Below are positions 1 through 64,000 of a stretch of 64,000 nucleotides of DNA, piece after piece. Location: contig JACRME010000001.1 of NCBI GenBank assembly GCA_016235045.1, positions 124,001-188,000 of the forward strand, given 5' to 3'. The position numbers were made by a program, and so were the translations under genes. The stretch is from Nitrosomonadales bacterium (GTDB lineage Bacteria > Pseudomonadota > Gammaproteobacteria > Burkholderiales > Gallionellaceae). The notes under the pieces were generated by a model. It had not been told where the DNA came from. It saw nothing but the letters and a program-made list of their open reading frames with translations, and did no database searches. Each line of letters begins with the position of its first letter. Within the stretch, counting starts at the first letter, position 1.

Positions 1-1
1 T

Positions 2-1291
2 CCTTTCGACAAACAGCCAGCCACCGTTCTCAGCGAAACCAAGCCGACGCTGGAGCAACTGTACCTGCTGACCATAGGCCTGCCGCTGAACGAACAACTC
101 TCCGTCACCAGTTATGCGAACACGTGGGGAATTCGTTGCGAACATGCCGCTTCGCTGACGCATTTCTTCACCCATTTGATCAACAGGGATGTCGCCCGGC
201 CAAACCACCTGGCTATCCTGTGCTTGCCCCAGAACATCGGGATGACTGCAACAGACTTCGCTGCGAACATACAGGAACTGCAGGGTAAGCAGAAATTGTC
301 AACCATACTGATCAACCCGGACCTGCACAACCACAGCGAAAAAGACTACCTCGATGCCGGGTATGCCTGTTTGCTGCGCACTCCGCTCGACAAGACCTTG
401 CTGTTCAATGCCCTGCACGGAATCATGTCGCCGCGCCCCTCCGAGGGCGTAATTTCGTTCAAGGATCATTACGAACGCAGCACGGCCAGCAAACGCGGTG
501 TCAGGATACTTGTTGCCGAGGATAACGGCACCAACCGGCAGATCATCGAAAAAATACTGAAGCATGGCCATCACAAAGTAGATCTGGTGGAAAACGGCGA
601 ACAGGCGCTGGACAAACTCGAGGAGAATACCTACGACCTGTTGATACTGGACATGAACATGCCGCAGATAGGCGGACTGGAAGTCGTCAACATGCATCGC
701 GCACTGTCAAGGCAACCGCTGGATACGCCGGTTATCATCCTGACTGCCAATGCCACGCTGGAAGCCAAGAGGGAATGCGAACGCGCCCGCATTGATGCCT
801 ATCTGACCAAGCCTGTCGATGCCCTGACCTTGCTGGATACCGTAGCCCGCCTGACGCTGACCCCTGCCAAGACAGATGCACCTCAACTGGCCCTCTCCGC
901 CCATCAAAATGAAGAACAATACCAGTCCGGGTTGATCAATGAAAACACCTTGCACCATCTGGCCTTGCTGGGCGGCCACCAGGAAGACTTCCTGCGTACG
1001 GTGATCTACGGATTCCTGTCCGAAACGGACAAGCTGCTTGAAGCCATGCGTATTGCGCTATCCAGACAGGAGTACGCCACGTTCAAGGAGTTGGCACACA
1101 TTCTGAAAGGTAGCTCGGGAAACGTCGGCGCCGAGGCGTTGTTCGACGTGTGCAGGCAGATACTGGAACTCGGCGATCCCGAACTGCAGATTTCCGCTGC
1201 CGGGTTGCTTAACGAGGCGTTGGACAGTTACCCCGCCACCCGGGCCTCGCTTCTGCGTTATTTGAACGGCGCCAACCAGGCCACCTTGTAA
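2..1291 (+). CDS. rpfC: RpfC-type hybrid sensor kinase, C-terminal part (5' truncated by window edge)
   Basis: The frame is open from base 2 to the TAA at 1289-1291, leaving 429 visible residues; the sensor, HisKA and ATPase parts lie outside the window. First comes a degenerate receiver-like stretch (about residues 15-140). A canonical receiver follows, with VAEDN, phospho-acceptor Asp217 in LLILDMNMP and Lys270 in LTKPVD. A C-terminal Hpt domain follows with His366 in AHILKGSSG. This architecture, and the RILVAEDN...TNRQ wording, match RpfC, the DSF sensor. It converges on rpfF with a 4-bp gap, as the two genes do in Xanthomonas. The assignment rests on domains plus context; the DSF-sensing N-terminus cannot be checked here. 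Confidence 0.85.
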   Translation, partial: PFDKQPATVLSETKPTLEQLYLLTIGLPLNEQLSVTSYANTWGIRCEHAASLTHFFTHLINRDVARPNHLAILCLPQNIGMTATDFAANIQELQGKQKLSTILINPDLHNHSEKDYLDAGYACLLRTPLDKTLLFNALHGIMSPRPSEGVISFKDHYERSTASKRGVRILVAEDNGTNRQIIEKILKHGHHKVDLVENGEQALDKLEENTYDLLILDMNMPQIGGLEVVNMHRALSRQPLDTPVIILTANATLEAKRECERARIDAYLTKPVDALTLLDTVARLTLTPAKTDAPQLALSAHQNEEQYQSGLINENTLHHLALLGGHQEDFLRTVIYGFLSETDKLLEAMRIALSRQEYATFKELAHILKGSSGNVGAEALFDVCRQILELGDPELQISAAGLLNEALDSYPATRASLLRYLNGANQATL

Positions 1292-1295
1292 TGGA

Positions 1296-2198
1296 TCAGG
1301 CAGTTTTGGCGGTGTGCGTCTGGGTTTGCGGTTGCAGGAACAGTTTTTCCTGGGAACGCACAAACCGGTCCATTACCTTCAAATCCTTTTCATTCAGCTT
1401 GAGCGCCGCATCGACCCAGACGGTCGTAATGTCGATCAACTCCTGATAGTTCAGCGGGTTGAATCTGTGACGCGCTTTCTGAACGGCCAAATAGCCGTTG
1501 GAACGCCGTTCCTGTTTCTTGATGTATTCGTTAACTGCTTCAACCCCCTTGCCGTCTTCGGCAAGTACGTCAACCAGCCCCGCCTCATGCAACTCTTCGG
1601 CGGTGTACATTTTGCCCCCCAAAATCATCTTTTCCGCAAATTTCGGGCTCACCTTTCTGGCAACCAGGCTGTACGCTCCCATACCGGGGAACAGGTTGAA
1701 CAATATTTCCGGGAAGCCTAGCTGACAATTGCGTTCAGCGATAATGATATCGCTGGCCAGTGCCCCCTCCAGGCCACCACCCAGCGCATCCCCCTGAAGC
1801 AGGGAGATTGTCACCAACGGCAAATCATAATGGCGCGTTCTGGGATAGATGACATCGATGCAGGCAACTGCATATTTCAGCAGTGCTTCGCGATCCTGGC
1901 TTCGAATCAGCTCCCTGAAAAGCGAGAGTTGCCCGCCAAGGCTGAATACACCCGGGGTGATGGAGGTGAGCACGGAAAAGCGGATGTCGTGGTATTCCTC
2001 CCCAACCAGCAATCGCCCCTGGCTGTTGGCGATCGCCCGTTGATTCGCACAAAGCTCATGCAGGAATTCAGGTGTGACGCACGGAACGGCATCCTGTTTG
2101 GCGATAGTCCAAAGTACACCGTGATCCGTATCGAACCGGTTACGGAATAGCGAATATTCCGTCTTCAATAAATCGTGCGGATTCTGAACGAGTTTCAT
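1296..2198 (-). CDS. rpfF: RpfF-type DSF synthase (crotonase fold)
   Basis: A 300-residue crotonase-superfamily protein. RpfF converts 3-hydroxyacyl-ACP to a cis-2-unsaturated fatty acid and releases it as the diffusible signal factor. The two glutamates that make RpfF bifunctional are present: Glu144 in GGGLEGAL and Glu164 in GFPEILFNLFPGMGA, equivalent to Glu141/Glu161 of Xanthomonas RpfF. The run FNLFPGMGAYS is typical of RpfF rather than ordinary enoyl-CoA hydratases. It faces rpfC tail to tail. An rpfG-type HD-GYP regulator would be expected near rpfC but lies outside the window. The start ATG at 2196-2198 follows a GGGGGAAG-type ribosome site. Confidence 0.9.
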   Translation of the reverse strand: MKLVQNPHDLLKTEYSLFRNRFDTDHGVLWTIAKQDAVPCVTPEFLHELCANQRAIANSQGRLLVGEEYHDIRFSVLTSITPGVFSLGGQLSLFRELIRSQDREALLKYAVACIDVIYPRTRHYDLPLVTISLLQGDALGGGLEGALASDIIIAERNCQLGFPEILFNLFPGMGAYSLVARKVSPKFAEKMILGGKMYTAEELHEAGLVDVLAEDGKGVEAVNEYIKKQERRSNGYLAVQKARHRFNPLNYQELIDITTVWVDAALKLNEKDLKVMDRFVRSQEKLFLQPQTQTHTAKTA

Positions 2199-2253
2199 GC
2201 TTCCCCCTATATCCGGTCATGATATTAACCATCATAATCGCTGAAATAGAATT

Positions 2254-2278
2254 CGAGAAGCCAAAAATTGATTTCTCG
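2254..2278 (-). terminator. weak hairpin after the nagZ operon
   Basis: Six-base arms CGAGAA/TTCTCG enclose a 13-base loop just past the nagZ stop, and the minus strand then runs through an AT-rich stretch. It may end the lepA-nagZ transcript, but the stem is short and there is no clean U-tract. Confidence 0.3.
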
Positions 2279-2297
2279 CGACAAAAGGAAGGCACTG

Positions 2298-3393
2298 TTA
2301 GACCAACGGTAGCTCTCCCTCGCGCATGCCGATGTTGGCTACATCGTGCAGGGCCCTGATGAATTCTGCATCTTCATGCAACTGCACCAGCGTTCTGGGG
2401 TGGGAACGTCCGTGCATTTGCGCCAAACGTGCCTTGCTTTGCGCCGGCATGTCCCATTTCAATCCGGCGAGCAGTTCGTCCGCGGAGTCCGGCTTGTTGC
2501 ATACCAGCACCATGTCGCAGCCGGCATTCAATGCCGCTTCGGCGCGCTGCACGATGCCGCCTGCGACGGCCGCACCTTCCATGCTCAAGTCGTCGCTGAA
2601 GATACACCCTTCGAAACCCAATTCGCCTCGCAGGATGTCTTTCAGCCAGATTTTGGAGCACCCGGCCGGCCGGGGATCGCTCTTGGGGTAGATGACGTGC
2701 GCAGGCACGGTGCCCATCGTCATGCTCACCCACGAGGCCAGGGAGGCCGACGTGCAGAAGGCCCTGGCCGTAATTGACCATCTGCCGGAACGGGATGAGG
2801 TCGCACAATTCGATGTCGGTGTAATTGCGTTCGTCTACCGGGATTTCCAGATGCGAATCGGCACAAACGAAGCCGTGCCCCGGAAAATGCTTGCCCACGG
2901 TCGGCATTCCGCCCTGTTTGAGCCCCAACAGGAGGCTATGCGCCAGATCGGCAATGGCTTGCGGCTCGGAATGAAACGCTCGATCGCCGATCACACAACT
3001 GGCGCCGTAATCCACATCCAATACGGGGGTGAAACTGAAGTCCACGCCGCATGCGCGCAGCTCGGAAGCCAGCACATAACCGACTTGTTGCGCTAGATGC
3101 CGGGCCCGTTTGGGGTGCCCGTCCCACTCCTTGCCCAATTCACGCATCGGCGGAATCCGGGTGAAACCCTCGCGAAAACGCTGCACACTGCCTCCTTCAT
3201 GATCGACTGCAATCAGCAAGGGTGGGGTGCGCAAGGCATGGATACCGGCCGTCAACTCGGTGAGTTGGGCCGGCGATTCATAGTTGCGGGAGAACAATAT
3301 GACGCCACCAACCAGAGGATGGCGCAGACGTTTCTCATCTTCTGCGGTCAGCGTCTTGCCGATCACATCCAGCATCACCGGTCCATTGCCCAT
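2298..3393 (-). pseudogene. nagZ: beta-N-acetylhexosaminidase NagZ, disrupted by a small out-of-frame insertion
   Basis: NagZ (GH3) removes GlcNAc from anhydromuropeptides during cell-wall recycling. The N-terminal part (minus strand from 3393 to about 2780) reads well, including AVDHEGG and the KHFPGHG loop with its His, up to [13 protein letters not shown]. The C-terminal part (about 2715 to 2298) continues in another frame with [15 protein letters not shown], the nucleophile motif [10 protein letters not shown] and [12 protein letters not shown]. Between them lie about 61 bases where the family usually has about 15, giving a net +1 frameshift. Either frame alone makes a truncated protein, and the nucleophile Asp is separated from the first half of the barrel. 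It overlaps acpS by one base (TGATG). Confidence 0.8.
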
Positions 3394-3776
3394 CAGCCTT
3401 CCCCTTCCAGAATCACGAATGCGACTGCCGTATCCCGTTCGTCGCTGATGCTCAGGTGATGGTTGACGATGCCGAGTTGCCGCAGGTGGGCGGATAATTC
3501 CGCATCAAACAAAAATGTCGGCTTACCCAATTCATCATGGCTGACAGTAATAAGGCGCAAACTGACCGGATGGCGGAGACCTTGTCCGGTCGCTTTGGAA
3601 AAAGCTTCCTTGGCGGCAAAGCGCTTGCTCAGGAATCGTGCCGGGTGGGCTTGAGTGGCATACTCGGCCATTTCCTGTTCGCTCAGGATGCGCGCCGCGA
3701 AAGCTGCGCCGTGGCGGGTAGTGGCCGCTTCGATGCGCGCCACGGAAACGATGTCGGTACCGATGCCGAGGATCAT
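3393..3776 (-). CDS. acpS: holo-[acyl-carrier-protein] synthase
   Basis: A 127-residue AcpS, the usual length. It transfers 4'-phosphopantetheine from CoA to apo-ACP in the cytoplasm. Signature motifs are [13 protein letters not shown] with Mg-binding Asp8, and [12 protein letters not shown] with Glu57, ending in [13 protein letters not shown]. It overlaps pdxJ by 4 bp (ATGA-type) and nagZ by 1 bp, so it is translationally coupled inside the lepA-nagZ operon. Confidence 0.97.
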
Positions 3777-4489
3777 GCAGTCAACAGCGCCTTCATGTTT
3801 TTCACAGCCTGTTCCAGCCCGATAAATACCGCTTCGGAGATGATGGCATGGCCGATATTGAGTTCGGCGATGTGCGGAATCGCCACGATGGGACGGACGT
3901 TATGGTAATGGAGGCCGTGTCCGGCATTCACTTGCAGCCCCAGCGCATGGGCATGCAAGGCGGCGGCGCGGATGCGCGCCAGTTCGGTTTCGCGCGCAGG
4001 AATGCTGTCGGCGTCGGCATATTTCCCGGTGTGGATCTCGACTACGGGCGCTCCCGCCTTTTTCGCCGCATCAAGCTGCCTTTCATCCGCATCGATGAAC
4101 AGAGAGACGCGGATGCCCGCTTCAGTGCAACGTTGCGTGGCGCGCTGCACCGCGTCGAAATGTTTGATCACATCCAGCCCGCCCTCGGTGGTCAGCTCCT
4201 CGCGCTTCTCCGGCACCAGGCAGATGTCGTGCGGCTTCACGCGCAGCGCGTTGGCAATCATCTCGTCGGTGACCGCGCATTCCAGGTTCATGCGCGTCTG
4301 CAGCATGCCGCGCAAAACGTCCACGTCGGCATCCTGGATGTGGCGGCGGTCTTCGCGCAGATGGATGGTGATGGCATCCGCCCCCGCTTCCTCGCAAATC
4401 AGTGCGGCCCGTACCAGATTGGGGTAACGTGCACCGCGCGCCTGGCGCAGGGTGGCGACGTGGTCGATGTTGAGTCCGAGCTTGATCAT
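3773..4489 (-). CDS. pdxJ: pyridoxine 5'-phosphate synthase
   Basis: A 238-residue TIM-barrel enzyme that condenses 1-deoxyxylulose-5-phosphate with 3-amino-2-oxopropyl phosphate to give PNP, the last de novo vitamin B6 ring-forming step. Family marks are [15 protein letters not shown] at the N-terminus, [30 protein letters not shown] and VNAGHGL. I place the start at 4489 because [12 protein letters not shown] is the family N-terminus, although the frame is open further upstream inside recO. It overlaps recO by 4 bp; the pdxJ-acpS pair is standard in proteobacteria. Confidence 0.97.
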
Positions 4490-5209
4490 AATTTCTGCAA
4501 ATCCCTCATCAGTTCGCGTGTGTGCAGGGTTTTCCCGGCCAGGTGGTGATCCAGCAGCATGCGCATCAGTTGCTTGCTCTGGCGCGCGCTGTTGGCATCG
4601 CGGTAATCGTCGTCGGCCATGTCCAGCAGCGTCTTGCCGGCGACCGGCATTCCCTGCGCCAAATCGGCCGTTTCCGCGATCGCGCCGCGCTCCAGTATAT
4701 AGCGGTATGTCCGCTCCGGCACGATGGGCTTGCCGCTGTCCGCCTCTGTCTCCAGCAGCAGCGCGTACCCCAACTCCTGCAGCATGTGTTTCTCGAAACA
4801 GCGCAAGGTGAAAGCATGATCCACCTCCTGCGCCAGCCGCAGCAAGGTCTGCTGGTAGTAGTCGAACAGGCTCTCGTGCGGATCGTCGCGCGCCATCAGA
4901 TTGAGCAGCAGTTCGTTGAGGTAGAAACCGCACAGCAGCGCAGTGCCCTGCAATTGCGGCTGCCCGCCCTGCCATTCCGCACCGTGCAGGGTGCGCAGTT
5001 CGTGCTTGCCGAACCAGCTTAACGACAATGGCTGAAAACCCATCAACAGGCCGCGCAACGCCGACCGCGGTCGCCGCGCGCCGCGCGCCACCAGGGGAAC
5101 CCGCCCATGCTGCCGGCTGAATACTTCCAGTATCAGGCTGGTCTCGCGGAACGGGTAGCTGTGCAGCACAAAGGCCGGTTCGTCCTGAATGCGTTGTCTG
5201 GATGCCGCG

Positions 5210-5217
<8 letters not shown>
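4486..5217 (-). CDS. recO: DNA repair protein RecO
   Basis: A 243-residue RecO, mediator of RecA loading in the RecFOR pathway. The N-terminal OB fold is recognisable ([20 protein letters not shown], then [15 protein letters not shown]), followed by an all-helical domain with [20 protein letters not shown]. No Cys4 zinc motif is seen, as in other betaproteobacterial RecO. It overlaps era by 8 bp and pdxJ by 4 bp. recR, encoding the partner, lies about 15 kb away in this window. Confidence 0.93.
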
Positions 5218-6099
<882 letters not shown>

Positions 6100-6103
<4 letters not shown>

Positions 6104-6774
6104 GGGTTGCGAGTGATCTGTTGATAAGCCTTGTTGGCAGCGATTTGCTCGGCGATGCGGCGGCTCGCCCCTTCTCCTTGTGTGATCAGGCCAAGCTGGG
6201 CAATCTCGCAGGAGACGACGAAAGTCTGCGAATGCGCCTCACCCTTGATTTCGACCACGCTGTATTGCGGCAACGCCAGCTTATTGCCTTGCAGGTGCTC
6301 CTGCAGCAGGGTTTTGGCATCCTTGCCGAGGGTTTGCAAATCCGCCCGGGCGATGAACGGCACATACAACCCCAGCACCACCCTCTCCGCTTCTGCAAAA
6401 TCCGCATCCTGCAAGACCGCACCGAACAAGGCCTCCAGGGCGTCGGCCAGAATCGAGGGGCGCCGGAATCCGGCGCTCTTGCGCTCGCCCTCGCCCAGCA
6501 ACAGATGCTCGCCAAGATTCAGTTGCTGCGCCAATAACGCCAAGGTTTGCTGATTAACCAGATTGGAACGCAGTCGGGACAGCTCTCCTTCCGGCAAATC
6601 CGGAAAAGCATCGAAAAGGTACTTGGCAACGGCGCAGTTCAGCACGCTATCGCCGAGAAATTCCAGGCGCTCGTTGTGCGCGGCGCCATAACTGCGGTGG
6701 GTCAGTGCCCGCTGCAATAGTTGCGTCTGAGCAAACTGATGGCCGAGTTGTTTACACAGCGCAGCGCGCTTCAT
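6100..6774 (-). CDS. rnc: ribonuclease III
   Basis: A 224-residue RNase III that cleaves double-stranded RNA in rRNA precursors. The catalytic signature [13 protein letters not shown] sits at residues 34-46 with the metal-binding Glu38 and Asp42; the second acidic pair falls in [11 protein letters not shown]. The C-terminal dsRNA-binding domain (about 155-224) holds [12 protein letters not shown] and the basic helix start near [14 protein letters not shown]. It lies 7 bp after the DUF4845 gene and overlaps era by 4 bp. Confidence 0.98.
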
Positions 6775-6781
6775 CGGTAAA

Positions 6782-7147
6782 TTACGAACTGCTCGGGTTG
6801 AATTCGAGCAGCAGTGTGATATTGCCTACCAGCGGAATCCGTACCGAATAGCTGGTGCTCAGGCTCAACCGGCCATCCTCCTTGCTGATCTCGATATCCT
6901 CCGCCGTGATGTCGGTGATGTAGTTGACGTTGGCGCGCCTGATATAAGAATCCTTGATTTCCCTGACCGATGCATTCTGCATGGCCGGATCGCTGGCGAT
7001 TGTCCTGAATATCTGCGCCATCTGGGCGCTGTGAACATAGGCCGGAACCACTTTCATGCCCAGTATCGCTGCTAAAATCACCCCGGCTGCGATCAAGACA
7101 ATCCCGAGAAAACCGATGCCGCGCTGCCTGCATGCCAATGCTCTCAT
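6782..7147 (-). CDS. DUF4845 membrane protein, rnc operon
   Basis: A small inner-membrane protein. One N-terminal transmembrane helix (GIGFLGIVLIAAGVILAAIL) is followed by a soluble domain of about 90 residues facing the periplasm. The family (DUF4845) is almost always found between lepB and rnc in betaproteobacteria; its function is unknown. The frame opens at 7165, but AAAGGA six bases before the ATG at 7147 makes that the better start (MRALACRQRG...). Confidence 0.85.
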   Translation of the reverse strand: MRALACRQRGIGFLGIVLIAAGVILAAILGMKVVPAYVHSAQMAQIFRTIASDPAMQNASVREIKDSYIRRANVNYITDITAEDIEISKEDGRLSLSTSYSVRIPLVGNITLLLEFNPSSS

Positions 7148-7171
7148 CTCCATTCCTTTCTGCATTTCTGT

Positions 7172-7975
7172 TTATTCAATCGACAAACCTACCCGCTTCA
7201 ATTCGCCAAAATTCATCCAGATGAAAAATGCCTTGCCGACGATCATTTCGTCCGGCACAAAGCCCCAGTACCGGCTGTCACGGCTGTTATCGCGGTTGTC
7301 GCCCATCATAAAATAGTTCCCGGATGGGACAGTGCAGCGCACTTCAACTTCACTGTAATTACACTGTTCTATTTTCGGAAAATTCGCCACATTCCCCAGA
7401 TATATTTGCGGCATCTCCGGATTCAGCAACACGGAATGCTTCCGTCCACCCAGATTTTCGACGTAATGCTCAGTGTGTATGAAACGCAATTCGCTTTCGA
7501 CATAATTCAAATCGCCATCGCGTTGCAACTTCTGTTCCTCGCCGTTGATCCACAATTTCTTGTTGCGGTAGACCAGTACATCCCCCGGCACCCCCACCAC
7601 ACGCTTAATATAATCCACAGAAGGGTCTTCCGGATAGTGGAACACCATCACGTCGCCGCGCTGCGGCTGGTTGATCTCGACAATTTTTTTGTTGACGATG
7701 GGCAGGCGCAAGCCATAGGTATAGCGATTGACCAGGATGAAGTCGCCCACATGCAATGTCGGGATCATGGAACCGGAAGGGATTTTGAACGGTTCGATCA
7801 AGAAAGAGCGCAGCAGGAATACGATCAGGATCACGGGAAAGAAGCTCTTGGCGTACTCCACCCACCACGGCTCGTTCATTCCTGCCGGACGTCTGGCGCG
7901 CAACATGAGACGATCCAGCAGCCAGATCACACCGGTCAGCACCAGCAAGGAAAACAGGATCAAGGCGAAAGTCAT
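7172..7975 (-). CDS. lepB: signal peptidase I
   Basis: A 267-residue type I signal peptidase that cleaves secretory signal peptides at the periplasmic face. Two N-terminal transmembrane helices (about 3-22 and 45-62) precede catalytic Ser69 in IPSGSMIPTL and Lys124 in DYIKRVVGVPGD; GDNRDNSRDSRYWG is box E. I choose the ATG at 7975 because the residues upstream in the frame are a shadow of the lepA tail. It follows lepA by 16 bp measured from the ancestral lepA stop at 7992. Confidence 0.96.
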   Translation of the reverse strand: MTFALILFSLLVLTGVIWLLDRLMLRARRPAGMNEPWWVEYAKSFFPVILIVFLLRSFLIEPFKIPSGSMIPTLHVGDFILVNRYTYGLRLPIVNKKIVEINQPQRGDVMVFHYPEDPSVDYIKRVVGVPGDVLVYRNKKLWINGEEQKLQRDGDLNYVESELRFIHTEHYVENLGGRKHSVLLNPEMPQIYLGNVANFPKIEQCNYSEVEVRCTVPSGNYFMMGDNRDNSRDSRYWGFVPDEMIVGKAFFIWMNFGELKRVGLSIE

Positions 7976-8057
7976 TGGGTTTCCTATCCGGTTATTTATC
8001 GTCCACACGCAGGATGGCCAGGAAAGCCTACTGCGGAATTTCCACGCTGCCCACCTG

Positions 8058-9785
8058 CTACATGCGCTTCTTGCCCGCTTTCTGTTTCTCCAGCAGCTTC
8101 TTCTTGCGCGAGATATCGCCACCGTAGCACTTGGCCAGCACGTTCTTGCGCAGCGCCTTCACGTTCTCGCGCGAGATGATGTTGGCGCCGATGGCGGCCT
8201 GGATCGCCACATCGAACATCTGGCGCGGAATCAGTTCGCGCATCTTGGCCGCCACTTCGCGCCCGCGATATTGGCTGTTGGCGCGGTGCACGATGATGGA
8301 CAGCGCATCCACCTTCTCGCTGTTGATCAGCATGTCCACCTTCACCACGTCCGCCGGACGGTACTCCTTGAACTCGTAATCCATCGAGGCGTAGCCGCGC
8401 GACACCGACTTCAGCTTGTCGAAGAAATCAAGCACGATCTCGGCCATCGGCATCTCGTATTGCAGCAGCACTTGCTTGCCGTGGTAGGTCATATCGATCT
8501 GCATGCCGCGTTTCTGCGTGCATAGCGTAATAACCGAGCCCACATACTCCTGCGGCATATACAGATTGACATGCACGATGGGCTCGCGGATCTCTTCGAT
8601 TCTGGACGCGTCCGGCAACTTGGACGGATTGTCCACCATCATCAGCGTACCATCGCGCAGCACAACCTCATAGACCACCGTGGGCGCGGTAGTGATGAGG
8701 TCCATATCGAATTCACGCTCCAGCCGCTCCTGCACAATCTCCATGTGCAACAAGCCGAGAAAGCCGCAACGGAAGCCAAAGCCCAAAGCCTGCGAAACTT
8801 CCGGCTCATATTGCAGCGATGCGTCGTTCAGCTTGAGCTTCTCCAACGAGTCGCGCAGCGCTTCGTATTGATTGGATTCTACCGGGAACAACCCGGCAAA
8901 CACCTGCGGCTGCACTTCCTTGAAGCCAGGCAAAGGGCTGCGCGCGGGATTCGCCGCCAGGGTGACCGTGTCGCCCACCTTGGCATCTTTCAACTCCTTG
9001 ATACCTGCGATCACGAATCCGACCTGGCCGGCAGACAGCGATTCGCGATCCTGTGACTTGGGCGTGAACACCCCGACATGTTCGGTCAAGTGCTGCGCAC
9101 CTGTCGCCATGAAAAGTATCTTGTCTTTGGGTTTGAGCGTGCCGTTGAAGATGCGCACCAGCATCACTACGCCAACATAGTTGTCGAACCACGAATCGAT
9201 GATGAGTGCCTGCAACGGCGCAGCCGTGTCGCCTTTCGGGGCTGGCACCTTGACGATCAAAGCTTCCAGCACGTCTTCCACGCCCATGCCGGTCTTGGCC
9301 GAACAACGCACCGCATCCTCCGCTCCGATGCCGATCACGTCCTCGATCTCGGCGATGGCGTTCTCGGGATTGGCCGAAGGAAGGTCGATCTTGTTCAGTA
9401 CCGGCACCACTTCCACCCCCAAATCCAGCGCGGTGTAGCAGTTGGCCACCGTCTGCGCTTCAACCCCTTGGGAGGCATCCACCACCAGCAAAGCACCTTC
9501 ACAGGCCGAGAGCGAACGCGAGACCTCATACGAGAAGTCCACATGCCCGGGCGTATCGATGAGATTGAGGTTGTACACCTGCCCGTCGCGTGCCTTGTAG
9601 CTTAAAGCGGCGGTCTGGGCCTTGATGGTGATGCCGCGCTCACGCTCGATATCCATCGAGTCCAGCACCTGTTCTTCCATTTCGCGGTCGGACAAGCCGC
9701 CGCAAAGGTGGATGATACGGTCTGCCAGTGTGGATTTGCCGTGGTCGATATGGGCAATAATGGAAAAATTACGGATATGCTGCAT
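8058..9785 (-). CDS. lepA: elongation factor 4 (LepA), C-terminal tail cut by two in-frame amber codons
   Basis: A translational GTPase that binds stalled or back-translocating ribosomes. [13 protein letters not shown] is G1, DTPGHVDF is G3 and NKIDLPSA is G4; the LepA-specific C-terminal domain follows. The start at 9785 ([12 protein letters not shown]) is the family N-terminus. The product ends at ...AGKKRM (575 aa) on a TAG at 8058-8060. Beyond it the same frame reads QVGSVEIPQ, a second TAG (8028-8030), then AFLAILRVDDK and TAA (7992-7994). That is the normal family tail with Lys and Glu codons replaced by TAG, so the ancestral gene spans 7992-9785 and about 24 residues are lost. Confidence 0.95.
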
Positions 9786-9802
9786 GAGGCTCAAAATGAA
9801 AA

Positions 9803-9859
9803 ATCCCGTCAAAATCGGCTGTTACGCAAAGCGCGGATTCTAGCCGATTTTGACGGGAT
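9803..9859 (-). terminator. rho-independent terminator after degP
   Basis: Perfect 18-base arms (9803-9820 and 9842-9859) enclose a 21-base loop. On the minus strand the second arm is followed by TTTTT. It sits between the degP stop and the lepA start, so it separates the sigma-E module from the lepA operon. Confidence 0.85.
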
Positions 9860-9879
9860 ACGCTGAATTACAAGGCTGA

Positions 9880-11280
9880 CTACTTCTCGTCCATCTTGAT
9901 CGATACGTATACTGTTCCTTCGCTGCGGCGCACCAGCAAAGCGATGTTGTGCCCTTTCGGAACCTTCCTCAGCACCTCGCTGAACTGGTTAAGGTTGTGG
10001 ATTTCGACATTGCCCACTGCCAGGATCACATCACCGCGCTGCAACTGGCTGCGGGCGGCCGGGCCTTTCAAATCTTCCACAATCAGGCCGCCTTCAACCT
10101 GCAATTCCGCTTTTTGCTGGTCATTCAATTCGCTCACTATCAACCCGAGACGCGCCTCGCTTTCCGGCGACCCGGCGCTGCCGCCGCTACGCCCCCCCCG
10201 CTGCTGCGCCACGACTCCTTCGTCCTGGATTTCTCCAACCACCAGCGAAATGTCCATGGTGCTGCCTTTGCGCCACAGTTGCACATTGACCTTGCTTCCC
10301 GGTTTGGCCACCGCCACGATCCGCGGCAGGTCGGACGATGTGTTCACCACTTTGCCGTCGAACTTGAGGATCACGTCGCTGGCGCGTACCCCCGCCTTTT
10401 CGGCGGGGCCGCCCTTTTCTACCGCGGATATCAGCGCCCCGCCGACTTTGGGCAAACCGAAGGAATCGGCGAGTTCGCGCGTCACTTCCTGAATGGTCAC
10501 ACCGATGCGGCCGCGCGTGACTTTGCCCGTGCTGCGCAACTGGCTAACGACGTCCATTGCCACATCGATGGGTATGGAGAAGGACAACCCCATATAACCG
10601 CCGGAACGGCTGTATATCTGGGAATTGATACCAACCACTTCTCCTTTCAAGTTGAACAGCGGACCGCCCGAATTGCCGGGATTGATTGCCACATCGGTCT
10701 GGATAAAGGGCACGAAATTCTCCTGCGGCAAGGCGCGCCCTTTGGCGCTGACGATCCCCGCAGTTACGCTGCTGTCGAAGCCGAAAGGCGAACCGATCGC
10801 CAGTACCCACTCGCCCACCTTGATCTGATCGGGATTGCCCAGCGTTACCTTGGGCAGGCCGGTCGCATCGATTTTGAGCAAAGCAACATCGGTACGCTTG
10901 TCGGCCCCGATCACCCTGGCCTTGAACTCGCGCTTGTCGGTCAGCCGTACCGTAATTTTGTCGGCGCGATCCACCACATGGGCGTTGGTCAAAACATACC
11001 CGTCGGCACTGATAATGAAGCCGGATCCTAGCGATTGCGATTCCTGCTCACGCGGAATTTGAGGCGCAAAACGACGGAAGAATTCGTAGAACGGGTCGTT
11101 TTCCGGCACATTAGGCATCCCCGGGTACATCTGCGGAGTACGGGCAACCTGCGTGGTACTCACATTCACCACCGCCGGTCCTTGCTTTTCGACCAAGTCG
11201 GTGAAATCCGGCAAACTGCCGGCAATTACAGATTGCGCAAACAATCCCAGAAATGCAAAAAACGCCAATTTCTTCAGCAT
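9880..11280 (-). CDS. mucD: periplasmic serine protease DegP/DegQ family (MucD)
   Basis: A 466-residue Do-like protease/chaperone. A signal peptide (about 1-20, ending SVIA) leads into a trypsin-like domain with the triad His101 (TNAHVVD), Asp131 (RTDVALLKID) and Ser204 (NPGNSGGPLF). Two PDZ domains follow (about 275-360 and 380-460). It degrades misfolded envelope proteins. As the last gene of the rpoE cluster it corresponds to Pseudomonas MucD. The ATG at 11280 gives a normal signal peptide, although the frame is open upstream. degP and degQ cannot be told apart from sequence alone. Confidence 0.92.
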   Translation of the reverse strand: MLKKLAFFAFLGLFAQSVIAGSLPDFTDLVEKQGPAVVNVSTTQVARTPQMYPGMPNVPENDPFYEFFRRFAPQIPREQESQSLGSGFIISADGYVLTNAHVVDRADKITVRLTDKREFKARVIGADKRTDVALLKIDATGLPKVTLGNPDQIKVGEWVLAIGSPFGFDSSVTAGIVSAKGRALPQENFVPFIQTDVAINPGNSGGPLFNLKGEVVGINSQIYSRSGGYMGLSFSIPIDVAMDVVSQLRSTGKVTRGRIGVTIQEVTRELADSFGLPKVGGALISAVEKGGPAEKAGVRASDVILKFDGKVVNTSSDLPRIVAVAKPGSKVNVQLWRKGSTMDISLVVGEIQDEGVVAQQRGGRSGGSAGSPESEARLGLIVSELNDQQKAELQVEGGLIVEDLKGPAARSQLQRGDVILAVGNVEIHNLNQFSEVLRKVPKGHNIALLVRRSEGTVYVSIKMDEK

Positions 11281-11308
11281 GATACTCAGCCTCCTGATGA
11301 AACGATGA

Positions 11309-11752
11309 TTATGATCCAGACCGCGAAGCAACAATGGACGAGACGACAGCCCGCCCGATTCCGGGCGAAAGCCTTGCCAAAAAGAAACCCAGCAACAATC
11401 CGATGAGCGCACCAGCAACTGCATAGGCATCACGCCCGATCGTCTCGCCCGCCAAACCGGCACCTGCGATACCCCCAAGCAGCAGCAGGGTCAACGGCAG
11501 CACATATAGCTTCAAGGCTCCACGCAGCAGAACTCCATCCGGCAGGGATACTTGCACCTCATCGCCAACTTTGGCGAGGGCCGCATTGCTGACCTTGAAA
11601 TGGCGAGGCTTGTTGCTGCAAAACAGCTTCGACAGGGTTCCGCTGCCGCAGCCGCCCTCGCTGTCGCAATGGCCGCATCCCCCGGTGCTCAGCGGCTGTA
11701 CCGAGGCCTCGTCCCCTTCAACCCGAATGACGACTGCACGCATCTCTAACAT
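11309..11752 (-). CDS. rseC: RseC/MucC family sigma-E modulator
   Basis: A 147-residue inner-membrane protein. A Cys-rich cytoplasmic N-terminus (GGCGHCDSEGGCGSG, then LFCSN) is followed by two adjacent transmembrane helices (about 83-103 and 108-127). RseC/MucC modulates sigma-E signalling and in E. coli belongs to the SoxR-reducing system. It starts one base after the rseB stop; an ATG three codons in (11743) is an equally good start. Confidence 0.9.
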   Translation of the reverse strand: MLEMRAVVIRVEGDEASVQPLSTGGCGHCDSEGGCGSGTLSKLFCSNKPRHFKVSNAALAKVGDEVQVSLPDGVLLRGALKLYVLPLTLLLLGGIAGAGLAGETIGRDAYAVAGALIGLLLGFFLARLSPGIGRAVVSSIVASRSGS

Positions 11753-11753
11753 G

Positions 11754-12746
11754 TTATTGCCCTGCGTAACGGACGGAATCGCCCACTTGAATGACCGTGC
11801 GCGGCGGAACTTCGCCGACTACCGTAACAAGATTCTCGCCGACTATACGGTTATATACATGCGCCGCTCCCTGACTCGACAGCCCGGAATGGAGATAACT
11901 TGCCTCGTTGAGTTTCTCGATAAATATCGAGATGCCCGCCAAGCCGTCGGAAAAAACCAGATGAATGACCGGCTCCTTGTTGCCCCGGAAGGGGCGGCGC
12001 ATTTCCAGAATCTTTCTGAAGCCTGCTGGCAACGCATCCACCTGCCAGCCGCACGCCCCATCGAGCAATTCAACCTTGGGCACGGATGACAGATTGAGTT
12101 CCTGTGCGATCGTCGTCGCGGGAGCACTCTCCGGGACGATCCATTTGCGATCGATATTATTGCCGATATTCAATTGCATGAAGGCATACTGCTCGATGAG
12201 ATAGCCATGATCGTCCAGCACCACAGCCTTGAGCAGCAATCCCGAATCGCTGTCAGCCCACATCTTGCGGGCATAGCGCAAATTGTCCTTCGGCAAGAAG
12301 GCGACGGAACGAGCATGAAAGCCGGCGATCTCGTCTTCCTCCTCCTGTCTGACCGTATAGTTTTCCTTCAATACCGACAATTGCTCTGGCAGCAAAGCGG
12401 GGAATGCGCGTTTGATCAGTCGCTTTTCGACCCGTACTTTGTGCCCGTCCGCATACATCCACACCTGGTCGTTGTCACGGATAAGTTCGCGCCTGGCATC
12501 GCCAAGCCCCTCCAGGCGTTCATGCTCTCCATCCTTGTCAAAAACATGCGTGACTCGCGACACCTCTACGCGCTCGCCCGCTTGATAGACGAACACGCCG
12601 CTATAATTCGATTGGTGCGCCGCGTACGACATGGTTCGCAGCCAATCCGGCTCTGGATCCTGCAGTGGGTCGGCATATGCTGTTGCAACAATCGCTTGCA
12701 GCAACATGAAGTATAACAACCGGGATTGTCGCATCGGGACTTGCAC
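11754..12746 (-). CDS. rseB: sigma-E regulatory protein RseB/MucB
   Basis: A periplasmic two-domain protein with a LolA-like large domain and small C-terminal domain. It binds RseA and shields it from DegS, and senses mislocalised lipids or LPS. The signal peptide is seen after the ATG at 12734 (MRQSRLLYFMLLQAIVATAYA). The listed start is a GTG overlapping the rseA stop (TAGTG), so either may be used. Body motifs include SNYSGVFVYQAGERVEVSRV and EHERLEGLGDARRELIRD, typical of MucB. Confidence 0.93.
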   Translation of the reverse strand: MQVPMRQSRLLYFMLLQAIVATAYADPLQDPEPDWLRTMSYAAHQSNYSGVFVYQAGERVEVSRVTHVFDKDGEHERLEGLGDARRELIRDNDQVWMYADGHKVRVEKRLIKRAFPALLPEQLSVLKENYTVRQEEEDEIAGFHARSVAFLPKDNLRYARKMWADSDSGLLLKAVVLDDHGYLIEQYAFMQLNIGNNIDRKWIVPESAPATTIAQELNLSSVPKVELLDGACGWQVDALPAGFRKILEMRRPFRGNKEPVIHLVFSDGLAGISIFIEKLNEASYLHSGLSSQGAAHVYNRIVGENLVTVVGEVPPRTVIQVGDSVRYAGQ

Positions 12747-13225
12747 TATCGGCCTGTCACCGCACGTATATAAGGAGCGGCAACGTGAACGTCGGCACTG
12801 GGTGAAAACTCCTGATGCGCCATCAGATAATCATCCGCCTGGGCGGAAGCCGACCTGACCGTATTGTTCTGCGGGACTTGTGTTGACGCTACTTGCGGAG
12901 CCGGCTCGTTGCCGACCTGAAGCGACAACCACGCAACCAATGCCAAAGCCATCACAGAAGCAACAGCGGACAGAGCAAAATTACGGACGCGCTCGGAAGT
13001 ACGTTTGTAAGGGGCAAAAACGGTGGGTTCGGCCTGCAATCGTTCATGAAAGGAATTCCCAAAACTTTTGCAGATGTGATCGGGTTGTCGCAGGGTATCG
13101 CCAATCAGATGATAGCTTTCCCAATCCTGTCGGGATTCGGGATGGCGTTTGAGCTTGTCCAAGAAGGCGTCCGCTTGATCCTCGAACAACTCGCCGTCCA
13201 TCAATGCCGAAATTTCCTGTTTCAT
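12746..13225 (-). CDS. rseA: anti-sigma-E factor RseA
   Basis: A 159-residue single-pass inner-membrane anti-sigma factor. The cytoplasmic N-terminus begins MKQEISALMDGELFEDQADAFL, which fits the RseA N-terminal fold that clamps sigma-E. One transmembrane helix lies near residues 90-107 (NFALSAVASVMALALVAWLSL), then a short periplasmic tail of about 50 residues. The start at 13225 follows AAGGTGG six bases upstream, two bases after the rpoE stop. Confidence 0.9.
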   Translation of the reverse strand: MKQEISALMDGELFEDQADAFLDKLKRHPESRQDWESYHLIGDTLRQPDHICKSFGNSFHERLQAEPTVFAPYKRTSERVRNFALSAVASVMALALVAWLSLQVGNEPAPQVASTQVPQNNTVRSASAQADDYLMAHQEFSPSADVHVAAPYIRAVTGR

Positions 13226-13227
13226 CT

Positions 13228-13827
13228 TTACCACCTTCTGTTTTCAGTCGTACCCAACAAAGGACGCAGATTGGAGGCGATTGCCTCGCGCGCCCTGAAA
13301 ATCCTCGACCTCACCGTTCCGATCGGACAATCCATTACCACCGCGATCTCTTCGTAGCTCAAACCCTCGATTTCGCGCAGCGTCAGCGCAGTTCGCAAAT
13401 CGTCCGGCAGTTCCTGCAGGGAGGCGTTCACCACTTCAACCACCTGCTTGCTCATCAGCTCGTTTTCGGGCGTAGCCACTTCGTGCAACAGCGCCGCATC
13501 CTCGAAATCCTCAGCTTCGTCAGCATCGAACGGTGTACTGGTCGGCGCTCTGCGTCCCTGTGCTACCAGATAGTTTTTGGCCGTATTGATGCCGATCCGG
13601 TACAGCCAAGTGTAAAACGCACTATCTCCTCGAAACGCGGGCAAAGCACGGTAAGCCTTGATAAACGCATCCTGCGTTACATCTTCCGCCTCGGCGGCAT
13701 TCCTCACAAAACGCGAAATCAACCTGCCCAGGCGACGCTGATACTTTGCTACCAACAACTCGAACGCATGCTTATCGCCGCGCTGGGCACGTTCTACCAG
13801 TTGTTGATCGACCTCCCTGTCACCCAT
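13228..13827 (-). CDS. rpoE: RNA polymerase sigma-E factor (RpoE/AlgU)
   Basis: A 199-residue group 4 sigma factor for envelope stress. Region 2 holds FELLVAKYQRRLGRLISRFVRN and DVTQDAFIKAYRAL. Region 4 holds LREIEGLSYEEIAVVMDCPIGTVRSRIFRAREA. It heads the operon rpoE-rseA-rseB-rseC-mucD and is divergent from nadB, the E. coli arrangement. A candidate sigma-E promoter lies about 95 bp upstream, so it probably drives itself. Confidence 0.97.
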   Translation of the reverse strand: MGDREVDQQLVERAQRGDKHAFELLVAKYQRRLGRLISRFVRNAAEAEDVTQDAFIKAYRALPAFRGDSAFYTWLYRIGINTAKNYLVAQGRRAPTSTPFDADEAEDFEDAALLHEVATPENELMSKQVVEVVNASLQELPDDLRTALTLREIEGLSYEEIAVVMDCPIGTVRSRIFRAREAIASNLRPLLGTTENRRW

Positions 13828-13921
13828 TCCGTTTCCCGGTATCTTGATTTAAACCGCCCCTAAGCGGTCGTTAGTATAACCGGACGGATACGCAAACGTC
13901 AGCCTTGCCACATTCAGCCAA

Positions 13922-13948
13922 ATTGACAGTAGTGCCGGAAATAAGTTC
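13922..13948 (-). promoter_or_regulatory. candidate sigma-E promoter of rpoE operon
   Basis: On the minus strand GAACTT (13943-13948) is followed after 16 bases by TCAAT (13922-13926). This resembles the sigma-E/AlgU consensus GAACTT-N16-TCtgA/TCaaA. It points to rpoE with a leader of about 90 bases, matching the positive autoregulation known for this sigma factor. This is a pattern match only. Confidence 0.55.
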
Positions 13949-14019
13949 ACTCTGCAGCCAATATCCCGCCCCAAGTTTGATATAGTTCGTCGGATAAACA
14001 ACCCGAATGGACAGATAGC

Positions 14020-15609
14020 GTGTTGCGTTTCGATACTCTCATCATCGGTAGCGGACTGGCCGGCCTATCGCTGGCGCTCAAGCTTGCTGACAGGCAAAAA
14101 GTCGCCGTTATCACCAAGAAATCCCTTTTGGACGGGGCCAGCGCCTGGGCTCAGGGCGGAATCGCCGCCGTGCTATCGCCCGACGACTCGCTGGAAAAAC
14201 ATGTCCAGGATACGTTCGTTGCCGGCGCCGGGCTATGCGATCCCAATACCACGCGCTTCGTTGTCGAGCGCGGGGCGGAAGCCATCAACTGGCTGATCTC
14301 CCAAGGCGTACCCTTCACACGCGATGAAGGTTCAGACAGCGGCTACCATCTTACCCGCGAAGGCGGCCATAGCCATCGCCGCATCATCCATGCCACCGAT
14401 GCCACCGGACGGGCCGTGCAGGAAACCATCGCCACCAGAGCCAGCACCCACCCCAATATCACTTTGCTGGAACAACACATTGCCATCGATCTCATCACCT
14501 GCAAGAAAATGCGGATCGAGGGCAATTGCTGCTACGGCGCTTATGCACTGAACAGCCTGAGCGGCGAAGTCGTCACCATCGCCGCAGAAAATACGGTGCT
14601 CGCCACAGGCGGGGCAGGCAAGGTATACCTGTATACCACCAATCCGGATACCGCCACCGGCGACGGCATCGCCATGGGCTGGCGCGCAGGATGCAGGGTC
14701 TCCAACATGGAATTCATCCAGTTCCACCCGACCTGCCTTTACCACCCGCACGCCAAGTCATTCCTCATTAGCGAAGCGGTACGCGGAGAAGGCGGCATTC
14801 TAAAACTGCCGGATGGCACTCGCTTCATGCCCTGGCACGACGAACGCGCCGAACTGGCTCCCCGCGATGTCGTTGCCAGAGCCATCGATTTCGAAATGAA
14901 GAAGCGCGGCCTGGATTGCGTCTATCTGGATATTTCACACCAGCCACTCGAATTCCTGCAGGAGCACTTTCCAACCATCTATTCGCGCTGCCTGGCACTG
15001 GGCATAGACATCTCCAAGCAGCCGATCCCGGTTGTTCCGGCGGTGCATTTTACCTGCGGCGGCATCGTGACCGATTTGCATGGCCGCACCGATTTGAAAG
15101 GACTTTACGCAATCGGCGAAACCGCCTGTACCGGGTTGCATGGCGCCAACCGCCTGGCCAGCAACTCGTTGCTGGAATGCCTGGTTTTTGCCGAGGCCGC
15201 CTCCCGGGATATCCTGAATAACACACCCAGAAAAATGCCCGAACTTCCGCGCTGGGATGAAAGCCAGGTGACGGATGCCGACGAGACCGTGGTAATTTCG
15301 CATAACTGGGACGAACTGCGCCGCTTCATGTGGGACTACGTCGGAATCGTCCGCACGACCAAACGTTTGCAACGAGCCCAACATCGCATCAAGTTGCTGC
15401 ACGAGGAAATCGACGAGTTTTACAGCAACTTCCACGTAAGCGCCGATTTGCTGGAGTTGCGCAACCTGGTTCAGACAGCCGACCTCATTGTGCAGAGTGC
15501 GCTGTCCAGGCACGAAAGCAGAGGATTGCACTTCAGCAAGGATTATCCCGAGATGTTGCCCGAAGCCGTTCCCACCGTGCTGTGCCCACCCGGCTATCTG
15601 GCTGCCTGA
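14020..15609 (+). CDS. nadB: L-aspartate oxidase
   Basis: A 529-residue FAD enzyme that oxidises L-aspartate to iminoaspartate, the first step of de novo NAD synthesis. FAD-binding [11 protein letters not shown] lies at the N-terminus, then [23 protein letters not shown], and [20 protein letters not shown]. The C-terminal helical domain follows ([17 protein letters not shown]). Translation appears to begin at GTG 14020 ([12 protein letters not shown]). It is divergent from rpoE and overlaps the convergent YgfX-like gene by 16 bp. Confidence 0.97.
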
Positions 15610-16043
15610 ACGGCCTTGGTTCCCCACCTCAGTGCGATGCACAAAAGGCGGAAACTGTCCTTTCCCATCGCATCCGGCAGAATGACCAGGTTGCGCCCTC
15701 CTGATCGCTCACTTGTTGCTACGTTCAGAATAACGAGGTATGGCATCACCAGACTGTCGGCCATCACTCGACCCGCAACATGCTCGCCATTGCGCAACAC
15801 CAGCACGATCTCTTCCCCCTCTTCCAGCCTGAACGCCACGCACGACTGTCCCATACGCAGGTTCGCATCGAGCGCCCAATAATAGCCGCAGCGCCACAGC
15901 ACAAGCGCCGTCAGGGCGAGCAATACGACATCCGGCAACGGCAACTGCCATAACGAAACCAGCAAGGCCATGCAGAAAACGGAGATAAGCAGAGAGAGCG
16001 AACCGGACGGTCTTAACTTGTAGAAACGCTGCACCCCAGCCAC
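15594..16043 (-). CDS. YgfX-like small membrane protein
   Basis: A 149-residue protein with two adjacent N-terminal transmembrane helices (about 17-35 and 37-52), an RxGYYWAL junction, then a soluble beta-rich domain. This matches the YgfX/CptA layout (RPSGSLSLL near the start, [12 protein letters not shown] at the end). E. coli YgfX is described as the inner-membrane toxin partner of SdhE; no sdhE lies nearby, so a toxin role is not supported here. It follows the kinase gene by 13 bp and overlaps the nadB end. Confidence 0.65.
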
Positions 16044-16056
16044 GTTTCGGGGAAAG

Positions 16057-17274
16057 CTAGAACAGCAATGCGGAAATCAGCCCGATCAGAATCAGGGCAA
16101 TGATGGCCATCAACAGCAGCCCCCCGCCCTTGGCAGACCGGGTATTGTCCACTGGAAGCGCCATGTTGATTGATGAGTGCTTGGCAGACACTTGGGAATG
16201 CGGCGCGGCGCGGTTGATTTCTTCAATGCTGGGGCGCTGCATTTTAAACGTCCTGGACAACTCTTCCACGTCTTCCTGACTTGCTGTCATCGCGGCCAGA
16301 CGCATCGTGGCGCCGGCAGAATCAAAAGACGGGGACAGTCTCAGGTTCACCACCGTATCCGATTCGTCGTCTGAATTGATATCGGTATGAGTCGCTTCCG
16401 GCGGCAATGCAGAACCGGCACTCCGCAACACCTCCGGCACAACCATGCCACGCGGCATGGCGCCCCGGCAGGCGCGCAAGTCGTTCGCAAGGTCTCCCGC
16501 GTTCTGATAGCGATGCTCGACATCTTTGGCCAATGCTTTGGCAACTATGAAATTGAGCATGTCCGGCACGGCTACGTTCAAGCTGCTCGGCGGCTGCGGA
16601 ATCGCATTCAGTGTCTGGTACATGATGGCGTTGACGTTCTCACCCAAAAAAGGGGGGTTGCCGGTCAGCATCTCGTACAGCATCACGCCCAGCGAAAAAA
16701 CGTCGGAACGCTGATCGGTCAGTTTGCCCATCACCTGCTCGGGAGACATGTACTTCGGCGAGCCAAGCACCATGCCGGTCTGCGTACGCACAGCCGCGGA
16801 AGCCATGCGCGCAATACCGAAGTCGGTGATTTTTACGTGCCCGTCCCGTCCCACCATGATGTTGGAAGGCTTGATATCGCGATGGATGATGCCATGTTCG
16901 TGCGCATAAGCCAGCCCTTGTGCCACTTGCGCAACGATGTCGATTACCTGATCGACCGGCAGCAGCTTCTCGTCGTTGAGCATATCGCGCAATTCCCGGC
17001 CTTGCAGGAATTCCATGGCGATGTAGGCGATATCGCCGCAACGACCCACGTCATAGATGGTGACAATATTGGGATGACTCAGACGCCCCGCGGCCTTTGC
17101 CTCCTGATAGAAGCGCGCTTCATATTCCTCGCGCTCCTCCATGGCCAGACTCAGCGTGATGGTCTTGATTGCAACGATACGGTCAATCAGCGGATCGGTA
17201 GCCTTGTAAACGACCCCCATCGCACCCTGACCGAGTTCGCCCACAATTTCATAACGTCCCAAGTGGCTGATCAT
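16057..17274 (-). CDS. membrane-anchored Hanks-type Ser/Thr protein kinase
   Basis: A 405-residue kinase with all core motifs: Gly loop GQGAMG, Lys37 in VAIKTI, HRDIKPSN with Asp133, DFG at 151-153 and SPKYMSPEQ. A linker of about 110 residues leads to one C-terminal transmembrane helix (about 383-405) ending the protein, so the kinase is cytoplasmic and no sensor domain is outside. The linker contains RTFKMQRPS-type segments that could be phosphorylated. It is 17 bp downstream of the small lipoprotein gene and in the same transcript direction as the cyclase gene, suggesting a shared signalling pathway. Similar kinases serve T6SS (PpkA), but no T6SS genes are in the window. Confidence 0.93.
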   Translation of the reverse strand: MISHLGRYEIVGELGQGAMGVVYKATDPLIDRIVAIKTITLSLAMEEREEYEARFYQEAKAAGRLSHPNIVTIYDVGRCGDIAYIAMEFLQGRELRDMLNDEKLLPVDQVIDIVAQVAQGLAYAHEHGIIHRDIKPSNIMVGRDGHVKITDFGIARMASAAVRTQTGMVLGSPKYMSPEQVMGKLTDQRSDVFSLGVMLYEMLTGNPPFLGENVNAIMYQTLNAIPQPPSSLNVAVPDMLNFIVAKALAKDVEHRYQNAGDLANDLRACRGAMPRGMVVPEVLRSAGSALPPEATHTDINSDDESDTVVNLRLSPSFDSAGATMRLAAMTASQEDVEELSRTFKMQRPSIEEINRAAPHSQVSAKHSSINMALPVDNTRSAKGGGLLLMAIIALILIGLISALLF

Positions 17275-17291
17275 AGTTCCGCAAGGAATGG

Positions 17292-17690
17292 TTACTTGGT
17301 GGATTTGACCTTGGCACTACGGAATACCGGCCCCCAGATCGGGTGTCCTGCTTCAGCATGAGTCAACTCAAAATTCGGATTTATCGCCAGTGCTTTCCTG
17401 AAGGCATCGAAACACATCTTTTCCCTCCCGGAAACGCAATGTATGAAAGCAAGATATTTATATGCGCTCACCTTGTCATCCCTCTCGGCCAATTTTGTTT
17501 GCAGAACATTGTTCAACGCTTCCATCGAGGCAATGTAGTTGCCTTCTTCATAGCTCTCCACGCCCTTGTTCAACCTGTGCGCAGAAGTTCTGTTGTACCA
17601 CCAGCATTCGTCACAGGTATTCAAGGCATGGCAACCGCTCAACAGCCATGCAAACAGTACGCCAAGCAACACAGTACGGCGACCCAACAT
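17292..17690 (-). CDS. small TPR-like lipoprotein (TssQ-like)
   Basis: A 132-residue lipoprotein: signal with lipobox LLSGC (Cys20). A TPR-like pair of helices follows (NKGVESYEEGNYIASMEALNN, then KYLAFIHCVSGREKMCFDAF), ending in AGHPIWGPVFRSAK. The FIHCVSGRE and GHPIWGPVFR wording recalls the TssQ family of T6SS-associated lipoproteins in betaproteobacteria. That name is from memory of the family and unverified. It lies between the cyclase and kinase genes on the same strand. Confidence 0.7.
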   Translation of the reverse strand: MLGRRTVLLGVLFAWLLSGCHALNTCDECWWYNRTSAHRLNKGVESYEEGNYIASMEALNNVLQTKLAERDDKVSAYKYLAFIHCVSGREKMCFDAFRKALAINPNFELTHAEAGHPIWGPVFRSAKVKSTK

Positions 17691-17729
17691 CCAAATACTC
17701 CTATTCTTTTATTCTTTACAAACACCAGC

Positions 17730-18977
17730 TCATTTGGCGAAGTCGTGCCTGATTTTAACTTTTTCTCCGGACTTCACCCTGATGGTTTTGGTAAACGACG
17801 GCAATGTCGTATTGCGCACCACAATCACATGCTTGCCCGCCAAAACCTGAAGTTCCATCAACGGCGGGCTGATCCCCTGCATTCTACCATCCAGGTAAAC
17901 CTCGCCCCATGGCACGATCACCAGATTCAACACCGCCGGCGCCCCTGTCGTCTCAACCAGGGTTCTCACGCGGGAACTCTGCTTGACGCCTTGCACCTTT
18001 TTCTCGCCCGCTGCGGGTTTGCTGTTTTCTGCGACCTTGTTATTTTTTCCTACTGCAACAGCAGCCTTTGGAGAGGGCGGCTTGGCCTTGTTTTCCGTTG
18101 TAGCCGGCGCACTGGCAACCGGCAGGGTTCGTTCTCCAGCGGGCTTTTCCTGAGCCGCTACCGGAACTGTTTTCTGATCTGGCGAACGGCTCGCCAACTT
18201 GACCGTCAGGGCCACCAACGAGAAGAGCAGTACAAAAGACGCAACTCCGATAGCCGCAATGCGCTGCCTTCTGGAAGCCTTCCGGTACATCTCGATGCCA
18301 CGACGCTCCCAGCGGGCCATGGTGTCGATGAATATATCCCAGTAATTCTCCATTTTGAACATCACCGCATCAAAGCCGGTCGCTCCAGAATGCCTGACCT
18401 GCTTGGCCAGACTGCGCTGAGTCGAGGTGAAGTCTCCGGGGTAACCTATCGCATAAACCTCGTGCTCCCGCACATGCTTGTCGGTGCGGGAGCCCTGGTA
18501 ATGGAACATCCCTGCGTATTCCTGGGACAGGCGGGATACCGCATCGTAGTAGGAGCGCGAAACCAGAATCTGCCCGGGATCGGCGAAACCCATCACGCGT
18601 TGCGCCACATTAATGCCGTCGCCGACGATATTGGGCTGTCCGTTGATATCCTTCACCAAACGCACCGGCCCGAGATTGACGCCGATACGCACCAGCAAGG
18701 GCGGCTCCATGCGCACCCCCTCGTTCAACAGGCTGCTGCGCATGCTCAGCGCAGCGTGCAGGGCGTCGCTGATATCGCCCAGGAAACTGATGGCCGCGCC
18801 GTCGCCGGTATCGAGGATGATGCGGTCGTTAACCGGCACATCGCGAATGGCAATGGACAGAAAGGCGTTGAAACGCTCTTTCAGCGATATCTGCCCGGAA
18901 ACGGATTTCTTTGAATATTCGACGATATCCAAGAAAACTACGCTGCAGATGATTGTCTTGTTGCCCCGCTCTTCCAT
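17730..18977 (-). CDS. class III adenylate/guanylate cyclase with transmembrane helix and PEGA-like tail
   Basis: A 415-residue protein. The N-terminal class III cyclase domain (about 8-190) has metal Asp17 in VVFLDIVEYS, LDTGDGAAISF with Asp59, and VGDGINVAQR. A transmembrane helix at about 226-247 follows, then a Pro/Ala/Lys-rich linker (250-330). A C-terminal PEGA-like segment (VIVPWGEVYLDGRMQG..., about 335-415) lies on the other side of the membrane. It heads the cyclase-lipoprotein-kinase group. Whether it makes cAMP or cGMP, or is catalytically weak, cannot be read from sequence alone. Confidence 0.9.
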   Translation of the reverse strand: MEERGNKTIICSVVFLDIVEYSKKSVSGQISLKERFNAFLSIAIRDVPVNDRIILDTGDGAAISFLGDISDALHAALSMRSSLLNEGVRMEPPLLVRIGVNLGPVRLVKDINGQPNIVGDGINVAQRVMGFADPGQILVSRSYYDAVSRLSQEYAGMFHYQGSRTDKHVREHEVYAIGYPGDFTSTQRSLAKQVRHSGATGFDAVMFKMENYWDIFIDTMARWERRGIEMYRKASRRQRIAAIGVASFVLLFSLVALTVKLASRSPDQKTVPVAAQEKPAGERTLPVASAPATTENKAKPPSPKAAVAVGKNNKVAENSKPAAGEKKVQGVKQSSRVRTLVETTGAPAVLNLVIVPWGEVYLDGRMQGISPPLMELQVLAGKHVIVVRNTTLPSFTKTIRVKSGEKVKIRHDFAK

Positions 18978-19077
18978 TTATTCCCGCTCGCTATTCGCAC
19001 ACCCAGGTTGCCGTTATCGCTTAAGAATTACACTTAACCCCGCGGATTTTAACGACTGTCTGTTAATCTCGCCAGTT

Positions 19078-19920
19078 TTAATTTTTCCGCGACCGAACCC
19101 GTTGCAACTTGCTACGGCGCCCATCGTCGACCACCTGCCTTGGGACACCAACGGGCAAACCAACCCATTCCAATATTTCCCTGACTTCACCCTCGCCCAA
19201 CTCGGCCATCATGCCGCGCTTGATGCGCGGCGGCAGATTGATGATGCCGAAACGCACCCGCATCAAACGGCTCACCGGCAAGCCCAATGCCTCGAAAGTA
19301 CGGCGCACCACGCGGTTACGCCCTTCCTTGAGAACCAGGCGATACCAGTGGTTGAACCCTTCACCGCCTTCAAGGCTCAGCTTCTCGAAGCGCACCAGGC
19401 CATCCTCCAGCTCAATGCCCTCCTTGGTCATCCGGTGCATCTGATCCTGCGTCAACTCGCCCTGCACGCGCACCGCATATTCGCGTTCCACCTCGAAACG
19501 CGGGTGCATCAACCGATTCGCCAGTTCGCCGGAGGTCGTGAAAATGAGCAAACCGCTGGTATTGAAGTCCAGCCGCCCGATTGCGATCCATTTTTGGCCG
19601 TGCAGTTTCGGCAATGCGTCGAACACGCTGGCACGCTCTTTGGGATCGTCGCGACTGACGATTTCGCCTTCCTGCTTGTGGTAAAGAAGAACGCGCGGCA
19701 TGGCTTGCTCTTCCTGGAGCCGAAGCCGGATTTGGCGACCATCCACCTGCACCTTGTCGCCTTCGGATACCCGCATTCCCAATGTTGCCACTGTGCCGTT
19801 CACAGTCACGCGCCCGGCACTGATCCATTCTTCCATCTCGCGGCGCGAACCAATGCCTGCCTGCGCCAGCACCTTTTGCAACCGCTCTCCCGGCTGATTT
19901 GTTCCGGCCTGGTCTGTCAT
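19078..19920 (-). CDS. rluB: 23S rRNA pseudouridine-2605 synthase family (RluB)
   Basis: A 280-residue RsuA-family pseudouridine synthase. An N-terminal S4 domain ([22 protein letters not shown]) leads to the catalytic motif [11 protein letters not shown] with the nucleophile Asp. [15 protein letters not shown] and [10 protein letters not shown] follow. Length and order fit RluB better than RluF/RsuA. It overlaps recR by 4 bp, forming the dnaX-ybaB-recR-rluB run. Confidence 0.88.
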
Positions 19921-20516
19921 TCTGTCACCGCTCTTCTTTCCAGCACGGCTTGCGCCAATGTTCCGCTATCCACATGTTCCAATTCGCCGCCGACCGGCAG
20001 GCCGCGGGCGATGCGCGACACCTTGATGCCCCGAGCGCGCAACAGCGTAGCGAGATAATGCGCCGTTGCTTCACCCTCGACGGTGAAGTTGGTCGCCAGA
20101 ATCACCTCGCACGCCAATTCCTGGGCCCGTTTGAGCAGGCGCTCCAGCGGCAACTCCCGCGCCCCCAGGCCGTCCAAAGGCGACAGCCGGCCCATCAATA
20201 CGAAGTACATGCCCCGATAGCATTGCGCCTGCTCCATCATCAACAGGTCGGCAGGCATTTCCACCACGCACAGCATATCGGTCTCGCGCCGCGAGGAGCG
20301 GCACAAGGGACAAATTTCTTCCTCGGAAAAGTTATTGCACTTGCTGCAGTGCTTGACGCTTGCCACCGCATGATCGAGCGAACGGGCCAGATGCAGGGCG
20401 CCTTGCCTGTCGCGTTGCAGCAAGTGGTAAGCCATACGCTGCGCCGACTTGGGGCCTACACCAGGCAAGCAACGCAATGCCGCGATCAGCTCTTCCAAGC
20501 TGGAAGGTGTGTTCAT
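19917..20516 (-). CDS. recR: recombination protein RecR
   Basis: A 199-residue RecR of the RecFOR pathway. The helix-hairpin-helix ([20 protein letters not shown]) is followed by a zinc finger [16 protein letters not shown] and a Toprim domain ([11 protein letters not shown]...). It begins immediately after the ybaB stop (TAAATG) and overlaps rluB by 4 bp. Confidence 0.97.
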
Positions 20517-20846
20517 TTAGAACGGCAAGCTCATGCCCGGCGGCAAATTCATCCCGGCAGTGAATCCGCTCATACGCTTTTGCGAAGTCTCGGCAACTTT
20601 CTTGTTGGCATCGTTCAGCGCCGCCACGATCAGGTCTTCCAGCATCTCCTTGTCGTCCAGCACGCTCTGATCCAGATTCACGCGGCGCACTTCATGCGCG
20701 CAAGTCATGGTCACTTTGACCATGCCGGAACCGGACTGGCCTTCCACTTCCACGGTTGCCAGTTCGTCCTGCGCCTTCTTCATGTTTGCCTGCATCTGCT
20801 GTGCCTGCTTCATCAGCCCGGCCAATCCGCCCTTCATCATTTCCAC
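20517..20846 (-). CDS. ybaB: YbaB/EbfC nucleoid-associated protein
   Basis: A 109-residue protein that forms tweezers-like dimers binding DNA. The N-terminus [23 protein letters not shown] and the [14 protein letters not shown] core are typical. It lies between dnaX (14 bp gap) and recR (no gap), its standard place. Function beyond nucleoid binding is unclear in the family. Confidence 0.96.
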
Positions 20847-20860
20847 TTCCTCCGGTTTTA

Positions 20861-22474
20861 TTATACGGGTCTGATCGACCCCTCGATCACCTGCGCCCCC
20901 AAGTGCGCTTGAGCCTCGCGCACGAAAGCATCATGCTTGATCGCCTCTTCCGCCTGCTGCTGGCGTGTCTGCTTCTCATGCTGCTCGACGGCAGCCGGGG
21001 TTGCAACATCCTTCGCCGCGCCCAGTTCCACCGCCAGCCTGATCGGCTTGACGAAATACTCGCTGAGCGCCGCCTGCAGCTTGTCCTGCGCAATCTTGTT
21101 GGTCTGCAGATGTTTGTGCTGCGGCGCCAGATTCAGCACCACCCGGCCCTCGCTGAAACTCGCCAGCACGCTGTTCTTGGCCAGTTCGCGCGCCATGCCT
21201 TGCAGGTTGAGTTGCGACAGCAGGGTGTTCCAGTCCAGATCGGCGCCACTTGCCGCGGTCCGCACTGGCGCCGGTTGCGTCACGGGTGCAGGCTCGGCAG
21301 CCATATGCCTGGCCGTAGCGGGTGCCGGTTGGGGCGCTATTGCCGGCGCGGGCTTCGGCACGGCCTGCCCGGCACTCGCCGCCGCGCCTTGCGGCGCAAA
21401 GGCCAGCATGCGCAGCAACGTCATGGTGAAACCGGCATATTCGTCCGGGGCAAGGTCGATCTCGTTGCGTCCGTGGATGACAATCTGGTAATTCAGTTGA
21501 ATCTCTTCGGGCGTAAACTGCTGCGCCAGTTCCAGCAAGCGCACACGCTCCGGCTCGTCCTCCGGGATCGCCTGCGGAATGGTCTGCGCCAGCGCAATGC
21601 GGTGCAGCAGCGTCGCCAAATCCTGCAACGCGGCTTCGAACGCCAGGCTGCGGATGGCCATATCGTCGGCAATGCGCAACAGTCCTGCACCGTCCCCGGC
21701 ACGCAGCGTTTGCAACAAGTCGAACAGATAACCCTGATCAATCGCCCCCAGCATGGTGCGCACCAGCGCCTCATCCACCTTGCCGGAAGAATAGGCGATG
21801 GCCTGGTCCAGCAGGCTCAGCGCATCGCGCATGCTGCCCTGGGCGGCACGCGCCACCAGATTCAGCGCACCGTTCTCGAACGGGATGTTCTCCTGCCCCA
21901 GCACGTATTGCAGGTGGGTCAGGATCAGCGCGGGCGGCAATTGCTTGAGATTGAACTGCAGACAGCGCGACAGAACGGTGACGGGAATCTTCTGCGGGTC
22001 GGTGGTGGCGAGGATGAACTTCACATGCGACGGCGGTTCTTCCAGCGTCTTCAGCATCGCGTTGAACGCCGACTTCGACAGCATGTGCACTTCGTCGATG
22101 ATGTAGACCTTGAAACGCCCGCTGGTCGGTGCATACAGCGCGCTTTCCAGCAGTTCGCGCATGTTGTCGACTTGGGTGTTGGACGCCGCATCCAGCTCGA
22201 TCAGGTCGACGAAGCGTCCGCTGTCGATCTCGGTGCAGGCGCCGCACACCCCGCACGGGGTGGCGGTGATGCCGGATTCGCAATTCAGGGATTTGGCGAA
22301 GATGCGCGCGATGGTGGTCTTGCCCACGCCGCGCGTGCCGGTGAAGAGATAGGCGTGATGCAGACGGTTCTGCGTGAGCGCATTGGTCAGCGCCTGCACG
22401 ACGTGCTCCTGCCCCGCCAGTTGGGCGAAATTCCGGGGACGCCACTTGCGGGCCAGGACAGAAGTTGCGGACAA
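20861..22474 (-). CDS. dnaX: DNA polymerase III subunit tau/gamma
   Basis: A 537-residue clamp-loader ATPase. Walker A is GTRGVGKTT, the zinc module has CGVCGAC, Walker B/DExx is IDEVHMLS, and the sensor region is [17 protein letters not shown] short Ala/Pro-rich linker precedes a C-terminal tau domain. The start is a TTG at 22474 ([16 protein letters not shown]) because no ATG fits the conserved N-terminus. I did not find a clear slippery heptamer for a gamma form by eye. Confidence 0.96.
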
Positions 22475-22487
22475 AATGCTTACCCGA

Positions 22488-23030
22488 TCAGAAAATGAAA
22501 TTAAGGTGCAATTGGCTAAAATTTATGCCTTGGTTCGGCTGCTTGATATCGCCGTTGGAGATGTGCTGAAAGCGATATCCCAAGCCGAATTGGCGGCGCG
22601 CGCCCAAGCTTACCCCGAAACCGACATGGTTGCCGAACTGGAAGGCGCTGCCGAACTTGCGATCAGTATAGATGAAGGCGGGCGAGATCAAATGCACACC
22701 AGCCAATCCGACTTCCAGATACGGTTCCGTACCTCCCCAGTCTGAAAAGGCATTCGGCACAAAGTGGAACACCGGGGTGATCCCGATTTCGGTTATCGTC
22801 TGGTTATTGTCATTCGGCCTGAAGCCGCGCCAACTGCCCAGCGAAGCTTCCCAAAAACCCGTCACCTGCCAGTCGCCATCGTTCCGCCAATTCCTGTCCC
22901 ACTTCCACAGCTCCCCAACGCGGGACATCTCGACCATGTTGGCACGCCCGTACTCGACAAAAACGCCATCGGCACCGCATGCCCGGGATGCCATCAAGGC
23001 GGAGAACATCAGCACGAATATTCTGTTCAT
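22488..23030 (-). CDS. pagL: lipid A 3-O-deacylase PagL family
   Basis: A 180-residue outer-membrane beta-barrel enzyme that removes the 3-O acyl chain of lipid A. A signal peptide ends near residue 19 (ASRACG). The C-terminal catalytic stretch YRFQHISNGDIKQPNQGIN carries the His-Ser pair expected of PagL, and the protein ends in an aromatic residue (LNFIF), as outer-membrane barrels do. It sits 13 bp before dnaX, downstream of the SRP RNA gene, an unusual insertion in the dnaX neighbourhood. Confidence 0.85.
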   Translation of the reverse strand: MNRIFVLMFSALMASRACGADGVFVEYGRANMVEMSRVGELWKWDRNWRNDGDWQVTGFWEASLGSWRGFRPNDNNQTITEIGITPVFHFVPNAFSDWGGTEPYLEVGLAGVHLISPAFIYTDRKFGSAFQFGNHVGFGVSLGARRQFGLGYRFQHISNGDIKQPNQGINFSQLHLNFIF

Positions 23031-23051
23031 CGATACTGGCGCCCCAAATTA

Positions 23052-23150
23052 GGAGGCGAGCCTTACCCCCGGCACTTGCACCGCTTGGCTGTGGCTGCTT
23101 CCTTCCGGACCTGACCAGGTTCACCAAAGTGCAATGCGGGGAGACCCGCC
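23052..23150 (-). ncRNA. ffs: 4.5S RNA of the signal recognition particle
   Basis: On the minus strand the conserved SRP apical loop region ACCTGGTCAGGTCCGGAAGG then AAGCAGCC is present. Flanking halves pair (GGCGGGTC at the 5' end with GGCTCGCC at the 3' end; CCCCGCATTGCAC with GTGCAAGTGCCGGGG), giving the long hairpin of bacterial small SRP RNA, about 99 nt. It sits just upstream of pagL-dnaX. Ends are set by the pairing, to within a few bases. Confidence 0.93.
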
Positions 23151-23303
23151 AATTCGTGAAATTTGAGTCTTAAAGGGCTATTCCTGCAAGCCCGAGACAG
23201 GGGCGCATGATAGTCGAAAAGCGGGGATAAATCCATGAAAGGAGTCGGCGTAAAGGCCCTATCGGGCGCTGCCCTTTACTCTGTGCGTCGCCGAGAATGT
23301 AGG

Positions 23304-23326
23304 GTGGGCACGTTTTGTGTGCCCAC
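23304..23326. repeat. GTGGGCAC/GTGCCCAC hairpin repeat
   Basis: Eight-base arms GTGGGCAC and GTGCCCAC enclose a 7-base loop, preceded by GTAGG. This looks like the short intergenic GTAGGGTGGGCAC-type repeat seen in many proteobacterial genomes. Confidence 0.55.
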
Positions 23327-23347
23327 GCGGATTCTCCAGAACCAACA

Positions 23348-23885
23348 CCGTCGGGGGTAGCCCGACAGCTAGTCACTTTTTCTTGCTTCGCCAAAGAAAA
23401 AGTAACCAAAAAGAAGGCGACCCCGGCGCGCCGCCCCTTCGGGGTTCCCTGCGTTGCTCGACTGGTCAGGCGGCTGCGGAACTCGCGCTACGCGCTCAGA
23501 CAGTCCTCGCCGACTACCCCTGACCAGTCTCCGCTACTCGGCGGCGCACAGGGGATGAAATTCAAAAACAGAACCCCAAAACCTGCGAGGCGGGCAACCG
23601 CCTCGCCAAAACCAAAAAAAGAAGCGTGCGCAAAGCGCACCCAAAACCGCTTTTGACCTTCCTTCCCCTGTGCACCGCCGAGTAGCGCAGGACGTCCGGG
23701 GGCAGTCCGACGAATATGTTTGAGCACGTGGCCGCGTAGCGGATCGTGCGAGTTTATGAGGAGGCCCGGACGTTCGAGCAACGCAGGGAACCCACGCAGT
23801 GGGCGGCGCACCGGGGGCGGCTTCTTTGGGTTACCTTTCTTGCCAAGACAAGAAAGGTAACTTGCTGTCGGGCAACCCCCGACGG
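23348..23885. repeat. 538-bp palindromic intergenic element with two inverted arms
   Basis: The left end (CCGTCGGGGGTAGCCCGACAG from 23348) matches the reverse complement of the right end (CCGTCGGGGGTTGCCCGACAG ending 23885). The similarity continues inward through an AAAGAAAAAGTAACC-like hairpin, a CGCGCCGCCCC block, CCTGCGTTGCTCG and CTACTCGGCGG. Each arm also carries its own stem: ACTGGTCAGG/CCTGACCAGT in the left arm (23461-23470, 23519-23528) and ACGTCCGGG/CCCGGACGT in the right (23692-23700, 23765-23773). A central hairpin GCGAGGCGG/CCGCCTCGC lies near 23595. The whole 23151-24008 stretch has no convincing gene; open frames inside are by-products of the palindrome. Confidence 0.85.
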
Positions 23886-24008
23886 TTTTATTTTGAACCC
23901 TTACGGCGCAATGCCCGTTGGTTATTGAACCCTACGTTGGCTAAAGTCCGCGTTCAGTCGCGCAAGAACGCGCAGCGCGAGCGCGTCGGCTGGTACGCGC
24001 TGTTGGGC

Positions 24009-24830
24009 TTAATTGCGGTTGTAGCCATAGTCTCCTCGGGTTAGCAGCACGCTCTTCCAATATTGCTCTCTTTGAATTATCGCGTTGTCGTCGGTTTTCA
24101 TTGGATGGTGTTCCAGCAGCGCGAATTTGAAATTTTGTCGGGCGTGTTCCTTGCCCGATTTTAAAACCAGTTTCGTAAGCTCGTCGTTGTACCCGTGGGC
24201 TGTTTGGACGTAACACGCCCAACGTGCCCATATGCCAGTGTCCCCGTATGCTGACCCTACATATCGCTTTCCGTTGCTCGTATCCGTGATCAGGTAAACG
24301 CCTTTCATGTTCTCGAGGGCAGCTTTCCAATCAGGACGTTGGATCGCAAAGATTGTTTCTAACATCGGGAAGCCCACGTCTATTTGCTCGTAACCAGGGA
24401 ACGCTTCGCCGGAGTACGGTGCTGGGGCGATTTCTACGACAATGAGGTTCTTGTAATGATTCTCGAAATTCAGAGCCTTGGCTCGGGCGGGACGCTTTAA
24501 CTGAAGTTTCAGACGACCAATGAGAGGCTGGCTGTCTTGTAACAATTCGATGTCGTAGCTGGGTGCGTTATCCAAGGGCTTTCGAGACAGGACGCGATAA
24601 GCGCCTCCGAACAGCCAGCGATCCTTCTCAGGATAGAAATCAATGAGCGAGAAGATATAGTCGCGGCTGAAGTCGTCCCGCACTCCTCTCCACCTGTTCC
24701 AGCCGTCCCACTCTTCACGGTCGCGGACAAACACATCCAACGGTTGATCCTTTCCGTTCCAGCATGCCAGGTGGAGCTTGAATTGCTCGGGATGAACTAT
24801 TGGCAGGACATGAGATAGAAGAATGTTCAT
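24009..24830 (-). CDS. GIY-YIG nuclease-domain protein
   Basis: A 273-residue protein. The N-terminal 180 residues form an unrecognised domain (FRDREEWDGWNRWRG, RDYIFSLIDFYPEKDRWLFGGAYRVL). The C-terminal GIY-YIG domain starts at GVYLITDTSNGKRYVGSAYG, with the conserved Arg in WARWACY and the catalytic Glu candidate in REQYWK. The start at 24830 (MNILLSHVLPI) is favoured over codons overlapping fumarase. It is 32 bp downstream of the fumarase gene. Proteins of this layout occur sporadically beside mobile or defence genes, but nothing here proves such a role. Confidence 0.75.
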   Translation of the reverse strand: MNILLSHVLPIVHPEQFKLHLACWNGKDQPLDVFVRDREEWDGWNRWRGVRDDFSRDYIFSLIDFYPEKDRWLFGGAYRVLSRKPLDNAPSYDIELLQDSQPLIGRLKLQLKRPARAKALNFENHYKNLIVVEIAPAPYSGEAFPGYEQIDVGFPMLETIFAIQRPDWKAALENMKGVYLITDTSNGKRYVGSAYGDTGIWARWACYVQTAHGYNDELTKLVLKSGKEHARQNFKFALLEHHPMKTDDNAIIQREQYWKSVLLTRGDYGYNRN

Positions 24831-24862
24831 GGCATTAGGCCCAACGTAATTCAGACAACATA

Positions 24863-26383
24863 TTACACCGCCTTCACCGCTATCCCCGCAATCCTCCCCT
24901 GCCACTCTTTCGGCCCGGTCTCATGCACCGAAGTCCCATTCACATCCACCGCCACCGTCACCGGCATATCCTGCACAGTGAATTCATAAATAGCCTCCAT
25001 GCCCAGATCGCCGAAAGCCAACACCTTCGATGCCTTAATCGCCTTGGAAACAAGGTAGGCCGCGCCGCCGACCGCCATGAGGTACACAGCCTTGTGCTTC
25101 TTGATCGCCTCGATCGCCTCAGGCCCGCGCTCGGATTTGCCCACCATGCCGATGAGGCCGGTCTGGGCCAGCATGGTCTCGGTGAACTTGTCCATGCGCG
25201 TCGCAGTAGTGGGGCCTGCGGGGCCGACCACTTCGTCGCGCACCGGGTCGACCGGGCCGACGTAGTAGATGAAACGGTTCTTGAAATCCACCGGCAGTTT
25301 CTCGCCCTTCTTCAGCATGTCGGTGATGCGCTTGTGCGCGGCATCGCGGCCGGTGAGCAGCTTGCCGTTCAGCAGCAGCGTTTCGCCCGGTTTGAAGGTA
25401 GCGATCTCTTCGCGCGTGATGGTGTCGAGGTTGACGCGGCGCGATTCTGCCGAGGCTTTCCATTCGACCTTGGGCCAATCCTTGAGCGACGGCGGCGTCA
25501 GCACCGCCGGACCGCTGCCGTCCAGCGTGAAGTGGATATGGCGCGTGGCGGCGCAGTTGGGGATGATGGCGACCGGCAGGCTGGCGGCGTGCGTGGGATA
25601 GTCCCTGATCTTCACATCCACCACGGTGGTGAGGCCGCCAAGCCCCTGCGCACCGATGCCCAGCGCATTGACCTTCTCGAACAGTTCCAGGCGCAGTTCC
25701 TCGATGCGGTTCTTCGCCCCGCGCGCCTGCAGTTCGTGCATGTCCACCGGCTCCATCAGCGCTTCCTTGGCGAGCAGCATGGCCTTCTCCGCCGTGCCGC
25801 CGATGCCGATGCCGAGGATGCCGGGCGGGCACCAGCCGGCGCCCATCTCGGGCACGGTCTCCAGCACCCAGTCCACAATGCTGTCGGAGGGATTCAGCGC
25901 GACAAACTTGGATTTGTTCTCCGAGCCGCCGCCCTTGGCCGCGAGGATGATGTCCACCTTGTTGCCAGGCACGATCTCGTAATTGATGACGGCGGGCGTG
26001 TTGTCCTTGGTGTTCTTACGGGCGCCAGCAGGATCGGCCAGCACCGATGCGCGCAGCATGTTGTCCGGATGCAGGTAGGCGCGGCGCACGCCTTCGTTGA
26101 TCATGTCCGAGACACCCATGGTCGCGCCGTCCCAGCGCACGTCCATGCCCACCTTGACGAAGACAGAGACGATGCCGGTGTCCTGGCAAAGGGGGCGGTG
26201 GCCTTCCGCGCTCATGCGTGAATTGGTGAGTATCTGCGCGATGGCATCGCGCGCGGCGGGCGATTGTTCGCGTTCGTAAGCGCGGCCCAGCGCCTGCACG
26301 TAGTCGAGCGGATGGTAGTAAGAGATGTATTGCAGCGCGTCGGCGACGCTGTCGATTAAGTCCTGCTGGCGAATCGTGGTCAT
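24863..26383 (-). CDS. fumA: fumarate hydratase class I (4Fe-4S)
   Basis: A 506-residue iron-sulfur fumarase interconverting fumarate and malate in the TCA cycle. The three cluster cysteines are visible in RPLCQDTG, GAGWCPPGILG and IPNCAATRHIHF. AKGGGSENKS and VGPAGPTTATRMDKF are further family motifs. The length matches the single-chain FumA/FumB type. It is divergent from ylqF (99 bp gap). Being oxygen-sensitive, this type suits microaerobic or iron-rich life. Confidence 0.95.
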   Translation of the reverse strand: MTTIRQQDLIDSVADALQYISYYHPLDYVQALGRAYEREQSPAARDAIAQILTNSRMSAEGHRPLCQDTGIVSVFVKVGMDVRWDGATMGVSDMINEGVRRAYLHPDNMLRASVLADPAGARKNTKDNTPAVINYEIVPGNKVDIILAAKGGGSENKSKFVALNPSDSIVDWVLETVPEMGAGWCPPGILGIGIGGTAEKAMLLAKEALMEPVDMHELQARGAKNRIEELRLELFEKVNALGIGAQGLGGLTTVVDVKIRDYPTHAASLPVAIIPNCAATRHIHFTLDGSGPAVLTPPSLKDWPKVEWKASAESRRVNLDTITREEIATFKPGETLLLNGKLLTGRDAAHKRITDMLKKGEKLPVDFKNRFIYYVGPVDPVRDEVVGPAGPTTATRMDKFTETMLAQTGLIGMVGKSERGPEAIEAIKKHKAVYLMAVGGAAYLVSKAIKASKVLAFGDLGMEAIYEFTVQDMPVTVAVDVNGTSVHETGPKEWQGRIAGIAVKAV

Positions 26384-26482
26384 GTTCCAAAACTCCGAAA
26401 TTGAAGACGCGCGATTATGGGAGGGAGGGCTAGCCGCGTCAAACTGTTAGAATGCGCGCCTCATTTCAAGGGCTGCACATAA

Positions 26483-27391
26483 ATGGCTATCCAGTGGTTC
26501 CCGGGTCACATGACCTCGGCAAAGAAAAAAGCGACCGAGACCATGGAGCGCATCGATGTCGTCATCGAAGTGCTGGATGCGCGCGTGCCGGAGGCGGGCA
26601 GCAATCCGATGCTGCGCGAGATGCGCGAACACCGCCAGCGCCCGTGCCTCAAGGTGCTGAACAAGTCCGACCTCGCCGATCCCGCTGCAACCAAGGCCTG
26701 GCTGGATCATTTCAACAGCCAGAAGAACGTGAAGGCTATCGCCATTTCGTGCAAGAAACCGGGCGAGGCCGCAAAGATACCCAAGCTGTGCCTGCCGCTG
26801 GCGCCGCACCGCGGCACGGTGCTCAAACCCCTGCGCATGATGGTGGTGGGCATCCCCAACGTGGGTAAATCCACCTTCATCAACGCGCTGCTGAAAAAAC
26901 GCACCGCCGCCGTGGGCGACGAGCCAGCCATCACCAAGAACCTGCAGCATTTCGACCTCAGCGACACCATGCAGCTCATCGACACGCCGGGCATGATGTG
27001 GCCGAAGATCGCCTATGAGAGCGACGGCTACCTGCTGGCGGCCAGCAACCTGATCGGTCGCAACGCCTACGAGGAAAGCGAGGTCGCCGTCTTCCTCGGC
27101 AACCTGCTAATGCAGCGCTATCCGGCACTGGTCAAGCAGCGCTACAAATCAGCAGACGACGAAATGGACGGCGTCGCCCTCATCGAAGCCATCGCCAAAC
27201 AGCGCGGCTTCCGCATCAGGGGACAGGATTTCGATCTGGATAAGGCAGCGATGACCCTGCTGCAGGATTACCGCACGGGAGTACTGGGGCGCATCAGCCT
27301 GGAAACACCGGCAACGCGGGAAGAGATGTTAAGGACGGCGACGCCAAACAAAGACACAGAACCGGACGAGGAAAACCTCAACAAGCCTTAG
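26483..27391 (+). CDS. ylqF: ribosome biogenesis GTPase YlqF/RbgA
   Basis: A 302-residue circularly permuted GTPase acting in late 50S assembly. The permuted order is visible: G4 NKSD (about 56), then G1 GIPNVGKST (about 128-136), then G3 DTPG (about 169). The N-terminus MAIQWFPGHMTSAKKKATE is the family signature. It stands alone on the plus strand. Confidence 0.95.
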   Translation: MAIQWFPGHMTSAKKKATETMERIDVVIEVLDARVPEAGSNPMLREMREHRQRPCLKVLNKSDLADPAATKAWLDHFNSQKNVKAIAISCKKPGEAAKIPKLCLPLAPHRGTVLKPLRMMVVGIPNVGKSTFINALLKKRTAAVGDEPAITKNLQHFDLSDTMQLIDTPGMMWPKIAYESDGYLLAASNLIGRNAYEESEVAVFLGNLLMQRYPALVKQRYKSADDEMDGVALIEAIAKQRGFRIRGQDFDLDKAAMTLLQDYRTGVLGRISLETPATREEMLRTATPNKDTEPDEENLNKP

Positions 27392-27402
27392 TAGCGCAAC
27401 CG

Positions 27403-27535
27403 CAGGATGGGTTGCAACAAAGTTACGCGATTCTCTACGCGGCGAACCGCGTGAGAAATCGACAGAGCAACGCGATACCCATCGTTTTAGCCCCTTGTTG
27501 GGTATCGCTACGCTCCACCCAACCTACGCCCCCTC
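27403..27535. repeat. cluster of GATGGGTATCGC / TTGGGTATCGC palindromic repeats
   Basis: GGATGGGTTGC at 27403 is answered by GCGATACCCATC, and TTGGGTATCGC is followed by GCTCCACCCAACCTACG, giving two hairpin-like units. They are variants of the GTAGGTTGGGTGGAGCGTAGCG-type intergenic repeat common in proteobacteria. They fill the gap between ylqF and the haemoglobin gene. Confidence 0.6.
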
Positions 27536-27561
27536 CCACCCCACGGGAGAGGCAGTCTTAC

Positions 27562-27957
27562 CTAAGCCTTGTTGCGCATGAAGTCCGCCACCTTGCCAAT
27601 AGCTGCAAGCAGCTCATTGCGCAACGCCTCATCCTCTACCACATCATTCATTGCCTGCGTCATGCACTTCATCCACTGGTCGCGCTCCTTGTCGCCGATA
27701 GCGAACGGCAAGTGGCGCTGGCGCAGCTTCGGATGGCCGAATTTCTCCACGAACAACTGCGGACCGTTCATCCAGCCGGAAAGGAACATGAATAGCTTCT
27801 CTTCCGAACCTTTGAGGCTTTCCGCATGCATCTTGCGTAGATCCTGCACCTCCGGCGTCGCATCCATGAGTTGATAGAAGCGTTGCACCAGGGCGCGCAC
27901 CTTCTCCGCTCCGCCGATGCGTTCGTAATGCGAACGTGTGTCATTGCTGATTTGCAT
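27562..27957 (-). CDS. group II truncated haemoglobin (TrHbO)
   Basis: A 131-residue 2-on-2 globin binding haem and O2/NO. Tyr B10 is in VQRFYQLM, the proximal His F8 in LRQRHLPF, and Trp G8 in RDQWMKCM. The Trp G8 and length mark group II. FGHPKLRQRHLPFAIG is the family core. Roles proposed for the family are oxygen delivery, NO detoxification and redox sensing. A perfect inverted-repeat element lies just upstream. Confidence 0.93.
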   Translation of the reverse strand: MQISNDTRSHYERIGGAEKVRALVQRFYQLMDATPEVQDLRKMHAESLKGSEEKLFMFLSGWMNGPQLFVEKFGHPKLRQRHLPFAIGDKERDQWMKCMTQAMNDVVEDEALRNELLAAIGKVADFMRNKA

Positions 27958-27976
27958 TCTTCTCTCTCTTTAATAT

Positions 27977-28087
27977 GTCATTCCGGCGAAAGCCGGAATC
28001 CAGTGCTGTTAACCAATATGCAGTTAGGTGTTGTACCGCTACGCGGTGCTGTTTAATTCACTGGATTCCGGCTTTCGCCGGAATGAC
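27977..28087. repeat. 111-bp element with perfect 29-bp inverted ends
   Basis: Arms 27977-28005 and 28059-28087 are perfect reverse complements, built on GTCATTCCGGCGAAAGCC and its partner. The 53-base interior holds a small CCGCTACGCGG palindrome. The arm is the widespread proteobacterial CATTCCGGCGAAAGCCGGAAT repeat. It lies between the haemoglobin start and the methyltransferase stop and could act as a transcript hairpin. Confidence 0.85.
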
Positions 28088-28096
28088 GATATAGGC

Positions 28097-28939
28097 TCAA
28101 TCCAAAAAAAACCGCGAACCCATCTCCTCCAGCCCCACGCTGTGCAACACCTCGATCAACCGCTCCGCCGCCCGCTTGCGCGGCAGGTCCTTGAAACTCG
28201 CAATGATAAGCTCATTCTTCATCGAATGCTCCCATCCCACCAGCTCCGTCACCGTCACCTGGTAGCCGTGCGCCTCCAGTTGCAGGCAGCGCAACACATT
28301 GGTCAAATGGCTGCCGAATTCGCGCGTATGGATGGGGTGCCGCCACAACTCGGTGAGCGCGTCCTTCGCCAGTTGCCTGCCCTTGTTCTTGCGCAACACC
28401 GTCGCCACCTCGGCCTGGCAGCAGGGCACCAGCACGATGTGCCTGGCCTGCTTCTTCAACGCAAAGTTGATCGCATCGTCGGTCGCGGTATCGCAGGCAT
28501 GCAGCGCCGTCACCACATCCACCTTGGCCGGTAGTTTGTCCGACGCGATGGAATCCGCCACCGACAGGTTCAGGAACGACATGCCGCCGAAACCCAGCAA
28601 CTGCGCCAGCTCGCGCGAATGCGCGACCAGTTCCTCGCGCGTCTCGATGCCGTAGATGTGCGAAGCGTCGTTCAATGCCTTGAAGAACAAGTCGTACAGA
28701 ATGAAACCCAGATACGACTTGCCCGCCCCGTGATCCACCAGTGTCAGCACCCCGCGTTCATTCCGAACCTCCTGCAACAATGGTTCGATGAACTGGTAAA
28801 GGTGATACACCTGCTTCAGCTTGCGCCGCGAATCCTGGTTCATCTTGCCGTCGCGCGTCAGGATGTGCAGCGCTTTCAGCAGTTCGATGGATTGGCCGGG
28901 GCGGATTTCGGGGTATTCGGGGAGCTGAGATTTTTTCAT
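28097..28939 (-). CDS. SAM-dependent methyltransferase (Methyltransf_32/TRM13-like)
   Basis: A 280-residue Rossmann methyltransferase. Motif I reads LVDHGAGKSYLGF, with acidic IYGIETREE; the catalytic region has ALHACDTATDDAI and VLVPCCQAE. The HACD...PCCQ pattern is that of the TRM13/GSTCD-like family, which contains tRNA methyltransferases, but the substrate here is unknown. The ATG at 28939 overlaps the mnmC stop as ATGA, so the two genes are coupled; that position also argues for a tRNA-related role. Confidence 0.8.
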   Translation of the reverse strand: MKKSQLPEYPEIRPGQSIELLKALHILTRDGKMNQDSRRKLKQVYHLYQFIEPLLQEVRNERGVLTLVDHGAGKSYLGFILYDLFFKALNDASHIYGIETREELVAHSRELAQLLGFGGMSFLNLSVADSIASDKLPAKVDVVTALHACDTATDDAINFALKKQARHIVLVPCCQAEVATVLRKNKGRQLAKDALTELWRHPIHTREFGSHLTNVLRCLQLEAHGYQVTVTELVGWEHSMKNELIIASFKDLPRKRAAERLIEVLHSVGLEEMGSRFFLD

Positions 28940-30930
28940 GTCGCGCATTGTCCCTTATTTCTCACTCTTGGCAACGGCGCCAGCGCATCCAGCAGCGATT
29001 GCGGCAACGGTGGCAACTGCCCGCACATCGCGGCGGCAATCACTTCACCCGCAATGCCCGCAGTAAGCAGGCCGCGCGTGCCGTGCGCCAGGCTGCAATA
29101 CAGACCCGGCTCGACCTCACCCACCAGCGGCGTCGCGCCCGGCACCGAGCAGCGCACACCGGCGCGTCCGGCCAACACACTCCCTCCCCCATGCAGGGGG
29201 AGGGCTGGGGTGGGGGTAGAAAAGTTGGCATCCTGCGACTCTACCCCCATCCCGACCTTCCTCCCGCTTGGGGTACGCCGGTGGGTGCCCGGCGGCTGCG
29301 CCGCCACCCTTCCGCAGCCCCTGCAAGGGGGAAGGGACTGGTTCATTGCCTGATACAACGCCGGCATGTGTGCGGCGATCTTGGCGAGATTATCGGCATG
29401 GTCGATTTCGCGCAGGTCTGTTGCCGCATCGTCGAAGGTTGAAGTCGCGCCTGCCACATGCTGCCCCGCCACGGCGGGCGCGCAATAGCCTTCGGCGCAC
29501 AGCACGGCGTGCAGGGATTCGCTTGCCGCCGTTGCGGGCAGGATGCTGATCTGCCCGCGCACGGGTTGCAGCGGGAAGGCGGCGAACTGGGCCAAATTTT
29601 TGGCTTGATGGCCGCTGCACACGACGACCTGCTCCGCTTCGATGGCGAAGCCTTCGCCGCTGGCTCGCCAACCGGATGCGGTTCGCTCCAATGCCGTCAC
29701 TTCGCAACCGAGCCGCTGCACGATAAAAGGATGATCTGCCAGGCGCGCGCAGACCTGCGGGGGCACGACCCAGCCACCGGCCGGGAACCACAGCCCGCCG
29801 TGCGCCATTTTCATTCCGACCAGTTCCGAAGCCGTTGCCGCATCCACCGCTTGCAGCACATGCGCGGGCCATTCCTGCGCAGAGAGTTTGGTAATGCGCT
29901 TGGCTTCGGCCTCTGTGGCGGCGAGTTGCAGCAGACCGCATTCGGAACGCAGTTCCCCGTCGGCGGGCACCGCATCATCCAGCAGCGCCAGTGCATGGCC
30001 GTAAGCCGCCAGCACAAAGCGATGCAACGCGTTCATGCCCGCGCCGAAGCGTGCATGCAGGATGCCGCGCGGATTGCCGGAGCCTTGTGTGGCAAGTTGC
30101 GGGGCGCTCTCGATCAGGGTGGCGGCGATGCCGCGTTGTGCAAGGATATGGGCGGCGGCGCATCCGGCGATGCCACCGCCGATGATCAGGGCAGAGCTTG
30201 GGATTCTTCGACCCGCTCCCTGCAAGGCAGAGGGAGCGTCCGTGGGAAGCAACCTGCCGCACACCATTTCGCGCTTGCTACCAAACCCCTGCACTCTTTC
30301 CACCTCAAACCCCGCCTGCTGCAAACCGCGCCGCACCCAGCCAGCACAGGTATAAGTAGCCAGTGTCCCACCAGCGCGCGAAGCGCGGGCGATGTCCGCC
30401 AATACGGCCTCGCTCCACATTTCGGGATTTTTTGCAGGCGAAAACCCATCGAGGAACCACGCTTCTACACAGCGCGCAGGCAGTTCCGGCAATGCTTGCT
30501 CGACATCCTCCATCGCCAGCGTCAACCGCACTCGCCCAGCAGAAAAGTTCCAGCGGTTCCAGCCCGGCACACGACGACGCCAGCGCGCGAGCAAGACTGC
30601 GGCCTGCGCGGCCAGTTCCGGCCACAACGCCAGGGCAGCGCGCAATTCGTCTTCACTCAGGGGAAATTTTTCGACGCTGAAGAAATCCAGGTTCGCAGCC
30701 GATGGAGCGGTCTGTTCAAACAATTGCCAGGCACAGAGAAAATTCAGCCCGGTGCCAAAACCCGTTTCGCCGATGCAGAAACTCTCGCCCGCCGACAGCG
30801 CCGCGAAACGTTCCGCCAGCCGGTTGCCGTGCAAAAACACATGGCGCGTCTCTTCCAGCCCGGAATCGGTGGAGAAGTAAACGTCGCCGAAGCGGTTGGA
30901 GAAGGGTTGTCCGTCTTTCCAGTCGAGCAT
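28936..30930 (-). CDS. mnmC: bifunctional tRNA mnm5s2U biosynthesis protein MnmC, with an in-frame repeat insertion
   Basis: MnmC finishes 5-methylaminomethyl-2-thiouridine at tRNA position 34. The N-terminal methyltransferase (about 1-235) has FGTGLNFLCAWQ and EAWFLDGFSPAKNPEMW. The C-terminal FAD oxidase begins at ALIIGGGIAGCAAAHIL. Between ALYQAM and GRAGVRCSVPGATPLVG, where homologues run through with a short linker, about 54 extra residues are encoded by a palindromic repeat (29179-29340); the frame survives. The rest, to HGTRGLLTAGIAGEVIAA, is normal. 664 aa in total. Confidence 0.93.
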   Translation of the reverse strand: MLDWKDGQPFSNRFGDVYFSTDSGLEETRHVFLHGNRLAERFAALSAGESFCIGETGFGTGLNFLCAWQLFEQTAPSAANLDFFSVEKFPLSEDELRAALALWPELAAQAAVLLARWRRRVPGWNRWNFSAGRVRLTLAMEDVEQALPELPARCVEAWFLDGFSPAKNPEMWSEAVLADIARASRAGGTLATYTCAGWVRRGLQQAGFEVERVQGFGSKREMVCGRLLPTDAPSALQGAGRRIPSSALIIGGGIAGCAAAHILAQRGIAATLIESAPQLATQGSGNPRGILHARFGAGMNALHRFVLAAYGHALALLDDAVPADGELRSECGLLQLAATEAEAKRITKLSAQEWPAHVLQAVDAATASELVGMKMAHGGLWFPAGGWVVPPQVCARLADHPFIVQRLGCEVTALERTASGWRASGEGFAIEAEQVVVCSGHQAKNLAQFAAFPLQPVRGQISILPATAASESLHAVLCAEGYCAPAVAGQHVAGATSTFDDAATDLREIDHADNLAKIAAHMPALYQAMNQSLPPCRGCGRVAAQPPGTHRRTPSGRKVGMGVESQDANFSTPTPALPLHGGGSVLAGRAGVRCSVPGATPLVGEVEPGLYCSLAHGTRGLLTAGIAGEVIAAAMCGQLPPLPQSLLDALAPLPRVRNKGQCAT
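29179..29340. repeat. REP-like palindromic repeat inserted inside mnmC
   Basis: CCCTCCCCC-ATGCA-GGGGGAGGG (29182-29204), GGGTGGGGGTAGA (29208-29220) answered by TCTACCCCCATCCC (29240-29253), and CCCCTGCAAGGGG near the other end form a chain of hairpins. The units are the CCCCCACCCCAGCCCTCCCCC repeat usually intergenic in betaproteobacteria. Its length is a multiple of three and it has no stop in the mnmC frame. Confidence 0.8.
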
Positions 30931-30951
30931 GAAACCGGTCTCAGAAAGTAT

Positions 30952-30974
30952 TCCGGCGGGATATACCCGCCGGA
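30952..30974 (-). terminator. GC hairpin between psiF-like gene and mnmC
   Basis: Nine-base perfect arms TCCGGCGGG/CCCGCCGGA enclose ATATA. It lies just past the stop of the PsiF-like gene on the minus strand; there is no strong U-tract, so its terminator role is tentative. Confidence 0.45.
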
Positions 30975-30999
30975 GTCGACTACATCAAGCTATTTCTGC

Positions 31000-31350
31000 T
31001 TATTTCCCGGCATCCGCTTCGCACTTCTTGATGGATGCCGCCTTGGCAGCACCAGCCAGAGGTTTGCCGTCCTTGCTTACGGCCAGTGCTTCGCAAGAAG
31101 GAGTTGCAGCGTCCTTTTCGCATTTCTTGATGAAGGCTGTTTTGGCAGCGCCAGCCAGCTTCTTTTCTGCCGCTTTGGCATCGCAAGCAGAAGGCGCCGA
31201 TGCGGCTGCATCTTTTTCACATTTGGTGATGAAACTGTTCTTGGCGGCGCCAGCCAGTTTCTTTTCGGCAGCCTGGTCTGCGCAAGATGCAGCAAACACG
31301 GTATTGGCAGCAAACAACGAGGCAACGGCAAAAACGATCAGATTACGCAT
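31000..31350 (-). CDS. PsiF-repeat periplasmic protein
   Basis: A 116-residue secreted protein: signal peptide ending VFAAS, then three tandem repeats of about 30 residues built on KKLAGAAK.xFI.KCEKDA. The PsiF repeat of the E. coli phosphate-starvation protein looks just like this (two cysteines per unit, one before KKLAGAAK and one in KKCxxDA). The third repeat diverges (GKPLAGAAKAASIKKCEADA). Function is unknown; no pho box was identified by eye. Confidence 0.85.
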   Translation of the reverse strand: MRNLIVFAVASLFAANTVFAASCADQAAEKKLAGAAKNSFITKCEKDAAASAPSACDAKAAEKKLAGAAKTAFIKKCEKDAATPSCEALAVSKDGKPLAGAAKAASIKKCEADAGK

Positions 31351-31569
31351 TTTTTCTTACTTTCCCGAATGAATTTAACGATTTCGATAACGAACGACTT
31401 CGTTACCAACTGCAATTATACCGTCGCCGCTCCTCGCAAAAGGCACAAGGTATATGCCGGTATCTATATCTTTTTGAGTCTCGGCTAGTCCGTTTGGTCT
31501 ATTGACCCCCTACTCGCAGTGCGGATACTCCAACCATCGGCAATAAACAAACCATTGACGGAGATGGAA

Positions 31570-31962
31570 ATGGAAGAAAGTCCGAACCTTTATCCGCGTT
31601 ACTCGACAGACTGGGGTGTGCGTTTCCTCTGCGACTGCAAGAAACAAAACAAGGAAATCCGCATCCACCAAGGGATTGCGCGTGAAATCTCCACGCACGG
31701 CGTACACATCCTGAGCGATCACCCCATCTGCCTGCAGAAAAAAATAGCCATGCAGTTGATGATCCCCTCCCTGTCAGTCGGCGCTCCGCAAAAAGTCGTC
31801 AAGATCATCGGCCATAGCATCGAGACCATCAATACAGAGGGCAAGTATCTGACCGAGATAGCGTTTACGCACTTCGAGGAAAACGGTTTGAAAGAACTGG
31901 AAAGAAACCTTCGTCAGCGCTTTGGAACCCAATTCTCGGTTCCGGCAGCACAAAGAGCATAG
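31570..31962 (+). CDS. PilZ-like domain protein
   Basis: About 130 residues from the ATG at 31570, chosen because GGAG lies six bases upstream; the frame is open from 31519. The core fits a PilZ barrel: YPRYSTDWGVRF near the start, REISTHGVHILSD in place of (D/N)xSxxG, then QLMIPSLSVG and FTHFEENGLKELERNL at the end. The usual RxxxR is not clear and the Asp of DxSxxG is Glu, so c-di-GMP binding may be weak or lost. It is followed 42 bp later by a small membrane protein on the same strand. Confidence 0.6.
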   Translation: MEESPNLYPRYSTDWGVRFLCDCKKQNKEIRIHQGIAREISTHGVHILSDHPICLQKKIAMQLMIPSLSVGAPQKVVKIIGHSIETINTEGKYLTEIAFTHFEENGLKELERNLRQRFGTQFSVPAAQRA

Positions 31963-32004
31963 GCACATAGCAGCACTGGAGGAGACACACTAAAGGAGAT
32001 CATC

Positions 32005-32190
32005 ATGAGTTCCGTAATGTCAGTCATCTTTTTCGGTTTGGGGTTGCTGTTCCTGTATGGATTCGGGGTTTTTGCGATGTGTTTGCATGCCGGTGAGAAT
32101 CTGCTATCGGCTGCCACACAGGCTTCGGCGTGGTGGGCAGCCTTTTCGATTTCGCATTTGATCGGTTATATGGCAATTACGCTCCACTAA
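32005..32190 (+). CDS. small membrane protein (61 aa)
   Basis: Two hydrophobic helices (about 5-24 and 40-59) around a short HAGENLLSAATQ loop. AAAGGAG lies 7 bases before the ATG, and the gene ends just before a strong terminator. Both support real expression. No family recognised; it may be co-transcribed with the PilZ-like gene. Confidence 0.6.
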   Translation: MSSVMSVIFFGLGLLFLYGFGVFAMCLHAGENLLSAATQASAWWAAFSISHLIGYMAITLH

Positions 32191-32208
32191 ACCCGGGTCT
32201 GACCAAAA

Positions 32209-32241
32209 AACAGCGCCCTGACTCGACATCAGGGCGCTGTT
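32209..32241. terminator. bidirectional terminator
   Basis: Thirteen-base arms AACAGCGCCCTGA/TCAGGGCGCTGTT with a 7-base loop, preceded by AAAAAA and followed by TCTTT. It lies between the plus-strand small membrane gene and the convergent minus-strand DMT exporter gene and can serve both. Confidence 0.85.
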
Positions 32242-32261
32242 CTTTACAACGGCGGCATTGG

Positions 32262-33143
32262 CTACCTCAGCATCAGCTTCACCCACTGCCCTCCCCAGCG
32301 ATGCAAGCACAATCCGAGCACGATGCTCGCTGTACCCAGCCAAACCTGCGGCAACACCGCCTCATCGTTCAAGCCATGCCCCAGCAACAAAGCCAGCACC
32401 GGTGTGACCAGCGTGATGAGCGCGATGCGCCCCGCCTCCATGTGCTTGATGAGGTAGTAATACAAGGCGAACCCCAGCACCGAACCGAACGTGCCGAGAT
32501 ACAGCGTGGCAACCGCCGAGCGTTCGGAAACGGCATTCGGCACATGTCCGTCGATCGTCCACCACGCCGCAAAGAACAACGGCAAAGCCACCACCAGTAT
32601 GCCCAGCGTGGTTGCCAGTGGCGGGCTGTCATCGTCGATGCGCTTGAGCCAGACAAGTCCGAGCGATTGCGCAACCACCGCCATGAACAGGGCAAACAGC
32701 CCCACAACCGAACCTTCCGGCAAACCCAGACCGCCCCGGAACACCAGCAATAGACCGAGGACGCCAAACAACATTCCGGCCAGTTTGTACGGCGTGAGCG
32801 ATTCCTCTTTCAGCCACACCATCGCCCCCAGGCTGGTGATCAGCGGCGACAGGCCGAACAGCACGGCGATCATGCCGGAGCTGACGAACTGCGACGACCA
32901 GTAGGTAAGTGCCATCGCGGCGAACATGCTCAACCCGCCCGCCACGTAGGCGAGCAAGGCTTTACGGTGCAGCGGGAACGGGATACGGAACATCGCCAGC
33001 AATACCGCACACAGCAGCACACCGATGGCCATACGCGAGAACACCGCGAAGCTGAAACCGATGCCCAGCGCGCTCCATTTGATGGCGAGCGGCGTGGTGG
33101 ACCAGATCAGGATGACCGATACGAATGCTGCTGGAAGCGACAT
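32262..33143 (-). CDS. EamA/DMT-family transporter
   Basis: A 293-residue inner-membrane protein with about ten hydrophobic helices in two EamA repeats (LIWSTTPLAIKWSALGIG... and VGLFALFMAVVAQSLGLVWLK). Such proteins usually export small metabolites or amino acids. The substrate cannot be inferred. It stands alone between two terminators. Confidence 0.88.
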   Translation of the reverse strand: MSLPAAFVSVILIWSTTPLAIKWSALGIGFSFAVFSRMAIGVLLCAVLLAMFRIPFPLHRKALLAYVAGGLSMFAAMALTYWSSQFVSSGMIAVLFGLSPLITSLGAMVWLKEESLTPYKLAGMLFGVLGLLLVFRGGLGLPEGSVVGLFALFMAVVAQSLGLVWLKRIDDDSPPLATTLGILVVALPLFFAAWWTIDGHVPNAVSERSAVATLYLGTFGSVLGFALYYYLIKHMEAGRIALITLVTPVLALLLGHGLNDEAVLPQVWLGTASIVLGLCLHRWGGQWVKLMLR

Positions 33144-33212
33144 GATTTTCTCCCCGGCTCAATACTTGAAGCTCCGTTCGCCCCGAGCCAATCGAAGGGG
33201 AACGGCAAAAAC

Positions 33213-33245
33213 AAACAGGCCACAGAGATCGTCTGTGGCCTGTTT
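33213..33245 (-). terminator. terminator after the amidotransferase gene
   Basis: Fourteen-base arms AAACAGGCCACAGA/TCTGTGGCCTGTTT with a short loop, downstream of the minus-strand amidotransferase gene and the 33-residue frame. The minus strand continues with GTTTTTGCC, a fair U-tract. Confidence 0.8.
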
Positions 33246-33269
33246 GAAAGAAACGAATACTGTAAGTTC

Positions 33270-33371
33270 TTAGTACTGACTCTCCAGACCACGCGGCGTG
33301 CGATGCCATACCTTGCGCATAAATGCCGCAGGCAGGGCTGCTACGTTTCGAATGGAATGCATGGAGTTCAT
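33270..33371 (-). CDS. possible 33-residue basic peptide downstream of the amidotransferase
   Basis: The ATG lies 7 bases after the amidotransferase stop and the frame ends just before a terminator, so it would be on the same transcript. The peptide (MNSMHSIRNVAALPAAFMRKV..., ending PRGLESQY) has a hydrophobic patch and a basic tail. No good ribosome site was seen and no family is recognised; it could be chance. Confidence 0.35.
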   Translation of the reverse strand: MNSMHSIRNVAALPAAFMRKVWHRTPRGLESQY

Positions 33372-33378
33372 GGCCGGA

Positions 33379-35169
33379 TTATGCGTGGGAGTCTGTAGCG
33401 CCGTCAACATTGATCTGCAGCCACCACTCCAGCAGTGCCAGATGCCACAACTTGCTGCCCTGGATGCGCGTAAGGTGCGCTTCCGGATCGGCCAGCAGTT
33501 TCTCCACATAGTCGCGCCGGTACAGGCCGCGCTTTTTGCAGGCGTCCGAATCGAGCAATGCGCGCATCCTCTCCAGGAAATCGCCGCGCACATATTTCAA
33601 CGCCGGTACGGGGAAATAGCCCTTGGGACGGTCGATCACCGCATCCGGGATCAGGCCGCGCGCGACCGCCTTGAGAGGGAACTTGCCGCCCTCCTTGAGC
33701 TTGAGCGACGGCGGCATGCGCGCCGCCAGTTCCACCAGTTCGTGGTCGAGAAAGGGCACGCGCGCCTCCAGCCCCCAGGCCATGGTCATGTTGTCCACGC
33801 GTTTCACTGGATCGTCCACCATCAGTGCGGTCACGTCGAGCCGGAACACCTCGTCGAGGAATTCGTCCGCCTGCGGCTGCGTGAGTTCGTTGTTCACCCA
33901 TTCCGCGGTCACATCCGGCACGACAAAGGCATCGCTCATCATGGCCAGGTATTCGCTGTGGTCGCGGTCGAAATAATGTTGCGAGAAACGCGCCAACGGC
34001 GAACCCTGCGCCGCATCCATGCGTGGATACCAGAAGTAACCGCCAAACACCTCGTCCGCGCCCTGCCCGGCCAGCACCACTTTCACCTCTTCCGATACTT
34101 TCTGCCCCAGCAGGTAGAACGCGATCACGTCGTAACTCGGCATCGGCTCCGACATCTGCGCGATGGCTTCGGGCAGCGTCTTCAGCACCTCGCTGTTGGG
34201 GATGGCGAACTTGTGGTGACGGGTGTTGAAGTGCTTGGCGACCAGATCGGAGTATTCGAACTCGTGCCCCTGCTCGCCCGCCACCTCCTCGAAGCCGATG
34301 GAAAAGGTGTTGAGATCGTCCACATGGTCGGCCAGCAGCCCGACCAGCAGGCTGGAATCCAGCCCGCCGGAAAGCAACACGCCCACCGGCACGTCGGACG
34401 CCAGCCGGTGACGTTCCACCGCGCGCATCAGCACGGCACGCGTCGCGGTAAGCCATTCCTGCTCCGAAAGCGGATTGGCCGGTCGCGTCGCGTCCAGCGC
34501 CCAATAGCACTGCAACTTCACCTCGCCCGCTGCAGTGAACGTCATGGTGTGCGCTGGCGGCAGTTTCTTCACGCCGCGCAGGATGGTGAGCGGTGCGGGC
34601 ACCACGCTGTGCAAAGTGAAGTGAAGATGCAGGGCGACCGGATCGAGCGAAGTATCCACCCCGCCCGCCGCCAGCAGGGCTTGCAGCGTGGAGGCGAAAC
34701 GTAGGCGGCTGCCTTCCAGCGCGTAATACAGCGGCTTGATGCCGAGCCGGTCGCGCGCGAGGAACAGCGTCTTGTCGCGCATGTCCCAGACGGCGAAGGC
34801 GAACATGCCGTAGAAGCGCTGCACGCAGTTCTCGCCCCAGGCGTGGTACGACTTGAGTATCACCTCGCTGTCGCCTTCGGAGAAGAAGTCGTAGCCCATC
34901 TCCAGCAGTTCGGCGCGCAATTCCTTGTAGTTGTAGATCGTGCCGTTAAATACCAATGCCAGCTTCAGGTCATCGTCCACCATCGGTTGGTCCGAATGCG
35001 CACTAAGGTCGATGATGGACAGCCGGCGGTGGCCGAATGCCAGCGTGCCGCCGTTGAAGAAACCCTCGTGATCGGGCCCGCGCCGCGCCAACTTGGCCGT
35101 AATGCGTTTGAGCGCGTCCATATCGGGCGCAGAATTATCGAAACGCAATTCACCGCAGATGCCGCACAT
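33379..35169 (-). CDS. glutamine-dependent amidotransferase of the asparagine synthase family (N-acetylglutaminylglutamine amidotransferase type)
   Basis: A 596-residue enzyme. The start at 35169 puts the nucleophile at Cys2 (MCGICGELRFD). The N-terminal Ntn glutaminase has GHRRLSIIDLS and FNGTIYNYKELR. The synthetase domain has the PP-loop SGGLDSSLLVGLL. Stretches such as LVDDPVKRVDNMTMAWGLEA and the KGYFPVPALKYVRG segment resemble the enzyme that amidates N-acetylglutaminylglutamine, an osmoprotectant dipeptide, rather than housekeeping AsnB. The partner GNAT/ATP-grasp (Ngg) gene of that pathway is not adjacent, so the substrate remains uncertain. Confidence 0.85.
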   Translation of the reverse strand: MCGICGELRFDNSAPDMDALKRITAKLARRGPDHEGFFNGGTLAFGHRRLSIIDLSAHSDQPMVDDDLKLALVFNGTIYNYKELRAELLEMGYDFFSEGDSEVILKSYHAWGENCVQRFYGMFAFAVWDMRDKTLFLARDRLGIKPLYYALEGSRLRFASTLQALLAAGGVDTSLDPVALHLHFTLHSVVPAPLTILRGVKKLPPAHTMTFTAAGEVKLQCYWALDATRPANPLSEQEWLTATRAVLMRAVERHRLASDVPVGVLLSGGLDSSLLVGLLADHVDDLNTFSIGFEEVAGEQGHEFEYSDLVAKHFNTRHHKFAIPNSEVLKTLPEAIAQMSEPMPSYDVIAFYLLGQKVSEEVKVVLAGQGADEVFGGYFWYPRMDAAQGSPLARFSQHYFDRDHSEYLAMMSDAFVVPDVTAEWVNNELTQPQADEFLDEVFRLDVTALMVDDPVKRVDNMTMAWGLEARVPFLDHELVELAARMPPSLKLKEGGKFPLKAVARGLIPDAVIDRPKGYFPVPALKYVRGDFLERMRALLDSDACKKRGLYRRDYVEKLLADPEAHLTRIQGSKLWHLALLEWWLQINVDGATDSHA

Positions 35170-35233
35170 GCCAGACTCCATAAAAATTTCGCTGATTATC
35201 GCCCAGCTCGTGCATTTCCGTCTCATTGCTTTT

Positions 35234-35301
35234 GTCCACGACAGACATGAAAAGCACGAAATGGAAAATTCCCTTTCGTAATTTTGGTGTATTTCGTGGA
35301 T
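35234..35301. repeat. imperfect inverted repeat of the CCACGAAA type
   Basis: GTCCACGACAGACATGAAAA at the left is matched, in reverse complement, by ATCCACGAAATACACCAAAA at the right (about 70% over 29 bases). It resembles the CCACGAAAGACACGAAA repeat scattered through many proteobacterial genomes. It fills most of the gap between the divergent amidotransferase and MFS genes. Confidence 0.55.
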
Positions 35302-35331
35302 GATGGCTTTTCGCCTGTTAAAATGCGCGCG

Positions 35332-36567
35332 ATGCAGACGTCCCTCACCCCGCAACGCGAAAAGTATTTCCTGCTCACCCTTGCGGGTATCCAGTTCAGC
35401 CACATCCTCGACTTCATGATCATGATGCCGTTGGGACCGATCCTGATGCGCGAATTCGGCATCGGCACGCACGAGTTCGGCCTGCTGGTCGCTTCCTACA
35501 GTTTCAGCGCAGCATTCTCCGGTCTGCTCGCTTCCACTTTCATCGACCGCTTCGAGCGCAAACGGCTGGTGCTGCTCATCTTCGCCTTGTTCGGCATCGC
35601 CACACTGGCCTGCGGTTTCGCTCCGGGTTACGCGACGCTGCTGATCGCGCGCGGACTGGCCGGCGCCTTCGGCGGGGTGCTCGGCGCGCTGGTGCAGACC
35701 ATGGTCGGCGACGTCATCCCGTTCGCGCGCCGCGCCCGCGCCAGCAGCATCGTCTCGACCGCCTTCTCCGTCTCCACCGTGGCGGGCGTGCCGCTGTCGC
35801 TGTGGATGGCGAACCACCTGCAATGGCGCGCGCCGTTCGTCTTCATCGCCGTGCTGGTCGCGCTGTTCATCTTCGTCGGTTATCGTTTCCTGCCCGAGCT
35901 GAGCCACCACATCAGCGGCGAGAAGCGCACGCACCCGTTCTCCGACATGTTCGAGGTGTTGCGTGACGCCAACCATCTGCGCGCGCTGCTGTTTTCCTCG
36001 CTGATCATCTTCTCTGGCTTCACCGTGATCCCCTACATCACGGTATATGCGGTGGGCAACGTCGGCATTGCGCAACTCGATATTCCCCTCATCTACCTGG
36101 CGGGCGGCGCGGCAACCTTCTTCACCGCGCGCCTGATCGGCCATTGGGCCGACAAGCATGGCAAGGTCGAGGTCTATCGACTCATCGCCATCGCCGCCAT
36201 GGTTCCGCTGCTCGTCGTCACCCATATCGGCGCAGCCCCCTTGTGGATGTGGCTGATTTGCACCACCACCTTCTTCGTGCTGGTGTCGGGGCGTTTCATC
36301 CCGGCGATGGCCATCATCACCTCGGCCGCACACCCCAGGCTGCGCGGCACCTTCATGTCGCTCAACAGCACCACGCAATCTCTCGCCATGGGGCTGGCGA
36401 CCACGCTGGCCGGATTCATCATCACCCAGGACGGCGCTGGAAGGATCGTCGATTACCAAACGGTGGGCTATGTCGCGGTGGCCGCCAACCTGCTGGCAAT
36501 TTGGTTCGTCTCGCACATCGTCATGCTCGACCAGCACCCCAGCCTGCCGGACGTTGTTCCAAAGTAA
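35332..36567 (+). CDS. MFS transporter (drug/sugar efflux type)
   Basis: A 411-residue protein with about 12 hydrophobic segments. The conserved loop 2-3 motif reads ASTFIDRFERKRLVLL, and GLAGAFGGVLGALVQTMVGD is the helix 5 region of antiporters. The ATG at 35332 (MQTSLTPQREKYFLL) is chosen since upstream codons lie in an intergenic repeat. The substrate is not known. Confidence 0.88.
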   Translation: MQTSLTPQREKYFLLTLAGIQFSHILDFMIMMPLGPILMREFGIGTHEFGLLVASYSFSAAFSGLLASTFIDRFERKRLVLLIFALFGIATLACGFAPGYATLLIARGLAGAFGGVLGALVQTMVGDVIPFARRARASSIVSTAFSVSTVAGVPLSLWMANHLQWRAPFVFIAVLVALFIFVGYRFLPELSHHISGEKRTHPFSDMFEVLRDANHLRALLFSSLIIFSGFTVIPYITVYAVGNVGIAQLDIPLIYLAGGAATFFTARLIGHWADKHGKVEVYRLIAIAAMVPLLVVTHIGAAPLWMWLICTTTFFVLVSGRFIPAMAIITSAAHPRLRGTFMSLNSTTQSLAMGLATTLAGFIITQDGAGRIVDYQTVGYVAVAANLLAIWFVSHIVMLDQHPSLPDVVPK

Positions 36568-36629
36568 TCGACGGTCGTTTCGATTAGACTACCGCACCAT
36601 TTCCATTTAGTGCCTGCAGGGAGAACATC

Positions 36630-37226
36630 ATGTACGGAACACCTTTGCCCCAGGCCGCATTCGAACAGTTGTTTCTCGAAGCCCACACCAACAACGCATG
36701 GCAGGACAAACCCGTTGCCGACGAATTGCTGCAGCGCCTCTACGACACCTTGCGCATGGGCCCGACCTCGATGAATTGCTCTCCCGCACGCCTCGTGTTC
36801 GTAAAATCAAGAGCCGCAAAGGAAAAACTTGAGCCCGCGCTTCTGGAGGGCAACCGTGCCAAAACCATGGCCGCGCCGGTCACCGTCATCATCGGTTATG
36901 ACACTCGCTTCCACGACAAGCTGCCCAAACTGTTCCCGAACAATCCCAAGGCGCGCGACCTGTTTGCGGGCAATGCCGCGCTTTCCGATACCACCGCCTT
37001 CCGCAACGGCACGCTGCAGGGCGCGTACCTGATCCTCGCCGCCCGCGCGCTGGGGCTGGACTGCGGCCCGATGTCCGGTTTCGACAACGCCGCCGTGGAT
37101 CAACTGTTCTTTGCGGGAACAAATGCGAAATCCAATTTCCTCTGCAACCTCGGCTACGGCGACCCAAAAGGCGTTTATCCGCGCAATCCGCGGCTTGGTT
37201 TTGCCGAGGCCTGCAGCATTGTCTAG
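36630..37226 (+). CDS. RutE/HadB-family nitroreductase (malonic semialdehyde reductase type)
   Basis: A 198-residue FMN nitroreductase-fold protein. [50 protein letters not shown] and [30 protein letters not shown] are the family landmarks. RutE reduces malonic semialdehyde in uracil degradation, but no rut genes are nearby; many free-standing members exist. The ribosome site is a GGAG nine bases before ATG. Confidence 0.85.
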
Positions 37227-37245
37227 CGGGGAATTGGCGCCAGCA

Positions 37246-37962
37246 ATGAGCAAGCTTCCTCTCGACCGCATCCTGCAATCGCAAGGTTTCGGCACGCGCA
37301 AGTGGTGCCAGCGCCTGATCGAGGATGGCGATGTCGCCATTGCAGGCGAGGTCATCGCCGACACGCGCAGCAGTTTCGAGACCGGGAATCTGGAATTCAG
37401 CGTGTACGGCGAACCCTGGCGCTATCGCGAGCATGTCTACATCGCGCTGAACAAACCCGTCGACTACGAATGTTCACGCAAGCCCAGCCATCACCCCGGT
37501 GTACTGTCGTTGTTGCCCGAACAATTCGCGCTGCGCGACGTGCAGCCGGTCGGCCGTCTCGACCACGACACCACCGGCCTGCTGCTGATGTCCGACGACG
37601 GTTCGTTCATCCATGCGCAATCCTCGCCCAAACGCCATGTCCCCAAAGTGTATGTCGCCACCACGCACGATGCGGTAACGCCGCAACTGGTCGGGCATCT
37701 GCTGACAGGCGTAAAACTGCACGATGAACCCGCCCCGCTCGCCGCCATCGTGTGCGAGAAGCTGGATGAACACCGACTCAAGATCGTGCTGGAACAGGGC
37801 AAGTACCATCAGGTGAAACGCATGCTGGCCGCCGCGGGCAACCATTGCGTAGCGCTGTGCCGCATCCAGATCGGCGGATTGAAACTCGAAACGCTGGGAC
37901 TGATGGAAGGAGAATGGTGCTACCTGGAAGAACCGCAGCGGGAACTGCTCACGGCAGCCTGA
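37246..37962 (+). CDS. RsuA-family pseudouridine synthase
   Basis: A 238-residue enzyme with an N-terminal S4 domain (LDRILQSQGFGTRKWCQRLI) and the catalytic GRLDHDTTGLLL; the end has GKYHQVKRMLAAAGNHCVALCRIQIG. This matches RsuA (16S U516), though RluE-type cannot be excluded. The start at 37246 lies 17 bases after the preceding gene's stop. An unusually polar KPVDYECSRKPSHHPGV replaces the commoner KPxGxxC segment. Confidence 0.88.
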   Translation: MSKLPLDRILQSQGFGTRKWCQRLIEDGDVAIAGEVIADTRSSFETGNLEFSVYGEPWRYREHVYIALNKPVDYECSRKPSHHPGVLSLLPEQFALRDVQPVGRLDHDTTGLLLMSDDGSFIHAQSSPKRHVPKVYVATTHDAVTPQLVGHLLTGVKLHDEPAPLAAIVCEKLDEHRLKIVLEQGKYHQVKRMLAAAGNHCVALCRIQIGGLKLETLGLMEGEWCYLEEPQRELLTAA

Positions 37963-38010
37963 CCGCCCGTTCTCGCTCGGCCGCCGCCGGGCAACGGCGC
38001 CGCTTCCCGG

Positions 38011-39543
38011 CTAACCCGCGGCAACCGGCGCACGCGCAGCCTGCAAGCGTCCCAGCCAGCTTTCCGCCGCCTCCTCGCTTTGTTTTTCGCACAGCCATTG
38101 ATAGCCGACACGGGAACAATCGTCGCCCATCGAGGGCGACAGGCGGAACGCCTCTTCCAGATAGCCCAAACCGCTGGCATTGCCTTCTTCGAGCAGGGCG
38201 CATCCGTAATAGAAGACCGGTTTGGGATAGCGTTCGCCTTCGCGGCCCAACAGGTCTTCCAGCACATACTTGGCCGCAGCGACCGACCTGAACTCGACCA
38301 GCAGCAGCGCCAGTTCCTGCGCATCCGACACGCTCAGCGCCGCCACGGGTTGTTTTTCCAGATCGGCGATTCGCGTCTTCGAGCGCGTGTAGCGGCGGTG
38401 ATATTTCTGCCATTTGTCCTTTTCTTCGGCCCACCACTTGCCGTCGAATTCGCGCACCAGCGCCGGTGCAAAATTCCCCAGCAAGGCATCGGCTGCACAT
38501 AGCTTGGGCATGGCCGGCAGAGCGGCGCGCTGCCCCATGGCCGTCACCCGTTCGCTCAAACACGGATGAGTGTCGTACACGTCTGACTCGACTTTCCACA
38601 CTTCGGTCAACCGCTCCCTGGTCGCCCACTCATCCATCGTCATCATCAGTAGCTTGCGGATGGCGACATAGGGCATGACCGGCGGCATTTCGTGCTGGGT
38701 GGACTGCGCGTACAGCTTCGGCCAGAAACTCCCGTGCAGCCAGTTCGACAGCAGGCCGATGCGGATCAAAGCGGTGGCGCTGGCTTCCGCCCCGGCAATC
38801 TGGCACGACATCGCATCCGCCTCGTATTCGTTCTGCCTGGACAGCACGAAGGTATAGGCATTGTAGTAAGGCGCGAACCAGTCCAGCATTCCGGCAAGGA
38901 CGCCGTTGACCATATTATTGTCGCGCCTGGTGCGCGCATGCTCATACAGGGTATCGAAGGTGGAACGCTGGCGGTATATCCATCGGCTCAACTTGCCGTG
39001 CCCGCCCGCCAGGTGCCCATACTCGTGCGCCACAATGGCCAGCAATTCCTCAGCCGAAACCGCTTCCAGCAACGGCAAGCCCAGAATCAGGTAATTGCGG
39101 TAGCCGCCGAACAAGCCGAAGCGCGGGCACTGCGCAATCGCCGCATTGAATTCATTCGTGATCAATACATGGTGGATGGGCGCCGCCTGCAGCCGCTCGC
39201 GCAGCGCCGCAATCATCTTGAACAACTGGGGTGCTTCGGCCTCGGTCAATTCCCGTCCCGGCGGCGCGGGAAGCGGGGTAAAGAATACCCGGAACGTCAG
39301 CCACACTATGGGCGCGACGACGACGACCCAACTCGCAAAGAATATTTTGAAGAGCGTATGGACGCCACCCGTCGCTCCAGAAAGCATGAAGTACAAGCCG
39401 AACACCAGGACCAACAACAGCGCAAACAACACCACATACGCGAGTACGCTGATCAGCAGCACTTTGGTGCGAAACGCACCCGGGACGTCCTGCGCTTCGC
39501 TTTGCAGGCTCCACACCAGCGATTCATAGTCCTGTTTTTCCAT
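38011..39543 (-). CDS. M48-family membrane metalloprotease
   Basis: A 510-residue protein. Two hydrophobic segments near the N-terminus (VLLISVLAYVVLFALLLVLV and an IFFASWVVVVAPIVWLTF stretch) precede the zinc motif HEYGH with the third ligand in the NEYEADAMS segment. The C-terminal third is a TPR-like helical region (YGCALLEEGNASGLGYLEEAF). M48 proteases such as HtpX degrade damaged membrane proteins. The start at 39543 (MEKQDYESLVW) follows GGGGG. Confidence 0.88.
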   Translation of the reverse strand: MEKQDYESLVWSLQSEAQDVPGAFRTKVLLISVLAYVVLFALLLVLVFGLYFMLSGATGGVHTLFKIFFASWVVVVAPIVWLTFRVFFTPLPAPPGRELTEAEAPQLFKMIAALRERLQAAPIHHVLITNEFNAAIAQCPRFGLFGGYRNYLILGLPLLEAVSAEELLAIVAHEYGHLAGGHGKLSRWIYRQRSTFDTLYEHARTRRDNNMVNGVLAGMLDWFAPYYNAYTFVLSRQNEYEADAMSCQIAGAEASATALIRIGLLSNWLHGSFWPKLYAQSTQHEMPPVMPYVAIRKLLMMTMDEWATRERLTEVWKVESDVYDTHPCLSERVTAMGQRAALPAMPKLCAADALLGNFAPALVREFDGKWWAEEKDKWQKYHRRYTRSKTRIADLEKQPVAALSVSDAQELALLLVEFRSVAAAKYVLEDLLGREGERYPKPVFYYGCALLEEGNASGLGYLEEAFRLSPSMGDDCSRVGYQWLCEKQSEEAAESWLGRLQAARAPVAAG

Positions 39544-39662
39544 AACCCCCCGCTTCCGCGCCTGAATGCGTGTCCTCAACCCGCCATCCACATCGCCATG
39601 ATAGTGGCTTATGGCGAATATGTGCCAGCCTGTGGGAAGAAATGCGAACTATTTTTGCCCGC

Positions 39663-40337
39663 TCACTCCCGGGCAGCCATCCTGGCGAGCAGTTCCGGAT
39701 TCTCGATCACGATAGATCCGCGCAGCGTCTTGACCGACCCGGCCGCGACCAGTTTGCGCAACAGCTTCGCAATCACTTCACGCGTTGTGCCCAGATGGGC
39801 GGCCAACTCGCTCTGCGTCATGCGCAACTGCCCGTCGGCAACCCCGCGCAGCAGGATGAACTTGGCCAGGCGCGCATTCAGGTTCAGGGAATGAATCTCC
39901 TCCAGTTCTTCCATCAGCCGGAACACCAGCACCGAAAGCGCATGCACGGTCAGGTTCTGGATGGATGGCTCGTTCTGGAACAGCGTACGATAGGTCAGCG
40001 AGGGAATCATGCCGACGCAAGTATCCGGCTCGGTCTGCACCCAGGCCGGATATTGAAGGTTATTGAAGATGCAGTTCAGGGCGAGGATGCAGACTTCGCC
40101 CGGATTGATGAAGTACAGCGTGGCTTCGTTGCCGCCGGGCGAGATCGAGTAAACCCGCAGGCGGCCGCGCACGACGACGTAGGCGCCGGAAACGCTGTTG
40201 CCCTTGTTGATGATGGTTTTCAGCTCGTCGAAATAGTTGAGCTGCATCCCGCATTCGAGCATCTGCTGCCCGCAGACCGACAGGTCGCGAAAGACATCCA
40301 GCGCCTTCAACCCGCCCATCGCCTCGGTACTGTCCAA
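39663..40337 (-). CDS. Crp/Fnr-family transcriptional regulator
   Basis: A 224-residue protein: cyclic-nucleotide-binding fold (about 15-135, SVSGAYVVVRGRLRVYSISPGG), dimerisation helix, and HTH_Crp (about 155-215: RMTQSELAAHLGTTREVIAKLLRKL). The recognition helix keeps Arg-Glu of the Crp/Fnr motif but has Lys in place of the last Arg. No N-terminal cysteine cluster of Fnr is seen, so an oxygen-labile FeS centre is unlikely. It lies 44 bp downstream of the di-haem peroxidase gene on the same strand. A TGTAGC-N4-GCTACA palindrome upstream of that gene is its most likely site. Confidence 0.9.
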   Translation of the reverse strand: MDSTEAMGGLKALDVFRDLSVCGQQMLECGMQLNYFDELKTIINKGNSVSGAYVVVRGRLRVYSISPGGNEATLYFINPGEVCILALNCIFNNLQYPAWVQTEPDTCVGMIPSLTYRTLFQNEPSIQNLTVHALSVLVFRLMEELEEIHSLNLNARLAKFILLRGVADGQLRMTQSELAAHLGTTREVIAKLLRKLVAAGSVKTLRGSIVIENPELLARMAARE

Positions 40338-40381
40338 CGCACCCCCCAGACCTGACCGTTACCGCCAAAGAACCCGGTTCA

Positions 40382-41725
40382 TTACGCTCCGGATTTGCTG
40401 CGCGCCAGGAGCCGGTCGCTGCTCAACGCCTGCAGGAACACAACAATATCGTCCACATCGCGGTCGCTCAGCGGAGCCGACTCGATACGCGCAAGCGTTC
40501 TGTCCCGGCTCGACCAGATGATGGTTTGATTGTCGTTTGCGTCGTTGCTGACCCTTTTCCCGCGCTGCACGGTCGCCATGATACGCACCACTTCAGGCAG
40601 ATTGTCAACACTGCCGTTGTGGAGATAAGGGGCGGTCAGGGCGACATTGCGCAGCGAGGGGATGCGCCAGATGGCCTGTTTGCTGCCGGGCGCGTTGGCC
40701 CCGGCATCCTTGGTCAGGTTATAGCGGTTCACGTATTTCGGGGAATCGAAGACCGGGAACAGGCGTTGCGCCGCAGGCGGTGGATCGAAAACGCTGGCAC
40801 CGCTGAAGTTGGGGCCCGAGTGGCACGATACGCATCCCACCGACTGGAACAGCGCCATCCCGCGCAATTGCGCCGCACTCAGGGCCTTCTCGTCCCCGCG
40901 CACGAAGCGGTCATACGGCGTATCGGTTGTGTTCAGGGTGCGTTCGTAAGCGGCAATGGCCGCTGAAATCTGCCTGATGGTAATCGGCTGATCGGCGCCA
41001 AACGCTTTGGCGAACGACTCGCGGTAGGCAGGATTGTCCCTGATCCGCTGTTCCACCGCTTCCAGGGACGGCATGCCCATCTCGACGGGATTCACCGGCG
41101 GCCCTTTGGCCTGTTCTTCCAGCGAGGCGGCGCGCCCATCCCAGAACAGCACTGCCTGGAATCCCGAGTTCCAGACAGTGGGAGCATTGCGGCTGCCGAG
41201 CTGCCCCTTCACGCCCAAGGAGTCGGAGCGGTGATCCTCTCCCGCCCCCTTGCGCACATCGTGGCAGGAACTGCACGAGAGCGTCCTGTCTATCGACAAA
41301 GCCGGGTCATGGAACAGCCGTTCGCCCAACGCAACTTTTTCCGGCGTCGTCGGATTCCACTCCGGCGCAGGCGCCCTGTCCGGAAGCGTGCGCCAGACAT
41401 AGGCTTTTTGCATGCCTTCCAGACGGATCCTGGGCGTGTCTTTATTCAATTGCTCCCAATCCGTAACCAGGGGCGCTTTTTGCGCTGCCACGTTGCGCTG
41501 AATGGTTTGTTTGGGAAAATTGATAAGCGTCGCGATGATGATCAGCTTGATGGAAAACGCCACCATGCCCGAGCCCAGTATCAACGTCATAAGCCACTTC
41601 CGGGCAGGCGGCAAATTGCTCAGCGGCCCAAGCTCGAATTGAACCATCGACAGCAACACGCTAAAACCAATGATCAGCAAAACGATGCCGACATTCATGA
41701 AACCGATCAACCCGGCCTGTCCCAT
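40382..41725 (-). CDS. di-haem cytochrome c peroxidase family protein (MauG/CcpA-like), membrane-anchored
   Basis: A 447-residue protein. Two N-terminal transmembrane helices (about 8-27 and 44-65) precede the periplasmic di-haem domain with CSSCH (about 151-155) and CVSCH (about 298-302). RNAPTVWNSGFQAVLFWDGRA is typical of bacterial di-haem peroxidases. The two helices are unusual, since CcpA is normally soluble, so this may sit beside the respiratory chain. It is followed by the Crp/Fnr gene and preceded by palindromic operator candidates. Confidence 0.9.
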   Translation of the reverse strand: MGQAGLIGFMNVGIVLLIIGFSVLLSMVQFELGPLSNLPPARKWLMTLILGSGMVAFSIKLIIIATLINFPKQTIQRNVAAQKAPLVTDWEQLNKDTPRIRLEGMQKAYVWRTLPDRAPAPEWNPTTPEKVALGERLFHDPALSIDRTLSCSSCHDVRKGAGEDHRSDSLGVKGQLGSRNAPTVWNSGFQAVLFWDGRAASLEEQAKGPPVNPVEMGMPSLEAVEQRIRDNPAYRESFAKAFGADQPITIRQISAAIAAYERTLNTTDTPYDRFVRGDEKALSAAQLRGMALFQSVGCVSCHSGPNFSGASVFDPPPAAQRLFPVFDSPKYVNRYNLTKDAGANAPGSKQAIWRIPSLRNVALTAPYLHNGSVDNLPEVVRIMATVQRGKRVSNDANDNQTIIWSSRDRTLARIESAPLSDRDVDDIVVFLQALSSDRLLARSKSGA

Positions 41726-41785
41726 ATCCTTCTCCCTGTGCGATAAGCGAATGAGCCGAGGCTAACGGGAATCCGGCGGTGCTTC

Positions 41786-41801
41786 TGTAGCAAAAGCTAC
41801 A
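41786..41801. promoter_or_regulatory. operator candidate 1, TGTAGC-AAAA-GCTACA
   Basis: A perfect 16-bp palindrome with 4-base centre, the half-site spacing of Fnr-type sites but with a different half-site. It lies about 60 bases upstream of the peroxidase ATG. The same core recurs at 41845. Confidence 0.65.
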
Positions 41802-41844
41802 TTGGAGATTCGCAAACGGAAAAAACGGAAAGAAGACCGGTAGC

Positions 41845-41858
41845 GTAGCTTTTGCTAC
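41845..41858. promoter_or_regulatory. operator candidate 2, GTAGC-TTTT-GCTAC
   Basis: The 14-bp core is identical, read on the other strand, to operator 1; centres are 58 bp apart. It lies about 70 bases upstream of the plus-strand ATG at 41928, where an activator would sit. A related GCTAC...GTAGC pair occurs at 41894-41909. Confidence 0.65.
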
Positions 41859-41927
41859 AGATGGGCGGAATCCCGATGGCTACATTGCACGGCGCTACAC
41901 CTTCGTAGCGATACCCAGGAGCCAAAC

Positions 41928-42233
41928 ATGAAACCGATGCGCTTTTTCCTCGACAGCCATGACCGGACACGCAAGACTTTTCCGGAAAAACTGTCGCCTG
42001 AGGATTTCGAGAAGTTTTACGCGCTGTATGAAAAGGCCTGCTACGACGAAAACGTCGTCCCCATCCGCATCCACGTCAGCTATGAAGAGGGGCGCGCTTT
42101 CTGCCTGAACATGGCCGACAATGCCGATGCGGTAAAGCGCGCACATGAACGCGTCGGCCTGCCCTACGATTCCATCGTCGAGGTGGCGACGGCGACGCCG
42201 GGGGATACGTTCTTCCGGCGCAAGGCTGCATAG
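41928..42233 (+). CDS. DUF4242-like small protein
   Basis: A 101-residue soluble protein. MKPMRFFLDSHDRT, LSPEDFEKFYALYEKACYDENVV and FCLNMADNADAVKRAHERVGLPYDSIVEV follow the DUF4242 ferredoxin-like pattern, a family that includes a nickel-binding protein from Streptomyces. Divergent from the peroxidase gene and sharing its upstream palindromes, so likely co-regulated. The ATG is preceded by CCAGGAGCC. Confidence 0.65.
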   Translation: MKPMRFFLDSHDRTRKTFPEKLSPEDFEKFYALYEKACYDENVVPIRIHVSYEEGRAFCLNMADNADAVKRAHERVGLPYDSIVEVATATPGDTFFRRKAA

Positions 42234-42278
42234 ATACCAACACCGCGCCCTCGTCGATTCCCGTCGGGGGCGCTGGCT

Positions 42279-43583
42279 CTAATCGACCTGCCCTGAAGTC
42301 ACATAGCGGCAAAACGTCTCGCGAATGAACAGTGTCGCAATCAGGCCCATGAGCGAGAACCCCGCGAGGATGGCAATTCCGGCCCGATAGTCGCCCAATC
42401 CGAGCGGCGCACCTTCCGCAGCGGCATGCGCCCGGTCGATGGCCCAACCCACCAGCGGCTGCAGGATTGCCGTGCCCAGAAAAGCACCGACGTTCACTAC
42501 GCTGGTCGCCATGCCGGAAAGCGCGGGCGGGTTCACTTCCTTGGCGCATGACCAGCTCAGCGTGAAGCTGGGCGCGCACAGACCCATCGCAAAGAACAGC
42601 GCGTAACCGGCCGCGCTGCTCATCGGCATGCCGGCGAGCAGCGGTAACCAGCACAAGCAATAGCCCAACGCCCCCGCGATCATCACCGGCTTGCGCCGCC
42701 CGATGCGGTCCGACAAATTGCCGATGAACAATGCGCCGACCGCAAAACCGGTCAGCAGCAGGGTCGTGTGATTGGCGGCGACCGCACGATCCATGCCATA
42801 CGCGTCGCGCAGGAACGGAACCGCCCACAAGCCGCCGAAGGCGAACAGCGACCCCGCCAGCCCCATGTTCACCCACAGCCCCGGCCAGGTCGCGCGGTTT
42901 TTCAGGACGATCAGCAGGCCGTCGTACCAATGTCCCTCGTGCGCGGGGTGCGCTGCCTTGCCGTCCAGTTCGCGCAAGCTCGGCAATCCGGCCTCGCCCG
43001 GATGGTTGCGCACCAGCAGCCAGGCCAGCAGCGCAAGCAGCAGTGAAAACCCGCCTATCGTTACGAACGCGGTGCGCCATGAGATATAGGTCAGCACCCA
43101 GGCCAGCGGAGCCGCCGCCAGCAGCGAGCCGGTATTGCCGAGCAGGATGGTCAGCCCCGTCATGGTGGCGAAATGCCGGTCGTGGAACCATGCCGCATTG
43201 AGTTTGAGCAGCGCAATGAACGTGACCGACACGCCGAGGCCCACCAGCAGGCGGCCGACCGAGGCCGCCGCCAGCGTATCCGCCGTGCCGAACAGCAGCG
43301 AACCGATGCCGGCAATCACCCCGCCGATGGCGACCACGCGCCGCGCCCCCATCGTGTCGACCAGGACACCGGTGGGCACCTGCATCACCATGTACACATA
43401 GAAATATGTGGCCGCCAAACCGCCCAATTCTGCCGCGCTGGCATGGAACGTCTGTTGCAGATCGGACGAGATCGCCGCCGGGGCAAAGCGATGGAAGAAA
43501 GAAAGGATGTATGCCAGACCGACGATTATGAACGCGGTCCAGCGCAAACGAAAAAGCAAGCGCGATTGATGTGTGTCCAGCAT
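42279..43583 (-). CDS. MFS transporter
   Basis: A 434-residue 12-helix transporter. GVLVDTMGARRVVAIGG and GNLSDRIGRRKPVMIAGAL are the two A-like cytoplasmic motifs between helices 2-3 and 8-9. MLDTHQSRLLFRLRWTAFIIVGLAYILSFFHRFAP at the start is typical of the ACS/oxalate-formate-type group. Substrate unknown. It converges on the DUF4242-like gene. Confidence 0.88.
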   Translation of the reverse strand: MLDTHQSRLLFRLRWTAFIIVGLAYILSFFHRFAPAAISSDLQQTFHASAAELGGLAATYFYVYMVMQVPTGVLVDTMGARRVVAIGGVIAGIGSLLFGTADTLAAASVGRLLVGLGVSVTFIALLKLNAAWFHDRHFATMTGLTILLGNTGSLLAAAPLAWVLTYISWRTAFVTIGGFSLLLALLAWLLVRNHPGEAGLPSLRELDGKAAHPAHEGHWYDGLLIVLKNRATWPGLWVNMGLAGSLFAFGGLWAVPFLRDAYGMDRAVAANHTTLLLTGFAVGALFIGNLSDRIGRRKPVMIAGALGYCLCWLPLLAGMPMSSAAGYALFFAMGLCAPSFTLSWSCAKEVNPPALSGMATSVVNVGAFLGTAILQPLVGWAIDRAHAAAEGAPLGLGDYRAGIAILAGFSLMGLIATLFIRETFCRYVTSGQVD

Positions 43584-43721
43584 GCGGATTTACCGGCGTC
43601 CCAGCCGCGCCTCGGTGGCGCGGCATTTTTTTGGATCATGGCATCGGATGACGCCCCGCACAAGCCCGCGTCGCGCCGGAACCCCTTCCGGCGCGGCCAA
43701 ACATCCGTCGCGCGCAGTTAC

Positions 43722-44015
43722 TCAGACACAACCGGTCGGTTTGGGCATGCCGCCATATTTGGTGATCGGCTTCATCGGCCCGGTCATCCACAGGTCGAAC
43801 ACTTCCTTCTGGTCTTGTTCGATGTATTTGGCGAACTTGCGGATCGGCGGCACCGAGGCGAATTCTTCGAAGAAATCACGCGCCTTCATGATTTGTCCCC
43901 ATTTCTGATCGTTCAACTCGTAGCCATCCTCTTCGGCCATGGCACGGCCAATCTCCGGCGTCCAGTCGCTCATATCAACGAGATAGCCATCTCCGTCACG
44001 TTTCGGGATTTGCAT
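43722..44015 (-). CDS. tusE: DsrC/TusE-family sulfur carrier
   Basis: A 97-residue protein with MQIPKRDGDGYLVDMSDW..., FFEEFASVPPIRKFAKYIE and the C-terminal PKPTGCV. The final Cys, second to last, is the sulfur-carrying residue of the family. The second cysteine that true DsrC has about ten residues earlier (GACK...) is replaced (MKPITKYGG), so this is a TusE-like or RspA-like single-Cys protein, and dissimilatory sulfite reductase use is unlikely. The start at 44015 follows AAAGGTG. No other tus/dsr genes are near. Confidence 0.85.
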   Translation of the reverse strand: MQIPKRDGDGYLVDMSDWTPEIGRAMAEEDGYELNDQKWGQIMKARDFFEEFASVPPIRKFAKYIEQDQKEVFDLWMTGPMKPITKYGGMPKPTGCV

Positions 44016-44208
44016 GATCAACACCTTTCTATTTGGATTAAGCAGGCTACATTCAACCTTACCGTAGTGTTTTAGTCAACTACTCTGAGGGTGGGGATTT
44101 TGTTCGTGCCTGAGCGCTGTTGTGCCAAGAACGAGCTTCGGGCAGTTTTGGCGTGCTTTTCGATTATCATGCCCCGATTCATTTCGACGCATCGAATCAG
44201 GTAATTTC

Positions 44209-44763
44209 ATGGCCATCAAAGCAACTGTCTTCAAAGCCAATCTGCAGATCGCGGATATGGAACGTCACTACTATCAGGACCATACCCTCACCCTGGCGCG
44301 CCATCCCTCGGAAACGGACGAGCGCATGATGGTGCGGTTGCTGGCGTTTGCGCTGCATGCGCACGAATATCTGGAATTCGGCCAGGGCATGACCGACGAA
44401 GACGCGGCCGACTTGTGGCGCAAGGATTTGACCGGCGCCATCGAACTGTGGATCGACGTCGGCATTCCCGACGAGAAACTGATCCGCAAAGCCTGCGGTC
44501 GCGCCGGACAAGTAGTGGTGTATTGCTACGGCGGACGCGTCGCCGACATGTGGTTTGCCCAGAACAGCGCCCAGTTCGTCCGGCAGAAGAATCTCACCAT
44601 CGTCAACCTACCACCAGCCAGTACGCAGGCACTGGCCAAACTGGCCCAGCGCAACATGAACCTGCAATGCACGATTCAGGATGGACAGGTGTGGCTGGGC
44701 GACGGCGATGCCAGCGTGCAGGTAGAGCGGATTACCCTGAAGACGGCCGGCGACGGGCACTGA
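44209..44763 (+). CDS. yaeQ: YaeQ family protein
   Basis: A 184-residue protein with the family opening MAIKATVFKANLQIADMERHYY and the block SETDERMMVRLLAFALHAHE. YaeQ has a PD-(D/E)XK nuclease-like fold; its role is unclear (a link to RfaH suppression in E. coli is reported for the family). The start at 44209 is chosen by family alignment. The upstream gap from 44025 holds no feature I can name. Confidence 0.9.
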   Translation: MAIKATVFKANLQIADMERHYYQDHTLTLARHPSETDERMMVRLLAFALHAHEYLEFGQGMTDEDAADLWRKDLTGAIELWIDVGIPDEKLIRKACGRAGQVVVYCYGGRVADMWFAQNSAQFVRQKNLTIVNLPPASTQALAKLAQRNMNLQCTIQDGQVWLGDGDASVQVERITLKTAGDGH

Positions 44764-44791
44764 CTTCGAGCACCCATCGCGGCGTGCGGGA

Positions 44792-45124
44792 TTAGGGTGC
44801 GGTTGCTTTCGCGATCAGCTTCTGCAACTCGCCCTGTTCATACAGGGACGCCATGATGTCGGAGCCGCCGATCAACTCGCCCTTGAGGTAAAGCTGGGGG
44901 AAAGTCGGGAAGTCGGCGTAATACTTCAGGTTGTCGTACACCTCCTGGTCGGCCAGCACATTCACCGCGACATACTTGTCGACGCCGCAAGCCTTGAGCA
45001 CCTGTGCGGCGCGCCCGGAAAAACCGCATTGCGGAAACTGTGGTGTCCCCTTCATGTAAAGCACAACGGGATTTTCGGTAACCGTCTTCCCGATCTTTTC
45101 CAGCGCAATTGTCTTTGCGTCCAT
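44792..45124 (-). CDS. grxD: monothiol glutaredoxin Grx4 (CGFS type)
   Basis: A 110-residue CGFS glutaredoxin with PQCGFSGRA. It carries [2Fe-2S] clusters with BolA or glutathione. VVLYMKGTPQFPQCGFS and DFPTFPQLYLKGELIGGSDI are standard. Start taken at 45124, since GGGGAG lies six bases upstream; 45130 is possible. It follows bolA by 17 bp, the natural pairing of the two partner proteins. Confidence 0.96.
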   Translation of the reverse strand: MDAKTIALEKIGKTVTENPVVLYMKGTPQFPQCGFSGRAAQVLKACGVDKYVAVNVLADQEVYDNLKYYADFPTFPQLYLKGELIGGSDIMASLYEQGELQKLIAKATAP

Positions 45125-45141
45125 GCTCATCTCCCCATCTA

Positions 45142-45378
45142 TCATGTTCGTTGCGACCATTGTTCCGGCGTAAAAGTTTTCATCGACAGCGCATGGATGT
45201 CCTCCATCCTGTCGCCCAGAACCCGGTAGACAAGCTGATGCTGCTGCAGCATCCCCTTGCCCTCGAATGCCGCACTCACGATCACCGCCTCGAAGTGGCG
45301 TCCGTCGCCATCGACGCTGATGTACTCGCACTGCAGTCCCTGCTCGATATAGGCCTTGACGTCATCCGGTGTCACCAT
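45142..45378 (-). CDS. BolA-family protein (IbaG/YrbA type)
   Basis: A 78-residue BolA-fold protein. HFEAVIVSAAFEGKGMLQQHQLVYRVLGD holds the conserved His/loop, and DIHALSMKTF ends the core. Small IbaG-type members bind Grx4 through a shared FeS cluster, and grxD lies just downstream. The ATG at 45378 is preceded by GGAG. Confidence 0.93.
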   Translation of the reverse strand: MVTPDDVKAYIEQGLQCEYISVDGDGRHFEAVIVSAAFEGKGMLQQHQLVYRVLGDRMEDIHALSMKTFTPEQWSQRT

Positions 45379-45449
45379 TCTTAATCTCCTCGCGTTCGGG
45401 GAACGTAGTCTAGCGCGATTCGACGCCCGGACACCAATCGCGGCGGGGC

Positions 45450-46631
45450 TTATCCTTTGGGCCAGTAGGCCGTTGCAATGCCGTCGCCGAGATCGGCCTC
45501 GACCAATCGCCGGCGCACCTCGAGCAAACGCGCGATCAGCGCTGGCTCATGCCGGGCATAGGCGTCGGCATCCGGCGCGCGGTTCACCACGACGCCGAGC
45601 AGCTCGGTGATCGCATTGCCGATGGAGTTCTGGCTGATGGTCACGATCAGCTTGCCTGCGTCGTTGCGGTAGATGAGCTGTTTGAACGCGGGTTGCCAGC
45701 GGATGGCGTTGGCGTATTTCGCGTCCACGATGCACAGGTCGCGCACCTTCTTGGCCGTTTTCATGAAATCGTTGTTGAACATCAGCACGCTTTCCACTTG
45801 TTCCGGGAAGTACACGTCCGGCAGCATGGGCGAGTTGCGCGACGAGACCTGCGCAAAGAAGGTGCGGTAAAAGTCGATGAAGCCCTTCAGCACCTCGTCG
45901 TATTCCTTCCAGAAATGCACGTCCCCGAGCGCATCCGCCCCGCCCTGAATTTCCCAGCTTGGCAGGCCCTGCGGGTAGCCGGTCAAGCCGATGCGCGCGT
46001 CGGCCTCGCTCGCGGGCCTGAGGATTTTCAGGTTCAGCGCCCGGTCGAAAAACTCTCGATACACGTCGTGCATATACGCCTGAAACAGGCTGTGTTGGCC
46101 GCCGTCGGTCAGGTTGGGATTGTTGGCATCGGCCTGCTGTGCATTGCGCAACTCCGCCTTGGGAAACACGATGAAGTGGTTGTGCAGCATGCGGATGCTG
46201 GGCACGCCGGGCGAAGTCAGCGGCCACGTCGCGTCCAGGCTCGCCTCGCCCGCCAGGATCAGCGCCTCGTCCGGATCGGGATACTGTTCCAGCATGTAAT
46301 CGATGATGATCCGGTTCATGCGATTCCACACATGCTTCACGTTGTCGGCCACCTGCGTGCGCCGCACCGGCCGCCCGAGCGGGTTGAGTATCGTCTTGGA
46401 CGTGTTGTAGATGATCGAGCAGTCGAACTCGGTGCTGTGCCCCAGCGCCTTGCGATACAGCAACAGGTTCTCGGAATTGACCAGCAGGCCGTTGTTGTTC
46501 GCCAGGTCGTTCAGGTTTTCGGTGCTGTTGAAAAATTCGTTGTGCTTCATCCCCTCGGGCACTTCCAGCGGAATGGCCCTGAAAGGCGTGACGATCTCGC
46601 GCGGCCCGGATTGCAGTGTTTCGTTCTTCAA
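45450..46631 (-). CDS. unrecognised soluble protein, about 393 aa
   Basis: No family recognised. No signal peptide or membrane helix; the composition is enzyme-like. Notable stretches: LRPVRRTQVADNVKHVWNR-like middle region, SIRMLHNHFIVFPKAEL with a HNH pair, and PGVPSIRM. The HNHFIVFP run faintly recalls HIT/GalT phosphotransferases (LHNHF), which is a guess. Downstream are FNNDFMKTAKKVRDLCIVDAKYA and VTISQNSIGNAITELLGVVVNR. No ATG fits; the start is taken at a TTG (46631) nine bases after TTTGGAG. It ends 71 bp from bolA and begins 36 bp past the TraB-like gene on the same strand. Confidence 0.6.
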   Translation of the reverse strand: MKNETLQSGPREIVTPFRAIPLEVPEGMKHNEFFNSTENLNDLANNNGLLVNSENLLLYRKALGHSTEFDCSIIYNTSKTILNPLGRPVRRTQVADNVKHVWNRMNRIIIDYMLEQYPDPDEALILAGEASLDATWPLTSPGVPSIRMLHNHFIVFPKAELRNAQQADANNPNLTDGGQHSLFQAYMHDVYREFFDRALNLKILRPASEADARIGLTGYPQGLPSWEIQGGADALGDVHFWKEYDEVLKGFIDFYRTFFAQVSSRNSPMLPDVYFPEQVESVLMFNNDFMKTAKKVRDLCIVDAKYANAIRWQPAFKQLIYRNDAGKLIVTISQNSIGNAITELLGVVVNRAPDADAYARHEPALIARLLEVRRRLVEADLGDGIATAYWPKG

Positions 46632-46667
46632 GTGCGTAATCTCCAAATTAAAAAACTCAAAAACCGG

Positions 46668-47630
46668 TCAATACTTCGTGTTGAAAACGATGCGCTCGAC
46701 CCGATAGCCGCGTTTTCCCAACAGCGTGGGCAAGCCGGTCGGCCCGAACATGTGCAAACTGCCCACCGCGGCAAACACCCGCTTGCCGCCCGCGTGCAAC
46801 GCGTCGATACGTTCGGCCAGAGTCGGATTGCGCTCATCCAGCAGGCGCCGCATCATCTCGCGCTCGCTGTCCGTATCGAGGCATTCGCACCACTTTTCGT
46901 AGTTCGACAGTTCGTCGAAATCGCCATCGGCCCACACCCTGGCGATGCGTGAAAACGATTTCCGCGCGCGCCCGGTCTCCAGGTCATCCAGTCCGTCCGC
47001 GACGAAAGCGGCCGTTTCCTCCGCGCCGGACATTTGCAGCATCTGCAATTGCGATTCCGGCGTCTCCAGCGATACCACGTTCTTGTTCGTGCCATGCCCT
47101 ATCCCCGCCAGTACCGCGTCGATGGCGTATGCGGGATCCAGTCCTTCCCAGCGCCCGTCCATCAGGGTCAGCGTGGTAATTTGCAACTCGGGACTGAGGC
47201 TGGCGAGCGCAGCGAAGGGAATGCATACGGCTTCCGCCTGCTTGCGCATGCGCTCGACCAACGGCCCGGGTACTGCAAAACCGGCGTGCGACGACATGCC
47301 CCTGGACATGCGGCCCTGGATGTCCGCATCCAGCATGTCGAGCTCCAGTGCCAGGGTATCGGTCGCTTGCAAGGCCTGCGTTACCCGCGGTCCGGGAAAC
47401 ATCCAGTCGAACCTGGCCACATGGATGGTGCCGTAAAGGAACGAAGTGCGCCCCTCCTTGCTGATACGCCACAAGAATCCGTGGTCGCGCGCGTTGCGAA
47501 CGCCTGCCTGTACCGATTCCGGTGTGGGTTTTTCGGCAACAGGCGGGCAAACCGGCTTGTCGCCGGCACGGGCGGAAGATGCGATTGCCAACAGCAGAGT
47601 GAGCAGCCCGATCCGGATTGTATTCAGCAT
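46668..47630 (-). CDS. TraB/GumN-family exported protein
   Basis: A 320-residue protein with signal peptide ending ARAGD. Family landmarks: FLYGTIHVARFDWMFPG near the start (the GTIH(V/L) motif), LALELDMLD, and GSLHMFGPTGLPTLLGKRGYRVERI at the end. The related TIKI/TraB fold is a metalloprotease or erythromycin-esterase-like hydrolase in some members; role here unknown. Start at 47630 selected for the signal peptide. Confidence 0.87.
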   Translation of the reverse strand: MLNTIRIGLLTLLLAIASSARAGDKPVCPPVAEKPTPESVQAGVRNARDHGFLWRISKEGRTSFLYGTIHVARFDWMFPGPRVTQALQATDTLALELDMLDADIQGRMSRGMSSHAGFAVPGPLVERMRKQAEAVCIPFAALASLSPELQITTLTLMDGRWEGLDPAYAIDAVLAGIGHGTNKNVVSLETPESQLQMLQMSGAEETAAFVADGLDDLETGRARKSFSRIARVWADGDFDELSNYEKWCECLDTDSEREMMRRLLDERNPTLAERIDALHAGGKRVFAAVGSLHMFGPTGLPTLLGKRGYRVERIVFNTKY

Positions 47631-47682
47631 GTCGTCATTTCTCGGCGGTTTCAGATTCGGTATCGCGGCAACACGCTTGCCG

Positions 47683-48369
47683 TCAATTATCCGCCAGTTG
47701 TTTATAGATGAAGTTTTGCAGCAACGTGCGCTCATACCCGTCGGGCTGGTGGAATTCCAGCCCGGTCAGTACCAGCGTTTCCTCGCCGACGCCCTCCGAA
47801 ACGCTGCCCACATTGCGAATGATTGCGGGCACGATGAACAGCAGTTCCTCGCCCTCGACCGGCAGGCGAAAACTCAATTCGATTTCATCGCCCAGGCGGC
47901 CGAACTCCAGCCTGGAATGGATGCGCGCGCCGGAAATGCTCATATCCTCGATGGTCGCCGCAATTGCCGCCTCGCCCTTGTTCGGCTGGATCGAACAGAC
48001 CAGCCTGATTTTGGCGCGCAAGGCGCTGCGCATATTGATGGTGCTGATTTGGGGCGGGAATGAAAGATGCAGGTAGGGATACGGCGCCAGACAGACATTC
48101 AGCACGTCGGCCGTGAACTCGTAGGTCTTGGTTCCCGAAAACCCGCGCACCAGGAAGCTCTCCCCTTTTTTTACGAACAGCAGCTTTCCATCCTGTACCG
48201 GGTGCGAGACCAGCACGCTTTTCTTGTTCAGATAACCTATCAGCTTGACGTAATAGCGCTGCTTCGCAGCAGAAAAATCCTGCAACTGCACGATGTCGCC
48301 AATACCGATCTTCACCGAATACAGATCGCTTGTCCCGGCCTGCTTTTCGATTGGCGTCGACCTACTCAT
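47683..48369 (-). CDS. YcgR-like PilZ protein, c-di-GMP effector
   Basis: A 228-residue protein with an N-terminal YcgR-type domain (about 15-105) and a C-terminal PilZ domain. The c-di-GMP ligand motifs are both intact: RSALR (RxxxR) and DMSISG (DxSxxG). YcgR acts as a flagellar brake; other members control twitching or exopolysaccharide. The start at 48369 (MSRSTPIEK) follows GGGGGAAG by six bases. No flagellar genes are in the window. Confidence 0.88.
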   Translation of the reverse strand: MSRSTPIEKQAGTSDLYSVKIGIGDIVQLQDFSAAKQRYYVKLIGYLNKKSVLVSHPVQDGKLLFVKKGESFLVRGFSGTKTYEFTADVLNVCLAPYPYLHLSFPPQISTINMRSALRAKIRLVCSIQPNKGEAAIAATIEDMSISGARIHSRLEFGRLGDEIELSFRLPVEGEELLFIVPAIIRNVGSVSEGVGEETLVLTGLEFHQPDGYERTLLQNFIYKQLADN

Positions 48370-48538
48370 GGGCAACTTCCCCCGAAATCCCAGCGGGTTC
48401 CGGGCATGCGGTCAGAATTGATTTGTTCATTCGAAAGTGGCAGCAATACGCTTGTTGATCGCTTATATTCAAACCGGAGTATCCATTTTGATTCCGGCCT
48501 CCCCGCCTGTCCCGACTTCAAGTTGTTCCAGGATTCGC

Positions 48539-48557
48539 GCGGAGTAATATACTCCGC
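48539..48557. promoter_or_regulatory. palindrome GCGGAGTA-ATA-TACTCCGC
   Basis: Perfect 8-base arms with a 3-base centre, about 80 bases before the lipoprotein ATG at 48636 in the divergent gap. It could be an operator for that gene or for the YcgR-like gene. The remaining 48376-48635 shows only AT-rich stretches such as CGCTTATATTCAAACC, a possible -10. Confidence 0.45.
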
Positions 48558-48635
48558 AATGCATGTTAAGCCAAAGAGGCGGCATGGAATCTATTTAGCG
48601 GCATTCGAATCGTCAAACAGGAATGGGCCGGAAAT

Positions 48636-50432
48636 ATGAAACAGCTAACCCTATTTTTCTGCATCCTCACCCTTGCCGGCTGCGCCTCGGCCCCCCCGCG
48701 CCCGACCGGCATCGCCCGCGGCGATTATGCATCATCCCGGGCCTACATCGCCAAGCTTATCCGGCATGAAATGAGCCGCAACTCGGTGGAGGGCTTAAGC
48801 ATTGCCCTGGTCGACGACCAGCGCATCGTCTGGGCCGAGGGCTTCGGCTATGCCGACGAGGAAAAGAACCTCCCGGCGACGGCCGACACGGTCTACCGGG
48901 TCGGCTCCATCTCCAAGCTGTTCACCGATACTGCCGCAATGCAATTGGTCGAGCAGGGCTGGTTCGATATCGACCAGCCCCTGCGCCACTATGTTCCCGG
49001 CTTCTCCATCAGGACGCGTTTCGCGGGCGCACCCGAAATCACGCCGCGCCATTTGATGACCCACCATTCGGGTTTGCCGCGCGACCGGCAGAAAGGATTC
49101 ATGACGGCCAATCCGCCCCCTTTCGCGCAACTGGTGGACGAACTGCGCGACAGCGATGCGGCCTATCCGCCCAACCTGGTCTTTTCCTACTCCAACCTGG
49201 GCATCAGCCTGCTCGGCGTCGCAATCCAGAAGCAAGGCGGCCTGCCGTTCGACGAATTCATGCGCCGTTCGCTGCTGGTTCCGCTGGGCATGTCGAACTC
49301 ATCCTTCGACACGGGTCTGTCCAGTTCTGCGCTCGCGGCCAGGGGCTATCGCGGCCGCCAGGCGGTTGTCGAACCCGCCCTGCGCGATGTGCCTGCCGGC
49401 GGGCTCAATTCCAGCGTCGCCGATCTCAGCCGCTTCATCTCCATGGTGTTCGCCAGCGGCAAGTCGGGCAACCGGCAGATCGTCCAGGCGAAGACGCTGG
49501 CCGAAATGCTGCGCCCGCAGAACGCGGCCGTGCCGCTGGATTTCAACTTCCATGCCGGCCTGGGCTGGATGTTGAGCACCCTCGGCACTTCCTCCATCCG
49601 CAACGGCGGCACCGTGGCCCACCATAGCGGCGCGACTGCCTATTTCCATAGCCAGATGTACATCCTGCCCGAGTACAAACTGGGCGTGGTCGTGCTTTCG
49701 AATTCCAGCACCTCCGGACGGGCAGTCGACCATATCGCCACCGAAGCGCTCACGCTGGCACTGGAAGCCAAGACCGGCATACGCCAGCCGGAACCTTTCA
49801 AGATGCAACCGGACGCCAGACCGCTGCCGAGTGAAACCGTGCAGGAATATGCCGGCGACTACACCACCCTGGCAGGCTTTGCGCGCATCCGCACCTGCGG
49901 CCGGGGCTTGTGCGCCGACGTGGCGGATCATGGTTTCGACCTGGTACGGGGCAGCGATGGCCTGTTCCGCCTCGACTACTCGCTGCTCGGCATTTTCCGC
50001 GTCGACCTGGGGCCGCTGGGCGAAATCGGCCTCTCGCGCCGCACGGTTGAGGGACGCGAACTGCTGGTAGCGCGCGTGGGAGAACAGGAGATGCTCGTCG
50101 GGGAGCGTATCCAGCCGGTATCGACCCCGCAAGCCTGGCGCCAATATCTGGGCGACTATGAAATCGCCGACCTGGAAGGCGACCACAAATTTGTGGAGCG
50201 TATCAGCCTGATCGAAGAGCGCGGCTACCTGCTGGTCGAGGTCACCCCGGTGGAGTCCTACGGCATCAAGCAGCGCATCGCCCTGAAGCCATTATCCGAT
50301 AGCGAAGGTATCCTGCTGGGACCGTTAGGCGATGGCGGAGAGACGGTGCGCAGCGTCACGCTGGATGGCAAAAAGCGCGTGCAGTTTTCCGGCTACTTGT
50401 TAAAGAAACTGTCCAATTCCGGCAATTTGTAG
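48636..50432 (+). CDS. beta-lactamase-fold serine hydrolase, lipoprotein
   Basis: A 598-residue lipoprotein (lipobox LAGC, Cys16). The N-terminal class C beta-lactamase/PBP4-like domain (about 30-390) has SISK (Ser91-Lys94) and YSN (Tyr185-Asn187), and HHSGLPRD. The C-terminal 200 residues form a lipocalin-like/DUF3471-type region (PSETVQEYAGDY, then QYLGDYEIADLEG). Such proteins are peptidases or esterases acting on peptidoglycan or D-amino peptides; activity on beta-lactams is not implied. It overlaps the convergent FapA-like gene by 40 bp. Confidence 0.88.
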   Translation: MKQLTLFFCILTLAGCASAPPRPTGIARGDYASSRAYIAKLIRHEMSRNSVEGLSIALVDDQRIVWAEGFGYADEEKNLPATADTVYRVGSISKLFTDTAAMQLVEQGWFDIDQPLRHYVPGFSIRTRFAGAPEITPRHLMTHHSGLPRDRQKGFMTANPPPFAQLVDELRDSDAAYPPNLVFSYSNLGISLLGVAIQKQGGLPFDEFMRRSLLVPLGMSNSSFDTGLSSSALAARGYRGRQAVVEPALRDVPAGGLNSSVADLSRFISMVFASGKSGNRQIVQAKTLAEMLRPQNAAVPLDFNFHAGLGWMLSTLGTSSIRNGGTVAHHSGATAYFHSQMYILPEYKLGVVVLSNSSTSGRAVDHIATEALTLALEAKTGIRQPEPFKMQPDARPLPSETVQEYAGDYTTLAGFARIRTCGRGLCADVADHGFDLVRGSDGLFRLDYSLLGIFRVDLGPLGEIGLSRRTVEGRELLVARVGEQEMLVGERIQPVSTPQAWRQYLGDYEIADLEGDHKFVERISLIEERGYLLVEVTPVESYGIKQRIALKPLSDSEGILLGPLGDGGETVRSVTLDGKKRVQFSGYLLKKLSNSGNL

Positions 50433-52372
50433 TTCCAGTCGAGGCCGCCTTCGTCACCCAGGAAAACCAGTTCCGGCGAAAGACCCGGCTCGCGCAATTT
50501 GATCCTGAGCTCGCTGGCGGCGGCCTGCTGGAATCCGCCGATCCCCTGGGGCGCGATCATGGTTCGCACCCGCGTATCGCCCGCGACCTCCGCGATCCCG
50601 CAATGGATGCCTTCGCCGCTTTTCTCCCGCTCTTCCAGCAAATGCGCCCGTTCCTGTTCAAAAGCCTGTATCCGCCCTGATTGCTCCTGCGTTCCCGCGT
50701 CCAGCTTTTCCATCATGCGCCTGGTCCTGTCGAACCTCGCCGTCATCTTTTGCCAATTCTCCTGCTGCGCCGCAGTCAGCTTGACGCCGCCTTGCTGAAG
50801 GCTCGCCGCCAGCGCCAGATATTGGGCTACCTCCCCGTCTGACTTGATCCGGGCCAGTTCCTGCGCGTTGGCCGCAATGGCTTGCCTGCATTCGGCGGTC
50901 GCCTTGTCCACCTGATTGATCTGCGCATCTATTTGCGTCAGCGCCGGCACCAGCATCGCGACAATCGTCTGCTTGTCCCGGCAGCTTCGCGAGGAACCGA
51001 TTCCGACTTTCTTGCCCGCGACCCCGCACCCCTCCGCACTCCCAACCTGAACGTCCCCGGCAAGTATCTCGCAGTTCACTGCGCGCTCGATAACCACCGA
51101 TTCCCCCATGATCAGGCTGCCCTCGGCATATGACGCCGTAACCCGTCCGCCCCACGCTTCAACGGTGGAATTGAGCACACGGCCGTTCGAGGTCACGTCG
51201 CCGCCGATGCTTCTGGCGCGGCCACCCGACAGGTTTTTCTCCAGCAGAATGAAACCGCCCTGCGACACGATGTCGCCGTAAACGTCCGAGCGGAAAGTCA
51301 TGTTCTTGCCTTCGACGACACGCCCTTCCTGCACCTCGCCGTGTTCGATGAATTCGTCCCCGGCCAGGGAAAGATCGCCGGTCGTTTTGGCGCTGACCCC
51401 GCCCTTGTTCTCGATCTTCTCCGTGACGGCAATATGATTGGTCGCCACGTCGAGCGAAAGGAAACCATCCCGGCTGGCCACGATGTATTCGTTCGCACCC
51501 TGGCTCTCGACGCGGGTGCCTTCGCCCGCCAGGGCAAGCAGATCGAAGTCGGCGGGAAGGGGCGGCTCGATCATCGCCCCGCTCACCTTGAACCCGGGCT
51601 TGCCGAGCACGCGTTTTTTCTTTTTCAACAGGCGTGCGCCGCTGGCGATTTGCGGAAAGCGATTCTGGAATCTGCGCAAATCCGCTTTGCCGTTGGCCAG
51701 CCGCTTGGGGGAATTGTCCCGGCGCAAGGCATCGCTCGCCTCTTCGATTTCGGCATCGCTGCCTTCGGTCGCATCCATCTGGTGCGCCACTTCCAGGCGC
51801 GCCGCCTCGGCGCGTGCGATCGCCCCGGCCACCGCCGCCACGTCAATGCCGAAACGAACTCCCCTCAGCCACATGTCCGCCAGGAATTCATCCAGGTCGA
51901 GTTGGGTGGGCTTCAGTTCCGCCTTGCGTGCCGAGCCGATAATCGGCGCCACGCCATCGGCACCCGGTTCGCCGTACACCGGCACTTCCACAACCGTCTC
52001 GATCTGCACCGGCTCGAACAGGTACTCCGCGCGCTTGCCTTCGGCATCCACCTTTACCGCCTTGTACAAGGCCCTGCGCTGGGGCGGGAAATCGGCCACG
52101 TCCCCGGCCAGTTTCATTTTCGCGCCGATGCCATGCGCTTCCAGAATGGCGTCGTAGTCATAAAGCAAACCGGTAAACACCGGATAATCCAGGCCGACAA
52201 ATCTGTATCCCTCGCCGAACAAGCGGTCGATATACTCCGCAAATCCGCCTCCCAGCGGGAACATCGACAAATCGACGAAGAGGCCTCCTTGCTGCCGCAG
52301 CAAATAGACCGGCAACGGAATATCCTTCTTCTCCTGCTCTGCCAACGTGCCGTCACCGGATTGCTGCATCAT
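50393..52372 (-). CDS. FapA/DUF342 family protein
   Basis: A 659-residue protein. An unusual N-terminal region (about 1-200) precedes the DUF342 core. From about 260 the polymer-forming beta-helix repeats (GDLSLAGDEFIEHGEVQEGR, VYGDIVSQGGFILLEKNLSGG, RSIGGDVTSNGRVLNSTVEAWGG...). The C-terminus (about 490-600) is coiled coil. FapA-like proteins in Vibrio and others affect polar flagellum or membrane targeting; no flagellar genes are near. Start at 52372 follows AGGTG. It is 12 bp after the SPFH gene on the same strand, a tight operon. Confidence 0.85.
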   Translation of the reverse strand: MMQQSGDGTLAEQEKKDIPLPVYLLRQQGGLFVDLSMFPLGGGFAEYIDRLFGEGYRFVGLDYPVFTGLLYDYDAILEAHGIGAKMKLAGDVADFPPQRRALYKAVKVDAEGKRAEYLFEPVQIETVVEVPVYGEPGADGVAPIIGSARKAELKPTQLDLDEFLADMWLRGVRFGIDVAAVAGAIARAEAARLEVAHQMDATEGSDAEIEEASDALRRDNSPKRLANGKADLRRFQNRFPQIASGARLLKKKKRVLGKPGFKVSGAMIEPPLPADFDLLALAGEGTRVESQGANEYIVASRDGFLSLDVATNHIAVTEKIENKGGVSAKTTGDLSLAGDEFIEHGEVQEGRVVEGKNMTFRSDVYGDIVSQGGFILLEKNLSGGRARSIGGDVTSNGRVLNSTVEAWGGRVTASYAEGSLIMGESVVIERAVNCEILAGDVQVGSAEGCGVAGKKVGIGSSRSCRDKQTIVAMLVPALTQIDAQINQVDKATAECRQAIAANAQELARIKSDGEVAQYLALAASLQQGGVKLTAAQQENWQKMTARFDRTRRMMEKLDAGTQEQSGRIQAFEQERAHLLEEREKSGEGIHCGIAEVAGDTRVRTMIAPQGIGGFQQAAASELRIKLREPGLSPELVFLGDEGGLDWNYKLPELDSFFNK

Positions 52373-52384
52373 AATCACCTGGCA

Positions 52385-53176
52385 TTATTTGCCGACGTTG
52401 ATGATCCCCCTGAAGTCATACGGCACGACCACGGATTGCACCTTGCCCTCCTTGACGCCCTCGGCGATATCCTGCAGGGCCTTGGCCTCCATGTAGCGCA
52501 CATTCTGGGCGTTGCTGCTGAGCAGCGACAAGCGTTCGGCTTCCTTTCTGGCGATATCGACCTCGACCTGCTTGGCCTTCAGGTTGTTTTGCGCAGTGAT
52601 CACCGCGTTGGCGGAAGCGATGATGTTGCCTGCCGGCTGGATGTTGCGCACCTGCACCTTGGTGATCGTCAGCGAGGTATCCAGCTTCTCGTCAGCCAGT
52701 GCGGCGGTGATGTACTTCGCGGTGTCGGCCTCGATCTCGGCGCGGGCCGAGATGGTCTTCAGCGCATCGTGCTTGGCGGCAGCCTTGTACGCGGCGCTTC
52801 TGGCGACCGTGGTCAGGTAGTTGTACATCAGCACGATATCGTCGCTCTCGTCGCGCGTGTGGAACGCCCGGCTCTTGGTCGTGTAGATCTCGCCCACTGC
52901 CGCCGGGTTGATGCTGTAGATGACAGTGATGTCCATGTCGTCCATCGTGGAGTTGTCCGCCGTCTGCGGATGCATGTTGTCCAGCGCCAAAGCGATATCC
53001 CGCACCGGGAAGGTCAGCACGCTGCCGACCAGGGTCTGGTTGAACGTGCCGGGCAGCAACTCGGTGGTGTTCACCTGCTTGTCAAAACCGACACGCAACC
53101 CGACTTCCCCCGTCTCGATGCGTTCGCAACCGGACAACACCGCAACCGCCGACAGCAACAGGAATATCTTCTTCAT
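52385..53176 (-). CDS. SPFH/prohibitin-like lipoprotein
   Basis: A 263-residue lipoprotein: lipobox LSGC (Cys17). The SPFH/band 7 domain follows (ETGEVGLRVGFDKQV, NQTLVGSVLTFPVRDIALALDN, DMDITVIYSINPAAVGE) and a coiled-coil tail (ARAEIEADTAKYITAAL, KAKQVEVDIARKEAERL). Most SPFH proteins use a transmembrane hairpin and face the cytoplasm; a lipobox puts this one in the periplasm, anchored in a membrane. It lies 13 bp after a small membrane-protein gene and 12 bp before FapA. Confidence 0.88.
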   Translation of the reverse strand: MKKIFLLLSAVAVLSGCERIETGEVGLRVGFDKQVNTTELLPGTFNQTLVGSVLTFPVRDIALALDNMHPQTADNSTMDDMDITVIYSINPAAVGEIYTTKSRAFHTRDESDDIVLMYNYLTTVARSAAYKAAAKHDALKTISARAEIEADTAKYITAALADEKLDTSLTITKVQVRNIQPAGNIIASANAVITAQNNLKAKQVEVDIARKEAERLSLLSSNAQNVRYMEAKALQDIAEGVKEGKVQSVVVPYDFRGIINVGK

Positions 53177-53189
53177 TTATGCAATCCCC

Positions 53190-53366
53190 TCAGAACAGAT
53201 AGACGATCAGCAACACCAGGCACAACGCCAACGTGGCCGTGCCCAGCCCATACACGACGCAACGATACAGCGTCAGTTTCTCGCTTTTATTCATTTTGCT
53301 GAAAACATACAGCCCCGCAGAAACGGCGAGCCAGACCAGCAAATAAAAATAGATGCCACGAACCAT
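53190..53366 (-). CDS. small two-helix membrane protein
   Basis: 58 residues with two transmembrane helices (about 5-20 and 35-55) linked by a basic KMNKSEK loop. The ATG at 53366 sits five bases after GAGG. It opens the SPFH-FapA operon (13 bp gap). No family recognised. Confidence 0.65.
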   Translation of the reverse strand: MVRGIYFYLLVWLAVSAGLYVFSKMNKSEKLTLYRCVVYGLGTATLALCLVLLIVYLF

Positions 53367-53440
53367 ATCCACCTCAAACTGTCGTTCCCGCTACGATTCG
53401 CTTGTTTTCACAAGCGCAACACCGGACCCGAATCTTACCT

Positions 53441-54034
53441 TTAAAGCGAACGGCATACCCAATGCGCGCCTTCCCATCCACATGAAGAAGACGAGGACGA
53501 AGGCAGTTTGGGCGATTCATTGCTGTTGGGCCGCTGCAGGTTTTCCGGCTTCTTGTAGTCTGCCGCGATGGCATTCATGATCTGCCCGCGATACTTGGTA
53601 TCGATTTCGAGTCGTTTCGCCGCAAACTGGCCATAGCTGAGGTTGCCTTTATACAACTCCCATACCAGCAATATCTGCTCGCTATCCGTCGCAGCCGACC
53701 ACTTGGCCACCTCCGGCGGCTCATAGGCGTAGCTCTCGGCCTGAATCTTGTAGCAGCGCTCGAGTTTGGACGCCCATTTCCTGATGGCAATCTTTTCTTT
53801 CGCCGAGGGGGACTCTTCGATATTCAGCAAGTCGAAATACTCGTCCCGGTCATACAGCGTATCCAGCGTCACCTTGCCCGCGATGGGCCGGAGTTCGGAA
53901 TCGTCTTTCAGATTCGATAAACACTGGTGGAATTCATGCCTGAGTATTGCCCACGGACCTTTCGGCTGCTCGACAAACCAGTTGGCGCAACCCGGGAGAA
54001 ACAACAAAGCGATCAACAAAAACACCCTTAACAT
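53441..54034 (-). CDS. unrecognised lipoprotein (197 aa)
   Basis: The lipobox is LPGC (Cys14 from the ATG at 54034), and AAGGAG lies four bases before the ATG. The body is polar and helical (LRHEFHQCLSNLKDD, DSEQILLVWELYKGNLSYGQFAAKRLEIDTKYRGQI), with a Ser-rich then Trp-rich tail. An upstream extension of the frame is not credible. No family recognised. Same direction as the SPFH operon, 74 bp upstream of it. Confidence 0.75.
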   Translation of the reverse strand: MLRVFLLIALLFLPGCANWFVEQPKGPWAILRHEFHQCLSNLKDDSELRPIAGKVTLDTLYDRDEYFDLLNIEESPSAKEKIAIRKWASKLERCYKIQAESYAYEPPEVAKWSAATDSEQILLVWELYKGNLSYGQFAAKRLEIDTKYRGQIMNAIAADYKKPENLQRPNSNESPKLPSSSSSSCGWEGAHWVCRSL

Positions 54035-54101
54035 TTCACTCCTTCGATTCATCAAGTCACATTTTGCAGAAAATCGGTCGCCACCCGCCCGCGCATTCCA
54101 C

Positions 54102-54455
54102 TCAGTCCGGCGCCTCGCCCAGCAGCGCAATCGCAGTCGTTGCGGTGAATTTATCGATATCCAGTTGCACTTCGCAATACTCGTCGATTTCTCCGACCGG
54201 GGTCGGATCGTCCGCGCAACTGCAACCGGCAATCACCCCCTGATAAAAGATTCCGGCTTTTACGCGGATTACCTCCGGCAACTCGACGATGCTGTTGATC
54301 ACCACGGTCACCGGTTTGTCGGTGGCGTAACTGCTGCCCGACAGTCCCTGCTGCAAAGGCAGTCCCTCTGCGCCCAATTGAACAAGCTCGAGTTTCAGGA
54401 CATCCTCGAAACCGGGGGTGCCCCAGGCATGCAACGCCTTGTCGAGTCTAACCAT
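54102..54455 (-). CDS. conserved-looking hypothetical protein (117 aa)
   Basis: A soluble acidic protein, MVRLDKALHAWGTPGFEDV..., with a beta-rich middle (VTVVINSIVELPEVIRVKAGIFYQG) and CSCADDPTPVGEIDEYCEVQLDID. Three cysteines sit close together. The ATG at 54455 is preceded by GGGGGA. It lies 67 bp upstream of the lipoprotein gene on the same strand. No family recognised. Confidence 0.6.
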   Translation of the reverse strand: MVRLDKALHAWGTPGFEDVLKLELVQLGAEGLPLQQGLSGSSYATDKPVTVVINSIVELPEVIRVKAGIFYQGVIAGCSCADDPTPVGEIDEYCEVQLDIDKFTATTAIALLGEAPD

Positions 54456-54748
54456 GAAATCTTCCCCCAAACAAGCGGTCATTCGATCCGGCAATATATT
54501 CCAACCCGGCCGTTCAACGGTAGCCCGCTCGTCCGCTGCAATCGCCGCTCAATCAAAATCTCGCCCTCTTCATCCAAAGACTCAACAAGTTGGCTCGTGC
54601 CGCATTGCCAGTCCAATTTAGCCTGCCAGACTAATTTGTGTACAATCACGGCGGGCATGGAATGACGGGATTACTTCAAGGCATGCATTGCCGCTTGAAT
54701 AACCGTCTTCAATCGAGGCGTGGTGCAACAAACAACAAGGAGCAAACA

Positions 54749-55372
54749 ATGGCAAAGTTCACACAAACGACGCATGCGGTATTGATGGCGACCATGATTG
54801 CAGGGCTTTCCGGTTGCGGAGAAAAGCAAGAGACACCCCCACCGGCTCCCGCCATCCCGCTCACCGTTGGCGGTTCTGCCACCGGCCTTGCCGGCGGCGA
54901 AGTAATACTCCAGCTCAACGGCGCTGACGATCTGGCCGTCAAAGCCGACGGCAAATTCAAATTTCCCAAGCCGCTGGCCAAAGGCAGCGCGTACGCCGTC
55001 ACCGTTAAAGCCGAGCCCACCTTGCCCGTCAAGCAAACGTGTACGGTCGGCGCGGGCAGCGGCAGCATCGCCGGCGCCCCGATCAACAACGTCGCCGTCA
55101 CCTGCACCACCAATACCTATGCGATCGGCGGCACCGTCTCCGGCCTTTCCGGCAAGGGCCTGATGCTTCAGCTCAATGGCGAGATCGACGTCAAGATTGC
55201 GAAGAACGGGAATTTCGTCTTCCCCGAAGTCCGCCTGCCCGACGGCGGCGACTTCAAAGTTGCCATCAAGAAAACCCCGGCCAGACAGAAATGCGTGATC
55301 GAAGCCGTCAACACGGCGCCTGACGAAAACACCCTCAACATCGTCTCCGTCACCTGCAAGAAACGCCGCTAA
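54749..55372 (+). CDS. lipoprotein with two Ig-like repeat domains
   Basis: A 207-residue lipoprotein (lipobox SGC, Cys near residue 22; AAGGAG six bases before ATG). Two repeats of about 75 residues follow, each starting IGGTVSGLSGKGLMLQLNG-like and carrying a paired Cys (QTCTVGAG ... NNVAVTCTTN, and QKCVIEAV ... IVSVTCKK). This repeat is common in multi-repeat surface proteins of proteobacteria, usually in long arrays; here only two copies sit on a lipid anchor. Function unknown. Convergent with the J-domain gene. Confidence 0.8.
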   Translation: MAKFTQTTHAVLMATMIAGLSGCGEKQETPPPAPAIPLTVGGSATGLAGGEVILQLNGADDLAVKADGKFKFPKPLAKGSAYAVTVKAEPTLPVKQTCTVGAGSGSIAGAPINNVAVTCTTNTYAIGGTVSGLSGKGLMLQLNGEIDVKIAKNGNFVFPEVRLPDGGDFKVAIKKTPARQKCVIEAVNTAPDENTLNIVSVTCKKRR

Positions 55373-55498
55373 GCACCTGCATTCCGCGAGCCTCCGGTTG
55401 TTCCCGCACGGGAGAGAATCGGGGGCTCTCTTGTGTTCCGGGTATCCCGCGCTTGATTTCCCCGATTCCGCAGCAACCCTGGCCGATACGCCGATGAG

Positions 55499-56341
55499 CT
55501 AATGCACGGAATATGACCTGGGTAACGCGACATCGGCGACCCCGTACGGCCTTTGCGTTCCCGCGCCGGACAACGAAACGCCGTCGAGTTGATTGGTGCC
55601 AATGGCGTCGTTAATCGAATTCACCACCAAGTTTTTCAGATATTGCTCGCCGTCCGCCTTGATGAGCTCGTCGTATTTTGCGCCAGCCAGCCGCTCTTCC
55701 AGTTTTTGGAGAACCAGGTCTTTCCTGGTTTCCAGGGTGCGTACCACCGTCTGCGAATCCGTCCTGCCTACGGTGACGCCCATCACCGGGATACTTAAAA
55801 CGCGCGCAGCATCCACCAGAGAAGACCCGTTCGTATCCCGCAACTCTACAGACATGTCCAGAACATACGACGGGATCGTTCTTGCAACTTCTTCGCTCGC
55901 CCTCGCGACCGCCTCTCGCGCTGAAATTCCAGGATTCGCCAAATCGGACCCGGGCGACTTGTCGCTTTTCAGCACGGACATCGCAAACAGGCTGAAACCG
56001 ATGGTCAAGGCGATCAGCAGCCACAACAGCCAGTAGGATTTTCGCTCTTCCGCAACCGGCGACCCATTGCGTGCGGATGCGGCCCTGACGCCGCTGCTCC
56101 TGTCCCGGATGGCATTCGCATAGTCTGCGGCCTGTTGCCTGAGCTTGATGTCATAGGCAGTCCGCTTGTCCGGATCGGAAAGCACCTCGTAGGCCTGAAC
56201 CACCTGCAATGCATGCGCGGCAATTTCGGCATTACCGGGATTCTTGTCGGGGTGATAACGCTGCATCAGGCTCTTGTAAGCAGCCTTGATGACCTCAGGG
56301 CTGGCGCTCTGGCTCACTTCCAGTGTTTCGTAGCAATTCAT
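55499..56341 (-). CDS. membrane-anchored J-domain protein (HPD intact)
   Basis: 280 residues. The N-terminal J domain (1-65) begins MNCYETLEVSQSASPEVIKAAYKSLMQRY and has HPD at 30-32. After a Ser/Arg linker a transmembrane helix (about 103-124, LLWLLIALTIGFSLFAM) leads to an exported domain of about 150 residues (SVELRDTNGSSLVDAARVLSIPVMG, TRKDLVLQKLEERL). The end resembles the FliL/exported helix-strand type but is not recognised. With J on the cytoplasmic side it could bring DnaK to the membrane. It shares the strand with two genes upstream, one a second J-like protein. Confidence 0.85.
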   Translation of the reverse strand: MNCYETLEVSQSASPEVIKAAYKSLMQRYHPDKNPGNAEIAAHALQVVQAYEVLSDPDKRTAYDIKLRQQAADYANAIRDRSSGVRAASARNGSPVAEERKSYWLLWLLIALTIGFSLFAMSVLKSDKSPGSDLANPGISAREAVARASEEVARTIPSYVLDMSVELRDTNGSSLVDAARVLSIPVMGVTVGRTDSQTVVRTLETRKDLVLQKLEERLAGAKYDELIKADGEQYLKNLVVNSINDAIGTNQLDGVSLSGAGTQRPYGVADVALPRSYSVH

Positions 56342-56467
56342 GAGGGATATCGGATCGCAAACGCGATTTCCATAAGCTGACGGGTGAAAAAACAAATATG
56401 CCGGATCGGTTCACACAGGCAAAGCCGGCAACGCACCGATAATGCGGCAGGAACCCGGTCCGGACTG

Positions 56468-56842
56468 CTAATCACTTTGATCCAGTCTGGAAAACGTGGT
56501 CGTCGAACCATCGGCTTCCCCGAGCCGAAACTCGGTCGGGGTTGCCGCCAAAACGGGATTGGCGTCATGCCCGACACTATGGTTAACCTTGAAGCTCCAG
56601 ATGATCTTGTCGCCCTTGTACTGCCAGATGCCGTATTGCAGCACCGCACCCTTGTCGGTCTTTATTTCCCATTCGCCATTGGCATAAAGATAAATGGGCG
56701 TCTCCAGCTTGGAGGATTTCCATTTCCCCACGAAATTCTTTTCGGTGATGCTCACGCTGTCTGAACTTGCATAGAACATTAACGAAAGCGCAACGACCAG
56801 CAAGGCAATAAACAGTTTGATATGCGCGGCAACGAAATTCAT
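56468..56842 (-). CDS. small exported lipocalin-like protein (124 aa)
   Basis: An N-terminal hydrophobic segment (KLFIALLVVALSLMFYA, residues about 9-25), an uncleaved anchor or signal. Then a beta-rich domain: KNFVGKWKSSKLETPIYLYANGEWEIKTDKG..., the shape of a lipocalin-like/DUF family that reports a formula-like W-K-S core. It lies between the two J-domain genes (17 bp after the upstream one, 126 bp before the next). Confidence 0.75.
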   Translation of the reverse strand: MNFVAAHIKLFIALLVVALSLMFYASSDSVSITEKNFVGKWKSSKLETPIYLYANGEWEIKTDKGAVLQYGIWQYKGDKIIWSFKVNHSVGHDANPVLAATPTEFRLGEADGSTTTFSRLDQSD

Positions 56843-56858
56843 GTCCCACCGGCAATGA

Positions 56859-57791
56859 TCAGCGCCGCCATCTGTTCATTTCTTCCTCAACCCGCCTGCG
56901 CTCTGCCTCTTCTTTTTCGCGCTTTTCTTCCTCCAGTTGGCGCTGTCTTTGTTCTTCCTCATACTTCGCCTGCTGCTCGGCAATGCGCAATTCTTCGGCT
57001 ATTTTTTCTCCATCCCGCCTGGAATCCTCGACAAATTGTTCGTACTTCCTCTCCTGTTCCTGTTTTGCCCTTTGCGCCTCTTCCTCGCGGCGTCTCTCCG
57101 CATCCAGCAACTCGGCCTCGCTCCTGCTTCCCGCCCGCACGCCATGTTCCTGGTAATAATCCTGCAGCATCACCTTTTCTTCGGCCTTGGCCGACTCGTT
57201 CACGACCTCTTCCGCTTTCCGGTTGACCGCCAGCATGAAAACGACCTGTATCACCATGGCAATCGCGATCAGGCTGCCGATAATCGTCAAAGCTCCCCTC
57301 AGCGGCGCCAGCATGCCGGCAAACGCTTTGATACCCTTGCTTGCGGGCGACGACGGCGTCTCCCCCTCGCCAACCCTGAGCGTCAAAGCGTTGGCTCTAA
57401 GCAATACGGCATCGGCTTTGAGCGCCAGGGCCTCGGCCTTGAGCGACATGGCTTCCGCCTTTAACGCAGCCGCATCGACCTCCGGCGCCACCGGCACCAG
57501 GCCGAGGGAGGCCGGAGCATTGGCAGGCGCGCTGAGCGACGCCAACCGGGCATCGTAAGCTGCGCGGGTTCTAGGGACGGAGAGCGTTTGAAATGCAACA
57601 TTGACCACCTTCAGCCTGCAATCGATATCTTCGCTATTGATGCCGTTTTTTTCCGATTGCAGTTGTTGGGTCTTGCGTTGAAACGCAGCCTGAATTTCCG
57701 ACTCCGAAGCATTCGGCGAGATTTCCAGAATCTCATACATCGTTTTCTTTGGCTTGTTCACGTGGCGATCCGGTTTCTTGTGCTGCCGCAT
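56859..57791 (-). CDS. degenerate J-domain protein with coiled-coil tail (no HPD)
   Basis: 310 residues. Residues 18-82 align with a J domain (MYEILEISPNASESEIQAAFQRK...RTRAAYDARL), but the HPD loop is replaced around 45-55, so it should not stimulate DnaK. An Ala/Leu/Lys repeat (LKAEALALKADAVLLRANA, 110-137), a transmembrane helix (about 167-189) and a long charged coiled coil (about 228-308, RREEEAQRAKQEQERKYEQ) follow. It heads the three-gene group that ends with the HPD-bearing J protein; J-like proteins without HPD often act as regulators of partner J proteins. Confidence 0.85.
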   Translation of the reverse strand: MRQHKKPDRHVNKPKKTMYEILEISPNASESEIQAAFQRKTQQLQSEKNGINSEDIDCRLKVVNVAFQTLSVPRTRAAYDARLASLSAPANAPASLGLVPVAPEVDAAALKAEAMSLKAEALALKADAVLLRANALTLRVGEGETPSSPASKGIKAFAGMLAPLRGALTIIGSLIAIAMVIQVVFMLAVNRKAEEVVNESAKAEEKVMLQDYYQEHGVRAGSRSEAELLDAERRREEEAQRAKQEQERKYEQFVEDSRRDGEKIAEELRIAEQQAKYEEEQRQRQLEEEKREKEEAERRRVEEEMNRWRR

Positions 57792-57929
57792 TTAAGCAGA
57801 ATTATTCCGGCTGTTCAATGCTGCATCGGCAAAGCGGCTTGAGCTGCTGCGGACACCCGGGGAAATACCCGACTAATCTCCTCGCAAAGGAGTTTCAGGC
57901 TCGCTTCGGGTGTTTCCCGACGCAGTTCC

Positions 57930-58325
57930 TCAGTGTGCGGTTTCCGGCTCGCCCTGCCACAGCATGTCGTAGCCCAATTCCTTGCTGTCCACGCACAACT
58001 TTCCCAAGGCCGCGAATTTATCCTTGAACGCCTTGTCGGCATGGGACTTTTCGTGCTGTTCGAAAGACTTCCAGTACGTCACGATCGCGATATGCTTCTC
58101 CGCCGATCTGGACGTGCTCAAAGAGCCTTCATTAGAGACGAAGCCGGAAAACTCAAACACCTGGCCGGCGATGAAGCCCCCCTTGTCGCCGCCGTAAGTG
58201 TCCTTCACGACATTGCACATCTCGGCCAGCGCCAGCTCGACTTCTTCGAACTCCACGCCCGGTTTTATCGCCGCCGTGTTGAAAAGCATTTTCGCCCCGA
58301 AAGGGATGGTGACAGGTGAGAACAT
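57930..58325 (-). CDS. small alpha-beta barrel protein (131 aa)
   Basis: From the ATG at 58325 (GGAGG seven bases upstream). The pattern KMLFNTAAIKPGVEFEEVELALAEMC, GFIAGQVFEFSGFVSNEG, KHIAIVTYWKSFEQHEKSHAD, DKFAALGKLC fits a dimeric alpha-beta barrel of the antibiotic-biosynthesis-monooxygenase (ABM) kind; catalytic role unknown. It stands alone between the J-protein group and the REP elements. Confidence 0.7.
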   Translation of the reverse strand: MFSPVTIPFGAKMLFNTAAIKPGVEFEEVELALAEMCNVVKDTYGGDKGGFIAGQVFEFSGFVSNEGSLSTSRSAEKHIAIVTYWKSFEQHEKSHADKAFKDKFAALGKLCVDSKELGYDMLWQGEPETAH

Positions 58326-58511
58326 GATATTCCTCCCGCTGAAGTTGAAATAAACACACTGCGCGTAACCGGGCATTCCCACATCCGGAACGGGCATGGG
58401 GAAATCATATCGGAGTACGGCGGCCGTTGCACCTGCGCGAGCGTCTGTCGGTGCCGTAAAAAGCGCAATCCCGCCAAGAGGAGAAAAACAGGAACCGACT
58501 GCATCCATGCT

Positions 58512-58548
58512 TGAATTTCCCCCTGCAAGTGGGAGGGAATGGGGGGGC
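58512..58548. repeat. fragment of the CCCTCCCCC-type repeat
   Basis: TTTCCCCCTGCAAGTGGGAGGGAATGGGG resembles one arm of the repeat inside mnmC (about 29.2 kb). The surrounding 58326-58675 holds no gene, only this fragment and the REP doublet. Confidence 0.5.
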
Positions 58549-58578
58549 AACCCGGATATTTCAAATGAGGCCGTTTTT

Positions 58579-58644
58579 GTAGGAGCCCGGCTTGCCGGGC
58601 GATTTTCTGCATAAACCTTATCGCGCAACAAGTTGCGCTCCTAC
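58579..58644. repeat. REP doublet (BIME-like)
   Basis: GTAGGAGC (58579-58586) and its reverse complement GCTCCTAC (58637-58644) flank two hairpins: GCCCGG-CTTG-CCGGGC and GCGCAAC-AA-GTTGCGC. This is the REP architecture of Pseudomonas-type GTAGGAGC repeats, mobilised by RAYT (TnpA-REP) enzymes. No RAYT gene is seen in the window. It lies just downstream of pepD. Confidence 0.8.
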
Positions 58645-58675
58645 CGACAGGAATTGGTTTTGTTCGCCAACCAAA

Positions 58676-60145
58676 TCAAACCTTCGCCAACACCTGCAAC
58701 ACAGCCTTCAGCAACAGCCAGCAACGCGCAACCGACTCGATCTCAACCCGTTCGCCGGGTGCATGGGCGCCGCGAATGTCGGGGCCGAAGGAAATCATGT
58801 CCAGGTGCGGATGGCTGGCGGCCAGCAGGCCGCATTCCAGTCCGGCGTGAATCACCTGCAAGCTGGCAGGCTGGCCGAATTGCTCGTTGTATACCTGCTG
58901 GCAGAGTGCCAGCAAGCGGGATGATGGGTTCGGCGTCCAACCGGGATACGCTCCGTCTTTCCATGCATGCAGCCCGTAGCTGGCTGCATGCGAAACCAGC
59001 TTGTCGGCCAACGCATCCGCGCTGCCGTCATGCAACGAGCGCACCTTGAAAGTGGCGCGGAACGAACCCTGCACCAGGTTCGCCACGCCGAGATTGTCCG
59101 ACGTATCCACCACGCCGGGAAAGGCATCGCTCATGCGCGAAACCCCGTTCGCGGCGATATCGAGAAAAGCCAGAATGCGATTGCGCTCCTCCGGCGGGAT
59201 GGCTTTGCCCACCGGCAACTCGTCCAGGTCGCAGCGAAACGACACGTTTGCATCCGCTTCCGCAAAGCGCTGCCGCCACGCCGCCAGCCGGTGCTCCACC
59301 CATTCGTCGATTCCCGACACGGCAGCGACCGGCAACGCGCACACCGCGAACGCTTCGCGCGGAATGGCGTTGCGCGCCGTGCCGCCCTTGAACTCGATCA
59401 GGCGCACATCGGTATGGGCGGCCAGATCGCGCAGCGCCTCCGCCAGCAGCTTGATCGCATTGCCGCGCCCGAGATGGATATCGATGCCGGAGTGTCCGCC
59501 GCGCAGCCCGGATACATCAAAACGCAGGATCGCAAGGTCCGGCGTCACCTCCTCCCGACCGCAATCGTGCTGCAACTCCACATCCACCCCGCCGGCGCAC
59601 CCCAGATAGAAATGCCCCCACTCCTCCGTATCCAGATTGATCAGCCGCTTGCCCTGCAGCGTACCGGGCGCAAGTCCGCGCGCACCGTCCATGCCGGACT
59701 CCTCGTTGACGGTAAGCAGCACTTCCAGCGGCGGATGGAGCAGGCCCGGTGCATCGAGCGCGGCCAGCGCCAGCGCAACGCCAATGCCATTGTCGGCGCC
59801 CAGCGTCGTGTCCTCCGCCACCACCCATCCGTCGCGCACCCGCGCAGCAATCGGGTCGCGCCCGAAATCATGCCGGGTTCCCGCGTTGGCCTGACACACC
59901 ATGTCGAGATGGCCTTGCAGGATCACGCCGGACGCGGACTCGCAGCCGTGGCTGGCCGGTTTCTTCAGGATCAGGTTGCCTGCGCCATCCACAACGGTGC
60001 CGATTCCATGCGCCTGCGCCCACTCGATCAGATGCGCGCGCAACGCCGCTTCATGCAGCGATGGGCGCGGAATCGCGCACAGCGTGGCGAAGTGCGACCA
60101 AACAGAATGGGGCTGGAGTGCTTGCAGAAGAGTGTCTGTTGTCAT
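58676..60145 (-). CDS. pepD: aminoacyl-histidine dipeptidase (PepD)
   Basis: A 489-residue M20-family zinc dipeptidase cleaving Xaa-His and related dipeptides. VILQGHLDMVCQ (zinc His), ADNGIGVALALAAL (bridging Asp), TVNEESGMDGARGL (catalytic Glu) and GIDIHLGRGNAIKLLAEAL are present in order, with a lid domain between. It runs alone on the minus strand; the upstream 160 bp have no obvious promoter. Confidence 0.95.
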   Translation of the reverse strand: MTTDTLLQALQPHSVWSHFATLCAIPRPSLHEAALRAHLIEWAQAHGIGTVVDGAGNLILKKPASHGCESASGVILQGHLDMVCQANAGTRHDFGRDPIAARVRDGWVVAEDTTLGADNGIGVALALAALDAPGLLHPPLEVLLTVNEESGMDGARGLAPGTLQGKRLINLDTEEWGHFYLGCAGGVDVELQHDCGREEVTPDLAILRFDVSGLRGGHSGIDIHLGRGNAIKLLAEALRDLAAHTDVRLIEFKGGTARNAIPREAFAVCALPVAAVSGIDEWVEHRLAAWRQRFAEADANVSFRCDLDELPVGKAIPPEERNRILAFLDIAANGVSRMSDAFPGVVDTSDNLGVANLVQGSFRATFKVRSLHDGSADALADKLVSHAASYGLHAWKDGAYPGWTPNPSSRLLALCQQVYNEQFGQPASLQVIHAGLECGLLAASHPHLDMISFGPDIRGAHAPGERVEIESVARCWLLLKAVLQVLAKV

Positions 60146-60305
60146 CGAAGTGGTGTTGCGGCGAGCGGGCGTGCGCTGCGGATTTTATCCCATCGATGCG
60201 AACATCAAGACCGCGCGGAATAAATCCGGATTTGAGTGCTGTTGCACGCCAAGCCGGTGGCGGCGGCGAATACTTCGTTGCGAACCATTCGCCGCCGGAA
60301 AACGA

Positions 60306-60731
60306 TCAGTTGTTCTTCGCGCCCTGCTTGACCCAATTCTTCAGCAGGGTGATGTATTGGGGACTCAATGTACCGGACTCATTCAACCCTGCCGGCATCT
60401 TCAGTCCCTTGTTGGTGCCGGTGAGCAGCTTGGTGAAGGTACTTGCCTCGCTGTTGCCGGGTATGACGACCGGACCGAACACGGTGCCCTTCATCAATTT
60501 TTCATAGGATGTCAGATCCAGGCCGCTTTTCAGAACTCCTTTTCCACCCGGAGAGTGGCAGTTCACACAATGGTCATACAGGATGGGCTGCACGTCATTC
60601 TTGAAGCTCACCTCGCTCTTGTTTGAAGCCTTGATGGCGTCTTGCGCCGCCGACAGCGTGGTTTCGTCGGCAATTGCGTTGAGGGAAAGTGCTGCCATCA
60701 AAATGCTGCACGACATTATTATCGTTTTCAT
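60306..60731 (-). CDS. mono-haem periplasmic cytochrome c domain protein
   Basis: A 141-residue exported protein: signal peptide (about 1-21), one CVNCH at 55-59 within SFKNDVQPILYDHCVNCHSPGGKG, and a C-terminal NWVKQGAKNN. The layout fits the planctomycete-type cytochrome C (PSCyt1-like) domain. Likely a periplasmic electron carrier; partner unknown. The start at 60731 is chosen for the signal peptide. The gap 60732-60990 has nothing else I can name. Confidence 0.85.
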   Translation of the reverse strand: MKTIIMSCSILMAALSLNAIADETTLSAAQDAIKASNKSEVSFKNDVQPILYDHCVNCHSPGGKGVLKSGLDLTSYEKLMKGTVFGPVVIPGNSEASTFTKLLTGTNKGLKMPAGLNESGTLSPQYITLLKNWVKQGAKNN

Positions 60732-60990
60732 AATTACCCCCGAAAGTTGTGACCCGAACGCTTTGATATTACCTCGACAGTATCGGAAGAACCTTGTGGC
60801 TGCAGCGGATCGGTTACCGCTCCAACCCGCTCTTGCTCCAAAAAAATCGCCAAGGAGCCTCACCGATACTTCGATTTCATATTACGCAACCCGCTTGATA
60901 TAAACAAGGAACAGCCCTTGATTCAGCAAGGATATATGCGCTTCGATCAGTCCGTGGAAATGAGAAAAACGAAGGCTCGTGCAGGCCGCA

Positions 60991-62883
60991 TCATTTGCGC
61001 CACTTGTCCAGCAATTTCCCCGCTTCCTGTTTCAGCTTCTGCTTCTCGGCGTCCACCGCGGCGTTCTTGCGCTGGTCCAGTTCGCTGCGCGCGCCGTCCA
61101 GTTCGGCGCGCAGCTTGTCGAGCTGCGCCTTGCGCTCGGCCAGCTGGGATTTGTAGCGCGCTTCGAGTTCGCCCTGCCGCGCAAGCAAGCGTTGCTTCTG
61201 CCCGCCGATCCTGTCGTTGACCAGGTTCTCGATGCGCTTGCGCGCCTCATCCATCTTCGCTTGCAGGTAACGGCCCATGCCCTTCGCCAGCGCCTCGGCC
61301 AGATTGGTGGACAGCTTCCACTCCAGGTCGCTCCAGCTACCGCTCACGCGCGCATCCAGGCTCACCGTGTTCAATCCGGCGACCGAGGCCGCCATCATCT
61401 CGCGCACCACGGCTGTCTTGGAGCCGGTCTCGAACGCCGTATCGTTGAAGCGGTTGGACAGGCGCATGTCCACCTTCTCGCCGCGCAGTTCGGCAACGAA
61501 GCCGCTCGACGCTGTTGCTTTGGCGAATCCCAGCGTCACGTTCTCGCTGTTCACCAGCGAGCGTCCGGCCACCGCATAGCGCCCCACTTCCAGATTCAGG
61601 CGTTCGGCCGGTTCCGCCGTGCGGTGGTCGACGACCAGCTCGGCCTTGACGCCGGTGACGCCCTGCTGCGGGAAGTCGCCCTTGAGGGTCGCGACCAGCG
61701 GACGACCGACCAGTTGCTGGTCGGTCGCCACATCCCGTATCTCGCCGGAGAGACCGCGCTCGCCGGACAGGCGCGAGGTGAGCAGCGCCCGCCGCAGCCA
61801 GAAGGCCGGATAACCCTTGGGCTTGCCGAAGGCATAATCGCGTCCCTTGCGGCTCTTGCTTGCCGCGGGCTTGGCCTTGTTCCCTGCGCTCCTGGCGGGA
61901 ATGTATTGCCGCGCCTGGTTCATGTAGCCGCGGGCCTGCTGCAACTGGCCCAGCACGTCCATGCCGAACAGCGCGCGCGACAGCGTGGCGGTATCCAGCG
62001 ACGGCAGATGCATGCGCGCCTGCAGGCCGCGCACATCGTCGCGCACGACCTTGTCGAGATCGCCCAGCGAACCGCGCAACGCGCCCATGTCCCCGGTCAA
62101 CTTCGTACCCGCCTCGCCGACCGGTCTGGATTTGGCATCGAACTCGTCGCGGATGGATTGCAGTTCTTTCACCGACGCCTGCAGTTGCGCCGCATCCTTG
62201 AAGTCCTTGAGCTGCACCTTGGCCAGACGGTCGCGCAGCGCCTTGAAGTCCTCGCCCTTGGGCAAGGCATCCATGCGTTCGCGCCACTGCTGCTCGGTCT
62301 CGTCCAGCGACTTCTGTATGCCGTCGAGATAGGCGCTGCTCTTCAGGTCTTCGCCCGCCACCTTGATCTGCTCCGATGCACTCGTTCCGGCGGCGATCGC
62401 GGCAAGGTCGCCCACCACGTTGCCGGAGAACTCCTCCTTCATCTGCGCCAGCATCCTGTCGGTGGCGCTCGGGCCGTCTTCCTGCTCCGGCTCCGGCGGC
62501 AGCACGTATCCGGCGCGCTGGCGCGGCGTGTCGACCTGCACGTCCTCGATGGCCGCCTCCTCGATCATCACCTTGCCGCGCAGCAGCGCATCCCACAGCA
62601 TGCGGAAGCGGATCTCGCCGACCTGCAGGCGGTTGCGTTCGGGCTGTGCGGGATTGGTCATCTGCACATCGGCGATGAGCACCGATGCGTCGAACACGCT
62701 GGTGTTCAAACGACCGATGTTCACCTCGGCGCCGTTGGCCTGCCCGGCGGCATATTCGATGCTGCGACGCAGGTGCGTATCGAAGAACAGCGAGAAATAC
62801 AGCACGATGACGCCGACCACGATCAGCATCGGGATAACGGCCTCGAAGCGTATCGGCCCCTGCTGCTTCACCGGTTTATCCAT
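60991..62883 (-). CDS. TIGR03545 family protein
   Basis: A 630-residue protein with one N-terminal transmembrane helix (FEAVIPMLIVVGVIVLYFSLFF) then a large periplasmic, AsmA-like beta region (VNIGRLNTSVFDASVLIADVQMTNP, RNRLQVGEIRFRMLWDALLRGKVMIEEAAIEDVQVDTP). A coiled-coil middle and end follow (RKNAAVDAEKQKLKQEAGKLLDKWRK). TIGR03545 is always found with TIGR03546, present just upstream with an 8-bp overlap. Role unknown; envelope or lipid-transport assembly is a guess from the AsmA-like start. Start codon taken at MDKPVK (62883); 62895 and 62904 are alternatives. Confidence 0.85.
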   Translation of the reverse strand: MDKPVKQQGPIRFEAVIPMLIVVGVIVLYFSLFFDTHLRRSIEYAAGQANGAEVNIGRLNTSVFDASVLIADVQMTNPAQPERNRLQVGEIRFRMLWDALLRGKVMIEEAAIEDVQVDTPRQRAGYVLPPEPEQEDGPSATDRMLAQMKEEFSGNVVGDLAAIAAGTSASEQIKVAGEDLKSSAYLDGIQKSLDETEQQWRERMDALPKGEDFKALRDRLAKVQLKDFKDAAQLQASVKELQSIRDEFDAKSRPVGEAGTKLTGDMGALRGSLGDLDKVVRDDVRGLQARMHLPSLDTATLSRALFGMDVLGQLQQARGYMNQARQYIPARSAGNKAKPAASKSRKGRDYAFGKPKGYPAFWLRRALLTSRLSGERGLSGEIRDVATDQQLVGRPLVATLKGDFPQQGVTGVKAELVVDHRTAEPAERLNLEVGRYAVAGRSLVNSENVTLGFAKATASSGFVAELRGEKVDMRLSNRFNDTAFETGSKTAVVREMMAASVAGLNTVSLDARVSGSWSDLEWKLSTNLAEALAKGMGRYLQAKMDEARKRIENLVNDRIGGQKQRLLARQGELEARYKSQLAERKAQLDKLRAELDGARSELDQRKNAAVDAEKQKLKQEAGKLLDKWRK

Positions 62884-63400
62884 GGAGCTTGTCATAGGTC
62901 GCATACCATTTGAAGAACGTTGTGCCGCTCCACAGTTTCCAGAACGGGCTGCTCCTGAAGCGTGCCACCACCTTCACGCGATAGGCCACGATCAGGCGTT
63001 TGCTGGCAAAGAACACCGGCAGCGCCAACAGGATGCTGATCGCACCCGCGCCCATCACCACGCTGTTGTAAAAGCGCGTGAGCGGGACCAGCGGCATGTT
63101 GTACAGGGTGGTGAACAGCGGTTGCAGCGACTCGGCCTCAAGGATGGCCGAACCGACCAGATGCGAGACCGGATCGAACAGCCACGCCACCAGCGCGAAG
63201 AAGAACGCCGAGGTCAGCGCGGCGCCGATCTGGATGCGGAACAGGAACATGCACACGAACACCAACAAAGCCTGCAGGGACAGCATCGGCGCGAAGCCGA
63301 GGATCAGGCCGCAGGCCACGCCTGCCGCGATCTGGTTGGTGCCGGTGTCGGAATTGAGCAGGCGCACCAGCGCGAACAATTGTTTGAGCAACAGGGTCAT
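62876..63400 (-). CDS. TIGR03546 family membrane protein
   Basis: A 174-residue DUF2062-like inner-membrane protein with about three transmembrane helices. TNQIAAGVACGLILGFAPMLSLQALLVFV is the family signature, then IQIGAALTSAFFFALVAWLFDPVSHLVG. It overlaps its partner gene (TIGR03545) by 8 bp. Confidence 0.88.
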   Translation of the reverse strand: MTLLLKQLFALVRLLNSDTGTNQIAAGVACGLILGFAPMLSLQALLVFVCMFLFRIQIGAALTSAFFFALVAWLFDPVSHLVGSAILEAESLQPLFTTLYNMPLVPLTRFYNSVVMGAGAISILLALPVFFASKRLIVAYRVKVVARFRSSPFWKLWSGTTFFKWYATYDKLHG

Positions 63401-63516
63401 CGAACAACACTCCCGAAAGTTGGTGGCGTGATTCTAATCGCAGGGACGGGAAAAGACATCCTGCAGCGGCACATGTGCGGCATCGCTTGCCGGCGACGGC
63501 GGGCCATCCTCGAACG

Positions 63517-63996
63517 TCAATCGGACGGCTCAAGCAATTCGTAAGCGCCCGTGTTCACGGTGAGATTGTCGCCCATCAACAAACAGTCGAAAAACTGGAC
63601 CCCGATATACATTCCCGCTTCGTTTTTCGAAGTCACGCCGATGCTGACCATCTGCCTGCCACCGACATCCTTGACCGCCACCCATTTCCTGGTGCCGGAC
63701 AACAGCCTGGTGGTGGATGGGTCGGGAAAGCGCGCAGTGGTATTCACATGACTGAAGCAGGCCTGCGTGGCGGGATCGGGCGAGCGCATGGCCGGCATGT
63801 CTTTTGTGTAGGCCTCGCCGGCGGGCGAAGAATTTGCCTGTTGTTGCGCGGACGCGTCTTCGGTTGCGCCCGCCGGCCCGCAAGGTTTGTCCGAGAACGC
63901 ATAGTATCCATTCGCGTCCTGGCATCTGTACCGCTCCGCATGGACGGCACCGGACAGGGTGGTTAACGCCAGCAACAACAGCAGCTTTCGATTCAT
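63517..63996 (-). CDS. DUF4124-containing exported protein
   Basis: 159 residues: signal peptide ending VHAE, then a DUF4124 segment (RYRCQDANGYYAFSDKPCG) with its pair of cysteines. A disordered Gln/Ser linker and a C-terminal beta domain (KWVAVKDVGGRQMVSIGVTSKNEAGMYIGVQFFDC) follow. DUF4124 proteins are common periplasmic proteins of proteobacteria without known function. The gene is complete; its start is 5 bases from the window edge. Confidence 0.8.
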   Translation of the reverse strand: MNRKLLLLLALTTLSGAVHAERYRCQDANGYYAFSDKPCGPAGATEDASAQQQANSSPAGEAYTKDMPAMRSPDPATQACFSHVNTTARFPDPSTTRLLSGTRKWVAVKDVGGRQMVSIGVTSKNEAGMYIGVQFFDCLLMGDNLTVNTGAYELLEPSD

Positions 63997-64000
63997 GGTC

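What the first reader, a model, noticed from the sequence alone, without database searches (positions are those of the whole stretch)
23348..23885. 538-bp giant palindrome whose two arms carry different but equally complementary stems
The element is two inverted, homologous arms. At the same place in each arm, between GCGTTGCTCG and CTACTCGGCGG, sits a stem: ACTGGTCAGG/CCTGACCAGT on the left, ACGTCCGGG/CCCGGACGT on the right. Sequences differ yet pairing is kept. The terminal hairpins also covary (AGTCACTTTTTCTT pairs with AAGAAAAAGTAACC; the right arm has TTACCTTTCTTG with CAAGAAAGGTAA). Compensated change implies selection on folded DNA or RNA. It could be a mobilised single-strand element, a phage or RAYT-type substrate, or an RNA. 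No transposase is nearby.
Basis: partly seen in the sequence, partly recalled or inferred. Interest (0 to 1): 0.72.

Follow-up and report, generated by a model that had tools for sequence, protein, structure and literature searches.

The report
Structured palindromes capping single foreign genes
The 538-base palindrome is one of a large family of folded repeats in iron-oxidising bacteria and some relatives that flank or cap single foreign genes, and together they look like interchangeable gene cassettes whose moving enzyme is not yet known.

Summary
23348-23885 is two inverted homologous arms; in 167 comparable arms the variable stem pairs 8.64 of 9 positions (7.79 with 3' halves shuffled), in at least 12 different fully paired versions. 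It is a dispersed family: 23 of 25 genomes of the genus match. Neighbouring arms face each other in 104 of 111 adjacencies, in two forms. Short elements, like the window's, are asymmetric; the longest ORF on one defined side ends facing the element in 21 of 22, with lower G+C on that side in 19 of 22. Long elements enclose mostly one unrelated ORF of low G+C (0.445 against 0.592 in flanks, 47 of 48). One site holds different cargo in two species and no arms in four. Beside fumarase, 11 genomes carry 11 unrelated ORFs. No target duplication. An integron integrase or a Y1 transposase was not found in every arm-rich genome, and none of 20 Y1 loci has an arm. Best reading: non-autonomous, hairpin-rich cassette elements with outward terminators, moved by an unidentified recombinase, by homologous exchange, or both. 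Movement itself, and selection on the stems, are not shown.

The parts
23348..23885 (+). short (asymmetric) form of the arm element; ARM1 left, ARM2 right
23348..23554 (+). left arm (ARM1, type L)
   Evidence: profile match 2-206, 220 bits
23665..23885 (-). right arm (ARM2, type R), inverted
   Evidence: profile match 2-206, 170 bits
23461..23528 (+). left variable stem ACTGGTCAGG/CCTGACCAGT with the loop between
23692..23773 (+). right variable stem ACGTCCGGG/CCCGGACGT with the loop between
23372..23406 (+). left second hairpin GTCACTTTTTCTT/AAGAAAAAGTAAC
   Evidence: (I6)
23830..23861 (+). right second hairpin GTTACCTTTCTTG/CAAGAAAGGTAAC
   Evidence: (I5)
23347..23369 (-). outermost left hairpin, intrinsic-terminator-like, pointing out of the element
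   Evidence: 7 such sites in 22900-24100, 2.0 sd 1.5 in shuffles
23864..23886 (+). outermost right hairpin, intrinsic-terminator-like, pointing out of the element
23585..23606 (+). inner hairpin 1 (GCGAGGCGGG..CCGCCTCGC), ARM1 side of the spacer
23626..23640 (+). inner hairpin 2 (GTGCGC..GCGCAC), ARM2 side of the spacer; used to orient short elements
23299..23330 (+). GTAG-type REP outside the left arm
   Evidence: REP kind as in PMC3733652
23905..23935 (-). GTAG-type REP outside the right arm
24009..24827 (-). accessory gene with a GIY-YIG domain (ORF 24009-24905; likely start 24827, my reading), its 3' end facing ARM2, directly downstream of the fumarase-like gene
   Evidence: PF01541 23.2 bits, cut-off 22.6; 1 of 61 genomes
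24863..26383 (-). fumarase-like gene (called fumC here; name from recall), conserved neighbour
23052..23150 (-). 4.5S (SRP) RNA gene, conserved neighbour on the other side
   Evidence: RF00169, 83.7 bits

Best explanation
The palindrome belongs to a family of non-autonomous, hairpin-rich elements that package single foreign genes. Each arm is a folded unit: an outward terminator, two simple hairpins, then a branched stem that contains the variable stem. In the long form two arms, mostly of one type, enclose a foreign ORF. In the short form (the window) an asymmetric arm pair without a gene caps the 3' end of a foreign ORF, which often starts just after the stop of a conserved gene, so that it can be read from that gene and stopped at the cap. 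These modules turn over: a chromosomal site carries different cargo, or none, in different species, and short elements at one site are no closer to each other than to elements elsewhere. Most likely a trans-acting recombinase that recognises the folded single strand moves them, with added exchange of cargo by homologous recombination in the arms. Shown: repeat family, facing pairs, paired variable stems, orientation to the neighbouring ORF, low G+C of cargo, cargo differences at fixed sites, no target duplication. Predicted only: termination. Inferred: movement, its enzyme, the single-strand substrate, expression by read-through.
For: Facing orientation +- in 104 of 111 adjacent arm pairs, never -+ (some loci overlap). 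93 distinct facing pairs, 43 short and 50 long. Long form: 3 related pairs among 60 ORFs; main-ORF G+C 0.445 vs 0.592 in flanks, lower in 47 of 48 loci. Short form: longest ORF on the ARM2 side ends facing the element in 21 of 22; that side has lower G+C in 19 of 22, p 4e-4 (six of the 22 are at the 4.5S RNA site). fumC site: 10 loci with arms (one with only their outer thirds) and 1 with a remnant carry 11 ORFs without homology to each other, all lower in G+C than the start of their locus; 19 loci empty, 11 of the 41 not comparable. L051 site: similar arms (left 95% identical, flanks 86-87%) around different ORFs in the window genome and G005, no arms in G003, G046, G016, G020. Same-site short elements 0.755 identical, different-site 0.768; nearest is same-site in 7 of 21, label-shuffle mean 5.2. 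Outward terminators. Facing arms in remote families at 10 of 16 loci.
Against: No autonomous copy: no transposase or recombinase above cut-off in the 40 of 60 cargo ORFs scanned with Pfam. No movement was observed; the genomes compared are different species. On the ARM1 side, too, the longest ORF points at the element in 16 of 22, so part of the orientation is the usual place of such repeats between gene ends. Empty and occupied fumC sites differ in the DNA next to the 4.5S RNA gene, so the difference may follow two lineages. The longest-ORF rule may pick spurious ORFs (two at the fumC site have 85 aa). Site labels rest on fuzzy word matches and cover 21 of 32 elements. Outside the arms lies a mosaic of REPs, so the true ends are uncertain.
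Confidence: 0.55

Rival explanations
1. The arms do not transpose; they are widely shared homology blocks, and cargo is swapped by RecA-type recombination of incoming DNA, with an arm as one anchor and an arm or the neighbouring conserved gene as the other.
For: Cargo differs while arms are similar at one site. In L034/L057 and L119/L171 homology covers the element plus one flank and stops 0-18 bp outside the other end. Short elements sit behind ORFs of which many start just after a conserved gene.
Against: Does not by itself explain how elements reach new intergenic sites or why the palindromic form is kept; short elements at one site are not closer to each other than to those elsewhere.
Confidence: 0.25
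2. The arms are terminal repeats of a Y1 (RAYT or TIRYT type) tyrosine transposase and are moved by it as folded single strands.
For: Hairpin-rich, no target duplication. Y1 genes in 26 of 41 genomes. In the window genome two Y1 genes are flanked by inverted GTAG REPs of types also seen outside arms. A Y1 gene in G005 is flanked by repeats, on one side containing CAATTCGACTCCGGTAC, a word also found near the start of many cargoes.
Against: No arm at any of 20 Y1 loci examined (not all Y1 loci were fetched). No Y1 match in G004 (one contig), G006, G014 and G021, all 99% complete, with 19, 9, 11 and 24 arm matches.
Confidence: 0.15
3. The units are integron gene cassettes and the palindrome is a large attC-like site used by the integron integrase.
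For: The window genome has an integron integrase (467.8 bits, cut-off 265). attC-like sites lie inside the cargo of L133 and L175. At the fumC site GTTGGGC, GTTAGGT, GTTAGGC or GTTAGGG stands just before the ORF in the window, L191, L192 and L190, and GCCCAAC follows the window gene's stop. ORF followed by an oriented palindrome is cassette-like.
Against: The relaxed attC finder gave 42 hits in 1.4 Mb against 19 in one shuffle; neither finder hit the window. Among the 20 short-element ORFs printed, GTTRRRY stands within 40 bp of the likely start only in the window and L028 (the L191 site); two could not be read. 14 of 25 genomes of the genus have no integrase match over the cut-off, among them G003 (43 arm matches), G020 (29), G023 (24) and G004 (19).
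Confidence: 0.05
4. They are bidirectional terminators or REP-like repeats that gather at gene ends, with stems kept paired by template switching; the neighbouring foreign genes are secondary.
For: Outward terminators; mosaics with REPs; ORFs on both sides tend to end facing the element (21 and 16 of 22).
Against: Does not predict facing arms around single foreign ORFs, low G+C inside, or lower G+C on one defined side of short elements.
Confidence: 0.1

Closest known systems
GTAG and CGTC REPs, REPtrons and TIRtrons (Di Nocera et al. 2013, PMC3733652; abstract, section 16 and passages seen)
   Same: Palindromic, dispersed, often in inverted pairs at gene ends; the outermost arm hairpin begins CGTC; families of long TIRs are described there
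   Different: REPs are 20-40 bp single hairpins; no arm found at 20 Y1 loci; arms are about 200 bp with several hairpins and enclose or cap unrelated genes
Integron gene cassettes with attC sites (features recalled; papers seen as search listings only)
   Same: Single foreign ORF followed by an oriented folded palindrome; large pool of genes without known function
   Different: No attC found in the window element; two enclosing arms in the long form; integrase not found in every arm-rich genome
pdif modules of Acinetobacter (features recalled; papers seen as a search listing only)
   Same: Genes between inverted copies of a repeat, no transposase inside
   Different: pdif sites are short XerC/XerD sites; such sites were not searched for here
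MITEs and mobile insertion cassettes (recalled; MITEs described in the background of PMC3733652)
   Same: Non-autonomous, terminal inverted repeats, may carry genes
   Different: No target duplication seen; ends are complex folded arms; no parent transposon known

Membership tests
RAYT/TIRYT-associated repeats | repeat flanks a Y1 transposase gene | tested here: not met
   0 of 20 Y1 loci have an arm match at E up to 1; other Y1 loci not examined
RAYT/TIRYT-associated repeats | Y1 gene present in genomes with the repeat | tested here: not met
   no PF01797 match in G004, G006, G014, G021, which have 9-24 arm matches
GTAG/CGTC REPs | 20-40 bp single hairpin with a GTAG or CGTC tag | tested here: not met
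   arms of 207 and 221 bp with several hairpins; only the outermost hairpin resembles a CGTC REP
Integron cassette | attC site at the 3' end of the ORF | tested here: inconclusive
   attC-like sites in the cargo of L133 and L175; none in the window; home-made finders, not IntegronFinder
Integron cassette | integron integrase in the genome | tested here: inconclusive
   over cut-off in the window genome and in 11 of 25 genomes of the genus; G011 has pieces below it
MITE of a DDE transposon | target-site duplication | tested here: not met
   longest shared word 4.36 against 4.35 in the control, n=66 pairs
MITE of a DDE transposon | terminal inverted repeats without coding capacity | tested here: met
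   facing arms; two frames across the short element give no family above cut-off
pdif/Xer modules | XerC/XerD binding sites at the ends | not tested
   no search with a dif model was run
Known structured RNA | Rfam match at the gathering score | tested here: not met
   none over the element

The most novel reading that the evidence does not exclude
A separate kind of bacterial single-gene cassette system, distinct from integrons, Xer modules and transposons: foreign genes are enclosed or capped by oriented, multi-hairpin palindromes that are recognised as folded single strands, expressed from a neighbouring conserved gene or their own promoter, insulated by built-in terminators, and moved by a dedicated enzyme encoded elsewhere.
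Probability: 0.3. Interest if true: 0.9.

Novelty: new variant of a known kind. Interest (0 to 1): 0.72.

Why it matters
It points to a route by which iron-oxidising and related bacteria gain single genes, many without a known family and some with HEPN, RES, Mrr or HNH domains. A 200-bp arm profile would be a simple handle to harvest such genes. It is also a test case for why long palindromes with compensated stems persist in genomes that are expected to delete them.

Tried and rejected
RNA family: no Rfam match at gathering score over the element. Plasmid or phage home: no match in 72,556 plasmid or 50,697 phage records; an exact pattern hit one IMG/VR contig. Integron integrase and Y1 transposase as necessary agents: see rivals. 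Protein-coding reading of the arms: two frames gave no family above cut-off. Target duplication: none. Literature: ten searches of an open-access library that lacks most subscription journals and all preprints showed no description of these elements; searches returned no paper, and only PMC3733652 was opened.

Analyses dropped or superseded: strict attC finders; two interior hits against 0-2 in shuffles. The RNAalifold consensus gave 24 pairs with 97.7% of cells paired (40-50% when slid) but missed the variable stem because gaps broke it, so stems were counted from anchors; one search had false anchors and was replaced. Rows dropped: arms under 90 bits or not full length; 25 of 192 arms without anchors; short elements without callable orientation or 500-bp flanks; 11 of 32 short elements without a site label; 2 of 50 long loci without enough flank. 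One search stopped with a file error after printing its first results.

Full report
OBSERVATION. The window stretch 23348-23885 consists of two inverted homologous arms around a spacer of about 110 bases. Folded as single-stranded DNA it reaches -196.9 kcal/mol, z -18. The two variable stems differ in sequence and are each fully paired.

COPIES. The window genome has 21 BLAST matches, at six sites by my reading. Among 41 genomes 26 match: 23 of 25 of the genus and 3 others. The genus is probably Sideroxydans: contig lengths of two congeners equal those of records titled Sideroxydans. In 369 genomes spread over the class, 22 matched, the window genome included, in 16 families. Of 16 such remote loci fetched, 10 show facing arms (9 short, 1 long) and 6 a single arm.

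COVARIATION. Of 192 distinct arms, 167 had both anchors. Of the nine stem positions 8.64 paired on average; when the 3' halves were dealt out among arms, 7.79 (largest of 50 shuffles 7.92). 116 arms pair at 9 of 9, 44 at 8, 7 at 7 or fewer. Fully paired versions include CTGGTCAGG/CCTGACCAG, ACCAGACAG/CTGTCTGGT, CAAGCCGGG/CCCGGCTTG, GCAAGTCAG/CTGACTTGC and ACGTCCGGG/CCCGGACGT. The second and third hairpins also occur in several self-complementary versions. Pairing is thus conserved. Selection is one reading; copying of one half from the other, or shuffling of whole modules, are others that I did not separate.

TWO FORMS. Among adjacent arm matches 104 were +-, 5 --, 2 ++ and none -+ (some loci overlap). 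After removal of duplicates 93 facing pairs remain, 43 with interiors of 91-319 bp and 50 with 567-3051 bp. Most short interiors are alike across species and asymmetric, with a GCGGGC-type hairpin on one side and a GTGCGC hairpin on the other; some from other lineages differ. Long elements are mostly LL (28 of 50; typing by simple words left 14 not fully called).

CARGO OF THE LONG FORM. Most interiors hold one main ORF; some hold two or more. Of 60 ORFs only three pairs are related at 1e-4. Of 40 scanned with Pfam, 16 have a family above its cut-off: RES, HEPN (2), BRCT, DUF4238, KilA-N, Mrr-type (2), LprI (marginal), DUF3800, PD40 repeats, DUF4145, AAA, HTH, DUF2441 and HNH. Of 20 scanned with PADLOC, five had a hit. 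None of the 40 is a transposase by these models; L162, not scanned, holds an ORF that looks like an IS110 transposase to my eye. G+C of the main ORF is lower than in the flanks in 47 of 48 loci (0.445 against 0.592).

NEIGHBOUR OF THE SHORT FORM. For 22 short elements with callable orientation, the longest ORF on the GTGCGC side (ARM2) ends facing the element in 21, within 150 bp in 19, and that side has lower G+C in 19 (0.497 against 0.579, p 4e-4). On the other side, too, the longest ORF points at the element in 16 of 22, so part of this reflects a place between gene ends. Printed junctions show that many ARM2-side ORFs begin shortly after the end of another, G+C-rich gene; I recognised the fumarase-like end and, from recall, polA-like and aroC-like ends. 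In the window the order is fumarase-like gene, GIY-YIG gene, element. The GIY-YIG gene was found in 1 of 61 genomes, its own.

SITES COMPARED. Between the 4.5S RNA gene and the fumarase-like gene, of 41 loci (40 fetched and the window) 10 carry arms, one of them only the outer thirds; 1 has a remnant; 19 are empty; 11 are not comparable. The 11 non-empty loci carry 11 different ORFs: the only significant blastp match among them is a 15-residue stretch at the fumarase end, and one has a weak match (E 0.004) to a cargo elsewhere. All 11 have lower G+C than the first 1.5 kb of their locus. Occupied and empty loci differ next to the 4.5S RNA gene, so this may follow lineages. At the L051 site the window genome and G005 carry similar arms around different ORFs (304 and 357 aa), while G003, G046, G016 and G020 have no arm between the same flanks; G050 could not be compared. 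In G016 and G020 a single CCCTCTCCC-type palindrome stands there. At the L050 site the left flank in G003 adjoins an element with a DUF4238 cargo. Short elements at the same labelled site are 0.755 identical on average and at different sites 0.768; the nearest labelled one is at the same site in 7 of 21 (shuffle mean 5.2; 284 of 1000 shuffles reach 7). So there is no sign that the elements were simply inherited in place.

MECHANISM. No target duplication. Just outside the arms the two flanks mirror each other more within than between elements (0.67 against 0.55 in the first 15 bases) and run into mosaics of REPs. An integron integrase is over the cut-off in 17 of 41 genomes, the window's included, and not in several arm-rich ones. 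Y1 genes occur in 26 of 41 and were not found in four 99%-complete genomes with arms; none of 20 Y1 loci has an arm. I commit to non-autonomous cassette elements moved in trans by an unidentified enzyme, with homologous exchange at the arms as the strongest rival. Termination is predicted, not measured.

NOVELTY. Ten searches of the open-access library showed no description. The nearest published frame seen is the REP and TIRtron survey PMC3733652 (abstract, section 16, passages). I file this as a new variant of a known kind, structured mobile repeats that carry genes, because neither the enzyme nor the movement is shown.

Noticed in passing
L154:1749-2783 and L057:141-1175: A 344-aa tyrosine integrase gene (PF00589 85 bits for L154; 80% identical in L057) stands next to the outer end of an arm, with alike flank sequence up to the same base, in two species, as if its island used the arm end as attachment site.
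   Followed up: partly
L281 (G005:C34:161000-163800), 923-956, 1147-1180, 1939-1972: Inverted repeats around a Y1 transposase gene share ATCGACTCCGGTAC or CAATTCGACTCCGGTAC with a motif near the 5' end of many cargo ORFs and, in a few loci, away from arms (31 distinct occurrences with up to 5 substitutions).
   Followed up: partly
L266 and L268 (window genome): Two Y1 transposase genes lie between inverted GTAG REPs of types also seen outside arms, as in REPtrons.
   Followed up: partly
L133:5116-5180 and L175:2891-2953: attC-like sites inside arm-bounded cargo, so some cargo may come from integrons.
   Followed up: partly
G000:C10:2341-3282: The window's genome carries an integron integrase gene (467.8 bits).
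   Followed up: partly
L189:1042-1627: A contig of the viral collection (IMGVR_UViG_3300045051_001524) carries a short arm element.
   Followed up: no
L034/L057 and L119/L171: Pairs of related elements share one flank and part company at the other end, which suggests rearrangement at arm ends.
   Followed up: partly
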